DNA of 64,000 nucleotides from positions 2,005,001 to 2,069,000 of the forward strand of contig NZ_CP014264.1 in assembly GCF_001553685.1 (NCBI RefSeq), in the 5' to 3' direction. A model generated the notes under the pieces. It was not told where the DNA came from, did no database searches, and was given only the letters and a program-made list of their open reading frames with translations. Positions 1-64,000 of this stretch are shown one piece after another. Source of the stretch: Streptococcus sp. oral taxon 431 (lineage in GTDB: Bacteria > Bacillota > Bacilli > Lactobacillales > Streptococcaceae). The position numbers were made by a program, and so were the translations under genes. Numbering within the stretch: position 1 is the first letter of the stretch; each line of letters opens with the position of its first letter.

Positions 1-868
1 CTAGCCCTAAAGCTATTTCGGAGAGAACCAGCTATCTCCAAGTTCGTTTGGAATTTCTCCGCTACCCACAAGTCATCCAAGCACTTTTCAACGTGCCCTG
101 GTTCGGTCCTCCAGTGCGTCTTACCGCACCTTCAACCTGCTCATGGGTAGGTCACATGGTTTCGGGTCTACGACATAATACTAAAGCGCCCTTTTCAGAC
201 TCGGTTTCCCTACGGCTCCGTCTCTTCAACTTAACCTCGCATCATATCGTAACTCGCCGGTTCATTCTACAAAAGGCACGCTCTCACCCATTAACGGGCT
301 CGAACTTGTTGTAGGCACACGGTTTCAGGTTCTATTTCACTCCCCTCCCGGGGTGCTTTTCACCTTTCCCTCACGGTACTGGTTCACTATCGGTCACTAG
401 GGAGTATTTAGGGTTGGGAGATGGTCCTCCCAGATTCCGACGGGATTTCACGTGTCCCGCCGTACTCAGGATACTGCTAGGTACAAAGACTATTTTAAAT
501 ACGAGGCTATCACTCTCTTTGGCTGATTTTCCCAAACCATTCTTCTATAGTCTTTGAGTCCACATTGCAGTCCTACAACCCCGAAGAGTAAACTCTTCGG
601 TTTGCCCTCCTGCCGTTTCGCTCGCCGCTACTAAGGCAATCGCTTTTGCTTTCTCTTCCTGCAGCTACTTAGATGTTTCAGTTCACTGCGTCTTCCTCCT
701 CATATCCTTAACAGATATGGGTAACAGGTAGTACCTGTTGGGTTCCCCCATTCGGAAATCCCTGGATCATCGCTTACTTACAGCTACCCAAGGCATATCG
801 TCGTTTGTCACGTCCTTCTTCGGCTCCTAGTGCCAAGGCATCCACCGTGCGCCCTTATTAACTTAACC
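1..868 (-). rRNA. rrl: 23S ribosomal RNA, 5' part (cut by window start)
   Basis: The minus strand reads as the 5' part of 23S rRNA. Its 5' end (GGTTAAGTTAATAAGGGCGC) maps to about 868, and the conserved domain I-II sequence runs leftward out of the window. The short protein ORFs across it are not genes. It is the second rRNA of an rrn operon transcribed right to left (16S, tRNA-Ala, 23S). The exact mature 5' end may differ by a few bases. Confidence 0.97.
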
Positions 869-992
869 TTATTTTCTGACCTTTCAGTCATAAACTCTTA
901 TTAATACTACAGCGTTTTCGGTTTATTTTCTTGTTACTATTTGATATAGATATTCAATTTTCAATGTGCATTACTTGGTGATCTCTCACCAA

Positions 993-1065
993 TGGAGCCT
1001 AGCGGGATCGAACCGCTGACCTCCTGCGTGCAAAGCAGGCGCTCTCCCAGCTGAGCTAAGGCCCC
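993..1065 (-). tRNA. tRNA-Ala (TGC anticodon) in the 16S-23S spacer
   Basis: On minus, a complete 73-nt cloverleaf: 7-bp acceptor stem GGGGCCT/AGGCTCC with one G-U pair, a TTTGCAC anticodon loop (anticodon TGC) and a TTCGATC T-loop, with discriminator A. CCA is not encoded. Its place between 16S and 23S is the usual streptococcal arrangement, and it is processed from the rRNA precursor. Confidence 0.97.
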
Positions 1066-1109
1066 ACAAGACCTCTCAAGACTAAACAAGACCAATGTGC
1101 ATTCCTTAT

Positions 1110-2662
<1,553 letters not shown>

Positions 2663-2817
2663 AGTTTGAGTTCTCACTCATTTCTGTCACTGACAGATTT
2701 ATTGTTTTTTTCATTGTTCAGTACTACAACTTCAGTTGTAGTGCCCTGCACATTGGTTCGTCTTGTTCAGTTTTCAAAGGTCTTTGTCACTCACTTCTCT
2801 CAAGCGACAACTATATT

Positions 2818-2846
2818 AGTATATCACAGCCGCTTTCGCTTGTCAA
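2818..2846 (-). promoter_or_regulatory. rrn operon promoter
   Basis: On minus: -35 TTGACA (2841-2846), a 17-bp spacer and -10 TATACT (2818-2823), about 155 bp upstream of 16S. This near-consensus sigma-A promoter is the obvious source of the rRNA transcript. AT-rich DNA (about 2850-2880) lies just upstream, where an UP element would be expected. Confidence 0.85.
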
Positions 2847-2904
2847 CACTTTTTTGAAACTTTTTTTAATTTTTTTCATCTAGTGTTTCATCTGTAACAT
2901 ACTA

Positions 2905-2976
2905 TAGTCCGTACGGGATTCGAACCCGTGTTACCGCCGTGAAAAGGCGGTGTCTTAACCCCTTGACCAACGGACC
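2905..2976 (-). tRNA. tRNA-Glu (TTC anticodon)
   Basis: On minus, a 72-nt cloverleaf: acceptor GGTCCGT/ACGGACT (first pair G-U), anticodon loop TTTTCAC (anticodon TTC) and T-loop TTCGAAT. It lies between comX and the rrn promoter, in the same direction, and has its own promoter at 3002-3029. CCA is not encoded. Confidence 0.97.
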
Positions 2977-3001
2977 AGAGTTGTTATTTTCAACTCTTAC
3001 T

Positions 3002-3029
3002 ATTATACCGACTTTTCTAACTTTGTCAA
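3002..3029 (-). promoter_or_regulatory. tRNA-Glu promoter
   Basis: On minus: TTGACA (3024-3029), a 16-bp spacer, TATAAT (3002-3007), about 26 bp upstream of tRNA-Glu. It is close to a perfect sigma-A promoter. It lies right after the comX stop codon, so the tRNA does not depend on comX transcription. Confidence 0.82.
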
Positions 3030-3054
3030 CACCTTTTTTAACTTTTTTTCAATT

Positions 3055-3513
3055 CTACTGAATTACTTCCTGTAACTCTTTCAGCATGGCTTTGCGTCCC
3101 TTGAAACGCTCATCTGCCCAGAGGCGTTCATAGGCTTCTTGCTTATCTTGTGGTAACTTTCTTCTATAACTATCCAACAATTCATGAAGGGCGTAGTAAT
3201 CATCCAGCCACAATCCTCCTTCTGGTAGGCGATGGCTAATCTCGCCTACTTCTTCATAGGCCATACGGTCCAGGCGACGTTTTTGACTCTCTTGTTTTCT
3301 GACGCTATCTAGGATTCGATTGCGAAATTTTGTTTTGAAGTAGACGTAGAGCTTCTTTTCCTCTTCCACTAATTCTGGATGAGCCTCGAGGAGTTCATAG
3401 AGACAGATCAGTCCTTCTTGATCCCAATCCTCTTTTTCCCACAGGTGGAGATAATAATCTTTTCGGCATCTATGGACAATACCTTTTACTTTCTCATAAT
3501 ACTTTTCAAGCAT
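3055..3513 (-). CDS. comX: Competence-specific alternative sigma factor ComX (SigX)
   Basis: 152 residues. ComX directs RNA polymerase to cin-box promoters of the late competence genes (DNA uptake and recombination). Recognised by the ComX-like blocks YYLHLWEKEDWDQEGL, YFKTKFRNRILDSVRKQES and YEEVGEISHRLPEGGLWLDDYY. I chose the internal ATG at 3513 rather than the upstream in-frame start because GGGGGAAAG lies just before it and the longer N-terminus is unlike ComX. Length is close to the family's ~159. The neighbourhood (rpsD upstream; tRNA-Glu and rrn downstream, all on minus) matches the known habit of comX sitting beside rRNA operons. The -10 box and ribosome-binding site are embedded in a 19-bp perfect inverted repeat (separate entry). 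A ComE-type binding site was not confirmed. Confidence 0.93.
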   Translation of the reverse strand: MLEKYYEKVKGIVHRCRKDYYLHLWEKEDWDQEGLICLYELLEAHPELVEEEKKLYVYFKTKFRNRILDSVRKQESQKRRLDRMAYEEVGEISHRLPEGGLWLDDYYALHELLDSYRRKLPQDKQEAYERLWADERFKGRKAMLKELQEVIQ

Positions 3514-3516
3514 TTG

Positions 3517-3562
3517 CTTTCCCCCTTTCTCTGCTTGTAGTATAGCAGAGAAAGGGGGAAAG
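3517..3562 (-). promoter_or_regulatory. comX promoter/RBS inside a perfect 19-bp inverted repeat
   Basis: Arms CTTTCCCCCTTTCTCTGCT (3517-3535) and its exact complement (3544-3562) flank 8 bases. On minus, the -10 box TATACT is at 3539-3544, overlapping the loop and the first base of one arm. The downstream arm contains the GGGGG ribosome-binding site, three bases from the ATG. RNA started at this promoter would hold only one arm. RNA reading through from rpsD would hold both and could fold the RBS away. The repeat is seen directly; the role is inference. Confidence 0.7.
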
Positions 3563-3671
3563 AGGGGCTTTGATTTCTGTCTTGTGTTTTTTGAGTCTGT
3601 AATGTTATTGATTATAAGTTTGTAATTCACGTAAAGCTGGCTAGTTTTTCATAATCTAATTTTCAGACAAA

Positions 3672-3697
3672 GCAAAAAGCCCACTGTTGTAGGCTTT
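3672..3697 (-). terminator. Terminator after rpsD
   Basis: On minus, an 8-bp stem AAGCCTAC / GTGGGCTT (one G-U) with loop AACA followed by a T-rich tail. It lies 21-46 bases after the rpsD stop and before comX, so it separates a ribosomal-protein transcript from the competence sigma gene. Confidence 0.75.
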
Positions 3698-3717
3698 CTG
3701 TAAGATATATCTTAAAA

Positions 3718-4329
3718 TTAAAGCATTTTGTTGTAGAATTCAACGACAAGTGCTTCGTTAATTTCTGGGTTGATTTCATCGCGTTCTGGCAAACGAGTCA
3801 ATGAACCTTCCAATTTTTCAGCATCGAATGATACGAATGCTGGACGTCCAAGAGTAGCTTCTACTGCTTCAAGGATAGCTGGAACTTTCAATGATTTTTC
3901 ACGAACTGAGATCACTTGACCTGGAGTTACGCGATATGATGGAATATCAACGCGTTTTCCGTCAACAAGGATGTGACCGTGGTTTACGAATTGACGAGCT
4001 TGACGACGAGTAGTCGCAAGACCAAGACGGTAAACAACGTTATCCAAACGGCGTTCCAAAAGAAGCATGAAGTTGAAACCTAGGATTCCGCCTTTGATTT
4101 TTGTAGCTTGTACGAACAAGTTACGGAATTGTTTTTCACCTACACCGTAAGTGAAGCGAAGTTTTTGTTTTTCAGCCAATTGCAAACCGTATTCTGACAA
4201 TTTAGAACGGTTGTTTGGTCCGTGTTGTCCTGGTACGTAGTTACGACGTGCCAATTCTTTACCTGTACCTGTAAGTGAAAGGCCAAGGCGACGAGCTTGT
4301 TTCCAAGATGGTCCTGTATAACGTGACAT
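3718..4329 (-). CDS. rpsD: 30S ribosomal protein S4
   Basis: 203 residues, the usual length. S4 binds 16S rRNA early in 30S assembly and in many bacteria represses its own translation. N-terminal [19 protein letters not shown] and the S4 RNA-binding domain ([11 protein letters not shown] ... [19 protein letters not shown], about residues 92-135) are clear. A strong AGGAGG precedes the ATG. It is a single gene with its own promoter and terminator, upstream of comX on the same strand. Confidence 0.98.
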
Positions 4330-4435
4330 GTGAATGTCCTCCTGATATAAATAATATTTCGGTGGAAATAGTCACTTAGAAAGCCCTGATTCGTGCAGAT
4401 GCCCTTCGCCTAAACAGCCAAGGTTACTTATTATA
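4330..4435 (-). promoter_or_regulatory. rpsD promoter and possible S4 autoregulatory leader
   Basis: On minus, a TATAAT -10 box at 4430-4435 has only a weak -35. It implies a leader of about 95 nt before rpsD. Firmicute rpsD mRNAs are known to carry S4-binding leaders, so this one may be such an element. I did not derive a convincing pseudoknot by eye. Confidence 0.4.
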
Positions 4436-4523
4436 AGACACCTGTTGACGAGCTTCATGCTTTCCTGCTGATATTTCACACAAAATCCATTTTACCATGA
4501 ATGGCTAGATTTGTAAAGGGGTT

Positions 4524-5576
4524 TTAAGCTTTATTTTCATTGCCAGAGAGATTGAGAAGGAGGGTAAAGGTGCTTCCTAGTCCGTACTGGCTACTGACTG
4601 TAATTTCCCCACCCAATTGATGGGCCAATTCACGCGCAATCGCAAGACCTAAGCCATGACCACCTGTTTTCATATTGCGCGAAGTCTCGACACGATAAAG
4701 GCGTTTGAAAATATTCTTTAAATCCTCTGGAGCAATGCCTTGTCCCTCATCGGTCACACTGATTGAAAGCCGGCTATCCTCCAGCTTAGCTACCACCTCC
4801 AGCTTGGTTCCTGGAGCAGAGTATTTAAAAGCGTTATTGACCAGATTCACCAAGATACGAGAAAGTTTGGCATAATCTCCGTCAACTCGAGCAGACTCAG
4901 GAATCACTTGCAAGTGGACATCTCTCTCCTCCTGCTCAATCAAAAATTGAAATTCACTCATGCACTCAATCAAGAGCTGATCCAGAAAAATGCTGTCTTT
5001 TCCAGGCGTCTTCTCCTGATTTCTAGCTGTATTTAGGGTCAAAAAATTCAACTCCTCAACCAGTTTATTGAGTCTTTCCGTCTGGCGTCCAATGGTTGCT
5101 AGATAATGGGCTTGTTCTCCTTCCTTGATAATCCCGTCCAAAATCCCTTCTACCGTCGCTTGAATCGAAGTGATGGGGGTCTTGATATCATGCGACAACT
5201 GGGCAATCATCAAGCCCTTTTCTCGTTCGCTTTCTTCCAAGGAATCAAAGGTTGCTTGCAAATCATGGGACATTTCATTGAAAGCTTGGCCTAATTGCTG
5301 AAATTCCACAGGCCCTTGAACCTCAAGATTTGAAGGAAAATCCTTGTCCGCTACTCGCTTGGCATGTTCCTTGAGTTTACCCAATGAAGTAAAGACCGGT
5401 GATAGGAGATAGAGACTAATCCCAGCACCAACAAAACTTGCGATTAAAGTCATGCCAATCAGGAAATAAATCTCTCTTTCTTCAATTAACATTCGCTGGA
5501 CTGCCCAAAAAACTACGATAATCGTTAGGAGTGTTGAAATGATATAACCCACTAGAATATAACTTTTTAATTTCAT
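4524..5576 (-). CDS. Sensor histidine kinase, SaeS-like (pneumococcal HK08 type)
   Basis: 350 residues. Two membrane helices (about 5-26 and 36-58) with almost no extracellular loop, then HAMP (about 60-112), HisKA with phospho-acceptor His129 in QLSHDIKTPITS, and an HATPase_c domain (NAFKYS, DEGQGI, GGHGLGLAIA). The tiny outside loop places it among intramembrane-sensing kinases such as SaeS. The ATG overlaps the stop of the response regulator by 4 bases, so the two are translationally coupled. Position between rpsD and a PavB-like adhesin is the TCS08 locus of S. pneumoniae, where this system controls pavB. The gene name is inferred from synteny and not proved. Confidence 0.9.
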   Translation of the reverse strand: MKLKSYILVGYIISTLLTIIVVFWAVQRMLIEEREIYFLIGMTLIASFVGAGISLYLLSPVFTSLGKLKEHAKRVADKDFPSNLEVQGPVEFQQLGQAFNEMSHDLQATFDSLEESEREKGLMIAQLSHDIKTPITSIQATVEGILDGIIKEGEQAHYLATIGRQTERLNKLVEELNFLTLNTARNQEKTPGKDSIFLDQLLIECMSEFQFLIEQEERDVHLQVIPESARVDGDYAKLSRILVNLVNNAFKYSAPGTKLEVVAKLEDSRLSISVTDEGQGIAPEDLKNIFKRLYRVETSRNMKTGGHGLGLAIARELAHQLGGEITVSSQYGLGSTFTLLLNLSGNENKA

Positions 5577-6271
5577 TGACTACCTCGTGCTTTCTCAATT
5601 TTGTAGCCCAAGCCCCAAACTGTTTTTATGGTGGGCGTTTCTGCACTAGCATATTTAGCTAACTCCTGTCGAAGAGCATGAATATGAACATTTAAGGTAT
5701 TGGTATCATCCACATAGTCTTCTTGCCAGACCTTTTCATAAAGATCTGTCTTAGAGAAAACTCGCTTTGGATTGCTGGCTAAAATCCATAAAAGCTCGAA
5801 GGATTTGACTGTCAAATCAAGTGCTACATCTCCTACTTGAGCCTCATGACTACCGTGATTCATTCGTAAATCCCCGAGACTGACAACCTCTATCTCACCC
5901 CCACGATGAAGGCGACGCAAGATATTGTGGACACGTAAAACAAGCTCACGAGGACTAAATGGCTTGGCAATAAAGTCATCTGCCCCCAGGCTTAGGCCGT
6001 AAATCTTGTCCTGCTCGCTTGTCTTAGCCGTAATAAATAGAAAAGGCTGATCTGGAGATTGATACTGAACCTCACTAATCAAATCATAACCATCCATCCG
6101 AGGCATCATGATATCTGTAATAATCAAATCAATCGATTTTCGCTTGAAGATTTCCAAGGCCTCTACTCCATCATGAGCCACCAAAACCTGATACCCTGCC
6201 TGAACCAGATAGCGTTGATGAATATCTGTGATTTCTACCTCGTCGTCAACGAGTAAAATGGTCTTTCCCAT
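5573..6271 (-). CDS. OmpR-family response regulator (pneumococcal RR08/SaeR type)
   Basis: 232 residues. Receiver domain 1-118 with the acidic pocket D9/D10, phospho-acceptor Asp53 (ITDIMMPRMDG), T/S and Lys in ITAKTSE and AKPFSPREL; winged-helix DNA-binding domain about 130-230 (SFELLWILA ... DTNTLNVHIHALRQEL ... TVWGLGYKI). I start it at the ATG at 6271, preceded by GGAGAGAC, rather than at the longer frame. It is the partner of the kinase that follows. The likely target is the adjacent SSURE adhesin, whose promoter carries TTAA repeats with SaeR-like spacing. Its own promoter contains a TATACTA-CAA-TAGTATA palindrome. Confidence 0.93.
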   Translation of the reverse strand: MGKTILLVDDEVEITDIHQRYLVQAGYQVLVAHDGVEALEIFKRKSIDLIITDIMMPRMDGYDLISEVQYQSPDQPFLFITAKTSEQDKIYGLSLGADDFIAKPFSPRELVLRVHNILRRLHRGGEIEVVSLGDLRMNHGSHEAQVGDVALDLTVKSFELLWILASNPKRVFSKTDLYEKVWQEDYVDDTNTLNVHIHALRQELAKYASAETPTIKTVWGLGYKIEKARGSQ

Positions 6272-6298
6272 CTGTCTCTCCTTTGAAAAAAACAGTGC

Positions 6299-6339
6299 TA
6301 TACTACAATAGTATAACACTATTTTAATCGCTTTACGAA
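6299..6339 (-). promoter_or_regulatory. Promoter of the response-regulator/kinase operon with palindrome
   Basis: On minus, -10 TATACT at 6310-6315 and a weak -35 (TTCGTA, 6334-6339, 18-bp spacer). A perfect palindrome TATACTA-N3-TAGTATA (6299-6315) covers the -10 box, which fits repression or autoregulation. No regulator can be named from sequence. Confidence 0.5.
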
Positions 6340-6394
6340 CATTCTAAACCATATCTGGATTTTTCAAATCCTAGATAGAAAGTCTGTAACTAGA

Positions 6395-8623
6395 CTAGTC
6401 ATTTTCCTCTTTTTTAGCTTTCAAACTGAGGCCACCTAGTAGTCCGGCCAAGGCGAGTCCAAGGAAGCCAATAGGAGCCATTGATGGTTGGGCTTCACCA
6501 GTATATGGAAGCATGTCTTTTTGGTCTTTCATTTGATCAGCCATCATCGGATTTGACACCTTGTTATTAGATGCCATCTTGCCTTCATCAGGCATTTTGC
6601 TTGTGGCTGCTGGAACTTGATCTTGCTTCATACTTGGTGTTGCCATAGGCTGGCTAGCATTCATGGTTTTATCTTGCTCTTTATTAGGCATCATCTTATC
6701 CTGGCTAGTAGCTGGCATTTTAGATTTCATCTTAGACGTATCTTGATGACTACTCATCATTGGAGCCGGCATAGCTGAACCATTAGAAGATAGGACGGAA
6801 CCTGACTGCATCGGAACAAGAGACTGATGTCCATTCAAGTTCACTGTCAAATCTTTAGTCGCTACTAGGTTAGTCAAATCGGCCTTACCATCTTTAGCGC
6901 CGTACACTTTGATAGTAGCTTTATAGCTTTGAGTGCCGTTTTGTTTTAAGAGGTCAAGCAAGTCTTTGTCTGATTTACCTTGAGTGCCAGCCAAATCTAC
7001 TTCATAGAAGTAAAGACCTTTGCCCAATTTTTCTACTGGTGGAAGGGCGGGATTTTTGGCTGAACCGTTGTCTGACCATGGGGCCTTATCGGAGGCTTTC
7101 AAAATAAGACGAGTCAACATACCGTCACCAGCGAAGAATTCGTATGGAATAACTTGATTGACGCCAGCTGTAAATGGGCCTGGGAAGTTCGCTTTGTCCA
7201 AGTAAGTAGCTGGAACATCTATTGTGTCTTTAGTGTTGTCGGCTACGCCTTTTTGAACTTCAGCTGTTGTAGTCAAGCCGTTCAAGTTGATATCCAAATC
7301 CTTAGTCGCTACGAGATTTGTCAAATCGGCCTTACCATCCTTCGCACCGTACACTTTGATAGTTGCCTTGTAACTTTGAGTGCCGTTTTGTCTTAAGAAA
7401 TCAAGAAGTTCTTTGTCAGATTTTCCTTGAGTGCCGGCCAAATCCACTTCATAGAAGTAGAGGCCTTTGCCCAATTTCTCTACTGGTGGAAGGGCGGGAT
7501 TTTTAGCTGAACCATTGTCTGACCATGGGGCCTTGTCAGATGCTTTCAAAATGAGGCGGGTCAACATACCGTCACCTGCGAAGAATTCGTATGGAATGAC
7601 TTGATTGACACCGGCTGTGAATGGACCTGGGAAGTTGGCTTTGTCCAAGTAAGTGGCTGGGACGTCCACTGTGTCTTTAGTATTGTCAGCCACGCCTTTT
7701 TGCACTTCAGCTGGAGTGGTCAAGCCATTCAAGTTTACTGTCAAATCCTTAGTCGCTACAAGATTGCTCAAGTCTGCCTTACCATCTTTAGCGCCATACA
7801 CTTTGATAGTAGCTTTATAGCTTTGAGTGCCGTTTTGTTTTAAGAGGTCAAGTAGTTCTTTGTCTGATTTGCCTTGGGTACCTGCCAAATCTACTTCATA
7901 GAAGTAAAGGCCTTTGCCCAATTTTTCTACTGGTGGAAGGGCGGGATTCTTGGCTGAGCCGTTGTCTGACCATGGGGCCTTGTCTGAAGCTTTCAAGATA
8001 AGACGAGTCAACATGCCGTCTCCAGCGAAGAATTCATATGGAATGACTTGATTGACACCGGCTGTGAATGGGCCAGGGAAGTTGGCTTTGTCCAGGTAAG
8101 ATGCTGGAACGTCTACCGTATCTTTGGTATTGTCGGCTACGCCTTTTTGCACTTCAGCTGGAGTAGTTGCTGGTTGAGCTTCATTTGCTTCACGGTCTTG
8201 TCCAGAGACTACAGGAGCAGAATTTGTTGCAAGTTTAACCGCATCTTCTGTCTGTTTCTTAGATTCTGGCTTTGCTTGCACTTCTTCTTTTGGCGCTACT
8301 ACTTGCTCTTTATCAGCAACATCCACTTTTTCTGAAGAGCTTGTAGTATCCAAGCTTGCTTTAAATGTTGAGTCGGCCTGTTCTGAAGGAAGAGCTGTAT
8401 CAACTGCTTCTTTGAGTAGCTCTACTGGTAAATCGCTCTTTGCACTCACCGCATCTGCATCTGGCAAGACTTGAGTCGGGGTTGGATTGACCACATCGGC
8501 ACGTACTGAACTTGGTTGACCAACTAGAACAAAGAAGCCACTAGCCACAACAACTGAGGCAACACCGACACTAAGACGGCGGATAGACCAACGAGTATAT
8601 CTCTGATTTGGATTGAATTTCAT
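6395..8623 (-). CDS. pavB: PavB-like cell-wall adhesin with three SSURE repeats
   Basis: 742 residues. YSIRK-like signal peptide (RWSIRRLSVGV, about 12-45), a low-complexity region, three near-identical SSURE repeats of 149 residues (about 153-301, 302-450, 451-597), a methionine-rich stretch (about 600-700), and the sortase motif LPYTG at 705 with hydrophobic segment and KAKKEEND tail. SSURE domains bind fibronectin and plasminogen in the streptococcal family, and PavB aids colonisation. Pneumococcal PavB varies in repeat number; three is low. It follows RR08/HK08 in the known order, and its promoter has candidate binding sites for that regulator. The methionine-rich C-terminal spacer is unusual. 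The symbol is by homology. Confidence 0.9.
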   Translation of the reverse strand: MKFNPNQRYTRWSIRRLSVGVASVVVASGFFVLVGQPSSVRADVVNPTPTQVLPDADAVSAKSDLPVELLKEAVDTALPSEQADSTFKASLDTTSSSEKVDVADKEQVVAPKEEVQAKPESKKQTEDAVKLATNSAPVVSGQDREANEAQPATTPAEVQKGVADNTKDTVDVPASYLDKANFPGPFTAGVNQVIPYEFFAGDGMLTRLILKASDKAPWSDNGSAKNPALPPVEKLGKGLYFYEVDLAGTQGKSDKELLDLLKQNGTQSYKATIKVYGAKDGKADLSNLVATKDLTVNLNGLTTPAEVQKGVADNTKDTVDVPATYLDKANFPGPFTAGVNQVIPYEFFAGDGMLTRLILKASDKAPWSDNGSAKNPALPPVEKLGKGLYFYEVDLAGTQGKSDKELLDFLRQNGTQSYKATIKVYGAKDGKADLTNLVATKDLDINLNGLTTTAEVQKGVADNTKDTIDVPATYLDKANFPGPFTAGVNQVIPYEFFAGDGMLTRLILKASDKAPWSDNGSAKNPALPPVEKLGKGLYFYEVDLAGTQGKSDKDLLDLLKQNGTQSYKATIKVYGAKDGKADLTNLVATKDLTVNLNGHQSLVPMQSGSVLSSNGSAMPAPMMSSHQDTSKMKSKMPATSQDKMMPNKEQDKTMNASQPMATPSMKQDQVPAATSKMPDEGKMASNNKVSNPMMADQMKDQKDMLPYTGEAQPSMAPIGFLGLALAGLLGGLSLKAKKEEND

Positions 8624-8661
8624 AGGATTCTCCTTAGAGTTTTTCTTTATTTGATGACTCT

Positions 8662-8715
8662 AGTATAATCTCCTAAAATTAAAAAGGATTAAGAAAAAGT
8701 TAAAATTTTTCTTAA
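8662..8715 (-). promoter_or_regulatory. PavB-like promoter with TTAA direct repeats
   Basis: On minus, -10 TATACT (8662-8667) lacks a good -35. Upstream, TTAA recurs at 8679-8682, 8689-8692, 8700-8703 and 8712-8715. The 8700/8689 pair has TTAA-N7-TTAA spacing, as in the staphylococcal SaeR box GTTAA-N6-GTTAA. A 10-bp inverted repeat (8689-8698 with 8706-8715) overlaps them. The arrangement suits activation by the adjacent SaeR-like regulator; this is inference. Confidence 0.5.
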
Positions 8716-8780
8716 ATCCCTCTTATAAAATACTTATATTGACTCAATAGTCGTTGAAAAAAAGAATAGCCATTCCTCTT

Positions 8781-9446
8781 CTACTCACTAAGGTTTGCTA
8801 GGGTATCCAAATATTGGTTATTAATCACCGCCATGATATAGGTATCCGGTTTTAATAAATCATTTGGTCCAAACTGTACATCTAAGGGAGCATTTTCGTA
8901 GTCACGAAAACCGAGGATATTGAGATTGTACCGTCCTCGAAGATCAAGTTGACTTAGACTCTTACCTGACCACGATTGTGGAATTTTCATCTCGACAATT
9001 GAGACATTCTTGTCCAACTGAAAGACATCTACACTGTTATTAAAGAGAATCGTCTGTGCCAACGAACGACCCATCTCAAACTCTGGTGAAATGACTGAGT
9101 CTGCACCGATTTTTTCAAGGACTTTTTTTGCTGTATGGCTTTTAACCTTAGCAATAACAGTCGGCACCCCTAGACTCTTGCAATGCATGACTGCAAGAAC
9201 ACTAGACTCTAGATTTTCACCAGTTGCGACGACTACGGTATCGCAGGTATCAATTCCAGCTGATAACAAGAGTTCCTCATCTGTGATATCTCCAACAACA
9301 CCACGCACCAAGACTGGTTCAAATTGATTGATTCGTTCCTCATGGTTGTCAATAGCGATAATATTTATATCATGCTTGGCGAGAGTAGCCAGAACACTAC
9401 TCCCAAAAATACCCAAGCCTAAAATTCCGATTGTCCGATCTGACAT
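8781..9446 (-). CDS. ktrA: Potassium uptake regulatory subunit KtrA/TrkA
   Basis: 221 residues. RCK_N Rossmann domain with nucleotide-binding GLGIFGSSV near the N-terminus and Asp at the end of beta-2 (IIAIDN), then an RCK_C domain (about 135-215). It forms the cytosolic gating ring on the KtrB channel and binds nucleotide; in pneumococcus the orthologue CabP also binds c-di-AMP. It starts 13 bases after ktrB ends, so the two are one operon. A short GAAT/ATTC hairpin with a T-run (8758-8776) may be a weak terminator. Confidence 0.93.
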   Translation of the reverse strand: MSDRTIGILGLGIFGSSVLATLAKHDINIIAIDNHEERINQFEPVLVRGVVGDITDEELLLSAGIDTCDTVVVATGENLESSVLAVMHCKSLGVPTVIAKVKSHTAKKVLEKIGADSVISPEFEMGRSLAQTILFNNSVDVFQLDKNVSIVEMKIPQSWSGKSLSQLDLRGRYNLNILGFRDYENAPLDVQFGPNDLLKPDTYIMAVINNQYLDTLANLSE

Positions 9447-9459
9447 AGTTTATCCTTTC

Positions 9460-10839
9460 TTATCCTATGGTAATATCTGCTTTCATATAGTGGATCATAT
9501 CTTTCTTATCTGGTCGATACTCAGCCAAACTAACTAATAGCGTCAGAGGTCCGATTCGCCCAACAAACATCAGTAGCATAATGACACTAAGCGCTAGCTT
9601 ACCTAACTCTGGTGTCAAATTAGCAGTTACTCCAACCGTGGCAAGCGCTGAAATAGTTTCAAACATCAGGTAGATAAAGCGCGGATTCCCCTCGGCTGTT
9701 ATTCCTACTAAGATTAAGCCCGATAAAAAAGTTATCAAGAAGATGATAAAAACACTGAATGATTTTTGAACTGTCCGTGGTTCAATCGTTCTCCGAGCAA
9801 CATTTGCATGAGGTAGTCCTAAAAGTTCACTGCGTGCAAATACCAACAAGACAAAGAAGGTTGTGATTTTTAGTCCCCCTGCTGTACCGCCAGGTGCCCC
9901 ACCCAGAAACATCTGCAAAATATAGATCATCAAGGTAACAGGCCTAGCCTGAGTAAAATCAATAGAAGCAAAACCTGCCGTTCTCATGCTAACTGTTTGG
10001 AAAAAGCTGACTAGCAATTTATCAGGGATGCTGAGATTGCCAATCGTTCCCGAATTGTTCCACTCTATCAAGAGGGTTGAAACTGTTCCAGCAAATAAAA
10101 TCCCCGCTGTTAAGAAGAGGACTAGCTTAGTATGGAAACGAAGACGACGCTTTTTCTTCTTTCCTAATTGGGTAGCCAAGTCGAACCAAACCATGAAACC
10201 TAGACCACCCGTAATAATCAAGCCTGCTATCACTAAATTAATCAATGGGTCTGTCTGAAAGGCTAGCAAACTCGTGCTACCAAAATTATCAAATCCAGCA
10301 TTACAGAAAGCTGAAATAGCTACGAAGATAGAGGTAAAAATCCCTCGGCCCCAACCAAATTCCGGAACAAAACGAAAACTTAACAAGAAGGCTCCGAGTC
10401 CTTCAACGATAAAAGTCGTCAAAAAAATCGAACGTATGAAAACCATTAAAGACTGAGTTTCTCCATAACTAAAGCTCTCCAGAATTGTTTCACGGCTACG
10501 AAGGCTGAGCTTTTGCTTGCTTTGAATATAAAAGACCCCTATAAAGGTCATGAGACCCAAACCACCAATCTGGATCAAAAACATACAGATTAACTGACCC
10601 CAGATGTTATATGTAGTAGCTACTGGTTGAGTAAAGAGTCCTGTCACACAGACCATGGATACTGCTGTAAAGAGATGGTCGAAATAGGTTGCTTGGGAGC
10701 TTGTTGCTTGCACAAATGGCAGACTCAAAAGGAGAGACCCCAAGAGGATAACCAAAGCAAAACTTAAAAAGATTCTCCGAGCGGGTGATAAACGCCCTAG
10801 AATGGTATTTATTTTTTCAACAATTGATTTTAATAACAT
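9460..10839 (-). CDS. ktrB: Potassium transporter membrane subunit KtrB/TrkH
   Basis: About 459 residues, TrkH/KtrB family, with four repeated membrane-pore-membrane units. Filter-like glycines are seen in SMVCVTGLF, AFCNAGFDNFG, SMRTAGFA and ISALATVGVTANLT. The ATG at 10839 is preferred over an in-frame TTG at 10857. Neither has a Shine-Dalgarno sequence, and an extended -10 (TGGTACAAT) ends 7 bases before the ATG, so the mRNA may be leaderless. The upstream phosphorylase stops at 10874 on the same strand. Confidence 0.92.
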   Translation of the reverse strand: MLLKSIVEKINTILGRLSPARRIFLSFALVILLGSLLLSLPFVQATSSQATYFDHLFTAVSMVCVTGLFTQPVATTYNIWGQLICMFLIQIGGLGLMTFIGVFYIQSKQKLSLRSRETILESFSYGETQSLMVFIRSIFLTTFIVEGLGAFLLSFRFVPEFGWGRGIFTSIFVAISAFCNAGFDNFGSTSLLAFQTDPLINLVIAGLIITGGLGFMVWFDLATQLGKKKKRRLRFHTKLVLFLTAGILFAGTVSTLLIEWNNSGTIGNLSIPDKLLVSFFQTVSMRTAGFASIDFTQARPVTLMIYILQMFLGGAPGGTAGGLKITTFFVLLVFARSELLGLPHANVARRTIEPRTVQKSFSVFIIFLITFLSGLILVGITAEGNPRFIYLMFETISALATVGVTANLTPELGKLALSVIMLLMFVGRIGPLTLLVSLAEYRPDKKDMIHYMKADITIG

Positions 10840-10853
10840 AGCTACATTGTACC
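10839..10853 (-). promoter_or_regulatory. Extended -10 promoter directly before ktrB
   Basis: On minus, TG-G-TACAAT (10846-10853) followed by GTAGCT and then ATG. The expected transcription start coincides with the A of the ATG (10839). There is no -35 at normal spacing. hslO has almost the same arrangement. Confidence 0.5.
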
Positions 10854-10873
10854 ACAAAAATCAGTTAAAGCTG

Positions 10874-11638
10874 TCACATATGACTAACGATTTCAAGACA
10901 GAGTTCTAAGGCCTTATCAAAAGCTTCTGCACCCCAATCGCGTTGGTCATAGTTATCAAGATCTGCCAAAGAATCTGCCGTAAACAACAACTCACCCCAA
11001 ACTGCTCCGCGAAGCTGAGCTACTGCCGCAAGAGCTGCACACTCCATCTCCACAACTACGCAGCCTTCTTCCTTGCGATAAGCAACTTTTTCAGCTGTTT
11101 CTCGGTAAAATCCGTCTGTCGACCAAGTCATGACTTCCTCGTAAGGGATACCTAGTTGTTCCAAAACTTGTTCGATAGCAGAAATTGCTTGAACATGCAC
11201 ATCCATATAACGAGAAGGTGGTGCATAATGGTAGCTGGCTCCTTCATCGCGTAGGGCTCGAACTGGAACTAGAAAAGCATTTTCTTCTATATTACTCAGC
11301 ACCCCGCAGGTTCCCGTGGAGATGATTTTCTCCACACCGTAACCAATCAACCAATCCATAAACTGGGCCGCAGGGGCAGAACCAACAGGAGCCTGGGCCA
11401 GACATACTTCCTCACCCTTGTAACTCATGACATAAACAGGATAGGTTTTAGTGGCAGACACAAACTCGCCAACGCACTCTGCTCCTATTTCCTGGGCGTA
11501 GCGGTCAATCTCCTCCTCCAAAAATGCATAGATACACTTCTTTGGCAATTGTAAATCTAATCCTTCGTGATTTGGCATGATGACTGCCTGAGGATTGTCA
11601 TCAAATTCTAAAATAGGAATGGCATGTTTTTGAATCAT
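10874..11638 (-). CDS. Nucleoside phosphorylase (PNP/UDP family)
   Basis: 254 residues of the PNP_UDP_1 superfamily: phosphorolysis of a nucleoside to base and ribose-1-phosphate. Visible: the phosphate-binding loop region APVGSAPAAQFMDWLIGYG and STGTCGVL, and the VVEMECAALAAVA segment that binds ribose and ends near the base pocket. It resembles uridine-phosphorylase-like proteins next to trk genes in S. pneumoniae; substrate cannot be decided here. ATG at 11638 is preceded by GGAGGTGCTTT. It is followed by ktrB on the same strand. Confidence 0.85.
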   Translation of the reverse strand: MIQKHAIPILEFDDNPQAVIMPNHEGLDLQLPKKCIYAFLEEEIDRYAQEIGAECVGEFVSATKTYPVYVMSYKGEEVCLAQAPVGSAPAAQFMDWLIGYGVEKIISTGTCGVLSNIEENAFLVPVRALRDEGASYHYAPPSRYMDVHVQAISAIEQVLEQLGIPYEEVMTWSTDGFYRETAEKVAYRKEEGCVVVEMECAALAAVAQLRGAVWGELLFTADSLADLDNYDQRDWGAEAFDKALELCLEIVSHM

Positions 11639-11770
11639 AAAGCACCTCCTCTAAATTTGTACTATTATAACAAAAGCTAAACGAAAGTCAAGACGGGAGG
11701 CTAAGTCAAATCAGAAAAACCTACCTTAAGTAGGAAACAACAATTAAATGCTTTTTTCGTCATAATAAAA

Positions 11771-11799
11771 TTGCTATAGCTTAGGAATTAGTTTATAAT
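11771..11799 (+). promoter_or_regulatory. Promoter of the DUF3290-DUF421 pair
   Basis: TTGCTA (11771-11776), 17-bp spacer, TATAAT (11794-11799), 30 bases before the ATG at 11829. GGGAGAAA is the ribosome-binding site. Confidence 0.75.
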
Positions 11800-11828
11800 A
11801 GATTGAATTTAAAAAAGGGAGAAATCTT

Positions 11829-12281
11829 ATGAAATTCTATTCATATGACTATGTTCTCAGTCAGATTAGTCAACAGAATTGGACCATGATTATTGTGTCG
11901 ACATTCTTAGTGATTGTGACTGGATTCTTTGCATTTAAGGCTTTCAAAGATAAAAGAGGGAGTAAGTTCCGTGAATTATCGCTCATTTCTATTTTGACGT
12001 TAATTGCTTTTGTATTGATTAGCATTACGAATTTTCAAAACAGCCAATCCAATGATAATCAATTTCGTAGTTCCTTACACTTCATCGAGATTGTATCAAA
12101 AGAGTTAGGTGTTGATAAAAAAGATATTTATGTCAATACTTCAGCTACTACTGATGGAGCTATTATTAAGGTTGGCGACAATTTTTATCGTGCCATTAGC
12201 GGGACTGACCAAGATAGCTATTTGTTAGAAAAGATGGAACTCTATAAATCAGACGTTGAACTCGTGGAGGTTGAAAAATGA
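11829..12281 (+). CDS. DUF3290 family membrane protein
   Basis: 150 residues. Two membrane helices (about 20-38 and 52-70) followed by a soluble domain of about 75 residues rich in acidic residues. It matches my recollection of the DUF3290 family, of unknown function, found beside DUF421 proteins in lactic acid bacteria. The stop overlaps the next start by 4 bases (ATGA), showing a two-gene operon and suggesting a membrane complex. Confidence 0.75.
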   Translation: MKFYSYDYVLSQISQQNWTMIIVSTFLVIVTGFFAFKAFKDKRGSKFRELSLISILTLIAFVLISITNFQNSQSNDNQFRSSLHFIEIVSKELGVDKKDIYVNTSATTDGAIIKVGDNFYRAISGTDQDSYLLEKMELYKSDVELVEVEK

Positions 12282-12910
12282 TAAGCTTTTTTGCTACGAT
12301 TGCAATTAAATTGGCCTTGGGGCTACTTTCTCTTGTTTTTGTTATTAACGTAACAGGTAAAGGAAATTTAGCACCAAGTTCTGCAGTAGATCAAATCCAG
12401 AACTTTGTTCTCGGGGGTATTATCGGTGGGGTTATCTACAATAGCTCGATTACCATCATCCAATACATTGTTATCCTCATTATTTGGACTATTCTCATTT
12501 TACTCCTTAAATGGTTGAATACCAATGTTTCCTTCATCAAACATCTGATTGACGGGAAACCTACGATTATCATTAAAAATGGAACATTAGATCCAGAAGC
12601 CTGTCGCTCAAAAGGTCTAGCTGCTGCTGATGTTGCTCTTAAATTGCGCGCTCAAGGAATCTTTCAATTAAAGGATGTCAAGAGAGCTGTGATTGAGCAA
12701 AATGGACAGCTAATTGTTGTAAGAATGGGTGACGAAAATCCTAAGTACCCAGTCATTACAGACGGTGTTGTCCAAGTTGAAATCCTAGAAACCATTGGCA
12801 AATCCGAGGAGTGGCTAACTGAGAAATTGAAAGAAGAAGGTTTCGAAGAAGTCTCAAATATCTTTATCGCTGAATATGATAAAGGTCAATTGAATATTGT
12901 AACCTATTAA
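12278..12910 (+). CDS. DUF421 family membrane protein (YetF-like)
   Basis: 210 residues. Two or three N-terminal membrane helices (about 5-25, 45-60, 62-82), then a cytosolic DUF421/YetF domain with the typical HLIDGKPTIIIKNG entry and DVALKLRAQGIFQLKDVK segment. Members in Bacillus are linked to spore or stress functions; the role here is unknown. It is the second gene of the DUF3290-DUF421 pair and is followed by a clear terminator. Confidence 0.85.
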   Translation: MISFFATIAIKLALGLLSLVFVINVTGKGNLAPSSAVDQIQNFVLGGIIGGVIYNSSITIIQYIVILIIWTILILLLKWLNTNVSFIKHLIDGKPTIIIKNGTLDPEACRSKGLAAADVALKLRAQGIFQLKDVKRAVIEQNGQLIVVRMGDENPKYPVITDGVVQVEILETIGKSEEWLTEKLKEEGFEEVSNIFIAEYDKGQLNIVTY

Positions 12911-12914
12911 AAAA

Positions 12915-12946
12915 ATAAACTGATGCTTTTCGTATCAGTTTTTTGC
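12915..12946 (+). terminator. Terminator after the DUF421 gene
   Basis: Stem AAACTGAT (12917-12924) with ATCAGTTT (12934-12941), a 9-nt loop, then a T-run. Typical intrinsic terminator on plus. Confidence 0.85.
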
Positions 12947-13027
12947 TTTTTAGCATAAAAGGGTATATACTTAAACCAATATCTGATGTAATTTAGATAA
13001 TACAAAAAATTAACGGAGGTATCCCCC

Positions 13028-13231
13028 ATGTCAATCGAAGAAAAATTCAACCAAGCTAAAGGTTCTGTTAAAGAAGGTTTTGGTAAACTAACTGGCGATA
13101 CAAAAACTCAAGCAGAAGGAGCTGCAGAAAAGGTAGCTTCAAAAGCTAAAGAAGTTGCTGAAGATGCAAAAGAAGCTGTCGAAGGCGCAGTATCTGGCGT
13201 GAAAAACATCTTTAAAAAAGACGGAGAATAG
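13028..13231 (+). CDS. CsbD family stress protein
   Basis: 67 residues, Lys/Glu/Ala-rich and without hydrophobic segments. The CsbD signature is present: [20 protein letters not shown] at residues 4-23. CsbD proteins are abundant small stress proteins of unknown mechanism, sigma-B controlled in Bacillus. A strong CGGAGG ribosome-binding site precedes the ATG. An upstream GATAAT (12996-13001) may be the -10 box, with no good -35. Confidence 0.9.
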
Positions 13232-13252
13232 TTCTTTTTCGTTCTAACAACA

Positions 13253-13297
13253 TAAAAAAATCTCCCTTCTCTTTCGAGAAAGGAGATTTTTATTTTA
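13253..13297. terminator. Bidirectional terminator between csbD and the Cthe_2159-like gene
   Basis: A long hairpin AAAATCTCCcttCTC-tttc-GAGaaaGGAGATTTT flanked by an A-run on one side and a T-run on the other. It serves both convergent genes, and its right arm touches the stop of the lipoprotein gene. Confidence 0.85.
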
Positions 13298-14527
13298 TGG
13301 GTGTCCACCAGGGCCACCATTTCCTTGAGGGCCACCGCCAGGTGCTCCTCCGCCTCCAGGCATAGAATTGACGATTTCCGTTTGTTTTTCACCGTTGAGG
13401 TAGATATCTCCACCTGTGTAGGTCGCTGTTCCGTCAAAGTCAAAACCAGATTGACCAGTCATTTTGATAGTTCCTCCATTAACTGCGATATTCCCATTTG
13501 AGTCAATTGGATCTGTGTCCCCTTGGCCAACTTCAACTGTCAAATTCCCACCATTCATGGTAAAGAAAATTTCACTTTGTTGGGCGTTTTTGTTGGCCGC
13601 ATTGACACCATCATCTGTTGAATAGATGGTAATATCCCCACCGTTGATGGTGATAGATTTACCTTCAAGACCTTCGGTAGAATTCTTGACGGTATAGGTT
13701 CCACTATCGATGACCAAATCACCTGAGGCATGGATACCATCATCACCTGCAGTAACGGTTATAGTGTTATCAGAGAGATACATGGTTCCAACAGAAGTAT
13801 CGTCATCATTGTCGACCTTGATCCCGTCTTCCTTGGCATCGATGGTCATGGTTGTGCCGGTGATGTTGAGTTCATCATTAACATTAAAGGCATCTCCAAC
13901 TGCTGTGATGTTGTAGGTTCCACCTGTGATGTGAAGTGTATCGTTAGCCTTGATAGCATTGTTTTTCTTGCCATCTACATTGAGAGTTCCTTTACCATTG
14001 ATGGTCAAATCCACTTTAGAGAAGAGGGCCGCGTCAGCCTTGTCATCACTATTTGAAGCTGAATCTGACAGGCTATTTGTTGTGCCATCTGCTAGAGTTA
14101 GGTAAACATGCCCAGCTGATGTTGCAGAAATAGCTGCATTGGCATTAGTCATTGTTACACCATTTAGAACGATGTGTACATCATCTGAACTTCCAGCTTC
14201 AATCTTGATTTGAATTCCGTCGGATTGACCAGAAATTACATAAGTTCCTGACTTAGAGATTGTAACTGTAGAACCCGATACGGCTACTCCATCACCTGAT
14301 ACCGTCGCCGTTGATCCTGACAAAGTTACAGTTGCAGCTGTTTTTTCATCATAAGAAGTATCATAGTCCTTATCTGTAAAGTAACTAGATGTTTTCTTAT
14401 TAGTAGTTACTGTTGTCGTTGCAGTACTATTGCTAGCTGTTGTATTTGAAGTTGACTGGGTACATGCTGTTACCAGTGCTAGAGTTGTTATACTTGTTAA
14501 TAGGAATGTCCATTTTTTTGCTTTCAT
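13295..14527 (-). CDS. Cthe_2159-like carbohydrate-binding lipoprotein
   Basis: 410 residues. Lipoprotein signal with LVTAC (Cys22), a Ser/Thr-rich linker, then a right-handed parallel beta-helix of Cthe_2159 type (about 60-380) with repeated aspartate motifs (AKEDGIKVDNDDD, TAGDDGIHASGDL, YSTDDGVNAA) that look like calcium sites, and a Gly/Pro-rich tail. Cthe_2159 itself binds acidic polysaccharide. Start chosen at 14527 (GAGGAAACGAGC before ATG); an in-frame ATG at 14548 is possible. It is divergent from the VTC/DUF4956 genes, a neighbourhood I recall from other Firmicutes, so it may be the surface part of that module. Confidence 0.82.
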   Translation of the reverse strand: MKAKKWTFLLTSITTLALVTACTQSTSNTTASNSTATTTVTTNKKTSSYFTDKDYDTSYDEKTAATVTLSGSTATVSGDGVAVSGSTVTISKSGTYVISGQSDGIQIKIEAGSSDDVHIVLNGVTMTNANAAISATSAGHVYLTLADGTTNSLSDSASNSDDKADAALFSKVDLTINGKGTLNVDGKKNNAIKANDTLHITGGTYNITAVGDAFNVNDELNITGTTMTIDAKEDGIKVDNDDDTSVGTMYLSDNTITVTAGDDGIHASGDLVIDSGTYTVKNSTEGLEGKSITINGGDITIYSTDDGVNAANKNAQQSEIFFTMNGGNLTVEVGQGDTDPIDSNGNIAVNGGTIKMTGQSGFDFDGTATYTGGDIYLNGEKQTEIVNSMPGGGGAPGGGPQGNGGPGGHP

Positions 14528-14733
14528 GCTCGTTTCCTCGTCTTTCATTTTACATGCCCTTAGTCTACGGGTCTTTCCTAAAAGAAGCCTAAACTTTTTC
14601 TGAAAGTTTTCTTAAGTTTAGTTTCAATTAAGTTAAATTTAACAAAAGTTTTAGAAATCCCCTCTAGAATTGTAGACAAGCAAGTTCACCTTGTTTAAAA
14701 ATAGTATAACTGAAAGAAAGAGGAGAAAGACTT

Positions 14734-15510
14734 ATGAAACCATTAGAAACAACTTTCAAACGGATTGAAACCAAATATATTGTCTCCAAAGATAAACTAG
14801 ACAAACTGATTCAAGATTTAAAGGAATATTTAGTAGAAGACGACTATCCAATTTCAACTATTTCAAATATCTACTTTGATACGGAAGACTTTGCTGTGCT
14901 CCAAGATGATGATTTTGGAAATAAGCGAAAAGAAAAGGTTCGGATGCGGACCTATCTCAGTCAACCCAAAGCAGATAGTCAAGTATTTTTAGAAATTAAA
15001 ACCAAGGACCAAGAAGGAGTTGGTCGCAAGTTTAGACTACTCTCAACTCCTATTTCTATTCTTAACTTTATGACCAAAGGGCACTTGGATGCTAGCATTA
15101 CTGATACAGTCGTCATTGAAAAAGTGAAAAAGCTTCATCAGGATTACAAGCAAGCAATCCAGCCTCGTATGTACATCTACTACGATCGTTATTCATTAAA
15201 AGAAAAAAAATACATCGAGGGCTACAACTATAACAAAATTCGTATCACAATTGACCAAAATCTAGTCTATAGAGATGAAAATGTCAGTCTTTTCGCTGGA
15301 AACCATGGAGATGCTTTACTAGATGACGATACTGTAATTATGGAGATTAAGGCTCCTGGAAACAAACCCCAGTGGTTACAAAACATCCTAGACAAGTATA
15401 GTTTGATGGAGCACAAATTTTCAAAATACAGTTGTGCTTACCACAAATCTCAAGGGCTTCCTTATGCACCACGTCCCAGTATAGAAAGCGCAGGTACCGC
15501 TTATGCTTAA
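14734..15510 (+). CDS. VTC-domain (polyphosphate polymerase-like) protein
   Basis: 258 residues of the VTC tunnel-fold domain, related to the yeast VTC4 polyphosphate polymerase. Visible: FKRIETKYIVS near the start, the basic pair in RKEKVRMRTYL, LEIKTKDQEGVGRKFRL, MYIYYDRYS, RITID, and VIMEIKAPGNKPQWL with the conserved Glu near the end. No membrane segment. The bacterial role is not established: polyphosphate or another nucleotide-derived reaction. Overlaps the next gene by 8 bases, so translation is coupled. AGAGGAGAAAG is the ribosome-binding site. Confidence 0.85.
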   Translation: MKPLETTFKRIETKYIVSKDKLDKLIQDLKEYLVEDDYPISTISNIYFDTEDFAVLQDDDFGNKRKEKVRMRTYLSQPKADSQVFLEIKTKDQEGVGRKFRLLSTPISILNFMTKGHLDASITDTVVIEKVKKLHQDYKQAIQPRMYIYYDRYSLKEKKYIEGYNYNKIRITIDQNLVYRDENVSLFAGNHGDALLDDDTVIMEIKAPGNKPQWLQNILDKYSLMEHKFSKYSCAYHKSQGLPYAPRPSIESAGTAYA

Positions 15511-16186
15511 TCTATTTAACTCAATTTTCAACAACGCCACTGCAAGTGCAGATCCCTTCCAACTACTGCTGGCACTTCTAGTCAGTCTAGTCCTCGGTTT
15601 GGCACTTACTTGGACCTACAAATATCGGACCCTCTACACCAGAGAATTTGCTATCAGCTTGACTCTGCTTCCCTGCCTTATGACCTTGGTTATTTTTCTG
15701 GTCAATGGGAGCTTGGGTACTTCAATTGCTGTAGCCGGAACCTTTAGTTTGATTCGTTTCCGTTCTGCAACTAGTGGTTCAAGAGAACTGATTGCAATTT
15801 TCCTAGCCATGATTATCGGTTTGGCTTGTGGAACAGGCTATCTCTTCCTAGCAATTCTCTTCACGCTCTTTATCTTGGGCGTTTGGTTCCTTTTGGAAAA
15901 TCAACAAGTCAAAACTGACAATCAACGTCGTAGACTTTTGACAATCACGGTAGCTAATCAGGAGAAGGTACAGGAAGCAATCCAATCAGCTCTTGACCAA
16001 TTCTGCTCAGAAATTGACATGATTACGATCAATAGCACAAATGCAGGGGACAACCTTAGCATTGTCTATGAAGTCGAGCTAAAAACAGAGGCAGATGATT
16101 TCCAAGTGACTAGCTATCTTACACAAAATATTGATCAATGCGATGTGGCATTGACTAAAAAAGCTAAAAAGAGAAAAAATCTCTAA
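15503..16186 (+). CDS. DUF4956 family membrane protein
   Basis: 227 residues. Four membrane helices (about 20-38, 47-66, 95-115, 117-135) with a conserved AVAGTFSLIRFRSATSGSRE loop, then a soluble domain of about 90 residues with a ferredoxin-like pattern. DUF4956 proteins regularly follow VTC-domain genes; function unknown. The 8-base overlap and shared terminator mark an operon, so I infer that it anchors or serves the VTC protein at the membrane. Confidence 0.83.
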   Translation: MLNLFNSIFNNATASADPFQLLLALLVSLVLGLALTWTYKYRTLYTREFAISLTLLPCLMTLVIFLVNGSLGTSIAVAGTFSLIRFRSATSGSRELIAIFLAMIIGLACGTGYLFLAILFTLFILGVWFLLENQQVKTDNQRRRLLTITVANQEKVQEAIQSALDQFCSEIDMITINSTNAGDNLSIVYEVELKTEADDFQVTSYLTQNIDQCDVALTKKAKKRKNL

Positions 16187-16191
16187 AGACG

Positions 16192-16230
16192 AAAAACGAG
16201 GCTGGGATAAAAATTCCCACCTCGTTTTTT
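16192..16230 (+). terminator. Terminator after the VTC/DUF4956 pair
   Basis: Stem AAACGAGG-ct-GGGA / TCCC-ac-CTCGTTT with an A/T-rich loop and six T's. Strong intrinsic terminator. Confidence 0.9.
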
Positions 16231-16323
16231 GCTAGCAATAAGTTTTTGATACTGGGACTGGTTAGGCTTTACGATTCCAAAGAGCTCTTGTAAAAAAGAC
16301 TTCACTTTCTCTTTCTACAATCT

Positions 16324-16887
16324 TTAATTTCCTTTAACTGGAATCTCTTTGATAACTCGTGCTGGATTTCCTGCTAGAACTACGTTGTCACCAAAGGATT
16401 TTGTAATGACCGCTCCTGCTCCTGCAACGACATTATCCCCTAAAGTAACACCTGGTAGGACAATGACACCACCGCCTGCCCAGAAGTTCTTACCAATCGT
16501 GATGGGTTTGCCAAATTCTAGCCCTGAGTTTCGTTCGTCAGGGTCCAGTGGGTGAAGGGGTGTTAAAAATTGACAGTTGGGACCAATCATAGCATTGTCA
16601 CCGATGGTTATAGAACAAACATCTAGCATAGTTAAATTCCAATTGGAATAAAAATTTTCTCCCAGATGAATATTGACCCCGTAATCTACCATCAAGCGAG
16701 TGTTGATGTAGAGATTTTCACCAGTAGAACCAAACCATCCTTTGATGATTTCCATACCTTTTACTGGATCTACCTCTTCATTAAAAGCAGCTTGCTTTTG
16801 TCGCGCTGTTTGCGCCAAGCTACGTAGTTCCGGATCAAACGGATGATAGGGTTCCCCCGCAATCATTTTTTGGTATTCTGTTTTCAT
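16324..16887 (-). CDS. Sugar O-acetyltransferase (Maa/LacA family)
   Basis: 187 residues. N-terminal Mac domain (MIAGEPYHPFDPEL ... about 1-60) and a left-handed beta-helix of hexapeptide repeats (ITIGDNAMIGPNC, ITIGKNFWAGGGVIVLPGVTLGDNVVAGAGAVITKS). The catalytic His is in FLTPLHPLDPDERN. The family transfers acetyl from acetyl-CoA to maltose or galactosides. A BOX-like repeat begins 22 bases upstream of the ATG, so the promoter must lie inside or beyond that repeat. Confidence 0.9.
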   Translation of the reverse strand: MKTEYQKMIAGEPYHPFDPELRSLAQTARQKQAAFNEEVDPVKGMEIIKGWFGSTGENLYINTRLMVDYGVNIHLGENFYSNWNLTMLDVCSITIGDNAMIGPNCQFLTPLHPLDPDERNSGLEFGKPITIGKNFWAGGGVIVLPGVTLGDNVVAGAGAVITKSFGDNVVLAGNPARVIKEIPVKGN

Positions 16888-16908
16888 GTTTTAATTTCCT
16901 TGCTTTTT

Positions 16909-17014
16909 ATACTCAATGAAAATCAAAGAGCATACTAGGAAGAGAGCCGCAGGCTGTACTTGAGTACGGCAAGGTGAAGCTGACGTGGTTTGAATTTGAT
17001 TTTCGAAGAGTATT
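16909..17014 (+). repeat. BOX-like interspersed repeat, copy 1
   Basis: About 106 bp, starting ATACTCAATGAAAATCAAAG and ending TTTTCGAAGAGTAT, which are imperfect terminal inverted repeats. The inner TACGGCAAGG...GCTGACGTGG is the conserved box sequence used for BOX-PCR. A second copy at 40621-40726 is inverted and about 88% alike by eye. RUP elements are of similar length, so the exact class needs a database comparison. Such elements are non-autonomous and often sit in untranslated regions. Confidence 0.75.
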
Positions 17015-17054
17015 AGATGATTGTAGCATAGTTCTATCCTTAATACAAGCATCA

Positions 17055-17089
17055 AAAAACTAGTGCATCGCACGATGCACTAGTTTCTT
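17055..17089 (-). terminator. Terminator after the CshA-like gene
   Basis: A perfect 14-bp inverted repeat, AAACTAGTGCATCG and its complement, separated by two bases, with a T-run on the minus side. It lies 38-72 bases after the stop at 17128. Confidence 0.85.
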
Positions 17090-17127
17090 ATTAGAAAGTT
17101 GACTTTCTCACTACTTTACAGACTTGA

Positions 17128-20100
17128 TTAGTCTTCTTTCTTTTTACGAGCCATAAGTCCGAATCCACTTAAGATACCTAACAAGCCAAGCGCAGCAAGA
17201 CTAGCATGATCTTCAGTACCAGTATTTGGCAATTGAGGAGTAGTTGTCTTAGCTACTGTTTCAGTTACTGGAGTTGATTCCCTTGGTGTTTCTGGAACTT
17301 GGATTGGTTTTGGTTCTGGTGTCGGAACTGGATCTGGCGTTGGTTTCGAATCTGGTGTCGGTACCGGATTCGGTGTTACCACCTTCTTGTAGATGTGTTG
17401 GATATTACCGTCTTTATCTACAACCGTCTTCACAAACTCGTAACCTGAAATTTCTTTCTTCGGTTGTTCACCGTTCTCAGTTGGATATCCTGGAATTAGA
17501 TTTCCATTTTCATCAACATAAGAGGTCGCAATCTTTTCGTAGACGTGCTCGGTATCTCCGTTTGGAAGTTTCTTCGTTTCTACGAAGCGGTAACCTGGGA
17601 TAGCTTTCTTCGGTTGTTCGCCATCTTCACTTGGATATCCTGGAATTGAATTACCTTCTTTATCCTTGAATGATGTCTTAACTTGTTCGTAGACGTGCTC
17701 GGTATCTCCGTTCGGAAGTTTCTTAGTCTCTACGAAGCGGTAGCCTGGGATAGCTTTCTTCGGTTGTTCGCCATCTTCACTTGGATATCCTGGAATTGAA
17801 TTGCCTTCTTTATCCTTGAATGATGTCTTAACTTGTTCGTAGATGTGCTCGGTATCTCCGTTTGGAAGTTTCTTAGTCTCTACAAAGCGGTAACCTGGGA
17901 TAGCTTTCTTCGGTTGTTCGCCATCTTCACTTGGATATCCTGGGATTGAATTGCCTTCTTTATCCTTGAATGATGTCTTAACTTGTTCGTAGACGTGCTC
18001 GGTATCTCCGTTCGGAAGTTTCTTAGTCTCTACGAAGCGGTAGCCTGGGATAGCTTTCTTCGGTTGTTCGCCATCTTCACTTTGATATCCTGGGATTTCT
18101 TTGCCTTCTTTATCCTTGAATGATGTCTTAACTTGTTCGTAGACGTGCTCGGTATCTCCGTTCGGAAGTTTCTTAGTCTCTACGAAGCGGTAACCTGGGA
18201 TTTCTTTCTTTGGTTGTTCGCCATCTTCACTTGGATATCCTGGAATTGAATTGCCTTCTTTATCCTTGAATGATGTCTTAACTTGTTCGTAGACGTGCTC
18301 GGTATCTCCGTTCGGAAGTTTCTTAGTCTCTACGAAGCGGTAGCCTGGAATTTCTTTCTTAGGATTTTCGCCATCTTCTGTTGGATAACCTGGAATTGCT
18401 TTACCTTCTTTATCCTTGAATGATGTCTTAACTTGTTCGTAGACGTGCTCGGTATCTCCGTTCGGAAGTTTCTTAGTCTCTACGAAGCGGTAGCCTGGAA
18501 TTTCTTTCTTAGGATTTTCGCCATCTTCTGTTGGATAACCTGGAATTGCTTTACCTTCTTTATCCTTGAATGATGTCTTAACTTGTTCGTAGACGTGCTC
18601 GGTATCTCCGTTTGGAAGTTTCTTCGTTTCTACGAAGCGGTAGCCTGGGATAGCTTTCTTCGGTTGTTCGCCATCTTCACTTGGGTAGCCTGGAATTGAA
18701 TTGCCTTCTTTATCTACAAATGTAGTAACCGGTGTTACTGTTGGTGTATATGTTGCAGAAGCTTTTGTTCCGTTCATATCTTCACGAACAACTGTAACAG
18801 ATGGAGCTGTTCCAGTAAATGATTTCTCAGGTACGAAGGTTACTGTTCCATCTGCTGCTACTGTGTATGTACCAACACCTGAAATAGTCTTAGTTGTTGA
18901 ACCATCGTCAAATGTTGCTGGAACGTCATTATTCATTGGAACACGGCTATCGCCTTCCTTGAATGTTGGTTTACCAGACTGTTCTTTACCTTTTGGTCCA
19001 ATAGTTGTAGCTGGTTCACCTGTTGGAGTTACTGGTGTCACAGTTGGGGTGTACTTAGCTGTGACTGGTTTGCCGTTCTTGTCTACACGTTTAACAGTGA
19101 CGCCTGTTCCTGTGCCAGTGAATGATTTTTCTGGGACGAAGGTTACTGTTCCATCTGGAGCAACAGTGTATGTACCTTCTCCTGGAATAACTTTCGTTGT
19201 TGAGCCATCTTTAAATGTTGCTGGCACATCATCATCCATTGGTAAACGGCTGTCACCTTCGGTGAAGGTTGGTTTACCTGTTTGAGTAGCACCTTGGATA
19301 TCAGTAGATGTCGCATCTTCAGATGTTGGAACGACTGGAGTAATCTTCGGTGTATATGTTGTTTCTACTGTTGTTCCATTTGTGTCAACTGCTTGAACCT
19401 TAACTGGAACAACATCACCTGAATAAGATTTATCCGTTGGTGTAAAGGTCACAACACCTGTTTCCTTATCAACTGTGAAAGTACCAACAACCTTGCCTTC
19501 TGGTGATTTAGTATCTACAGATGTAGCTGGTTGACCATTTTCATCAAGAAGAGTAATGGCATCCTTGTCGATTGGTACAACTGGATCACCTTCTGTGAAA
19601 GTAACTGTTCCAGTTTGAACCACACCTTGAGGTCCAGTTGATTCGGCCGGAATTGCTGTTGGTGTTACTGGTGTCACTGTTGGTGTGTAAGTCGCAGAAG
19701 CTTTGATTCCATTCTTATCTTCACGAACAACCGTTACGGCCGGTGCTTTACCTGTGAATGACCTTTCAGGAACAAAGGTTACTGTTCCATCTGCGGCTAC
19801 TGTATATGTCCCAACACCATTAACTGTCTTGGTAGTTGAGCCATCGTCAAATGTCGCTGGAACGTCATCGTTCATTGGCACACGGCTATTACCTTCAGTA
19901 AATTCAGGCTTACCTGTTTGGGTTTGACCTTGTTTATCTGTTGTTTCAACTGGTGTCGCTGTCGGTGTTACAGGAGTTACTGTTGGTGTGTACTTAGCTG
20001 TGATTTCAGTCCCGTTCTTATCCACACGTTTCACAGTTACGCCTGTTCCTGTTCCAGTAAATGATTTTTCTGGTACTAAAGTTACTGTTCCATCTGGAGA

Positions 20101-23100
20101 AACGGTGTATGTTCCTTCGCCATCTACTGTCTTAGTGGTTGAGCCATCATCGAAAGTAGCCGGAACGTCATCGTTCATTGGCACACGGCTGTCACCTTCT
20201 GTGAATACAGGTTTACCTGTTTGAGTCGCACCTTGGATATCTGTTGATTCAGCTGGAGTAGCTGTTGGTGTTACTGGTGTCACAGTTGGGGTGTAAGTCG
20301 CAGAAGCTTTGGTTCCGTTCTTATCTTCACGAACAACCGTTACGGCCGGCGCTTTACCTGTAAATGACTTTTCAGGAACAAAGGTTACTGTTCCATCTGC
20401 TGCTACTGTGTATGTACCAACTCCATCAACTGTCTTGGTTGTTGAACCATCGTCAAATGTTGCTGGCACATCATCATCCATTGGTAAACGGCCATCACCT
20501 TCGGTGAATACAGGTTTACCTGTTTGTGTTTGACCTTGTTTACCTGTTGTTTCTACTGGTGTTGCTGTCGGTATTACAGGAGTTACTGTTGGGGTGTACT
20601 TAGCTGTGATTTCAGTTCCATTCTTATCCACACGTTTCACAGTTACGCCTGTTCCTGTTCCAGTAAATGATTTTTCTGGCACGAAGGTTACTGTTCCAGC
20701 TGGTGCGACTGTGTATGTTCCTTCGTCATCTACTGTCTTAGTGGTTGAGCCATCATCAAAAGTAGCTGGAACGTCATCGTTCATTGGCACACGGCTGTCA
20801 CCTTCTGTGAATACAGGTTTACCTGTTTGTGTTTGACCTTGTTTACCTGTTGTTTCAACTGGTGTCGCTGTCGGTGTTACTGGTGTCACAGTTGGGGTGT
20901 ACTTAGCTGTGATTTCAGTTCCATTCTTATCCACACGTTTCACAGTTACGCCTGTTCCTGTTCCAGTAAATGATTTTTCTGGCACGAAGGTTACTGTTCC
21001 AGCTGGTGCGACTGTGTATGTTCCTTCGCCATCAACTGACTTGGTAGTTGAGCCATCATCAAATGTTGCTGGAACATCATCGTTCATTGGCACACGGCTA
21101 TCGCCTTCTGTGAATACAGGTTTACCTGTTTGAGTCGCACCTTGGATATCAGTTGATTTCGCATCTTCAGATGTTGGAACGACTGGAGTAATCTTCGGTG
21201 TATATGTTGTTTCTACTGTTGTTCCATTTGCGTCAGCTGCTTGAACCTTAACTGGAACGACATCACCTGAGTATGATTTATCAGTTGGTGTGAAGGTCAC
21301 AACACCTGTTTCCTTATCAACTGTGAAAGTACCAACAACCTTGCCTTCTGGTGATTTAGCATCTACAGATGTAGCTGGTTGACCATTCTCGTCAAGAAGA
21401 GTAATGGCATCCTTGTCGATTGGTGCGACTGGGTCACCTTCAGTGAAGGTAACTGTTCCAGTTTGAACAAGACCTTGAGGGCCAGTTGATTCGGCCGGAA
21501 TTGCTGTTGGTGTTACTGGAGTCACAGTTGGGGTGTAAGTCGCAGAAGCTTTGGTTCCATTCTTATCTTCACGAACAACCGTTACGGCCGGCGCTTTACC
21601 TGTGAATGACTTTTCAGGAACAAAAGTTACTGTTCCATCTGCAGCTACTGTGTATGTACCAACGCCGTCAATTGTCTTGGTAATTGAGCCATCATCGAAA
21701 GTAGCTAGAACGTCATCGTTCATTGGTACACGGCTATTACCTTCAGTAAATTCAGGTTTACCTATTTGAGTTTGACCTTGTTTCCCTGTTGTTTCAACTG
21801 GTGTTGCTGTCGGTGTTACTGGAGTCACTGTTGGTGTGTAAGTCGCAGAGGCTTTTGTTCCGTTCTTATCTTCACGGACAACCGTTACGGCCGGTGCTTT
21901 ACCTGTGAATGACTTTTCAGGAACAAAGGTTACTGTTCCATTTGATGCTACTGTGTATGTACCAACTCCATCCACTGTCTTGGTAGTTGAGCCATCATCG
22001 AAAGTAGCTGGAACGTCATCGCTCATTGGCACACGACTGTCACCTTCTGTGAATACAGGTTTACCTGTTTGAGTCGCACCTTGGATATCTGTTGACTCAG
22101 TTGGAGTAGCTGTCGGTGTTATTGGTGTTACGGTTGGTGTGTAAGTTGCAGAGGCTTTTGTTCCGTTCTTATCTTCGCGAACAACCGTCACAGCTGAAGC
22201 AGTTCCAGTAAATGATTTCTTAGGGACGAAGGTTACTGTTCCATCTGCTGCTACTGTGTATGTACCAACACCGTCAACTGTCTTGGTAGTTGAGCCATCA
22301 TTGAAAGTAGCCGGAACGTCATCGTTCATTGGCACACGGCTATCGCCTTCGGTGAAGGTTGGTTTACCTGTTTGAGTCGCACCTTGGATATCAGTTGTTT
22401 CAGCTGGTGTCGCTGTTGGGCTTACTGGAACAATTTCAGGTGTATAAGTTGTATCCACCTTGATATCGTTTGAGCTTTCAGCTTGCACCTTGGCTGGTGT
22501 TACCGCGCCAGTGTATGATTTGTCTGACGGTGTGAAGGTTACTTGTCCAGTAGCTGAATCGATCGTGAAAGTACCGATTTCAGTTGTACCGTCTGCCGCA
22601 TAAGCTGGCGTAGTTGTAACTTCATTACCATCTTTATCCAAGAGCTTATAACTATTTGATTTAATGGTTACAGGTTTATCTTGACCATTTACTTGGACAG
22701 TTGTTCCTGCAAAGGCTGGTGTACCTGTTTGAGTCACACCTTGGATATCTTTTGAAGTAGCTGGTTGAGCTGTTGGAACAGCAGCTACAACAGTTGGAGT
22801 ATAAGTTGCATCCGAAGTGATTGTCGCCGTCTTACCGTTCCCATTTGTAATAGTCGCAGTTGCTTGAACTGTTACACCTGTTGCAGTTCCAACAAAGTCT
22901 TTTTCAGGTGTGAAGGTTACCGCTCCTGTAGTAGGATCAATTGCATATGTTCCTTCGCCTGCTACGGTCATAGTTGTCGCATCAGTCGGTTGACCTGTCG
23001 TTGGATCCACTAATTTCTTGCTTGTGATTTGAGCAGTCTTGTCGCTACTCAAGTCGAAAGTTGGTGTTTGTGTTTGCGGAACGTTTTGAATATCCGCAGA

Positions 23101-26100
23101 AACCTTGTCTGTAGGAGTCACTGTAATTGGTGTTACTGTTGGTGTGTAAGTCGCTGAAGCTTTTGTTCCGTTCATGTCTTCACGGACAACTGTTACGGCT
23201 GATGCAGTACCTGTAAAGCTTGGTTCTGGAACAAAGGTTACTGTTCCATCTGCTGCTATTGTGTATTTACCAACACCATCAACAGTCTTAGTTGTTGAGC
23301 CATCGTCAAATGTTGCTGGAACAGCATCGTTCATTAGTACACGGCTATCACCCTCAGTAAATACCGGCTTACCTGTTTGAGTGGCACCTTGAACATCTGT
23401 TGATTCAGCTGGTGCTGCAGTTGGTTTAACCGGTGTTACTGTTGGTGTGTAAGTCGCTGAAGCTTTTGTTCCGTTCATGTCTTCACGGACAACTGTTACG
23501 GCTGATGCAGTACCTGTAAAGCTTGGTTCTGGAACAAAGGTTACTGTTCCATCTGCTGTTATTGTGTATTTACCAACACCATCAACAGTCTTAGTTGTTG
23601 AGCCATCGTCAAATGTTGCTGGAACAGCATCGTTCATTAGTACACGGCTATCACCCTCAGTAAATACCGGCTTACCTGTTTGAGTGGCACCTTGAACATC
23701 TGTTGATTCAGCTGGTGCTGCAGTTGGTTTAACCGGTGTTACTGTTGGTGTGTAGGTCGCAGAGGCTTTAGTACTGTTCATGTCTTCACGGACAACTGTT
23801 ACGGCTGATGCAGTACCTGTAAAGCTTGGTTCTGGAACAAAGGTTACAGTTCCATCTGCTGCTACTGTGAACTTACCAACGCCTTCTACTGTCTTAGTCG
23901 TTGAACCATCGTCAAATGTTGCTGGAACAGCATCGTTCATTGGCACACGGCTATTACCTTCAGTAAATACCGACTTACCTGTTTGGGTTTGACCTTGTTT
24001 ACCTGTTGTTTCAACTGGTGTCGCTGTCGGTGTTACAGGAATTGCTGTTGGTGTGTAAGTCGCAGAGGCCTTGGTTCCGTTCTTGTCTTCACGGACAACC
24101 GTTACAGCCGGTGCAGTTCCGACAAATGATTTCTCAGGAACAAATGTCACCGTACCGTCGGCTGCTACTGTGTATGTACCAACGCCGTCAACTGTCTTAG
24201 TCGTTGAACCATCGTCAAATATCGCTGGAACATCTTCATTGATAGCTACTGTTTTCTCAACACCGTCAACGGTTACAGTTCCACCCTTGAATTCAGGTTT
24301 ACCTGTTTGAGTGGCACCTTGGATGTCAGTTGATTCAGATGATGTTGCTGTTGGGGTTACAGGAACAATCTCAGGTGTATAGGTTGTATCAACCTTGATA
24401 CCGTTTGAGCTTTCAGCTTGAACCTTGGCTGGTGTTACAACACCTGTGTATGATTTATCAGTTGGTGTGAATGTTACAGTACCAGTTGCTGGATCGATAG
24501 TGAATGTACCGATTGGCGTTGTACCATCGGCAGCATAAGCTGTTGTAGTTGTAACTTCATGACCGTCTTTGTCCAAAAGTGTATAGCTATTGTCTTTAAT
24601 CGTGATAGCTTTATCTTCACCGTTTACTTGGACAGTAGTTCCTGCAAATGTTGGTGTGCCTGTTTGTGTTGCACCTTGAACATCTTTAGAAGTTGCAGGT
24701 TTTGCTGTTGGAACAGCCGCTACAACTGTTGGTGTGTAGGTTGCATCGGATGTAATTGTCGCCGTCTTACCGTTCGCATTTGTAATAGTCGCAGTTGCTT
24801 GAACTGTTACACCTGTTGCAGTTCCAACAAAGTCTTTTTCAGGTGTGAAGGTAACCGCTCCTGTAGTAGGATTGATTGTATATGTTCCTTCGCCTGCTAC
24901 TTTCACACTGGTTTCAACAGTAGGCTGGCCAGTTACTGGATCTACTAATTTCTTGCTAGTAATCTTCGTAGCCTTGTCATTGCTTAACTCAAATGTAGGC
25001 GTTTGAGTTTGAGGGACATTTTGCACATCCTCAGAAACCTTATTAGTAGGGCTGATTGTGGCTGGGGTTACTGTTGGAGTATACTTAGCAGTAGCTGTTT
25101 TTATAAATTCTGACTGAACTTGTTTATTTTTATCTCGTCCAACTGGTGCAGTAAGTGAAACTGTTACTCCCTTAGCAGTGCCAGTAAATCCTGGTTCCGG
25201 CACAAAGGTAACTTTCCCAGTCAAATCGTCTAAGTAGTAAATCCCTTCCCCTTCTACAGTTAGAACAGGGTCATTGATAACCTTGCCAGTCGTAGGACTC
25301 ACAAACTTAGCTGGATAATCAAAATCAGGTGTGATTTTAACTTTCTCACCATTACTATTTGTTCCTTCAAGAGCAAATTCTGGAGTAGCTATTTGACTAG
25401 CTCCTTGAACGTCTGTTGAAGTTTTATCAAGCCCTTCCAAATTTTTTGGAGTTACAGTCGGGATGTAAAGGCCATCCATAGTGTTTAGAAGAGTGTCTAC
25501 AATCGATTCTTTAGTAGGATCCTTTGTTGACCAACCAGTATCGTAGCCATTACTATCTGTACGACGGATAGAGATTCCATCAGCTGTTCCTAAGAAATTA
25601 TCTTCAGGGATGAATTCTACATCTACGTCTTTACCATTTGCGGTAATCTTATATTTACCTTGACCTGGTACGACATAGTAGCCTTCAGCATCCAAAGTAG
25701 CCTTGTTTCCATTTGCATCGACAATGTATGGTGCTACTGTTTCATCAATTTTTGCTAATTCAGTTAAGCTATAGCCTTGCAAACCTCGAGCAGTAAAGGC
25801 TACAGTTGCTGTTTGTTTAGCAGCTTGAAGACCAGAAGTTTCCTTGAATTCCCCTTTTGGTGGGTGCGTAATTTGGGTCTTGAAGTCTTCTACTTCTCCT
25901 GAGAAGGCCATACCTGTTGGGCTTTCAATTTCTTTAGCACTCTTAGCGATACGAAGACGAACCCCTAATTCAGTAACACTAGGGTCAATATAAGTTTTGC
26001 TGTTTGCAAATGTTAACTCAACTATACCATCTTTCGTAATAGTAGCTAAATTTGAACGCTCGTCTTCATCGAAGGTTCCATTTTGATTGAAGTCAACCCA

Positions 26101-28119
26101 ACCATAGATGTTTGCCTGTGCAGCTCCATCAGTATGGGCTTCAACAGAAATTTTATAATTACCTGGTTTGGTACGGTCCATCTTGATCATCTCATTGGTT
26201 TTCCCTTTAAGATTATCTGGAAGCAATTGGTCGATTCCTTCATCCGCAGTGGTCGCCTTGTCATCACCCGTCCAATCAAGGGTGTTGTTTTCATCCATAT
26301 CAGGACTCAAATGTCCGAGATAGGGTTGGTTTACTTTACCACCAGTAACACCGTCTACAGTTGCAATGGTATGGACCGCCTTACCATATGACTCAGGAGC
26401 ATCTCCTTCATCAAGTGGGAAGAATCCTAGCATAGCGGACTGTTTCCCACCTGAAGCGATATAAAGCCCCACTTCAGAGGCACCACGTGTCATCACGATT
26501 GGAACAGTATAATTACCTGCAGAAATGTTTGGTCCAAAGATACCAGTTCCTAGACCACCTGTAACTTGGTCAGGATTTCCAAAATACTTCCAAGCTACTG
26601 GTTTCTTATCAGGTCCAACTTGATTAGAATCACGAAGTTGTCTTAGGTTAATGTTATTATATTTAGGTGTAGATCCAAAAAGATTTTCAGTATCTTGTGG
26701 TGAATATGTTACAGAAGTAGTTGGTCTGATATACTTCTTCCATTCTCCAAGGTGTTGCCAACCTTCTCCATTGGTAGTAAACATAACAAATTCACCTGGG
26801 TTAGCAGACTCCCCATCAGCCATAACAATAGCTGGCTTAACTGTCTTGCCACGGAAGGTTGCAGAGATTTCAAACTGAACTCCAATATTTCCACCATTCA
26901 TAGCTGAACCCATGGTAGTCTTCTTGGTTTTCGTATCAACGTTTTCAAATCTAATTTCAGTCCAATTATTTTGAGCATCAGCGACAACGTCGGATTCCAT
27001 GCCATCGTTAAAAGCTTTTTTTGCCCCTGTTGAAGTAACACCACTTACATAGCCATTTTTTGCATTTGGATCATAGGTTGCTTTTTCGGCTTCTGTAGCT
27101 CCTTGATTTTCCATCCGTTTCTTATAAATCTCAGTTGCTTGGAAAGGCTTCAAGGATTTGACTTTTACAGTGACTACATAGCCAGGCATGATTTCCTTGG
27201 TATAAGTAGCACCAACTTGAAGAGCTAATTTTTCTTCTAAATTTTTATCAGGAAAAGCGTCATTTTTAGGAACGAGGACTGTTTTTGCCCCTGTCCAGTT
27301 GGCTACATCTCCAAAGTCCAACCAAGTAATCTGGCTAGTCAAAGACTTTGCGTCAAGGTCTGTTGTAAAGTCTGGTTTTTCAACTTTTGGAGTTGAAGTT
27401 GCGTCTTCAACGTCTGCACCAATTCCAGTAGCTGTTGCAGTATCTGCACGGAAGGCAGTATTCTTGTCAATCTCTTTACCATTACGAGGGTCGTTTTTCC
27501 CTGTATTTGCGATTGCGTTAGTACCTTCAGCTGGCTGAGTATTTGCTGCTATTTTTCCGGTACTTTCTTCAGTTTTTTCAGTAACTTCAGCCTTAGCTTC
27601 CACAACTGGTTTTGCTTCTGCTACTACCTTATTTTTAAGTTTTGCATTTACCGTTGTTACAAGTGATTGATAAGCAGCATCCAACTCAGCTTGACTTTCA
27701 GCAGAGGCAAGAGCATTCTTAGCATTATCAAGACTTACTTTTAAAGCATCAATACTTTCATCAGTCTTATTGCTATATTTACCATTCGCCAGGTTGGTTT
27801 CAATCTCAGCAATATAGCCTTGCAATCTTGTGTGATCTAGGTTCAGCTTAGTTTCAGTTGCACCTGGAACAACTGGAGTTGCCTGATAAGTTGTATCATC
27901 TTCTTTCGCAGCTTGAGATGTAGAAAGAGATTCCGGCTGCTCCTTTTCAGTCGTCACAGTCACCTCGTCAGTTTGCTTATTCTCAGCGACTTCTTCAGCT
28001 GCTACTCCTGTAGCAGTTCCAAGCATAACTAAAGTTCCTAGTAAAACTGAACAAACTCCTACATTTAACTTACGAATTGAAAATCGACTAATACGGTCAT
28101 TAAACAGATCATTTTTCAC
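17128..28119 (-). CDS. Giant CshA-like fibrillar surface adhesin
   Basis: 3,663 residues in one open frame. GTG start at 28119 with GGAGG eight bases before. YSIRK signal (SRFSIRKLNVGVCSVLLG, residues 11-28), a helical region (about 85-170), a non-repetitive region up to about 750 with GEVEDF-type modules, then about 22 CshA-type fibril repeats (about 753-3130), mostly 101 residues (303 bp) and some extended, each with a VQGATQTG-like start and YTPTVTP end. Nine 50-residue repeats follow (about 3130-3575; IPGYPSEDGEQPKK and GYRFVETKKLPNGDTEHVYE), a Pro-rich wall spacer, and LPNTG at 3630 with a KKKED tail. In S. gordonii CshA forms fibrils; its non-repetitive part binds fibronectin and the repeats are a stalk. 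Some neighbouring repeats are nearly identical in DNA, so length probably varies between strains. Not named cshA because orthology is unproved. Confidence 0.92.
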   Translation of the reverse strand: MKNDLFNDRISRFSIRKLNVGVCSVLLGTLVMLGTATGVAAEEVAENKQTDEVTVTTEKEQPESLSTSQAAKEDDTTYQATPVVPGATETKLNLDHTRLQGYIAEIETNLANGKYSNKTDESIDALKVSLDNAKNALASAESQAELDAAYQSLVTTVNAKLKNKVVAEAKPVVEAKAEVTEKTEESTGKIAANTQPAEGTNAIANTGKNDPRNGKEIDKNTAFRADTATATGIGADVEDATSTPKVEKPDFTTDLDAKSLTSQITWLDFGDVANWTGAKTVLVPKNDAFPDKNLEEKLALQVGATYTKEIMPGYVVTVKVKSLKPFQATEIYKKRMENQGATEAEKATYDPNAKNGYVSGVTSTGAKKAFNDGMESDVVADAQNNWTEIRFENVDTKTKKTTMGSAMNGGNIGVQFEISATFRGKTVKPAIVMADGESANPGEFVMFTTNGEGWQHLGEWKKYIRPTTSVTYSPQDTENLFGSTPKYNNINLRQLRDSNQVGPDKKPVAWKYFGNPDQVTGGLGTGIFGPNISAGNYTVPIVMTRGASEVGLYIASGGKQSAMLGFFPLDEGDAPESYGKAVHTIATVDGVTGGKVNQPYLGHLSPDMDENNTLDWTGDDKATTADEGIDQLLPDNLKGKTNEMIKMDRTKPGNYKISVEAHTDGAAQANIYGWVDFNQNGTFDEDERSNLATITKDGIVELTFANSKTYIDPSVTELGVRLRIAKSAKEIESPTGMAFSGEVEDFKTQITHPPKGEFKETSGLQAAKQTATVAFTARGLQGYSLTELAKIDETVAPYIVDANGNKATLDAEGYYVVPGQGKYKITANGKDVDVEFIPEDNFLGTADGISIRRTDSNGYDTGWSTKDPTKESIVDTLLNTMDGLYIPTVTPKNLEGLDKTSTDVQGASQIATPEFALEGTNSNGEKVKITPDFDYPAKFVSPTTGKVINDPVLTVEGEGIYYLDDLTGKVTFVPEPGFTGTAKGVTVSLTAPVGRDKNKQVQSEFIKTATAKYTPTVTPATISPTNKVSEDVQNVPQTQTPTFELSNDKATKITSKKLVDPVTGQPTVETSVKVAGEGTYTINPTTGAVTFTPEKDFVGTATGVTVQATATITNANGKTATITSDATYTPTVVAAVPTAKPATSKDVQGATQTGTPTFAGTTVQVNGEDKAITIKDNSYTLLDKDGHEVTTTTAYAADGTTPIGTFTIDPATGTVTFTPTDKSYTGVVTPAKVQAESSNGIKVDTTYTPEIVPVTPTATSSESTDIQGATQTGKPEFKGGTVTVDGVEKTVAINEDVPAIFDDGSTTKTVDGVGTYTVAADGTVTFVPEKSFVGTAPAVTVVREDKNGTKASATYTPTAIPVTPTATPVETTGKQGQTQTGKSVFTEGNSRVPMNDAVPATFDDGSTTKTVEGVGKFTVAADGTVTFVPEPSFTGTASAVTVVREDMNSTKASATYTPTVTPVKPTAAPAESTDVQGATQTGKPVFTEGDSRVLMNDAVPATFDDGSTTKTVDGVGKYTITADGTVTFVPEPSFTGTASAVTVVREDMNGTKASATYTPTVTPVKPTAAPAESTDVQGATQTGKPVFTEGDSRVLMNDAVPATFDDGSTTKTVDGVGKYTIAADGTVTFVPEPSFTGTASAVTVVREDMNGTKASATYTPTVTPITVTPTDKVSADIQNVPQTQTPTFDLSSDKTAQITSKKLVDPTTGQPTDATTMTVAGEGTYAIDPTTGAVTFTPEKDFVGTATGVTVQATATITNGNGKTATITSDATYTPTVVAAVPTAQPATSKDIQGVTQTGTPAFAGTTVQVNGQDKPVTIKSNSYKLLDKDGNEVTTTPAYAADGTTEIGTFTIDSATGQVTFTPSDKSYTGAVTPAKVQAESSNDIKVDTTYTPEIVPVSPTATPAETTDIQGATQTGKPTFTEGDSRVPMNDDVPATFNDGSTTKTVDGVGTYTVAADGTVTFVPKKSFTGTASAVTVVREDKNGTKASATYTPTVTPITPTATPTESTDIQGATQTGKPVFTEGDSRVPMSDDVPATFDDGSTTKTVDGVGTYTVASNGTVTFVPEKSFTGKAPAVTVVREDKNGTKASATYTPTVTPVTPTATPVETTGKQGQTQIGKPEFTEGNSRVPMNDDVLATFDDGSITKTIDGVGTYTVAADGTVTFVPEKSFTGKAPAVTVVREDKNGTKASATYTPTVTPVTPTAIPAESTGPQGLVQTGTVTFTEGDPVAPIDKDAITLLDENGQPATSVDAKSPEGKVVGTFTVDKETGVVTFTPTDKSYSGDVVPVKVQAADANGTTVETTYTPKITPVVPTSEDAKSTDIQGATQTGKPVFTEGDSRVPMNDDVPATFDDGSTTKSVDGEGTYTVAPAGTVTFVPEKSFTGTGTGVTVKRVDKNGTEITAKYTPTVTPVTPTATPVETTGKQGQTQTGKPVFTEGDSRVPMNDDVPATFDDGSTTKTVDDEGTYTVAPAGTVTFVPEKSFTGTGTGVTVKRVDKNGTEITAKYTPTVTPVIPTATPVETTGKQGQTQTGKPVFTEGDGRLPMDDDVPATFDDGSTTKTVDGVGTYTVAADGTVTFVPEKSFTGKAPAVTVVREDKNGTKASATYTPTVTPVTPTATPAESTDIQGATQTGKPVFTEGDSRVPMNDDVPATFDDGSTTKTVDGEGTYTVSPDGTVTLVPEKSFTGTGTGVTVKRVDKNGTEITAKYTPTVTPVTPTATPVETTDKQGQTQTGKPEFTEGNSRVPMNDDVPATFDDGSTTKTVNGVGTYTVAADGTVTFVPERSFTGKAPAVTVVREDKNGIKASATYTPTVTPVTPTAIPAESTGPQGVVQTGTVTFTEGDPVVPIDKDAITLLDENGQPATSVDTKSPEGKVVGTFTVDKETGVVTFTPTDKSYSGDVVPVKVQAVDTNGTTVETTYTPKITPVVPTSEDATSTDIQGATQTGKPTFTEGDSRLPMDDDVPATFKDGSTTKVIPGEGTYTVAPDGTVTFVPEKSFTGTGTGVTVKRVDKNGKPVTAKYTPTVTPVTPTGEPATTIGPKGKEQSGKPTFKEGDSRVPMNNDVPATFDDGSTTKTISGVGTYTVAADGTVTFVPEKSFTGTAPSVTVVREDMNGTKASATYTPTVTPVTTFVDKEGNSIPGYPSEDGEQPKKAIPGYRFVETKKLPNGDTEHVYEQVKTSFKDKEGKAIPGYPTEDGENPKKEIPGYRFVETKKLPNGDTEHVYEQVKTSFKDKEGKAIPGYPTEDGENPKKEIPGYRFVETKKLPNGDTEHVYEQVKTSFKDKEGNSIPGYPSEDGEQPKKEIPGYRFVETKKLPNGDTEHVYEQVKTSFKDKEGKEIPGYQSEDGEQPKKAIPGYRFVETKKLPNGDTEHVYEQVKTSFKDKEGNSIPGYPSEDGEQPKKAIPGYRFVETKKLPNGDTEHIYEQVKTSFKDKEGNSIPGYPSEDGEQPKKAIPGYRFVETKKLPNGDTEHVYEQVKTSFKDKEGNSIPGYPSEDGEQPKKAIPGYRFVETKKLPNGDTEHVYEKIATSYVDENGNLIPGYPTENGEQPKKEISGYEFVKTVVDKDGNIQHIYKKVVTPNPVPTPDSKPTPDPVPTPEPKPIQVPETPRESTPVTETVAKTTTPQLPNTGTEDHASLAALGLLGILSGFGLMARKKKED
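17395..18727 (-). repeat. Nine tandem 150-bp repeats (C-terminal part of the CshA-like gene)
   Basis: The DNA repeats every 150 bp (for example the same block starts at 17671, 17821 and 17971). Each unit encodes 50 residues. Units differ mainly at a short site, IPGYPSEDGEQ versus IPGYPTEDGEN, and the last is the most diverged. Such near-identity allows slippage or unequal recombination. Confidence 0.9.
18728..25850 (-). repeat. About 22 CshA-type repeats, 303-bp base unit
   Basis: Units of 303 bp are seen directly (for example repeats offset from 20594 to 20897, and from 23174 to 23477 to 23780). A longer VTG/VNG-type unit recurs at two places in the same order (R3-R4 and R9-R10), and the DKDAITLL unit also recurs twice. 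This suggests duplication of blocks of several repeats and not only of single units. Confidence 0.85.
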
Positions 28120-28346
28120 TTATGCTACCTCCGAGCTATCTATAACTTAACTTAACTTAGTTTAGAATATATATGTATTTACTATTCAATATATTTCGTA
28201 AACTAATCGCTGTTATATTTTACCATGCTATCCCTTGTATCCCAAGCATTTTGCTCAATTTTTTGGAAAAAATTTTCTACTTTTATAGCTCAAATTATTT
28301 AGTAAATCATATAAAAATCAATATACCTTTTCTATATATTTAATAC

Positions 28347-28374
28347 AAAAAAAGAGGGAAGACCCTCTTTTTGT
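28347..28374 (-). terminator. Terminator after rpoC
   Basis: Perfect 10-bp stem AAAAAGAGGG / CCCTCTTTTT with loop AAGA, 13-40 bases after the rpoC stop. Confidence 0.9.
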
Positions 28375-28386
28375 TTAAGCATTATT

Positions 28387-31300
28387 TTATTCGCTTACTT
28401 CAACAGTTTCAACGGCTTCTTCTACAGTCGTATCAACTGGAGCTTCTTCTTGTGAAGATGCTAGGTAAGACTCTTCGTTGACTGCTTGTGGTTCAAGGTT
28501 ACGGTAACGTGCCATACCTGTACCAGCTGGGATAATCTTACCGATGATAACATTTTCCTTAAGACCAAGGAGATGGTCTTTCTTACCACGGATAGCTGCG
28601 TCTGTAAGGACACGAGTTGTTTCCTGGAAGGAAGCTGCTGACAAGAAACTATTTGTTTCAAGTGAGGCTTTGGTGATTCCCATAAGGACTGGACGACCAG
28701 TCGCTGGCACTCCACCTGCGATAAGAACATCCTTGTTAGCATCTGTAAAGTCGTTGATGTCCATAAGAGTCCCCATGAGAAGATCTGTGTCTCCTGGATC
28801 CATAACACGAACTTTACGGATCATTTGACGAACCATTACCTCGATGTGTTTGTCTCCGATTTCTACCCCTTGGCTACGGTAAACTTTTTGAACTTCACCG
28901 AGAAGGTAGGTTTCAACTGACAAGACATCACGTACAGCAAGGAGACGTTTTGGTTGGATAGAACCTTCTGTCAATGCTGCACCACGAGAAACTTGGTCTC
29001 CAACTTCGACACGCATACGGGCTGTAAATGGTACCACGTATTCGCCTTCACCAGTTTCACCTTTAACGAAGACTTTCTTAGTACGAGTTGAAGCATCTTC
29101 TTCTATTGCTGTAACTTGTCCTTTAACTTCTGTGATAACCGCTTCCCCTTTAGGATTGCGGGCTTCAAAGATTTCTTGGACACGAGGAAGACCCTGAGTG
29201 ATATCGGTATTTGAGGCAACCCCACCCGTGTGGAAGGTACGCATTGTAAGCTGTGTACCAGGTTCCCCGATAGATTGGGCAGCGATTGTACCAACTGCTT
29301 CACCAACTTCAACCGCATCACCAGTCGCCAAGTTGATACCATAACAGTGACGGCAGACACCATGACGAGTGTTACATGTAAATACTGAGCGGATGGTTAC
29401 TTCTTCAACACCAGCATTGACAATTTCACGCGCCTTGTCTTCTGTGATCAATTCATTTGGACCAATGATAACTGCACCAGTTTCTGGGTGTTTAACAGTT
29501 TTCTTAGTGTAACGACCATTGAGACGTTCTTCAAGAGACTCAATCATCTCTTTACCTTCAGTGATAGAACGGATCAAGAGACCACGGTCTGTTCCACAGT
29601 CGTCCTCACGGATAATCACGTCTTGGGCAACGTCAACCAAACGACGAGTCAAGTAACCTGAGTCGGCTGTCTTAAGGGCCGTATCGGTCATACCTTTACG
29701 AGCACCGTGAGTTGAGAAGAACATTTCGAGTACTGACAAACCTTCGCGGAAGTTTGAAAGGATTGGCAATTCCATGATACGTCCGTTCGGAGCAGCCATC
29801 AGACCACGCATACCGGCAAGCTGTGAGAAGTTTGAGATGTTACCACGGGCTCCAGAGTCCATCATCATAACGATTGGGTTCTTAGGATCTTGGTTGGCAA
29901 TCAAGCGTTTCTCAAGTTTTTCACGGGCAGCACGCCATTCAGCTGTAACAGCATTATAACGTTCGTCGTCTGTGATCATACCACGACGGAATTGTTTTGT
30001 GATTTGTTCTACACGTTTGTGTGATTCTTCGATGATTTCAGCCTTGTCTTCAACGACTGGAATATCAGCAATACCCACTGTCAAACCTGCAAGAGTTGAA
30101 TGGTGGTAACCGAGGTTCTTCATACGGTCAAGTAGGGCAGATGTTTCTGTCGTACGGAAACGTTTGAAGATTTCAGCGATGATATTTCCAAGGTTTTTCT
30201 TCTTGAATGGAGGGTTAAGTTCAAGATTGCTGATTGCTTCCTTGATATCTCCACCAAGTGGCAAGAAGTATTTAGCTGGAACGCCTTCTGTTAAGTTGGC
30301 ATTGTTTGGTTCTTGCAAGTATGGTAGACCCTCTGGCATGATGTCGTTGAAGAGGATCTTACCAACAGTTGTAAGCAAGATTTTGTGTTTTTGCTCTTCT
30401 GTCCATGGTTTGTTAAGACTGTCTGTTGCGATACCAACACGTGAGTGGAGGTGAACATAGCCATTGCGGTAAGCCATAACAGCTTCGTCACGGTCTTTGA
30501 AGACCATTCCTTCACCTTCACGACCAGCTTCTTCCATGGTCAAGTAGTAGTTACCCAAAACCATGTCCTGAGATGGAGTAACAACTGGTTTACCATCTTT
30601 CGGGTTCAAGATATGCTCAGCAGCAAGCATCAAGATACGAGCTTCTGCTTGGGCTTCTTCTGAAAGCGGTACGTGGATGGCCATTTGGTCACCGTCAAAG
30701 TCGGCATTGTAGGCTTCACAGACAAGTGGGTGCAAGCGAAGGGCTTTACCGTCAATCAAGACAGGTTCAAAGGCTTGGATACCCAAACGGTGAAGGGTCG
30801 GTGCGCGGTTCAAAAGCACTGGGTGTTCTTTGATAACTTCTTCGAGGATATCCCAGATACGCTCATCTCCACGTTCCACCAAGCGTTTAGCGGCTTTAAC
30901 GTTTTGCACGATATCACGAGCTACGATTTCACGCATCACAAATGGTTTAAAGAGCTCGATAGCCATTTCACGTGGCACACCACATTGATACATCTTAAGA
31001 GTTGGACCAACGGCGATAACGGAACGTCCTGAGAAGTCAACACGTTTACCGAGCAAGTTTTGACGGAAGCGTCCTTGCTTCCCTTTAAGCATGTGGCTCA
31101 ATGATTTCAGCGGACGGCTACCTGGTCCTGTGATTGGACGACCACGACGGCCATTGTCAATCAAAGCATCAACCGCTTCTTGAAGCATACGCTTCTCATT
31201 TTGAACGATGATACCTGGTGCATTCAACTCAAGCAAGCGAGCCAAACGGTTGTTACGGTTGATAACACGGCGGTAAAGGTCGTTCAAGTCAGATGAGGCA

Positions 31301-32049
31301 AAACGACCACCATCCAACTGCAACATTGGGCGAAGATCTGGTGGAATAACTGGAAGGATGTTGAGAATCATCCATTCAGGTTTGTTTCCAGACTTGTAAA
31401 AGGCATCCAAAACATCCAAACGACGGATAGCTTTGACACGTTTTTGTCCAGTAGCTGTTTTCAACTCTTCTTTGAGTTCAGCAATTTCTTTTTCAAGATC
31501 TACTTGTTTCAAGAGGTCTTGGATAGCTTCGGCACCCATTTTAGCAACGAATGATCCGTAGCCATATTCACGCAAGCGCTCACGATATTCACGCTCTGTC
31601 ATGATAGATTTGTGCTCAAGTGGTGTATCCTTTGGATCAATCACCACGTAAGCAGCAAAGTAGATTACTTCCTCGAGGGCACGAGGACTCATATCAAGGG
31701 TCAAGCCCATACGGCTTGGAATTCCCTTGAAATACCAGATGTGAGATACAGGAGCTTTCAACTCGATGTGTCCCATACGTTCACGACGAACTTTTGTACG
31801 CGTTACTTCAACACCACAACGGTCACAAACAATCCCTCTGTAACGAATGCGTTTGTACTTACCACAAGCACATTCCCAGTCTTTTGTAGGACCAAAGATG
31901 ACTTCGTCAAATAGTCCTTCACGTTCTGGTTTCAACGTACGGTAATTGATTGTTTCAGGTTTTTTGACTTCTCCATAAGACCATGAACGGACTTTACTTG
32001 GAGAAGCTAGTGTGATTTGCATACTTTTAAAACGATTTACGTCAACCAC
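28387..32049 (-). CDS. rpoC: RNA polymerase beta' subunit
   Basis: 1,220 residues. Zn ribbon [19 protein letters not shown] near 70-88, catalytic [12 protein letters not shown], rudder and bridge-helix regions, trigger-loop segment [20 protein letters not shown], and a second Zn site CGTDRG ... [16 protein letters not shown] start at 32049. It is cotranscribed with rpoB, 32 bases upstream. The C-terminus carries an acidic tail (about 30 residues, Glu/Val/Thr-rich) that is longer than I recall for pneumococcal RpoC; it may be lineage-specific. Confidence 0.98.
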
Positions 32050-32081
32050 TATTTCTTCCCTTTCTATTCTAAGTGAGCTAC

Positions 32082-35684
<3,603 letters not shown>

Positions 35685-35833
35685 GATGATTCTCCTTTTT
35701 AAATAAAGTTCCAAGCTTAGTGATCTAAGCTAGTAATTATCGTTAGAGGGTTCTAAAAACCCTATCAACTTATCCCCCTCGACCAATTTTCAGAATCTTT
35801 AAATCTTTGTTACAAAGGTCGAAAAACCTGAAA

Positions 35834-35886
35834 AAAAGCACAAAAAGAGCAGCTAAATCTGACTTTTGTAAGAAGATTTAACTGCT
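35834..35886 (-). promoter_or_regulatory. Attenuator-like hairpin in the rpoB leader
   Basis: On minus, AGCAGTTAAATCT (35874-35886) pairs over 13 bp (one G-U) with AGATTTAGCTGCT (35848-35860), loop 13 nt, followed by CTTTTTGTGCTTTTTTT. It has the shape of an intrinsic terminator but lies between the rpoB promoter and rpoB, with no gene on this strand in between. It could set how much RNA polymerase reaches rpoBC. Function is inferred. Confidence 0.7.
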
Positions 35887-35941
35887 GTGAGCCTTGTCCG
35901 GACAATATTTCAGACAAAACCTACGACAAATGATTATTCAT

Positions 35942-35970
35942 ATTATACCCTATTTAGCTAGATTTTTCAA
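35942..35970 (-). promoter_or_regulatory. rpoBC promoter
   Basis: On minus: TTGAAA (35965-35970), 17-bp spacer, TATAAT (35942-35947). Predicted start near 35935. The rest of the gene-less stretch 35715-36056 holds the leader (attenuator, and a TTGTCCGGACAA palindrome at 35894-35905) and nothing else I recognise. Confidence 0.85.
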
Positions 35971-36056
35971 GGTCTTTTAAAGATTTTTCTCTTCCTTAAA
36001 TCCGTTAATTATCAGCATCTTTCTTTGAAAAACCAAGCCCATATTTAGGAAAACGC

Positions 36057-36085
36057 TTGCCCTAACTATTTCCTCATGCTATACT
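36057..36085 (+). promoter_or_regulatory. Promoter of the P4-type phosphatase gene
   Basis: TTGCCC (36057-36062), 17-bp spacer, TATACT (36080-36085), 31 bases before the ATG. Confidence 0.7.
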
Positions 36086-36116
36086 GTTATTGAAATTAAT
36101 AGACAGGAGACATTTT

Positions 36117-36974
36117 ATGAAAACAGCTAAAACCACTGTTACAGTCGTTTCTGCACTTGCATCTGTCATCTTATTGACCAGCTGCGCCACAAAATCCACA
36201 GAAACACAAACATCCGCTAATAACTCATCTGACAATCAGATTACAATGACTTACGACCAACTACGGTCTAGAGAAAATACCATGTCAACTCTCTGGTATC
36301 AAAAAGCAGCCGAAACAAAAGCCTTGTATCTACAAGGCTATAATGTTGCTACAGATCGTCTAAAGGAATTACTGAAAACAGAATCAGACAAGCCTTATTC
36401 GATTGTTTTGGACTTGGACGAAACGGTCCTAGATAACAGTCCTTATCAAGTTCAAAATGTCAAAGATGGAACAGCATTCACACCTGAAAATTGGGATGTT
36501 TGGGTCCAAAAAGCTGCAGCAAAAGCCGTCCCAGGTGCTAAAGATTTTCTTCAGTTTGCCGATCAAAACGGTGTTCAAATCTACTATATTTCTGACCGTT
36601 CAGTCGACCAAGTAGATGCTACCATTAAAAATCTAGAAAACGAAGGCATTCCTGTACAAGGACGTGATCACCTCATGTTCCTAGAAAGTGGTGTAAAATC
36701 CAAAGAAGGTCGTCGACAAGCGGTTCAAGAAAAGACAAATCTTGTGTTACTATTTGGTGATAACCTTGTAGACTTTGCAGATTTTTCTAAGACTTCTGAA
36801 GCTGATCGTGACAAACAACTTGAAGAATTGCAAAAAGAATTTGGTGAAAAATTCATCATCTTCCCAAATCCAATGTATGGATCATGGGAAACAGCAGTTT
36901 ACGGTGGTAATAAACTAGATGCCAAGGGACAAGTAGAAGAACGCGAAAAGGCTTTACAAGGCTTTGACAAATAA
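36117..36974 (+). CDS. Lipoprotein acid phosphatase, e(P4)/class C family
   Basis: 285 residues. Start at ATG 36117 (AGGAGACA upstream) gives a lipoprotein signal with LLTSC (Cys23). HAD-type class C motifs are intact: VLDLDETVLDN with the two catalytic aspartates, and FGDNLVDF for the second acidic pair. The e(P4) family removes phosphate from nucleotides, including NMN, at the outer face of the membrane. That would fit the NMN/nicotinamide riboside import genes elsewhere in this window. It has its own promoter and shares a bidirectional terminator with adcA. Confidence 0.92.
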   Translation: MKTAKTTVTVVSALASVILLTSCATKSTETQTSANNSSDNQITMTYDQLRSRENTMSTLWYQKAAETKALYLQGYNVATDRLKELLKTESDKPYSIVLDLDETVLDNSPYQVQNVKDGTAFTPENWDVWVQKAAAKAVPGAKDFLQFADQNGVQIYYISDRSVDQVDATIKNLENEGIPVQGRDHLMFLESGVKSKEGRRQAVQEKTNLVLLFGDNLVDFADFSKTSEADRDKQLEELQKEFGEKFIIFPNPMYGSWETAVYGGNKLDAKGQVEEREKALQGFDK

Positions 36975-37043
36975 AGTAAGCTTGAAACTGAATAAATTTA
37001 TAAGCACATAAATAGGGACAATGGCTCTTTAACTTACAAAACT

Positions 37044-37103
37044 CAAAAAAAGCGGACAAGAGAGGATTCTGATAACCAGAAAACTTTCCTGTCCGCTTTT
37101 ATC
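37044..37103. terminator. Bidirectional terminator between the phosphatase gene and adcA
   Basis: AAAAGCGGACA (37048-37058) and TGTCCGCTTTT (37090-37100) form an 11-bp stem, with an A-run on the left and a T-run on the right. It ends both convergent transcripts. Confidence 0.8.
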
Positions 37104-37117
37104 ATGTGATTCGTATC

Positions 37118-38620
37118 TTAATGAGCCATCATTTCTTGAGCAATCTCTTGACCTGATAAGCCATCTGGATAGTAGGTTGGCCAGTTGTCCATCTCTTCAA
37201 AGAGGGCTTCTTGGCTAGTGCCTCCAAAGAAGATATGGAAATGTTCTGCCTTGACCGGAGCGATATTGTGGTCGCTAAACTGAACATACTTGAATTGCCC
37301 AGCGTCTGCATCCGTCGCTTCAAAGAGGAAGCGCACTCCACGATTTCCTTTCTTATAAGTCAAGATTTTCTTGCCAACATACTTGTAAGTATATTTCTTA
37401 CTTTGGCCACCTTGGATGAATTCCATAGTGTTATCCGTGATGTTAATCTTGGTCACATCTGTTTGGTAACCTTTTTGATAGTAGGCTTTGTATTCATCCT
37501 TAGTCATCTTACCAGTCAACTTAGCCTTGTAATCAAAGACTTGGTCTAGAGTACCATTTTCAAGAAAAGGATAAACAGACTGCCAGTTACCAGTATAGTC
37601 ACTCAAGGTGCGATCCTTAACATCTGCATCCTCAAAGTAACCATTTTGAACTGTTTTAGTTTCCTCGGCTTTTTCTGGCTCAATTTCTGCCCCTGCCTGA
37701 TCAGTTGTCTGCTTGAGGGCCTTGAGATTTTTCTCCATGATAGAGATATAGTTCTCGCCGTCCTTCATATCCTCTTCGGTCAAGCTTTCCAGAGGATTCA
37801 GAACGTCTAACTTAACCCCTGTTTCTTTTGAAAGAGTATTAGCTAGAGCTTGTGAGGCATTTTCTTCAAAGTAGATATAAGAGATCTTGTTCTTCTTGAT
37901 ATATTCGGTCAATTCTGCCAAGCGACTTGCTGACGGTTCCGCATCTGGGGAAAGACCTGAGATAGAAACTTGATTGAGTCCGTAGTCTAAAGCTAAGTAA
38001 CGAAAGGCAGCGTGTTGAGTCACAAAACTCTTTTGTTTAGCACTAGAAAGTCCTTCAGTATAGGCCTTATCCAGAGCTTGTAATTTCTCGATATAGGCAG
38101 CTGCATTTTGCTCAAAGGTTGCTTTTTTATCAGGATAGTCAGCTGATAAACTGTCACGAATGTGCTCTACAAGCTTAATGGCACGCGCAGGAGACAACCA
38201 TACATGAGGGTCATACTCGTGATGATGACCTGCTTCGCCGTGGTCATGGTCTTCCTCTTCTTCACTTCCTGGAAGAAGCAACATATCTCCAGTCGCCTTG
38301 ATTGTTTTTACTTTTTTCGCATCTAGTGAATCTAAAAGCTTGGGAACCCAAGTTTCCATGTTTTCGTTCTCATACACAAAGGCGTCGGCGTCTTGGATCT
38401 TAGCGACTGCCTTAGGAGATGGTTCATAATCATGTGATTCTGTCCCTGCCCCAATCAAGAGCTCGACATTGGCTGTATCGCCTGCTACTTGCTTGGTAAA
38501 TTCGTAGACAGGGTAGAAAGTTGTGACGATATTTAATTTTCCGTCTACCTGTTTTTGATTGGAACAAGCCACTAAGAATACCGTCACAAGACTTGCCAAA
38601 AGTAGGCCTAGTTTTTTCAT
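37118..38620 (-). CDS. adcA: Zinc-binding lipoprotein AdcA (ZnuA-ZinT fusion)
   Basis: 500 residues. Lipobox FLVAC (Cys19). The ZnuA-like domain (about 25-310) has the His-rich acidic loop EEEDHDHGEAGHHHEYDPHVW that gathers zinc. The C-terminal ZinT domain (about 320-500; YTGNWQSVYPFL ... DHNIAPVKAEHFHIFFGG) gives a second zinc site, as in pneumococcal AdcA (501 residues). It delivers zinc to AdcB/AdcC. Last gene of the adcRCBA operon, 9 bases after adcB. Confidence 0.97.
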   Translation of the reverse strand: MKKLGLLLASLVTVFLVACSNQKQVDGKLNIVTTFYPVYEFTKQVAGDTANVELLIGAGTESHDYEPSPKAVAKIQDADAFVYENENMETWVPKLLDSLDAKKVKTIKATGDMLLLPGSEEEEDHDHGEAGHHHEYDPHVWLSPARAIKLVEHIRDSLSADYPDKKATFEQNAAAYIEKLQALDKAYTEGLSSAKQKSFVTQHAAFRYLALDYGLNQVSISGLSPDAEPSASRLAELTEYIKKNKISYIYFEENASQALANTLSKETGVKLDVLNPLESLTEEDMKDGENYISIMEKNLKALKQTTDQAGAEIEPEKAEETKTVQNGYFEDADVKDRTLSDYTGNWQSVYPFLENGTLDQVFDYKAKLTGKMTKDEYKAYYQKGYQTDVTKINITDNTMEFIQGGQSKKYTYKYVGKKILTYKKGNRGVRFLFEATDADAGQFKYVQFSDHNIAPVKAEHFHIFFGGTSQEALFEEMDNWPTYYPDGLSGQEIAQEMMAH

Positions 38621-38629
38621 TTTCTTCTC

Positions 38630-39436
38630 CTATTTGATAAAACGTTTGAGTAAGCTGACTAACAAAAAGACAACTACAAAGATAATGGTAATACTTGCAC
38701 TCGGTGGTGTCTCTGCATAATAGGATATATAAAGCCCTGCTACCATACCTAGAAAACCAATAACGCTGGCAAGAATCATCACCGAACTAAAGTTCTTCCC
38801 TAGACGTAAAGCGATACTAGCTGGCAAGACCATGATAGTTGATACCAAAAGTGCTCCTGCAGCTGGAATCATAAGAGCAATAGCCACACCCGTCACCATG
38901 TTAAAGAGGATAGACATAGTACGCACTGGAAGACCATCTACAAAAGCTGTATCCTCGTCAAACGTTAAGATGTACATAGGTCTTAAAAAGAGGAAGGTCA
39001 GGATTAAAACAACCGCTGCAATGACAAAGAGCCCAATTACCTGTTCTTGACTGATGGTCACAATAGAACCAAAGAGGTATTGGTCCAAACTCATCGAGCT
39101 AGAGCTCTTACCCTTACTCATAACAATGAGTGAAACCGCAAGACCTGTTGACATGAGGATGGCTGTTCCAATCTCCATAAAGCTCTTGTAAACCGTACGT
39201 AGATATTCAAGAAAGACCGCCGCAATCAAGACAATAGCAATAGTCGAGATGGTCGGAGAAATCCCTAAAACCAAACCAAAGGCCACACCTGATAGCGATA
39301 CGTGACTCAGTGTATCACTCATGAGACTTTGACGACGCAAGATGAGGAAGGTTCCCAGTACTGGCGAAAAGAGACTCATGGCAATAACAGCCAAAAAGGC
39401 CCGCTGCATAAAATCATAAGAAAATAGATTAAACAT
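38630..39436 (-). CDS. adcB: Zinc ABC transporter permease AdcB
   Basis: 268 residues, about 8 membrane helices, ABC-3 family (ZnuB-like): [18 protein letters not shown] coupling region and [14 protein letters not shown] start at ATG 39436 with AGGAGGTGGACC before it; the longer frame is only overlap with adcC. It overlaps adcC by 8 bases. Confidence 0.96.
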
Positions 39437-40133
39437 GGTCCACCTCCTGATCATTTTCATGGACATTGAAACAACGCCATGGCGAATCTTGGTCACGGAC
39501 AAGGTGGATGTTACGATCTGCATAGTCCTTGACTTCTTCAGGATCGTGAGTAATCATCAGAACAGCCTTGCCATGATGGTGGGCACTGTGATGCATGAGT
39601 TCATAAAATTCATTTTTGGTACCTGCATCCATCCCTGTTGTCGGCTCATCCAAGATAAAGATATCTGGATCTGAAGCAAACATACGTGCAATGACCGCTC
39701 TTTGCTTTTGCCCACCAGAGAGAGAACCAATGCGTTTATCCCGATGTTCCCACATACCAACTGAGTTTAAACTAGCCTTAATGTGTTCTTCATCATGGGC
39801 ATTCAAACGACGGAACCAGCCCTTTCTTGGGTAGCGACCTGATTTGACAAACTCATAAACAGTACTAGGAAAACCTGCATTAAAACTTGCAATCTGTTGA
39901 GGAAGATAGGCAATTCTTAGCTTTTTCCCATGAATATTTGTCTTTGAGATAGTTACTTTCCCAATTCGTGGTTGAAGAATTCCAAGACTAGCCTTGATTA
40001 GCGTTGTCTTGGCTGCTCCATTTTCCCCAGTAAGGGTGACAAATTCCCCACTATCAACACTGTAATTGATATGCTCAAGCACAGGTTCCTTGTCATAATA
40101 GAAGGACAAATCCTCTACTGTGATGTATCTCAT
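39429..40133 (-). CDS. adcC: Zinc ABC transporter ATPase AdcC
   Basis: 234 residues. Walker A is GENGAAKTT, with Ala in place of the usual second Gly; signature LSGGQKQR; Walker [14 protein letters not shown]; switch His in [10 protein letters not shown]. The Ala substitution matches pneumococcal AdcC as I remember it, so it is probably a functional family trait. Q-loop YLPQQ is present. Starts at the adcR stop (1-base overlap). Confidence 0.96.
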
Positions 40134-40573
40134 TACTTGATTTCTCCTACTAAAGCAGTTAAAAACCGCTGGATAATTTTTTGTTCGTTTGGTGTGAACT
40201 GAGTGGCAACCTGCTCATAAGTCGAAAGGGTATGTTCATGATGATGGTGGTGTTCCTCAGCAATAGGTCGAGCCAAGTCTGTCAATTGATAGAAGACAAC
40301 GCGAGCATCCTTAGGATCCTTAGACGTTTCTAACATTCCCTCCTTAACCAGGGATTTGATAGCCTTTGTAACGGCAGCTTGACTGACATTGAGACGACGC
40401 GCCAACTCAGAGTTGGTGAGCGACTCCTCTGATAAAAGCATGAGAATATGCTCCTGGGTATTGGTCAAGGCTACATCACTCGTGCAATGACCAATGAGAA
40501 TTTCATGCTGATTTTCAGCTTTTAGGATAATCTCATTTAAAAAATGATCGATATCTTTTGCCAACTGTCTCAT
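40133..40573 (-). CDS. adcR: Zinc-responsive MarR-family repressor AdcR
   Basis: 146 residues. All known zinc ligands of AdcR are here: Glu24, His42, His108, His112 (site 1) and Cys30, Glu41, Glu107 (site 2), within EEHHHHHEH. Winged helix at about 50-95. Zinc-bound AdcR represses adcRCBA and related zinc genes. Its own promoter with an AdcR-type box lies about 165 bases upstream, separated by a BOX-like repeat. Confidence 0.97.
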
Positions 40574-40620
40574 GATTTGCTCCTTTCTCAGAACGGAATT
40601 TCTATAAATACAAGGTTTTC

Positions 40621-40726
40621 ATACTCTTCAAAAATCAAATTCAAACCACGTCAGCTTCGTCTTGGCGTACTCAAGTACAGCCTGCGTCTCGCTTCCTAGT
40701 TTGCTCTTTGATTTTTATTGAGTATC
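40621..40726 (-). repeat. BOX-like interspersed repeat, copy 2, in the adcR leader
   Basis: About 106 bp, the inverted counterpart of the copy at 16909. Ends ATACTCTTCAAAAATCAAA and TTTGATTTTTATTGAGTAT are imperfect inverted repeats; the core CCACGTCAGCTTCGTC matches. It sits between the AdcR-type promoter and adcR, so it would be transcribed as part of the operon leader. Confidence 0.75.
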
Positions 40727-40736
40727 ACACCATTCC

Positions 40737-40775
40737 TTTACTAGTTAAGTATATCACATCCAAGCAAGGAGTCAA
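40737..40775 (-). promoter_or_regulatory. adcRCBA promoter with AdcR-type operator
   Basis: On minus: -35 TTGACT (40770-40775), 16-bp spacer, -10 TATACT (40748-40753). TTAACTAGTAAA (40737-40748) overlaps the -10 box and matches the AdcR box TTAACYRGTTAA at 11 of 12 positions. Binding there would block transcription. The -35 abuts the terminator T-run of the preceding gene. Confidence 0.75.
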
Positions 40776-40811
40776 GAAAAAAGATGAAAACACCTGATAT
40801 GTTTTCATCTT
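40776..40811 (-). terminator. Terminator after the 5'-nucleotidase gene
   Basis: Stem AAGATGAAAACA / TGTTTTCATCTT (12 bp, 40781-40792 with 40800-40811) and a T-run on minus. The T-run runs directly into the -35 of the adc promoter. Confidence 0.85.
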
Positions 40812-40817
40812 GTAGAA

Positions 40818-43073
40818 TTATTTTTCTTGTTTACGACTAGTCCAGAGGGCTGTCGATCCAAGAATCATACCCAATAGCATCATGAAAATAGATTGTTCAC
40901 TACCTGTATTTGGAAGTAGTTTCTCTGAAACTACTGTCTTGTTAGCAAACTGATCTGCAACCTTATAATCAACTTTTACAGTAGATGTTTGAGCAGGAGT
41001 TGTTCCCTGATTTTTCCCTGATGGAGTTGTTTTTGTTGCTGAATCTTGCTCCGATTTAGCTGGAGTTGTCTTTTGAACTTTTCCTGGCTTAGTTGCATCA
41101 TTTCCTGAATTAGCCGGAGTTGTTCCCTGATTTTTTCCTGGTTGAGTAGGAGTTTTTGCTGAATCTTTTTCTGGTTTAGCCTGATCTGTTGTTGAATCCT
41201 TACCTGGTTTTGCTGGATCTGTTGCTGAATCTTTTTCTGGTTTAGCTGGATCTTGCTCTTTACCTTGCTCTTCTGGCAGTTTAAATGTTTTTGAATCCAC
41301 AGAAATCGTGCGTGAGTTTGGATTTACCTTTTCATACTGAGTCAAATCAGCTGTTTTAAGGTAATCTTCAAAGGCAGCATCCATTGAAGGGCCTTCTTCT
41401 CTGGCACCACCAAGCATGGTATAACCATCACCACCTGCTGCAAGGAAGTCATTGGTTGCTAGGTAGTAGACTTTTTCCAAATCTAGTTTTTCATAAAGAC
41501 CAGTCACACGATTCTTAACTTGAATAGCCAAGACACGTTTGCCTGCAGCTAGGTTTGTATCGTAATAGACCTTGGCTCCTGAAATCTGTAAGAATCCGCC
41601 ACTTGGTTCTAGCAATGGTTGACCATTTTCATCCAAGACAGTTTTCCCTGCCTTATCAACCTGCAAAATAGATCCAAGTGATTTTTCAAACATGTCAAAA
41701 ACTTGCTGACCAGTTACTTGAATTTGTGAAATTGTGTTCCCAAATGGTAGAACCGCAATGACATTTCCTTTTGTAATTGGCTTATCTTTGGCAATCGTTT
41801 CACGCAAGCCACCACCATTGGTCACAGCGATATCCGTCGGATGACTAAAGCCTGTTTGACCGTATTGATAGAGAGAATCTGCGACAACATTTCCAAGGTT
41901 TGTCTCGCGGACACGGACATTTTCACGATCACCATTCAATTCAACTGGACTATTTGAAACAACTTCTATAGCATTTTCAGCGTCATACTTTTGTTTGATG
42001 TCCTTGACAAGTTTTTCAATTTTTGGATTAGCTTCCAATTTCTTAGCATCTGCAGCTGCAATGAGTGAAGGATTTCCCAATAATTGGCGAGATTTGTAAG
42101 TGATTTTACCAACGTTATGGAGATAGCTTCCTGTCTGATTGTATGTTACATTGTCTCCATAGGTAGTCGATTCTACTGTATGAGAGTGACCATCAATAAC
42201 AGTGACACGCTTACCTTTCAAAAGAGGATTTTTTGAAAGTGCTTCTGCAAGTGTTGAACCGCGCCATTCTACTGGCGTTGTTGTATCAACTCCCAAGTGA
42301 GCAAGGACAACATAGTGTTTGTAGTCTTTGCCTTCTGCCAAGGCTTTAGCTTGAATTTCTTCGATAACCTTGTTAACCTCTGCAATAGGTTCTGTAAAGG
42401 TTACACCTGTAACATTTTTAGGGTGGGTCTTGGTAGCTGTTTCAGGTGTTGTAACACCGATGACGACAAATTCATCACCTTCAACATCCTTGTTCTTATC
42501 AACAATTGTTGCTGCTTCAAATAAACGAGCCCCATTCACATAAGTGTTTGAGCTGAGCAATGGGAAGTTCAAAATTTCTTTGTATTTTTTAACTTCATCA
42601 AGTCCAAAGTCGAACTCATGATTTCCTACAGCCATAGCATCGTAACCCATCTCGTTTAGGATTTTGGCACGTGCTTCACCCTTTGTAGAGTTTGAAATTG
42701 GCAGACCTTGGAAGGCATCGCCTGCATCTACTACTAGAGTCGTTTGATCGCTCTTTTCTCGCTCCTTCTCAATAACCGTTGCGAGTTTGGCATCTCCGAT
42801 TACTCCTTTTTCTTCTACGATACGACCATGCACGTCATTGGTATGCAAGATAACAGTATCTGCTTCTTCTTTTTGAGGTGCAGCCTCTTCAACTGGCGTT
42901 GCCGGACTTGTAACAACCTCAGGAGTCGCTGTCACTACTGGTGCTTCTGTAGTGCTCACAACTTCTGTAGCTTCTGAAGAACTAGTATTTTCTTCAGCAT
43001 AGACTTGTCCAGCTAAAAAAGCTGGAGCTAATAGGGCTGTCGATAGCACAGGCAACAAAAAACGTTTATTCAT
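40818..43073 (-). CDS. Cell-wall-anchored 5'-nucleotidase
   Basis: 751 residues. Start at ATG 43073 (AAAGGGAT upstream). Signal peptide (about 1-28, ...GQVYAEE), metallophosphoesterase domain (VILHTNDVHGR, VVDAGDAFQG, NHEFDFG, DGHSHT; about 80-330), 5'-nucleotidase C-terminal domain (about 370-570; NGGGLRETI, FLAAGGDGY), a Pro/Lys/Thr wall spacer of KPEKDSAT-like repeats, and LPNTG with a RKQEK tail. Surface 5'-nucleotidases of streptococci make adenosine from AMP outside the cell, which dampens host immunity. Not one of the zinc-operon genes, but the active site is likely to need two metal ions. Confidence 0.93.
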   Translation of the reverse strand: MNKRFLLPVLSTALLAPAFLAGQVYAEENTSSSEATEVVSTTEAPVVTATPEVVTSPATPVEEAAPQKEEADTVILHTNDVHGRIVEEKGVIGDAKLATVIEKEREKSDQTTLVVDAGDAFQGLPISNSTKGEARAKILNEMGYDAMAVGNHEFDFGLDEVKKYKEILNFPLLSSNTYVNGARLFEAATIVDKNKDVEGDEFVVIGVTTPETATKTHPKNVTGVTFTEPIAEVNKVIEEIQAKALAEGKDYKHYVVLAHLGVDTTTPVEWRGSTLAEALSKNPLLKGKRVTVIDGHSHTVESTTYGDNVTYNQTGSYLHNVGKITYKSRQLLGNPSLIAAADAKKLEANPKIEKLVKDIKQKYDAENAIEVVSNSPVELNGDRENVRVRETNLGNVVADSLYQYGQTGFSHPTDIAVTNGGGLRETIAKDKPITKGNVIAVLPFGNTISQIQVTGQQVFDMFEKSLGSILQVDKAGKTVLDENGQPLLEPSGGFLQISGAKVYYDTNLAAGKRVLAIQVKNRVTGLYEKLDLEKVYYLATNDFLAAGGDGYTMLGGAREEGPSMDAAFEDYLKTADLTQYEKVNPNSRTISVDSKTFKLPEEQGKEQDPAKPEKDSATDPAKPGKDSTTDQAKPEKDSAKTPTQPGKNQGTTPANSGNDATKPGKVQKTTPAKSEQDSATKTTPSGKNQGTTPAQTSTVKVDYKVADQFANKTVVSEKLLPNTGSEQSIFMMLLGMILGSTALWTSRKQEK

Positions 43074-43210
43074 ATTGAAATCCCTTTCTCTTCTTTCTTT
43101 TACCATTATACGCTATTTAGCATCATTTTTAAACTTTTAACCTTTTTGAAGGTAACCTATCCGACATTTCATAAAAAGTCTGAACAAAAAGTTCAAACTC
43201 CTTTTCTATA

Positions 43211-44714
<1,504 letters not shown>

Positions 44715-44724
44715 TTAACTCCTT

Positions 44725-45969
44725 TTATTTTTTAAACCATAAATCATTCAAAAATCCAGAGAAGATTAAGAATGAAATCATCACGACATGGAAGGTTATA
44801 ACCATGCCAAGCAACTGAACCCAGCGATTTTCAGGCAAGGGAGCCTGCCCTGCTTTCTTACGTTCTTTATTGAGCGTTTTTTTCTTTCGAACCCAAGCAT
44901 CATTAATCACTAAACCTAACCCATGAAAGAGTCCATAGACAATGTAAAACCAAGTTATCCCATGCCAGAACCCCATAAGGAGCATGTTCAGGATATAGGC
45001 GACACTTGAAGTCACATTTCGATTCTTAAAAAGCTTCTTTCTCGTCATTACCATGACCATGCGCATAAAGACAAAGTCACGAAACCAGAAGGATAAACTC
45101 ATGTGCCAGCGATTCCAAAACTCTTTCAAATCTCTTGACAAGAAAGGTTTGTTGAAGTTGATCGGACTACGAATCCCCATCAGATTTGAAATAGCTATAG
45201 CAAACATAGAGTAACCTGCAAAGTCAAAGAAGAGCTCCAAACCAAATGTGTACATGATGGCTACTACATAATAGTTAAAGACGCCACCTGTTTGTAAAGC
45301 TAAATTCTTTAGCGGTGGTAATAAAATCTCGCCTAAAATATGAGCTAGGATAAATTTATACAAAAATCCCCACATGATATACCGAACGGATTCAGCTAGC
45401 ATATCCATCAACTCATCACGCTCTGGTATCGTCTGATAATTTTCATTAAAACGTTTGAAACGATCAATAGGACCACTTGAAAATGTTGGCATAAAGAGAA
45501 GAAAACGCAAATACTCCCACATCTTCAAATCCTTAATGACTCCATCTCTAAGTTCGATGATGATTCCCACCGAACGAAATGTCAAATAAGAAATTCCGAT
45601 AAAACCCAGCAAGGATTGTGTTCCGTTAATGGCTGTTTGCGCCTTTACAAATATAATTGGAAGTAAAGATAACAGACTAACGAGATAGAAAATCCATTTG
45701 CCATCTCGAATTTTTCGATACTGCTTGTAAAAAAGAACCAACAAGATTTGCCAGATTAGATATATCCCTAAGGCAGCCAATTGATTGGTCTTGCCACCCG
45801 TCAACATGGTAACGATAAAGAACAGACTAACCAGTATTTCATACCAAGCAAAGCGTTTTTTGAAAAAAAGACCGATAAAGATTGGCAAGGTAGCAGTAAT
45901 CACGTACAAAAAGTACTGCGGATTCCCATACGGCTCAATATGAGGCAGCTGTTTCAGGAAATCCATCAT
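44725..45969 (-). CDS. dltB: D-alanyl transfer protein DltB (MBOAT family)
   Basis: 414 residues, about 11 membrane helices, MBOAT fold. The catalytic His is in [33 protein letters not shown] is the conserved tunnel region. It passes D-alanine from DltC across the membrane to DltD. Overlaps dltA by 4 bases. Confidence 0.98.
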
Positions 45970-47516
45970 CTATTATTCACCTCGTTAATCAATCCTTTGA
46001 TGTCAATCTTGCCATTTGGAGTCAGTGGCAATTCCTCTCTGTAAAGAAACTTAGATGGCATCATGTAAGACATCATAATATCTTCCAAGTCTTCCTTGAT
46101 AGCCTTCGTGATATCAATTTCGCGCTCAAATTGTTCTTTGATGCCATCTTTTAAGATAACATAGGCTAAGAGATTTTGGACCTTGTGATCCTTGTTGTAA
46201 CGTGGAACTGCAACAGCAGATTCAACGTACTTGGATTTGTTCAAGTTTTGAGAGACATCCTCTAGTTCAATACGATAGCCATTAAACTTGATTTGGAAGT
46301 CCATCCGTCCACCGTAAAGAAGAAGACCTTCATCTGTCATAGTTCCAACATCTCCAGTGTGGTAGGCTGGCAAACCTTCAAATTCGAAGAAAGCTTCAGC
46401 TGTTTTTTCAGGATTATTCATATAGCCTTTTGAAACAGCAGGTCCAGATACGATGATTTCCCCTTGTTCCCCATTTGGTAATTTATTGCCTTCTTCATCA
46501 ACGATAAAGGTTGGTGAATCAGGTTTGGTGTAACCAATCGGCAAACGTTTCAAGGTTGCCAACATCTCATCTGTAACAGCAACTGCTGACAAAGCCACCG
46601 TCGCTTCCGTTGGACCGTAAGCATTGATGATACGCGCATTTGGAAAACGCTCGCGCAATTTTTGAGCAGTTTTAACTGTCAACTCTTCTCCATCAAAGTA
46701 GAAATGGGTAATCCCTGGCATCTTTTCAGCATTGAAATCTTCAGAAAGCATGGCCATATCTGCAAAAGATGGCGTTGAAGTCCAGATAGCAATCGGAAGT
46801 GAAAAGATGGTCGCAAAGAGTTGCTTAAAGTCTTGAGTAAGGACTGATGGGAGGGCAAAAAGCGTTCCTCCAAGAGCCAAGGTCGGTGCCCAATACATGA
46901 CAGACAAGTCAAAGGAATACGGTGGTTGCGCCAACATTTGTGGACGCTCTGGCGTCGCAAATTCCTTGTCCGTAATCATCCAGTTGGTAAAGCTGAGCAA
47001 ATTAGCATGCGAAATTTGCACCCCTTTTGGTTTTCCAGTTGTCCCTGATGTAAAGATGATGTAGTAGTTATCATCCCCCTTGACCGGATGCTGCAAATCA
47101 TAAGCTTTTTGAGCTGCATAGGCTTCATGCACCTGCTCCAAGGACATGGTTGGAACAGCTGGGGTTTCGATTGGAAACTCTGAAATAGCAATGATCAAGC
47201 TTGGCTCTGCTACTTCAACAATCGCAGACACGCGCTCCAAGGCAGAATGACTGTCAATTGGAATATAGGCATGACCTGACTTAGTCAGAGCTACAAAGGT
47301 AGCCAACATTTCATACTCCTGACCACCAAAAACCACCACAGGAGATTTTTCAGGTAAGCCTAGCAGATCAATGGTTGCAGCCAAACTATCCGAATCAGCC
47401 TTCAAATCACCATAAGTGTACTCTTGCCCTAAGACATTGTATACCGGAAAGGTAGGTTGAGTTTGGGCGAAATATTCAATCGCTTCAATCATATCTTTTA
47501 TCGGCTTATTAGACAC
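45966..47516 (-). CDS. dltA: D-alanine--DltC ligase DltA
   Basis: 516 residues, adenylate-forming enzyme: P-loop [32 protein letters not shown] and the C-terminal [16 protein letters not shown] hinge with catalytic Lys in TPNGKID. It activates D-alanine with ATP and loads DltC. GTG start at 47516, preceded by AAGGAGAAG; it lies 20 bases after dltX. Confidence 0.98.
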
Positions 47517-47536
47517 GATGATTCTTCTCCTTTAAA

Positions 47537-47668
47537 CTAAAATTCATTGTAAATAAAGCTTCCCTGACTTTGTCCTAGGTAACTAAAAAAGTAAAGTAAA
47601 CCAAGTAGAACAATAAAATACAGGACAGTTTGTCCTAAAAAAACATAGATTGGTTTCTTTTTATCCAT
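47537..47668 (-). CDS. dltX: DltX, small membrane protein of the dlt operon
   Basis: 43 residues; easily missed by gene callers. Starts MDKKKPIYVFLGQTV, has one membrane helix (about 13-30) and ends with the conserved motif SQGSFIYNEF. DltX precedes dltA in most Gram-positive dlt operons and is needed for full D-alanylation; its C-terminal tail is proposed to act with DltB/DltD. ATG at 47668, weak AGAAG ribosome-binding site. Confidence 0.95.
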   Translation of the reverse strand: MDKKKPIYVFLGQTVLYFIVLLGLLYFFSYLGQSQGSFIYNEF

Positions 47669-47737
47669 AATTAACTTCTTTTTGTAAATTTTCAATAATT
47701 TTATGCAAATATACATTTACTATTTTTTCTTGTTCCC

Positions 47738-47767
47738 ATTTTACCACGTTAGTCTCTTTATTTTCAA
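47738..47767 (-). promoter_or_regulatory. dlt operon promoter
   Basis: On minus: TTGAAA (47762-47767), 18-bp spacer, extended -10 TGG-TAAAAT (47738-47743). The leader is about 60-65 nt. A single TTTAAG half-site (47780-47785) lies upstream, but no proper CiaR repeat. Confidence 0.7.
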
Positions 47768-47890
47768 CTGTTTACCATTCTTAAAGAGTACATTTTAGCC
47801 TATTTTAGTTTCTTCTTCATAATTTTACTGATATAAATAAATCACTTTAAAACGATAGTAGGCACCCCACTCCCCCTTTGGGCATTTTTA

Positions 47891-47907
47891 TGCTAAAATA
47901 GTAGCTA
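47891..47907 (+). promoter_or_regulatory. Extended -10 promoter directly before hslO
   Basis: TG-C-TAAAAT (47891-47899), then AGTAGCT and ATG at 47907. The predicted start is the A of the ATG, so the mRNA appears leaderless; no ribosome-binding site is visible. No good -35. Same pattern as ktrB. Confidence 0.5.
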
Positions 47908-48779
47908 TGGATAAAATTATAAAAACAATATCAGAAAGTGGATCTTTTCGTGCTTTTGTTCTAGACAGCACTGAAACCGTCCGCACTGCTCAAGAAAAAC
48001 ATCAAACCCAAGCTAGCTCAACTGTGGCACTCGGCCGTACCCTCATTGCTAGCCAGATTCTCGCAGCCAATGAAAAAGGAAATACCAAACTAACAGTTAA
48101 GGTGCTGGGAACTAGCTCTCTAGGGGCCATTATCACCGTCGCTGATACCAAGGGGAATGTCAAAGGCTACGTTCAAAATCCTGGCGTTGATATCAAAAAA
48201 ACTGCAACCGGTGAAGTCCTAGTCGGGCCTTTTGTCGGAAATGGTCAATTTCTCGTTATCACAGACTACGGTACTGGAAATCCTTACAACTCTATGACTC
48301 CCCTCATCTCGGGAGAAATCGGTGAAGATTTAGCTTTCTACCTAACTGAAAGCCAACAAACGCCGTCAGCAGTTGGTCTCAATGTCCTTTTAGATGAAGA
48401 CGACAAGGTCAAAGTTGCAGGTGGTTTCCTCGTTCAAGTCTTGCCAGGAGCCAAGGAAGAAGAGATTGCTCGCTTTGAAAAACGTATCCAAGAGATGCCA
48501 GCTATTTCGACTCTTCTCGAAAGCGACGACCATATCGAAGCCCTTCTCAAGGCTATCTACGGAGACGAACCATACAAACGTCTGTCTGAAGAAGAAATTC
48601 GTTTCCAATGTGATTGTAGCAAAGAACGTTTCATGAAGGCTCTTTCTAGTCTTCCAAGCTCAGACTTGCAGGAAATGAAGGACGAAGACCACGGGGCAGA
48701 AATCACTTGTCAATTCTGCCAAACTACTTACAACTTTGATGAAAACGACCTGGAGGAACTCATTCGTGACAAATCTTAA
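47907..48779 (+). CDS. hslO: Redox-regulated chaperone Hsp33
   Basis: 290 residues. The zinc/redox switch has Cys235-x-Cys237 and Cys268-x-x-Cys271. Under oxidative stress the cysteines oxidise, zinc is lost and the chaperone becomes active. N-terminal domain with [13 protein letters not shown] and [20 protein letters not shown] is typical. The 3' end overlaps the following dus gene by 14 bases. Confidence 0.97.
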
Positions 48780-49746
48780 TACACCTTTTATGATTGGCAA
48801 TGTTGAGATTCCCAATCGTACCGTTTTAGCACCCATGGCGGGAGTAACCAACTCTGCCTTCCGTACCATTGCAAAAGAGCTTGGAGCTGGACTCGTTGTC
48901 ATGGAAATGGTCTCTGACAAGGGAATCCAATACAACAACGAAAAAACCCTTCACATGCTTCATATCGATGAAGGCGAAAACCCAGTCTCTATCCAACTTT
49001 TTGGTAGCGATGAAGACAGCCTAGCACGCGCAGCAGAATTCATCCAAGAAAACACCAAGACCGATATCGTTGATATCAACATGGGTTGCCCAGTTAATAA
49101 AATCGTAAAAAACGAAGCTGGGGCTATGTGGCTCAAGGACCCAGATAAGATTTACTCTATCATCAACAAGGTCCAATCTGTCCTTGATATCCCCCTTACT
49201 GTCAAAATGCGTACAGGCTGGTCTGACCCATCCCTGGCAGTTGAGAATGCTCTAGCTGCTGAGGCTGCTGGTGTTTCTGCCCTTGCCATGCACGGCCGTA
49301 CACGTGAGCAAATGTACACAGGTCACGCTGACCTTGAGACTCTTCATAAGGTTGCACAAGCTCTGACAAAGATTCCATTCATCGCTAACGGTGACATCCG
49401 CACTGTCCAAGAAGCTAAACAGCGTATCGAAGAAGTCGGTGCTGACGCCGTTATGATTGGACGCGCAGCTATGGGAAATCCCTACCTCTTTAATCAAATC
49501 AATCACTACTTTGAAACAGGAGAAATCCTACCTGATTTAACCTTTGAAGACAAGATGAAAATTGCCTATGAACACTTAAAACGCTTGATTGATCTCAAGG
49601 GAGAAAAGGTTGCGGTCCGTGAATTCCGTGGCCTCGCCCCTCACTACCTCCGTGGAACATCAGGTGCAGCCAAACTCCGTGGAGCTATCTCACAAGCAAG
49701 CACACTTGCAGAAATTGAAGCTCTCTTACAGTTAGAAAAAGCATAA
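48766..49746 (+). CDS. dus: tRNA-dihydrouridine synthase
   Basis: 326 residues, FMN-dependent TIM barrel. [14 protein letters not shown] near the start, catalytic Cys in [35 protein letters not shown], and ANGDIRT and [15 protein letters not shown] for phosphate/FMN. It reduces uridine to dihydrouridine in tRNA D-loops. DusB-like by sequence; positional specificity not certain. GTG start at 48766 with GGAGG nine bases upstream; translationally coupled to hslO, a pairing common in streptococci. Confidence 0.94.
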
Positions 49747-49758
49747 GCGTATAAAAAT

Positions 49759-49792
49759 TGGCAAATCTCAAATTGAGATCTGCCGTTTTTTA
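49759..49792 (+). terminator. Terminator after dus
   Basis: GGCAAATCTCAA / TTGAGATCTGCC (12-bp stem with one mismatch, very short loop) then GTTTTTT. It overlaps the stop codon of the convergent DUF1275 gene. Confidence 0.8.
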
Positions 49793-50476
49793 TATATTTT
49801 CATCTTGCAAATCTAGCTGCTTCACTCTAGCAATATAGTATGCCATAATCAACAACAAATTAAAGCTGACAATCCAAATAGACCATTCATGGAAAAAATG
49901 CATAGATACAGCCAAGCTAATGGCCCCCACTACGAAACTACCTACAACAATACCATAGTTCAAGGCTTGACGACGATATTCTTGAATATCTCCTTCTCCT
50001 CTAACGATGTGATACAAAGCAGTCAACATTTTTCGGTAATTTCCAGACGTCATAAAAATGACATAGGGATGATCTTCAATCAAACTACCCGTAAATGTTA
50101 GCAGCATCATTCCAGTTCCAAAAGCAATAAAAGGAACTTCTAATAGTGGAAAGCGGGAAAAGAAGGGCAGAACAAGGGTCCCGATAAATAAGGGAAACAG
50201 CATCTTAACCCGCCAATAGGCTGTTTTGCGATATTCTTTCATGTGTAAGGCAAAAAGAAATCCTAGGGAAAAGAATATAATCGAGCAGAATCGCAACATG
50301 GTATTGACGACATGTGAATCGTGCCAATCTGATACCAGTAGGAGAATGTTTCCTGTCTGTGTCGCCACCAAACTATGGTACTGGATGTGACAGAATACAT
50401 CCAAAGAACCACCGATAAAGCCAAGAAACACTCCCATGAGCCGTGTGTTTTGAGGTAAAATTAATTTATCCGTCAT
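49790..50476 (-). CDS. DUF1275 (YoaK) family membrane protein
   Basis: 228 residues with six membrane helices; GFIGGSLDVFCHIQYHSLVATQTGNILLL is the family signature in the first helices (two pieces, about 18-47). Function is unknown; no substrate can be given. It has its own promoter (extended -10 TGGTATAAT, 50509-50517) and ends convergently with dus. Confidence 0.85.
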   Translation of the reverse strand: MTDKLILPQNTRLMGVFLGFIGGSLDVFCHIQYHSLVATQTGNILLLVSDWHDSHVVNTMLRFCSIIFFSLGFLFALHMKEYRKTAYWRVKMLFPLFIGTLVLPFFSRFPLLEVPFIAFGTGMMLLTFTGSLIEDHPYVIFMTSGNYRKMLTALYHIVRGEGDIQEYRRQALNYGIVVGSFVVGAISLAVSMHFFHEWSIWIVSFNLLLIMAYYIARVKQLDLQDENI

Positions 50477-50687
50477 TGATTCATCACTCGTTTCCCTTTG
50501 ATTTTTTCATTATACCACTTCTCTCGGAGAAACTAAGTGAAAAACGGTCAGTTCAGGTAGACATGATTACATATACTCCTAAGTTAGTCTCATCTCTGGA
50601 GTTCATTTATGACGTCTTATCAACTTCAAATGCTGTAGGTACTCATCAACTGAACTATTTTTAAACAAATTATTTCTGTACTGAAGC

Positions 50688-51380
50688 CTATGGCTTAATC
50701 AAAGTAACACTTGAAACAGTACCATCTGCACCTGTTGTAATTTGGATGACTTTTCCACCACCTACTTCAGCATTGTATTTCCCATCATCAAGGGTATAAG
50801 AATAACTTTGGATAGAGTAGTTTTCTTTCTTACCATCAGCAAATTCTACTGTAAATTGACCAGCTGATGAAACAGTGATCGTTTCACCATTCGCACCCTT
50901 CCAATTTCCAGCCGCAGCCGAAAAATCTTTGTCTACCATAGTCAAGACACCTTTATAACGTTTATTGTGCTCTGCTTGCTTGTCTTGGAGTTTGCGATCA
51001 GTTGCTGGATCATAGGCTGACTGATTCGGGTTCGCTTGTGTTCCTTGTTGATTAGATGGGGCTTGAGAAGGGGGTTGCTTAGCAGAAGGTTCTTGGTTTT
51101 GTTTTGTTTCTGGTGCTGGTGTTGATTGCGATTGATTAGCAGTAGTCGTTGACTGATCAGAAGATGATGATTTAGCTTTTTCTGTTGAAGCTGAACTTGA
51201 GGACTTCTGAGTCTTGTTCTCTTTACTTGAAGAACTTGCCTTAGAACTAGAAGATGCTTGTGTTGTCTTGCTAGAACTATCACTTGCAGTATTCTCTTTC
51301 TTATTGCCACAAGCCCCCAATAGTAATGTTGAAGCGAGTACAGTTGCAGCCATTAATTTGATAGAAGTTTTATTTTTCAT
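50688..51380 (-). CDS. Ser-rich lipoprotein of unknown function
   Basis: 230 residues. Start at ATG 51380 (AAAGGAGC upstream). Lipobox LLGAC (Cys24), then a long low-complexity Ser/Thr/Gln/Pro linker (about 28-125) that may be extended through the wall, and a C-terminal globular domain (about 130-230) with KGVLTMVDKDFSAAAGNWK. This domain resembles DUF6287 modules I recall from streptococcal lipoproteins, but I am not certain. The promoter is overlaid by two tandem palindromes (next entry), so expression looks tightly controlled. Confidence 0.8.
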   Translation of the reverse strand: MKNKTSIKLMAATVLASTLLLGACGNKKENTASDSSSKTTQASSSSKASSSSKENKTQKSSSSASTEKAKSSSSDQSTTTANQSQSTPAPETKQNQEPSAKQPPSQAPSNQQGTQANPNQSAYDPATDRKLQDKQAEHNKRYKGVLTMVDKDFSAAAGNWKGANGETITVSSAGQFTVEFADGKKENYSIQSYSYTLDDGKYNAEVGGGKVIQITTGADGTVSSVTLIKP

Positions 51381-51396
51381 TTTATGCTCCTTTTGT

Positions 51397-51463
51397 AACA
51401 TTTTTGAAATGTTAAGAAATATTTTTGTAACATTATTGTAATGTTTGTTTTTGAATCTGTCAA
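51397..51463 (-). promoter_or_regulatory. Promoter with two tandem 17-bp palindromes (operator candidate)
   Basis: On minus: -35 TTGACA (51458-51463), 17-bp spacer, -10 TACAAT (51435-51440). Two palindromes of form AACATT-xTTGx-AATGTT lie at 51429-51445, covering the -10 box, and 51397-51413, between -10 and the ribosome-binding site. They are 32 bp apart, three helical turns. This is a textbook repressor layout; the regulator is unknown. Confidence 0.75.
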
Positions 51464-51600
51464 CTATTTATCTAAAATTTTTTAGAATTATTTTTTAGTA
51501 CATTTATTTCCTTATCCCTCCTATATCTTTTATTCGTAAAGAATTTAAAAAACAGGGAAATTTTTCCTATGAGAATACTATATTTTATAAGTGTAATCGC

Positions 51601-51628
51601 TTGCATTTTTTTCTTGAAGGGCTATAAT
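51601..51628 (+). promoter_or_regulatory. Promoter of the 76-residue membrane protein gene
   Basis: TTGCAT (51601-51606), 16-bp spacer, TATAAT (51623-51628). Its place after the first in-frame start (51569) shows that the downstream ATG at 51662 is the real one. Confidence 0.7.
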
Positions 51629-51661
51629 AAAAATGAGATAGGATATTGGAGGTGTAGGTTT

Positions 51662-51892
51662 ATGTCAAAGAAATATTACAAATATCTTCCTTGGTTGATT
51701 ATTGGTGCTTTCTCTTCTTATGGGGTTGCTACTCATTACGCTCAAACAACATTTGATTTGTTCTACTTAACCACTATTTTCATGATTGTTTATGTGTCTC
51801 TAATGTACTTACACGAACATTATTTAAAATATAAATACAAAGATTTATTCATTCGAATCATGAGCAATTCTAATAAAGATAAACATCCTTAG
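51662..51892 (+). CDS. Small two-helix membrane protein, unknown function
   Basis: 76 residues: two membrane helices (about 8-24 and 29-50), a Tyr/His-rich segment (LHEHYLKYKYKD) and a charged tail. GGAGGTG ribosome-binding site, own promoter and strong terminator, so it is very likely a real gene. I do not recognise the family. Confidence 0.75.
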   Translation: MSKKYYKYLPWLIIGAFSSYGVATHYAQTTFDLFYLTTIFMIVYVSLMYLHEHYLKYKYKDLFIRIMSNSNKDKHP

Positions 51893-51907
51893 CAGTCAGA
51901 TAGCATC

Positions 51908-51946
51908 AAAAAAGAGGTCGGGAAAAATCCCGACCTCGATTTTTTA
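51908..51946. terminator. Strong terminator, probably bidirectional
   Basis: GAGGTCGGGA / TCCCGACCTC, a perfect 10-bp GC-rich stem, loop AAAA, A-run before and T-run after. It ends the 76-residue gene on plus and may also stop the NAD operon on minus. Confidence 0.85.
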
Positions 51947-52105
51947 TGAATAATAAACCTTTGACACGATAGTTGAACTGACTTTTAAGACAAACTTTAT
52001 TTTCCCTATTCTCAAGCTTCAACCAGCCATCGGATTTGTTGAAACCTCTCAAATCTGAGACTAGGAAACCGAGACTTGATCTATCGATTTCTGTCCCCAA
52101 GCCTT

Positions 52106-52879
52106 TTATTTCAATCGATAGGTTTTTCTGGGTTTCTTTTTAGGAACTCGTTTGAGTCCAACTTCTTCTACATACTCACCGTATTTTACAAGAAAGTTAT
52201 TGCTGACGATTGGACGACCGGGGTTGATAAGATTGACCAATTCGGTTCCTTCATAGACAGTGAATTCCTCCTCTAGCAGATAGAGAAAGGTCGGATTCCA
52301 GTCAAGACGCCCTTGGATTCGTTTAATAGACTCTTGGATAATGGCATAATGGTCAAAGGCGAAGGCTTGCTCCCCCAGCTCTAGCCCCTCTAAGAAGCAC
52401 TTGCCCGTCTGAAAATCAACATCAACAAAAACCACATCCTTGGCATCGTCTCCTGCTTGAACGAGATCAAGTGCACGGCTAGGTAGATACACCAAGTGGG
52501 CGATAGTAACCGTCCAGCCCCGCGGATCACGACCTGGGGTAGACACTGTCATCAACTGTTCGATTTTTTCCAAAGGAAGGTCAAGATTGACCTCCTCTCT
52601 CACTTCACGCTGACAAGCATGCCTTGCATCTTCGCTCTTATCCATAAAACCACCGACCAAAGCCAAACAGTTTTGATAAGGATGGGCCTTGCGACGAATT
52701 AGCAAGAGTTTGATTTTTCCTTCCACAAAGCAATAAGCTACCATATCCACCGTCACGCTCGGTTTTTCATACTGAGGAAGATCCTGTTTGCAGTACCAGT
52801 CTAAAAATTCCTTCTCAGTCGCATGAATCTCAAAATATTCTCTCTCTGTCATTCCAGCCGGGATTATCGTTTCAGTCAT
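52106..52879 (-). CDS. Nudix-domain protein, NrtR-like regulator of NAD metabolism
   Basis: 257 residues. Nudix domain about 40-180 with LVGGFMDKSED and REVREEVNLD: the catalytic REVREE core is intact but the final Gly is Asn, as in regulators that bind and may hydrolyse ADP-ribose. The C-terminal 80 residues fit the winged helix of NrtR (LYLLEEEFTVYEGTELVNLINPGRP..., last part Lys/Arg-rich). Third gene of nadR-pnuC-nudix, one base after pnuC. I infer it senses NAD breakdown products and controls this operon; a pure hydrolase is the alternative. Confidence 0.82.
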   Translation of the reverse strand: MTETIIPAGMTEREYFEIHATEKEFLDWYCKQDLPQYEKPSVTVDMVAYCFVEGKIKLLLIRRKAHPYQNCLALVGGFMDKSEDARHACQREVREEVNLDLPLEKIEQLMTVSTPGRDPRGWTVTIAHLVYLPSRALDLVQAGDDAKDVVFVDVDFQTGKCFLEGLELGEQAFAFDHYAIIQESIKRIQGRLDWNPTFLYLLEEEFTVYEGTELVNLINPGRPIVSNNFLVKYGEYVEEVGLKRVPKKKPRKTYRLK

Positions 52880-52880
52880 C

Positions 52881-53657
52881 TTATCCCTCCTTGACAGACT
52901 TAGTCCATTGGTACCAACCGACTAGACTATTGATGGTGTAGACCCAGTACATCCCTTGGATATGGATGTTTTCACCCCACCAGAGGTAGATACTAAAGAG
53001 ATTGGTTGCAATCCAGAAAATCCATTGCTCACGGTAAAGACGTGTCATCAAGAGCTGACCAACACCATTGGTCGCATCGGTAACACTGTCACGGAAAGGA
53101 CGAGCACTGCTGATACTTTGGTAGGCTAATCCCATGCCAATCCAGATGATCGCAGTCAAGGCCAAGTACTTGAGCCAATCAATCAGACCGAGTTTCTTAG
53201 CTTCAAAGTGAGACTCCTCTGGTTTTCCTTGCTCATTGATCCGATTAGACAACCAAGTATAGAGACCAATAGGCTGCATGACAAAGAAATAAACTGTTGT
53301 CAAAACTTCACCGTAGAAAGTAGCATTCATAGCTAGGACCAAATAGATTGCAGAGTTAATAGCACCAAAAAGGTAGTTACTAGCTCGACCTTCAGCAACC
53401 AAGATAACGCAGACAATCCCTGTCCAAGAAGCCAAGAGACCAATCCAGTCATGACTTTCTGTGTTTTGTGTAAACTCCAGAATAAGAGGAACACTTGATA
53501 AAGCAATCAAATAGAGCCACTGGAAAAGACTACGGCCCACAAAGAGGTCTTTCCAAAGCAAACGCATAACTCCTGCAAAACCAATTTTACGAGCTTCTGC
53601 GTGAACATTTTTAAAGTTTTCAATAAATCGTGTGATTTTTTCAGTTATTTTTTTCAT
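52881..53657 (-). CDS. pnuC: Nicotinamide riboside transporter PnuC
   Basis: 258 residues, PnuC/SWEET-like membrane protein with about seven helices. QPIGLYTWL and the C-terminal ATNLFSIYLWWGENIHIQGMYWV segment carry typical substrate-site aromatics. It imports nicotinamide riboside by facilitated diffusion, made one-way by phosphorylation by NadR. ATG at 53657 with AGGAGAAG; 9 bases after nadR. Confidence 0.95.
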   Translation of the reverse strand: MKKITEKITRFIENFKNVHAEARKIGFAGVMRLLWKDLFVGRSLFQWLYLIALSSVPLILEFTQNTESHDWIGLLASWTGIVCVILVAEGRASNYLFGAINSAIYLVLAMNATFYGEVLTTVYFFVMQPIGLYTWLSNRINEQGKPEESHFEAKKLGLIDWLKYLALTAIIWIGMGLAYQSISSARPFRDSVTDATNGVGQLLMTRLYREQWIFWIATNLFSIYLWWGENIHIQGMYWVYTINSLVGWYQWTKSVKEG

Positions 53658-53666
53658 TTTCTTCTC

Positions 53667-54725
53667 CTAATCTGCTTGGTAAATGGCATCAATAGCTACT
53701 TTTGCTGCTTCATAATTTCCTAGATAGTCATCAGCTAGATAAACATGAGGGATATTGGCTAGATATTGCTCCCTCATCATATCCAAATGCTGAGAAAAAC
53801 TGTGACGGATATGGTCTTCTGCCATGGTCATGTCGCGAAAACCATCATTGACATAAGAGCCAATAGGTTGCACAAAGAGGATTAAATCCCACTTTTCCTT
53901 GGCTAAGATGGAAACAAAGAGATTGTCAAAGGTCTCTCCGGACAAGTCCTCCTGCTCTTCGCTTTCCATGTAGTAATCGTAGTAGCCCTTGGTTACCAAA
54001 GAGTTTGTATCTGCAATGACTAGGCCTCGATTGGCATTGCTATCGATTAACTTGGAAGTTTGGTCATATTGGCCCAAAAGAAGGTAATAATAATCTTTTG
54101 GGGTAAGCTCATCATCTCGGACATTATTTTTTATCTGATACTCACGAGCATACTCCAGACTGACTGGCGCATCATAAAAGCGAGCTAAATCCTTGGCTAG
54201 AGTTGTTTTCCCATTACTCGCACTTCCCATAATCAACACTTTTTTCGTAAACTGACGGCGGAAAGGTTGAGCGATATATTTCCAATATTTGCTTGGATTT
54301 TCTCGAATCATGGTAGCCGAAATTCCAAATTTTCTTTCTTGTAGAACAGTCTCGAAACCACGTTCCGACAATTCTTGTTGGTATTCGGACTCTCCTACAA
54401 AAAAGATGAGCTCCTGACCAGTCTGGTCATAGGAAATGGCCTGCAACATCTGATCCAACCACTCCTGCCAGCCCATTGGATAGCGAGGGATATTAGTTTC
54501 GTCAAGTTTACAAACAGAGGTCAACTCATCATCTCGAAATGCTTCACGAATATAGCGAAACCTCTTTTGTAGTGCAAGTCCAACCTGTTCACCACGATCT
54601 CCCTTATAACCTGAAACTACCACCCATACAGCATCACATTGACGTTTTGCTCTTTGGATTAAATCAATATGTCCCTGATGCAAGGGAGCAAAGGTTCCAA
54701 AAACCACTGCTATCTGTTTTTTCAT
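53667..54725 (-). CDS. nadR: Bifunctional NadR: NMN adenylyltransferase / ribosylnicotinamide kinase
   Basis: 352 residues. N-terminal nucleotidyltransferase (about 1-160) with VFGTFAPLHQGHIDLI; C-terminal kinase (about 165-350) with P-loop GSASNGKTTLAKDLA. There is no N-terminal helix-turn-helix, so unlike E. coli NadR it is enzymatic only, consistent with a separate regulator in the operon. It turns nicotinamide riboside into NMN and then NAD. Confidence 0.94.
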   Translation of the reverse strand: MKKQIAVVFGTFAPLHQGHIDLIQRAKRQCDAVWVVVSGYKGDRGEQVGLALQKRFRYIREAFRDDELTSVCKLDETNIPRYPMGWQEWLDQMLQAISYDQTGQELIFFVGESEYQQELSERGFETVLQERKFGISATMIRENPSKYWKYIAQPFRRQFTKKVLIMGSASNGKTTLAKDLARFYDAPVSLEYAREYQIKNNVRDDELTPKDYYYLLLGQYDQTSKLIDSNANRGLVIADTNSLVTKGYYDYYMESEEQEDLSGETFDNLFVSILAKEKWDLILFVQPIGSYVNDGFRDMTMAEDHIRHSFSQHLDMMREQYLANIPHVYLADDYLGNYEAAKVAIDAIYQAD

Positions 54726-54761
54726 GTCTTTTTAACCTTTTTATAACTTTTTATATTTTAT

Positions 54762-54790
54762 ATCATACTCTATCTTGTTCTGTTTGTCAA
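54762..54790 (-). promoter_or_regulatory. NAD-salvage operon promoter
   Basis: On minus: TTGACA (54785-54790), 17-bp spacer, TATGAT (54762-54767). The short leader up to nadR is A/T-rich with TATAAA repeated three times, a possible but unproved operator for the Nudix regulator. Confidence 0.75.
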
Positions 54791-54932
54791 GACTTTTTTA
54801 TTATTTTTTATAAAAACATTTCTTAATTATAAGATTTTTTCTTGATATACAAAACTTGATCAGTAGAAATTCGTTTTTGAACTCCTTAAACTAAATGTAC
54901 AATTCAAATGCTTATTTGAGTAACAACTTTCC

Positions 54933-54966
54933 AAAAAAAGAGGCTGAAACAATCTGTTCCAACCTC
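54933..54966 (-). terminator. Terminator after clpC
   Basis: GAGGTTGGAACA / TGTTTCAGCCTC (12-bp stem with two G-U pairs), loop GATT, then TTTTTTT on minus. Confidence 0.85.
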
Positions 54967-54972
54967 ACATTT

Positions 54973-57405
54973 TTAAACAATCTCAAATTTTAATTGACCA
55001 GCTTTGACACCAATCTTCAGAGTCTTGCCAGCTTCCAATTCACCTTTAAGGAGAAGCTCTGCAAGTTTGTCTTCCACTTCCGTTTGTAGGGTTCTACGAA
55101 GTGGACGAGCCCCCATCTCTGGATCATAGCCTTGCTGAGCTAGAAGTTTAAGGGCAGATGCTTGGAGTTTCAAGTCAATTCCTTTTTCTGCAAGACTAGC
55201 AATCAATGGTTTGACCATAATCTTAACTACTTCTTGCATATCTTGACTTGACAAGCTATGGAAGACTACCTTCTCATCAATACGATTGATAAACTCTGGA
55301 CGATAAGCCTTTTTCAACTCCTCAAACATACGTTTTTCCATATTTTCTTGGTCAAAGCGAATGTCCTTAGCTCCAAAACCAACTGTCTTGTCATCACGAA
55401 GCGCTGTCGCACCAAGGTTTGAAGTCATGATGATAATGGTATTGGAGAAGTCAACCTTACGACCTTTACTATCTGTCAAGACACCATCATCCAAGACTTG
55501 CAAGAGCACGTTAAAGATGTCTGGGTGAGCCTTTTCTACCTCGTCAAAGAGCAAGACTGAGTATGGTTTGTTGCGAACCTTCTCAGTCAACTCCCCGCCT
55601 TCTTCATAACCTACATAACCTGGAGGAGCTCCATTGAGACGACTGGCTGCAAATTTCTCCATATATTCACTCATGTCAAAGCGGATAAGAGCAGACTCAT
55701 CATCAAAGAGAACTTCCGCCAAGGCCTTGGCCAATTCTGTCTTACCAACACCTGTTGATCCTAGGAACATAAAGGAGCCAATTGGACGTTTGTTATTGCG
55801 AATACCCGATTGATTTCGGCGAATGGCACGACTGATACTAGATACAGCTTGTTCCTGTCCGATAACACGTTTATGCAGTTCAGCTTCAAGATTGAGATAC
55901 TTCTTGGCATCTGTTTGGGTCAATTTTTGAACTGGAATACCTGACAAGCGACTCAAGGTGGTCAAAATATCTGATTCTGTCACCAAATCTTTATAAACAG
56001 GTACTTCCTGTTCTTTTGCAATGAGTTGAGCAGCTTGCTTCCATTTACCATCCATCAAGGCCTTATCAGCTGGTGTTAAACCTGACTCATCTTGTTTAGC
56101 GTGTTTCGATTTATTTTGCACTGTTGCTGCCGTTTCATCCAAAAGATCGATTGCTGAGTCTGGCAAATGACGACTCGTCAAATAACGATGTGCCATTTTG
56201 ACAGCTGTTTCGACTGCATCGTCTGTAATTTGGACATGGTGGTGCTTCTCATAAGTTGCTTTCAAGCCCTGCAAAATAGCCATACTATCTGCTAAACTTG
56301 GCTCCTCAATCATCACTTTAGCAAAACGACGAGAAAGGGCTGCGTCTTTTTCGATGTGCTTTTGATACTCTTCCTGAGTGGTCGCACCGACAGTTCTCAG
56401 AGTTCCACGTGCCAAGGCAGGTTTTAGGATATTGGCCGCATCCAAGGTCGAATCAATCCCACTTCCTGAACCCATAATGGTATGCAGCTCATCGATAAAG
56501 AGGATGACCTTTCCATCTTCCTCAATATCTTTGATGATATTGTTCATACGTTCTTCAAAATCACCACGGAAACGAGTTCCCGCAACCACATTCATCAAAT
56601 CAAGCTCTAGAACTCGCATCTTTGCCATTTCATTTGGCACATCTCCATTGGCAATACGTTGTGCAAGACCAAGTGCCAAAGCTGTTTTACCCACACCCGC
56701 ATCTCCAACTAGGACCGGATTATTTTTGGTCTTACGACTCAGAATTTGAATCATACGAGAGATTTCTTGGTCACGCCCGATGACTGGTTCCAATTTACCT
56801 GAGCGAGCTTGCTCCGTAAGGTCATGCGTATAATCTTCCAAACCTCCACTTGGGGTCTGTGGCATGCCCATCATATTAGCCATAGAATTTTGCTTGTCCG
56901 CTACCGTACGATGGCGTTGACGAAGGGCCTTCAAATCATCTCTAGTCCAACCAGCACGCGCTTCAAGACTACGACGAAGTCCAGCAATCTTGACCTGATC
57001 CTTCTGATCTTCGTAAGAAAATCCCGCTTTTTCTAGAATGCGAGTAGCTAAGGCATTGCCATCATGTAAGATAGCATAAAGCACGTGCTCTGTTCCTAAA
57101 ACCTTGGCATGAACGACAGAAGCAACGTGCTCTGCTTCCAACAACAATACCTTCAAACGGTGTGAAAAAGGCAACTCCTGATAATTTTCCTTATCGCTAT
57201 ACTTTGTTTCAGTCAGCTCTACAGCAACTTCCTCCAGACGATCAATCTCATATGGAAATTCGTTTAAAGTTGCCCCAGCTACACTGTAACTATGATTGGC
57301 CATAGCAATCAATAGGTGCCAAGACTCTAGGTATTCTGCTCCAAAATGACTTGCGACCAGAAAGGCACTGTCTATACATTCTGTCAATGCTTTTGAATAT
57401 TTCAT
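54973..57405 (-). CDS. clpC: ATP-dependent Clp protease ATPase subunit ClpC
   Basis: 810 residues, as in pneumococcus. N-terminal Clp_N repeats (about 1-145), first AAA+ with GDAGVGKT and ILFIDELHT, a middle coiled coil (about 400-460), second AAA+ with GSTGVGKTE (Ser where most have Pro) and [10 protein letters not shown], and the ClpP-binding VGF in KTVGFGAKD. With adaptors it unfolds proteins for ClpP. It is 6 bases after ctsR and under CtsR control. Confidence 0.97.
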
Positions 57406-57411
57406 TTAGTT

Positions 57412-57870
57412 CTATTTTCCTTTTCTATCTACCTCTTGTAATAACTGTCGGAGCATATTGGCACGGATAAGATTGGCATCCTCACCTAGAACTCGGTCTG
57501 TCGCCATTGCTAGTAATAGATTCATCTCCTGACGAGTCACTAAATCCTGTTCAAACAAGAGTCTTAAAACATCTTCAAAGATAACTAGGCTGACTTCTTC
57601 GCCCACCGAATACAGTAAATCGCGGAGCATTTCATGGTGGTTTGAGAATTCAATCCGTCCTATTCGAATGTAGCCACCACCACCACGCTTACTTTCAACC
57701 AAGTATCCCCTGCTTTCTGTAAAACGAGTCTTAATCACATAGTTAATCTGACTAGGAACAACCTGGAAAGTATCTGCCAACTGACTCCGTTGCAACTCCA
57801 CAATACCAGATTGATCTAAAATTGCCTTGATGTAGGCCTCAATATGATCTGATGTATTTTTAAGTCTCAT
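57412..57870 (-). CDS. ctsR: Heat-shock repressor CtsR
   Basis: 152 residues. Winged helix with QRSQLADTFQVVPSQINYVI and the Gly-rich RGGGGYIRIG wing that contacts DNA and senses heat. ATG at 57870 with GAGAGGTGG upstream; the longer frame runs through the promoter and is rejected. It represses its own operon and other clp/hsp genes via the CtsR box just upstream. Confidence 0.97.
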   Translation of the reverse strand: MRLKNTSDHIEAYIKAILDQSGIVELQRSQLADTFQVVPSQINYVIKTRFTESRGYLVESKRGGGGYIRIGRIEFSNHHEMLRDLLYSVGEEVSLVIFEDVLRLLFEQDLVTRQEMNLLLAMATDRVLGEDANLIRANMLRQLLQEVDRKGK

Positions 57871-57893
57871 AACAAACCCACCTCTCTTTAAAC

Positions 57894-57946
57894 CTTGACT
57901 ATCTTTGACTATACTATCATTTAACACTCTATAAGTCAAATTTTTA
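57894..57946 (-). promoter_or_regulatory. ctsR-clpC promoter region with CtsR box
   Basis: On minus, AGTCAAAGATAGTCAAG (57894-57910) is the heptad repeat RGTCAAA-NAN-RGTCAAA with a last-base mismatch. It overlaps the -10 region (TATAGT/GATAGT); TTGACT upstream can serve as -35, though spacing is ambiguous. Confidence 0.8.
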
Positions 57947-58035
57947 GGGCTCAGCCCTTGAAAATACTGACTTTCTTTAAAAACATTTAGGCATTAAATC
58001 GCCTTAGTTTTTCTTGAAAGTCCCTAAAAAAGTCC

Positions 58036-58060
58036 ACAAAAAAGAGCCCTAAAAAGGGCG
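58036..58060 (-). terminator. Small terminator near the island edge (minus)
   Basis: GCCCT-tttt-AGGGC then TCTTTTTT on minus (stem 58046-58050 with 58055-58059). No gene directly upstream; it may guard ctsR from island read-through. Confidence 0.5.
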
Positions 58061-58092
58061 TATATATTGACGAGTTCAGCAGGCAAGAAACT

Positions 58093-58117
58093 AGCACGGT
58101 CAAACGTGCTTTTTTTA
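58093..58117 (+). terminator. Small terminator near the island edge (plus)
   Basis: AGCACG-gtcaaa-CGTGCT followed by seven T's on plus. No coding gene ends here; a short plus-strand RNA or a remnant may precede it. Confidence 0.55.
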
Positions 58118-58167
58118 TTACCTGATACCATTATACCATACTATCAGCAACCTATATATTTGAAAAT

Positions 58168-58198
58168 CTAAAAACCCTTAGATTCATTTCTAAGGGCT
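58168..58198 (-). terminator. Terminator after the last island gene
   Basis: Stem CCCTTAGA / TCTAAGGG (8 bp, loop 6), then TTTTTAG on minus. It lies about 85 bases after the ArpU-like stop. The gene-less stretch 57871-58282 otherwise holds the CtsR box, the two small terminators, the AGGGCTCAGCCCT palindrome (near 57957) and no gene I recognise. Confidence 0.7.
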
Positions 58199-58282
58199 TC
58201 TAGTTTATCCATAGTGTTTTAGTTGTCCAGTATGAAACAGAACAAAATAGGGGGCAAACATGAAGCCTTTGCCTACAATTGT

Positions 58283-58687
58283 CTACTTATACGCTTCTAA
58301 CTCTCCGTTCTGGTGGATTTTCGCAAAGTTTAAGACAGCTATCTGTTTGTATCTGTGATAATTAGTGGATTTTGTCCCAGCAATTTCTAAACATTCACTT
58401 ACTGTTTTCTTCCTCATGTAACAATAATGAATGATAAAACACTTTCTAGCACGTTCGTTCTCTATCTTATTGATATCATGGGCAAATGTTTCTAGACTTT
58501 CTCTAATTGCTTTTTCATGCTTACTAGTCAAATTCCACTGATCAGGTAAGACAAGTTTCCAAGCCTCTTCATCTATTGTAACTTGGTTTTCACTCCCTGC
58601 CATCCTCTGGAATCTTAGAAAGTTAGTCATCCGCTTTCTGACGTTCATCATCGTTTTAAACTTATCCAGCTCCATTTTCAACGACAA
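58283..58687 (-). CDS. ArpU-like phage transcriptional regulator
   Basis: 134 residues, helical, with a sigma-like tail: RKCFIIHYCYMRKKTVSECLEIAGTKSTNYHRYKQIAVLNFA. It resembles ArpU/RinA-type late regulators of Gram-positive phages and satellites, which switch on packaging or lysis genes. It is the last gene of the island, following the MuF-like gene by 24 bases. Confidence 0.7.
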   Translation of the reverse strand: MSLKMELDKFKTMMNVRKRMTNFLRFQRMAGSENQVTIDEEAWKLVLPDQWNLTSKHEKAIRESLETFAHDINKIENERARKCFIIHYCYMRKKTVSECLEIAGTKSTNYHRYKQIAVLNFAKIHQNGELEAYK

Positions 58688-58711
58688 CCTTTCTACTCCT
58701 ATAACTCATGC

Positions 58712-59530
58712 CTATCTTAATCTTCTTCTAGGATTCCCAAACTTTGCAATCCTTTCATCTCGTTTTCTTTTACGTTCCTCAGCGGACTCTATACCTATCT
58801 GTTTCCGACGTTCCACTTCTTCTTGATTGATATTACTCCATTTTCTGGTATGTACATTCTGCCGTCTACCATCTTGCGGATAATATTCAACGGTACACCT
58901 ACAATTACTATGACGTCTATAAATATCATGAGGAACGGAAGGATATTTATAACTGCCTTCCAATTCTTGACACCACTTACAACACTTTCCAGCTGTTCGC
59001 CTAGTAATTTTAGGGCTAAGTCCTGCTTTATACTGAAATACCACATTTTTTTGAATCGTATCATCTACAATACTTTGCGTAAAATTAACAATTGTTTCAC
59101 CCACCAACCATTTTACAGCTTCAAAATCATCTTCACTAGCTAAACGATTTACTAAGCCGTCAATCCTAGCTTGGTTCAACTCAGGAACTTGAGAAGGAAT
59201 GCGAAGGTTAGCCCTAAAGTTTAAATCTTCTTGAACTTTTTCAGTATATTCGCTTACAAGGTCATAGTTTCGATCTAAAACATCTTCTAGCAATCGTTTA
59301 GCAATATTATAGTACATCTTACCATCTGGTAGGCTTTCATTACTTAAGTAAGCTCCTAAAACTTTTGAGAGTATTTCACCAACTTCTATTGCATATTGAT
59401 TGGCATCCAGATAATTAGCTTTATTATCTTCTAGCTTATCTAGTAACTCTTCCAGAATCTCACTATCAAGTCTAGCTTTGTCAAATTCTGCCTTGATTTT
59501 CTGGAGTAGACTTGGGAATATATCTCCCAT
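58712..59530 (-). CDS. Phage minor head (MuF-like) protein
   Basis: 272 residues. A helical N-terminus (about 1-160) and a MuF-type Cys/His cluster: RTAGKCCKWCQELEGSYKYP and DIYRRHSNCRCTVEYYP (about 180-225), then a basic tail. MuF proteins are minor head components, sometimes fused to toxins or enzymes; none is visible here. It stands alone without portal or capsid genes, which fits a satellite borrowing helper-phage heads or a decayed prophage. It starts at the stop of the preceding gene (TAATG). Confidence 0.72.
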   Translation of the reverse strand: MGDIFPSLLQKIKAEFDKARLDSEILEELLDKLEDNKANYLDANQYAIEVGEILSKVLGAYLSNESLPDGKMYYNIAKRLLEDVLDRNYDLVSEYTEKVQEDLNFRANLRIPSQVPELNQARIDGLVNRLASEDDFEAVKWLVGETIVNFTQSIVDDTIQKNVVFQYKAGLSPKITRRTAGKCCKWCQELEGSYKYPSVPHDIYRRHSNCRCTVEYYPQDGRRQNVHTRKWSNINQEEVERRKQIGIESAEERKRKRDERIAKFGNPRRRLR

Positions 59531-59784
59531 TACTTTTCACCTCCTTCCAGTAAACTGCCTTTTTCATTTTGGCGCTCTTTCTGCCGCCTATAGTATCGTT
59601 TCTTTTGGGTCAATATCTTGTCTTTTTTCTTTTGGTAACGCTCTGCGTCTTTCTTTTTATTACATACCTTACAAACTTTTGAGAAACCTTTCTTGTCTGA
59701 ATGCTTTCTATAAAAGTTTTCACTAGATAATTCTTTGATATCATGACACTTGGAGCATTTTCTAGTTAAAGTGGTTTCATTCAA
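59530..59784 (-). CDS. Small zinc-ribbon (HNH-like) phage protein
   Basis: 84 residues, TTG start at 59784 with AAAGGAG upstream (no ATG in frame). Two CxxC pairs, CSKC and CKVC, flank NFYRKHSDKKGFSKV, followed by a very basic tail. This resembles the front half of phage HNH-type zinc proteins, but no HNH core follows, so I do not assign nuclease activity. Confidence 0.6.
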   Translation of the reverse strand: MNETTLTRKCSKCHDIKELSSENFYRKHSDKKGFSKVCKVCNKKKDAERYQKKKDKILTQKKRYYRRQKERQNEKGSLLEGGEK

Positions 59785-59785
59785 T

Positions 59786-59933
59786 CCTATTTACTCCTTT
59801 TTTTTCTTTCTCGCTCGCGAGAAAATACGTACAGTGATGGCGTGAAGTCCGGGAGCACCGAGGGGGAGGGGGGTAGCCCCCCTACTCTCAGCTGTGAGTT
59901 TCTTATACATTTATATTTCTATTGAAGATTTTA
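59786..59933. other. GC-rich, palindrome-dense patch inside the AT-rich island
   Basis: No gene. It contains a TTTCTCGC/GCGAGAAA palindrome (about 59805-59822), a GC-rich block, and a GGGGGG-ta-GCCCCCC-like hairpin (about 59871-59883). Base composition is strikingly unlike the surroundings. Could be a structured RNA, terminator cluster or packaging/recombination site. Confidence 0.4.
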
Positions 59934-60374
59934 TTATTTTTTATTGTAGTTTAAAATCAATTTATACGCTTCAAACTCCTTGAAGCAATTCATTGCATCA
60001 CGAAGATTGTCGCCTTTGATTTCGTAGGAATAAAAATTAAATCCTGTAGTGCCTTTAGTGGTAAAGTTTGTTTGTAAGTCACGGATTTCATCCTCAATAC
60101 TTTGCGTCTGTTCTTTAGAAATATAATTCTTATTTTCAATGCTACTAAGACGATTTTTGTACATTTCTCGTTTTTTATTTAATACGGAAATCTTTTCTTC
60201 AATTTTGGTGTAAGATTCAGCATCCAGGGTGGCTTCAGCAGCAGCCAATTCTTCATACTGTGAACTAATTTCAGATTCGATTATTGGTAAATGATCACTG
60301 ATTTCAGCTAATTCTTTCGCTTGTTTGTTCCGTACTTCTTCTAGTTTCTTTTTATTTTTTTCAATTACATTCAT
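59934..60374 (-). CDS. Coiled-coil protein of unknown function
   Basis: 146 residues, start at ATG 60374 (TTGGAGAAG before it) in preference to an upstream TTG. Nearly all charged helix: heptads in KKKLEEVRNKQAKELAEI, YTKIEEKISVLNKKREMYK and EDEIRDLQTNF. Short hydrophobic C-terminus (EFEAYKLILNYNKK). Not recognised. It is separated from vapE by the candidate origin. Confidence 0.6.
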   Translation of the reverse strand: MNVIEKNKKKLEEVRNKQAKELAEISDHLPIIESEISSQYEELAAAEATLDAESYTKIEEKISVLNKKREMYKNRLSSIENKNYISKEQTQSIEDEIRDLQTNFTTKGTTGFNFYSYEIKGDNLRDAMNCFKEFEAYKLILNYNKK

Positions 60375-60689
60375 TTTCTTCTCCAATTCTTTGTTAAATA
60401 TTTTTTGTATACGTCGTTAATTTTATCTGTTTATCTGTATCATTTCTTATCCTTGGTTTTTCTAACATTTTTACCTCATTTCACAACTGTTATATTTAAC
60501 ATATCTTCTATTCTGTTAAATTCAAAGGATTCCCTCAATCCCTTTTGTATCAAGGGGATAGGTCTATTTTGCGTTTTTTAATTTACATTTTTTTAATGTG
60601 TTAAATTAGAAGAGTATTTAAGCATAAATTTTTGCTAATTTATGACATGATTGTCAATTCTGTTTAACTATCATACTCACAATTTCAAA

Positions 60690-61004
60690 AAAAGTAGTCA
60701 TTTTTGGGTATCTAGTGACTACCACCTCCGCCTTACAGTCCCAAGGGTTGACAAAAAGCGTAGTCAGGTAGTCACCTTGCTCACAAAAAAATAATAATAA
60801 ACACCTTAGCTCTATTTACTCTATATACTTTATAAATAATCTAAAATAACTACTTTTTAATATAAAAGTCAATCATATCAAGGATTTAGGGGGTAGTCAG
60901 TAAAACATTAAAAACTACCCTTGTTTTTAAATCTTTTTGTTTAAAGGTTCTAGCCACTCTCTTAAAGGTAGTCATTTTTTATGTTAGTGACTACCCTAAC
61001 TACC
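60690..61004. other. Candidate replication origin: GTAGTCA iterons around an AT-rich core
   Basis: GTAGTCA occurs at 60694, 60760, 60768, 60893 and 60968, and its complement TGACTAC at 60716 and 60988. Two inverted pairs with similar spacers (60694-60722 and 60968-60994) frame the region, a tandem pair lies at 60760-60774, and the centre (about 60785-60890) is very AT-rich. It abuts the vapE stop, itself inside a GTAGT unit. SaPI-type islands have their origins in this form next to rep. The rest of 60375-60690 is AT-rich with no gene recognised. Confidence 0.65.
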
Positions 61005-62454
61005 TTTTAGCTTTTGAGTAACCAGGTTTAACGCTTTTTCCAAATTTTAAAGATCGTTTGTGTTCCCATCCCTCTTTATTTTGCATATACTTTTTAACCT
61101 TTGCTTTATCCTTTGGTGGTGCTTTGTCAGTTAGATAGACTTCTTGAAAGAATAGGTTTATAGTCATCTTGTCACGTTCTACTAGTTCGCCATATTTATC
61201 TGTATCAAGTTCAACAGTTTCACCTTTGCTATTTCTAAAATAACCCTCGTTCATCATGTCATAGATATAGTAATACCTGGTTCTGTCTGTAACTGGGTAA
61301 TGGTACATATTTTTAGGAAAAGGTAAAGCTAAATAACGCTCCAAATCCTCAAGGGTTTCATCTACAAACTTGTAACGGCTTCTAACATCGTTTACTAGCT
61401 TTTCCTGCTTGTCCGTCAGGTTCAACACTTGGTTAGCCCTCCAAGCTATCACCATAGCACCCCAAAAGTGTCTACGGTCTTTCTCTGTCCACTTCCTGCC
61501 CTTATAGGCGGTGTCTTTGTGTACTTCAGCAACAAGAAAGCGCCTTTCCCCTGTTAAGTCGTTCAAATAATCATGATCATTAGTTGCCCTCACGATGATA
61601 AAACTCTTTGGTAGTCGTCTATCACTGGAAGCATAAGGCGGTCTATATTCTAGTTTGGTTTCGGTGATGAACTTCTTCAACTCTGAAAAACTAGCCTTTT
61701 TACTGGCCACCATTTCATCATCAAATACACACCAATTTCTAACCATTCTAGCCTTATCGTCTTTGTCTGTGAATGTCTCAACGGTTGTAAAATACTTGTG
61801 AGTGAATAGTCCCTCAAAAAATTGGGTCTTTCCTACTCCCTGCCGTCCAGTCAAGTCCAGCACAAAGTCAAACTTAATAGAGGGGTCAAATACCTTAGCA
61901 ACTGCCCCACGGAAAAACAAATCCATGATAATACGGTTATATTCATCATCTTTGATGTTGAGATAATGCCTTAAAATAGCAAAGGGATCACGCTGATTCA
62001 CTAACTCTCTATATTCGCTTTCACATGATTCCAGATAGTCTTTTAAAGGGTTGTAGCTATGCTCTCCAGCCACTACTTCCAAAATATCAGCGATATCCCC
62101 TTTTTTATAATCTATCTTGTACTTTGTAGCAATATACGCCCTAATCTCTCTAATAATTAAGTCGTCAATGGTTCCGCTTAAGGTTCTACCGTTTAATTTC
62201 GTTGGTTTTGTGACATCAATTTCATATGTAAAGGTGTTGTACTGTATCGCCCCCTTCAGCTTGCTATCTCCACTTAAAATCTTCTTGAGATTGTCCAAGG
62301 TAACCGCAAAGCCTTTCCCTTTGGTTTTCGGTGTTAGATTCAGGCTATTGTATTCCTCGCTGGTCTCCCTTGCTTGGGTCAAGTTCACCACAGTAGACGG
62401 TATTTGTCGCTGATTCTCCTCGATAATTTTAGTTACAATTTCTTCACTATTCAA
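61000..62454 (-). CDS. VapE-type primase/helicase of a satellite island
   Basis: 484 residues, TTG start at 62454 with AAGGAGGTGG upstream. VirE/VapE domain (about 180-400) with P-loop DLTGRQGVGKTQFFEGLF, Walker B VFDDEMVA and sensor-like IVRATNDHDYL and ERRFLVAEV. An N-terminal helical part precedes it. VapE-like SF3/AAA+ proteins drive replication of phage-inducible islands. No catalytic primase domain is evident in this protein. It overlaps the preceding gene by 8 bases and ends in an iteron. Confidence 0.85.
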   Translation of the reverse strand: MNSEEIVTKIIEENQRQIPSTVVNLTQARETSEEYNSLNLTPKTKGKGFAVTLDNLKKILSGDSKLKGAIQYNTFTYEIDVTKPTKLNGRTLSGTIDDLIIREIRAYIATKYKIDYKKGDIADILEVVAGEHSYNPLKDYLESCESEYRELVNQRDPFAILRHYLNIKDDEYNRIIMDLFFRGAVAKVFDPSIKFDFVLDLTGRQGVGKTQFFEGLFTHKYFTTVETFTDKDDKARMVRNWCVFDDEMVASKKASFSELKKFITETKLEYRPPYASSDRRLPKSFIIVRATNDHDYLNDLTGERRFLVAEVHKDTAYKGRKWTEKDRRHFWGAMVIAWRANQVLNLTDKQEKLVNDVRSRYKFVDETLEDLERYLALPFPKNMYHYPVTDRTRYYYIYDMMNEGYFRNSKGETVELDTDKYGELVERDKMTINLFFQEVYLTDKAPPKDKAKVKKYMQNKEGWEHKRSLKFGKSVKPGYSKAKR

Positions 62455-62962
62455 AAGCCACCTCCTTATAGAATTTTGTTGCTACTTCAAGGAAATAACT
62501 GGCCAATTCTTTCCGTTTGACGATAGTAGAAAACAAATCTACTAACTGACTAAAACTGTAACCATTCACAAATAGCAATCGGACAAAAAGTGAAGTCTCA
62601 TACCTGGTATAAATGCCATTACAAATCAGGTCAAAAACCCAGCCTTTTAACTCCACGCCAAGCCCCTGCCGTTGCTCAGTCAACTTGTTTACTTCTAAAT
62701 CCTTCAGGATCATTAGCAATTCAGGACTAGCCAAGGTAATTTCTAATGCTCTGGCTAGTTCCCAGCCCTCCCTATCACTCTTTTCGTCTCGGATAGCTAC
62801 ATATAAGCCTTTGTAACGAAAATCCGTCAGTCCCTCACCTATTGGCTCGTAGTACACAAACTTATAGTAGTTTCCATTCTTCCAAACTTGAGTTGGTGTA
62901 GACTTGAGAAAGGCAAATAATGCTAATTTGTCAGCTGATAAAATCAACTCGATCACTCGCAT
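62447..62962 (-). CDS. Island protein of unknown function, upstream of vapE
   Basis: 171 residues, mostly helical, with YYKFVYYEPIGEGLTDFRYKGLYVA in two pieces near the N-terminus. Tight overlaps with both neighbours (10 and 8 bases) mark one operon with vapE, so a replication role is plausible. It does not show the aspartate motifs of a primase-polymerase. Not recognised. Confidence 0.65.
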   Translation of the reverse strand: MRVIELILSADKLALFAFLKSTPTQVWKNGNYYKFVYYEPIGEGLTDFRYKGLYVAIRDEKSDREGWELARALEITLASPELLMILKDLEVNKLTEQRQGLGVELKGWVFDLICNGIYTRYETSLFVRLLFVNGYSFSQLVDLFSTIVKRKELASYFLEVATKFYKEVAFE

Positions 62963-63222
62963 TCTTCCACCCCCAAGAACTTGAGAACTTCGGAAATTTT
63001 ATAATAAGCCTTTCTAGTATCCTCGATTGGTGGGATATATTGTCGTAAGCCTGCATGTTCCCAACTACTCAGGGTTTTATCCCCTATGTTTAACTCTTCC
63101 TTAAGTTCCGTTTTACTAATCAAATTCAACTTCTTTGGAGGAATTTTTTCATGGTTCTTTAGATACCGTTCCACTGATTCCAGAATATTCGACTTTAGAT
63201 CTTCAATCATTTTTTCAAACAT
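62953..63222 (-). CDS. Helix-turn-helix protein (excisionase-like)
   Basis: 89 residues from ATG 63222 (GGGGGTG before it). Helical N-terminus, then ISKTELKEELNIGDKTLSSW as a winged-helix/HTH core (about 34-53) and YYKISEVLKFL. It resembles MerR/Xis-type small DNA-binding proteins in phages and islands; AlpA-like activator or excisionase both possible. Confidence 0.65.
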   Translation of the reverse strand: MFEKMIEDLKSNILESVERYLKNHEKIPPKKLNLISKTELKEELNIGDKTLSSWEHAGLRQYIPPIEDTRKAYYKISEVLKFLGVEECE

Positions 63223-63223
63223 A

Positions 63224-63433
63224 CTAGCACCCCCACGGTTTCGCCCCTGCAAGTTGAATATAACGCCCATAATCGGGGTTTAAATCCTCGCTAGGTGTTT
63301 CTATCGTCTGTTTGCTTTCTCGCTCTATTTGGGCGCTTTTTGGGCGGTCTCGGTGGTTTAGGTAAAGTAGTAAACCAATCAGTACCACGGAAAAGATAAG
63401 CGCCTGTGTATTGGTTAAATCTAGTTCATTCAT
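63224..63433 (-). CDS. Small single-helix membrane protein
   Basis: 69 residues. One membrane helix (about 11-27, ALIFSVVLIGLLLYL), then a charged tail. Ends two bases before the next start codon. Common type in Gram-positive phage and satellite early operons; function unknown. Confidence 0.6.
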   Translation of the reverse strand: MNELDLTNTQALIFSVVLIGLLLYLNHRDRPKSAQIERESKQTIETPSEDLNPDYGRYIQLAGAKPWGC

Positions 63434-63434
63434 G

Positions 63435-63635
63435 CTATGCCCTCGCTTTGTAATTCTTGATGTAGTCCACTTGGTCGCTTCGTTCCATCTTCAGGAAATC
63501 GTCCACCTCTTCGGTGCTTACTTTTCTGTTTACAAAATCAGCGATAAACTGGAATAGGTTTGGATTTTTTGCCTTGATTTCAGCCATCAAGTTATCAAAC
63601 TCTACTTGTGCCATGTTATTTAAGCCTAGTGTCAT
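63435..63635 (-). CDS. Small acidic island protein, unknown function
   Basis: 66 residues, helical (EFDNLMAEIKAKNPNLFQFI and KVSTEEVDDFLKME). GAGGAGG before ATG 63635, which overlaps the previous stop by 4 bases (ATGA). Not recognised. Confidence 0.6.
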   Translation of the reverse strand: MTLGLNNMAQVEFDNLMAEIKAKNPNLFQFIADFVNRKVSTEEVDDFLKMERSDQVDYIKNYKARA

Positions 63636-63997
63636 TTCATTGCCTCCTCAAACTGCTCTATAAGACAGTCTTTACTTACTTTTCGAGTACCATCTTTAGA
63701 GTTAAAAAGAATATCTTTTAAGGTTATAGTAGCCTCTAAATACTCCTTTTCAGCATGTTCTATATACGCCTGTTGCTCTGCTTCGTTATCAAAAAAGTGC
63801 TTAGCTTGACGTTTAAAGAACGCTTGTCGCATAGCGTCCATTTCAAAAACACCAGGGTGGAAAAACATTCCAGTAGTACTTTTAGAGACTGACTCGATTT
63901 TATGACTTTCATTCAATTCAGGAAGTTCAATCCAAAGTAAACGATGTAAGTTTTCTTTGATAGCTTTTAATTGTCCTGATAAGAGCCCTATTCTCAA
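63632..63997 (-). CDS. Island protein, unknown, probably cut by the window end
   Basis: At least 121 residues. The frame reaches the window end with only a TTG at 63997 and no ribosome-binding site visible, so the true start is probably beyond 64000. Middle part FHPGVFEMDAMRQAFFKRQAKHFF and acidic helices. Early gene of the island operon. Not recognised. Confidence 0.55.
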   Translation of the reverse strand: MRIGLLSGQLKAIKENLHRLLWIELPELNESHKIESVSKSTTGMFFHPGVFEMDAMRQAFFKRQAKHFFDNEAEQQAYIEHAEKEYLEATITLKDILFNSKDGTRKVSKDCLIEQFEEAMK

Positions 63998-64000
63998 AAA

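Follow-up and report, generated by a model that had tools for sequence, protein, structure and literature searches.

The comX locus and its promoter

On the minus strand of the 64 kb stretch of Streptococcus sp. oral taxon 431 DNA analysed here (64,000 nucleotides, referred to as the window), rpsD, a hairpin, comX, a tRNA-Glu gene and a 16S gene, which is recognised from its sequence, follow one another in this order. The features of this region are listed in Table 1. The reading frame of comX is open from an upstream GTG, and the length of its product is counted from the ATG at 3513. ComX of the window matches the Sigma70_r2 and sigma70-ECF family models weakly and below the cut-off, matches none of the solved structures, and shares 64% identity with an S. 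oralis protein that is named ComX1. Besides three full copies of comX, the genome contains a 3' remnant of the gene, and all four adjoin a tRNA-Glu; pneumococcal comX1 and comX2 are also listed as paired with tRNA-Glu (PMC6560143 Table 2). The full copies are located behind rpsD (the window), nusG (L003) and a PBP2A gene (L001), and a terminator-like hairpin precedes each of them. The remnant, which consists of about 26 codons (L004 1501-1578; G000:C1:63738-63815) and adjoins another tRNA-Glu, suggests that a fourth copy may have been lost. Elsewhere in the window, the minus strand encodes, at 6395-8623, a surface protein that has a YSIRK signal and three long repeats of nearly identical sequence; its N-terminus resembles the PavB family, below the cut-off.

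Table 1. Coordinates of the features at the comX locus, in positions of the window
Feature	Position	Strand	Basis or remark
tRNA-Glu, downstream of comX	2904-2977	-	
comX (sigX), 152 aa, competence sigma factor	3055-3513	-	ORF, homology, context
Downstream arm of the repeat	3517-3535	-	Holds the SD; predicted 5' end of comX own mRNA
Shine-Dalgarno (SD) AGAAAGGGGG, 10 bases	3521-3530	-	7 bases before ATG
Predicted transcription start	3531-3533	-	From -10 spacing and the published ComE rule
Loop of the repeat, 8 bases	3536-3543	-	Sequence
Extended -10, TGC-TATACT	3539-3547	-	Sequence
Upstream arm of the repeat	3544-3562	-	Outside comX own mRNA if the start is at 3531-3533
ComE-box right repeat ACAAGACAG (candidate)	3577-3585	-	32 bases before the -10
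ComE-box left repeat ACATTACAG (candidate)	3597-3605	-	11 bases from the right repeat; 8/9 consensus
rpsD intrinsic terminator-like hairpin	3673-3700	-	Terminator scan
rpsD, ribosomal protein S4	3718-4329	-	ORF, family match

A perfect inverted repeat lies between rpsD and comX. The first-pass annotation of this DNA described its arms as exact 19-mers separated by 8 bases, with the -10 sequence overlapping the loop and the ribosome-binding site in the downstream arm. The sequence bears out this description: five bases of TATACT (3544-3539) are in the loop and one is in the upstream arm, and the SD stretch is read at 3530-3521. The extended -10, the predicted start site and the entire SD of comX are therefore all inside the repeat, while the AUG itself is outside the stem because the downstream arm stops 3 bases short of the ATG. 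When loops of 3-50 bases are allowed, 3517-3562 is the longest perfect inverted repeat of the window, and the arms of the runner-up are 13 bases long. The longest arms found in 60 first-order Markov sequences of equal length are 9-16 bases, as compared with the 19 bases observed. The identical perfect repeat is present in two of the three full comX copies, and that of the L001 copy contains one G-U pair and one bulged base. A search of Rfam gives 24 matches to the repeat region, none of which reaches the gathering score; they are mostly eukaryotic microRNA hairpins, as would be expected of a long stem.

The comX promoter of the window has a candidate ComE box at the expected spacing and is likely activated by ComE, as judged from its sequence. 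The right repeat fits only five of the nine consensus positions and was placed by using the published sigX spacing, and a candidate at ACAGAAATC, 27 bases from the -10, was dropped in its favour. As tabulated for sigX of S. pneumoniae and S. mitis, the right repeat and the -10 are 31 or 32 bases apart and the two ComE repeats are 12 bases apart, and the pneumococcal right repeat likewise fits five of nine positions (PMC6001120 Table 2). In all 25 intact sequences of the repeat-bearing comX clade described below, the -10 is retained as TATACT or TAAACT and the right repeat (ACAAGAYAG or ACAAAACAG) is located 32 bases from it. The left repeat scores 6-8/9 in 24 of these 25 sequences, and the remaining one, L010, is cut by a contig end. 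The two ComE repeats are separated by an A-rich spacer (3586-3596 in the window, and its counterpart in L089, L090 and L092) of 10, 11 or 12 bases in the rpsD-side copies, and the length of this homopolymer might alter the ComE response between strains. A rule reported for ComE-dependent promoters, in which the right motif is followed by N42 to N44 and the transcription start site (PMC6560143), gives 3533-3531 here. Thus, the own mRNA of comX should start inside the downstream arm with the full SD, because of the spacing of the -10 and the ComE box.

The genome also encodes ComE, which matches PDB 4cbv (COME; E 3.6e-132), a comC product that scores over the NCBIfam cut-off, and, beside comC and comE, a comD-like kinase of 439 aa, which is AgrC-like and below the cut-off. 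The comC gene (L152 2154-2288), which adjoins the kinase gene and comE, encodes a competence pheromone precursor of 44 aa that has a GG leader. In the 552 bases searched near comC, three short 9-base inverted repeats are the only ones present, and none frames a promoter.

Distribution and conservation of the repeat

An 85-base query gives matches in 14 of 284 Streptococcus genomes, including G133, which is matched by 21 bases only, at a contig end. The repeat-bearing loci are those of S. taonis, S. sp. oral taxon 431 and two HMSC strains, and loci under some S. infantis and some S. pseudopneumoniae titles also bear it. Species names are no guide to its distribution, because other S. infantis and S. 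pseudopneumoniae records are without the repeat. The clade was tabulated from those copies for which the contig extends to the comX ATG and includes the searched start motif, so that copies at contig ends (e.g., G028:C7, G127:C34 and C92, G241:C151 and C161, and G133:C97) are uncounted. The stem is kept in 25 of 26 distinct clade upstream sequences and is perfect in 14 of them, while the other 11 of the 25 intact sequences are not perfect palindromes. These 25 sequences represent 24 non-redundant ones, because L010, which is cut, matches L104 and L115 over its length. The exception, L021, has lost the entire repeat together with the promoter. This locus is a comX copy located behind nusG in S. 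infantis UC6950A, and its -10 is deleted with the repeat; two other copies, L012 and L019, in the same assembly keep the repeat.

The first-pass annotation proposed to compare the repeat across relatives, and the outcome differs between the clade and its sister groups. In the 70-base stretch that precedes comX, the longest perfect arms measure 10-19 bases in the 25 intact clade sequences and 4 bases in L021, as compared with 4-7 bases in the sisters, which are represented by 32 distinct sequences, namely 9 infantis-type, 16 oralis-type and 7 mitis/pneumo-type ones. An exact TCTGC/GCAGA pair around the -10 is present in five of the nine infantis-type, one of the 16 oralis-type and none of the seven mitis/pneumo-type sequences. 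It may be that the long stem arose once, by fold-back copying from such a short repeat. In 15 of the 16 distinct oralis-type sequences, arms of 6-7 bases frame the -10. The short oralis-type repeat that does so in L037-L041, L043, L075, L078 and L080-L085, GCATTT/AAATGC, is unrelated in sequence to the arms of the window. The arms are only 4-7 bases long in sisters whose comX follows PBP2A, nusG or an ftsH-like gene.

The repeat is retained in L024 and L060, in which rpsD and comX are set apart by foreign sequence. About 200-400 bases upstream of comX in these two loci, only the last bases of rpsD remain and the sequence beyond them differs, as if an element had integrated at the 3' end of rpsD.

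The upstream arm has no known promoter role, and its variation was compared with that of third codon positions (codon 3) in sets of 21 clade, 16 oralis-type and 10 infantis-type distinct sequences of at least 49 codons each, with L021 left out of the diversity and pair counts. The diversity of this arm in the clade is 0.028 as compared with 0.248 at codon 3 (ratio 0.113, site bootstrap 0.000-0.272). At the same 19 positions, it is 0.164 as compared with 0.243 in the oralis-type set (ratio 0.676, bootstrap 0.300-1.144) and 0.396 as compared with 0.277 in the infantis-type set (ratio 1.433, bootstrap 0.937-2.066). Relative to codon 3, the number of Fitch changes per site is 0.20 in the clade (6 changes over 19 sites, as compared with 78 over 49 codon-3 sites), 1.08 in the oralis-type and 1.64 in the infantis-type set, on a tree that is approximate because of gene exchange among copies and strains. 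Thus, the upstream arm is 5-9 times less variable than codon 3, and diversity at these 19 positions is 6-14 times higher in the two sister groups. The 31 bases immediately upstream of the repeat, which include the ComE box, have a diversity of 0.174 in the 25 sequences. The repeat is specific to the clade and looks to be under selection there, because the upstream arm barely varies while the same bases are diverse in the sisters.

Among the 475 pair cells of the 25 clade sequences, 463 are Watson-Crick, 7 are G-U and 5 are broken or gapped. Both arms are conserved and their changes are one-sided. Those of the upstream arm are limited to positions 6-8, directly opposite the G-run of the SD. The pair formed by upstream position 7 and downstream position 13 is changed on either side in different sequences and is broken each time. 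The compensatory changes for which the first-pass annotation proposed to search were looked for, and none of the 25 clade sequences has both sides of a pair changed; therefore, nothing in this variation demonstrates RNA pairing as such.

Predicted folding of the comX leader and a translational fail-safe

The first-pass annotation also proposed to fold the minus-strand RNA of 3500-3700, and the fold agrees with its expectation, in that the SD is predicted to be buried in read-through RNA and nearly free to open in the own RNA of comX. With the own start set 6 bases after the -10, the predicted cost of opening the SD of the window copy is 1.1 kcal/mol in the own RNA and 20.4 kcal/mol in the read-through RNA. 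The corresponding costs are 0.0-1.1 and 7.9-20.4 kcal/mol in all 25 intact clade sequences, with L109 having the weakest read-through stem (down to 7.9 kcal/mol). In 31 sister loci, from which duplicate upstream sequences and those with identity outside 60-80% are left out, they are 0.0-4.3 and 0.4-7.0 kcal/mol, respectively. The SD of the window copy is never free in the read-through RNA (probability of being unpaired, 0.000 at three RNA lengths), and weak pairing with the coding sequence keeps this probability at just 0.18 in the own RNA of 103 nt. For the AUG, the read-through RNA (0.36-0.56) offers no lower accessibility than the own RNA (0.37). The fold of the 193-nt RNA of 3480-3672 has a z-score of -5.36, and none of 200 shuffled sequences is as stable. 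On the plus strand, a sigma-70-like promoter match (10/12) is located at 3473-3500, antisense within the 5' coding region of comX, and RNA from this candidate promoter would fold the repeat too.

These properties are best explained by a translational fail-safe on comX, which we consider somewhat favoured as the function of the repeat. Transcription driven by ComE~P would start within the repeat, so that the competence mRNA would carry only the SD-bearing arm and would be translated. RNA entering from upstream would carry both arms, which would form the 19-bp stem and bury the SD, so that little or no ComX would be made from the read-through RNA. Nearly every comX copy of the clade would be protected in this manner, whatever its upstream gene. 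In this explanation, we infer the start site, the read-through RNA, the block of translation and the selection for this block.

The first-pass annotation suggested that the repeat may silence read-through RNA because a competence sigma factor behind a highly expressed ribosomal gene needs such protection. The silencing part is consistent with the predicted geometry, in the window and in all 25 relatives, and with the conservation of the upstream arm, but the rpsD rationale is rejected, since the repeat is also present behind nusG and PBP2A, both in this genome and in relatives. The wider idea that comX has to be protected wherever it follows a housekeeping gene is weakened as well, since sisters with comX behind PBP2A, nusG or the ftsH-like gene are without the stem. 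The proposed fail-safe would belong to this clade of comX genes rather than to the surroundings of rpsD.

Leaders of comparable design are present in other systems. In IS10 and IS50, the terminal repeat in read-through RNA hides the start of the transposase gene, while the element's own promoter is located inside. No transposon is seen at comX, and the gene that carries the repeat here is a regulatory gene of the host. The predicted comX stem also resembles those of the T4 gene e, soc, 49 and I-TevI leaders, in which a stem of long upstream transcripts hides the ribosome-binding site (PMC3014915, PMC2988022). For gene e, the yield of lysozyme from the long early transcripts is reported to be lower by about 100-fold, whereas the transcripts of late promoters a short distance upstream are without the 5' strand of the stem and are translated (PMC3014915). 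Likewise, a short I-TevI transcript from a nearby promoter is described as lacking the 5' strand of the stem and being translated (PMC2988022). The T4 examples are phage genes with a phage late promoter, whereas the repeat here is on a chromosomal sigma factor gene in three copies, with a promoter that is likely ComE-activated and a stem of 19 bp. The comX repeat would work like gene e and I-TevI if our reading is right, and nothing suggests common descent. The pvuIIR gene provides a caution, because disruption of its predicted hairpins hiding the ribosome-binding site is reported to have had no significant effect, although the hairpin energy quoted there (-4.6 kcal/mol) is far weaker than that of the comX stem (PMC2997769).

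The comX genes of S. pneumoniae and S. mitis share the ComE box, the spacing of 31-32 bases and the tRNA-Glu with the window, as far as these are given in PMC6001120 and PMC6560143, and their -10 is tabulated as TAGACT or TAAACT (PMC6001120 Table 2). They differ in that the longest perfect arms are 4-6 bases in the seven mitis/pneumo-type loci examined. Among the matches listed in the open-licence literature, no title or beginning of an abstract mentions an SD-hiding stem or a promoter within a stem at comX, which is weak evidence of absence. The hiding of a ribosome-binding site by a stem that contains the promoter is well known from phage T4 and, as far as found, is not described for such a gene.

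Alternative explanations and significance

The repeat may instead act at the DNA level, with the palindrome over the -10 and the start serving as an operator for a dimeric regulator or forming a cruciform that loops out the -10, either of which would alter promoter firing. The arms frame the -10 almost symmetrically and the 46-nt single DNA strand of the repeat folds fully (-21.4 kcal/mol, z -10.3), but 46 bp is long for one dimer. The conserved upstream arm suits an operator equally well, but the 11 imperfect palindromes, none of which has a change in one arm mirrored in the opposite arm, do not. The short repeats that frame the -10 in sisters also agree with DNA-level control, but their half-sites, which overlap the extended -10 and the SD, may be there by coincidence. 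In mutans, bovis, pyogenic and salivarius streptococci, ComR is described to bind an inverted-repeat operator, the ComR box, upstream of comX (PMC4072589). However, the core of this box, GACA-N4-TGTC, is located about 20 bases before the -10 (PMC4072589), while the repeat of the window frames the -10, includes the SD and is without this core in 3517-3562. With these points on both sides, control at the DNA level seems unlikely.

It is also possible that the repeat is a relic of a single fold-back copying (template-switch) event and that its upstream arm is functionless, in which case the palindrome would persist because the promoter and the SD lie inside it. This origin agrees with the short seed repeat in some sisters, with the fact that none of the 32 distinct sister sequences has arms longer than 7 bases, and with the loss of the entire repeat together with the promoter in L021. 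Palindromes tend to be lost. However, a functionless upstream arm should drift like the spacers of the sisters, which is at variance with the Fitch ratios given above. Conversion between the arms would copy changes across, which is seen in no sequence, and a recent sweep of 46 bp fits poorly with the varied flanks. We therefore regard a functionless relic as quite improbable.

Cleavage of the 19-bp stem by RNase III in the read-through RNA, by which long transcripts would be destroyed or processed, would have an outcome near that of the fail-safe, but a stem of this length is at the short end for RNase III, and we give this explanation very little weight. A terminator or attenuator for rpsD is hardly credible and is rejected, since this hairpin, although strong and downstream of rpsD, has no T-run directly after the stem on either strand and is missing from the terminator scan of the window, which lists an ordinary terminator at 3700-3673 instead.

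The fail-safe thus remains the explanation that we prefer. In its fuller form, in which the clade evolved a selected fail-safe, perhaps by one fold-back event on the seed repeat, and ComX is translatable only from its own ComE-driven promoter, we hold it to be evenly balanced between right and wrong. ComX switches on the uptake of DNA and should be silent unless cells are competent. If the fail-safe is real, a master switch would be insulated in a simple way, by a leader that distinguishes the transcript of its own promoter from stray ones, and this leader would provide a host-gene counterpart of the T4 lysozyme hairpin, on comX behind rpsD, nusG and PBP2A alike. It would also show a route from a long palindrome to a regulatory part, and the restriction of the repeat to one clade, with close sisters without it, provides a natural comparison.
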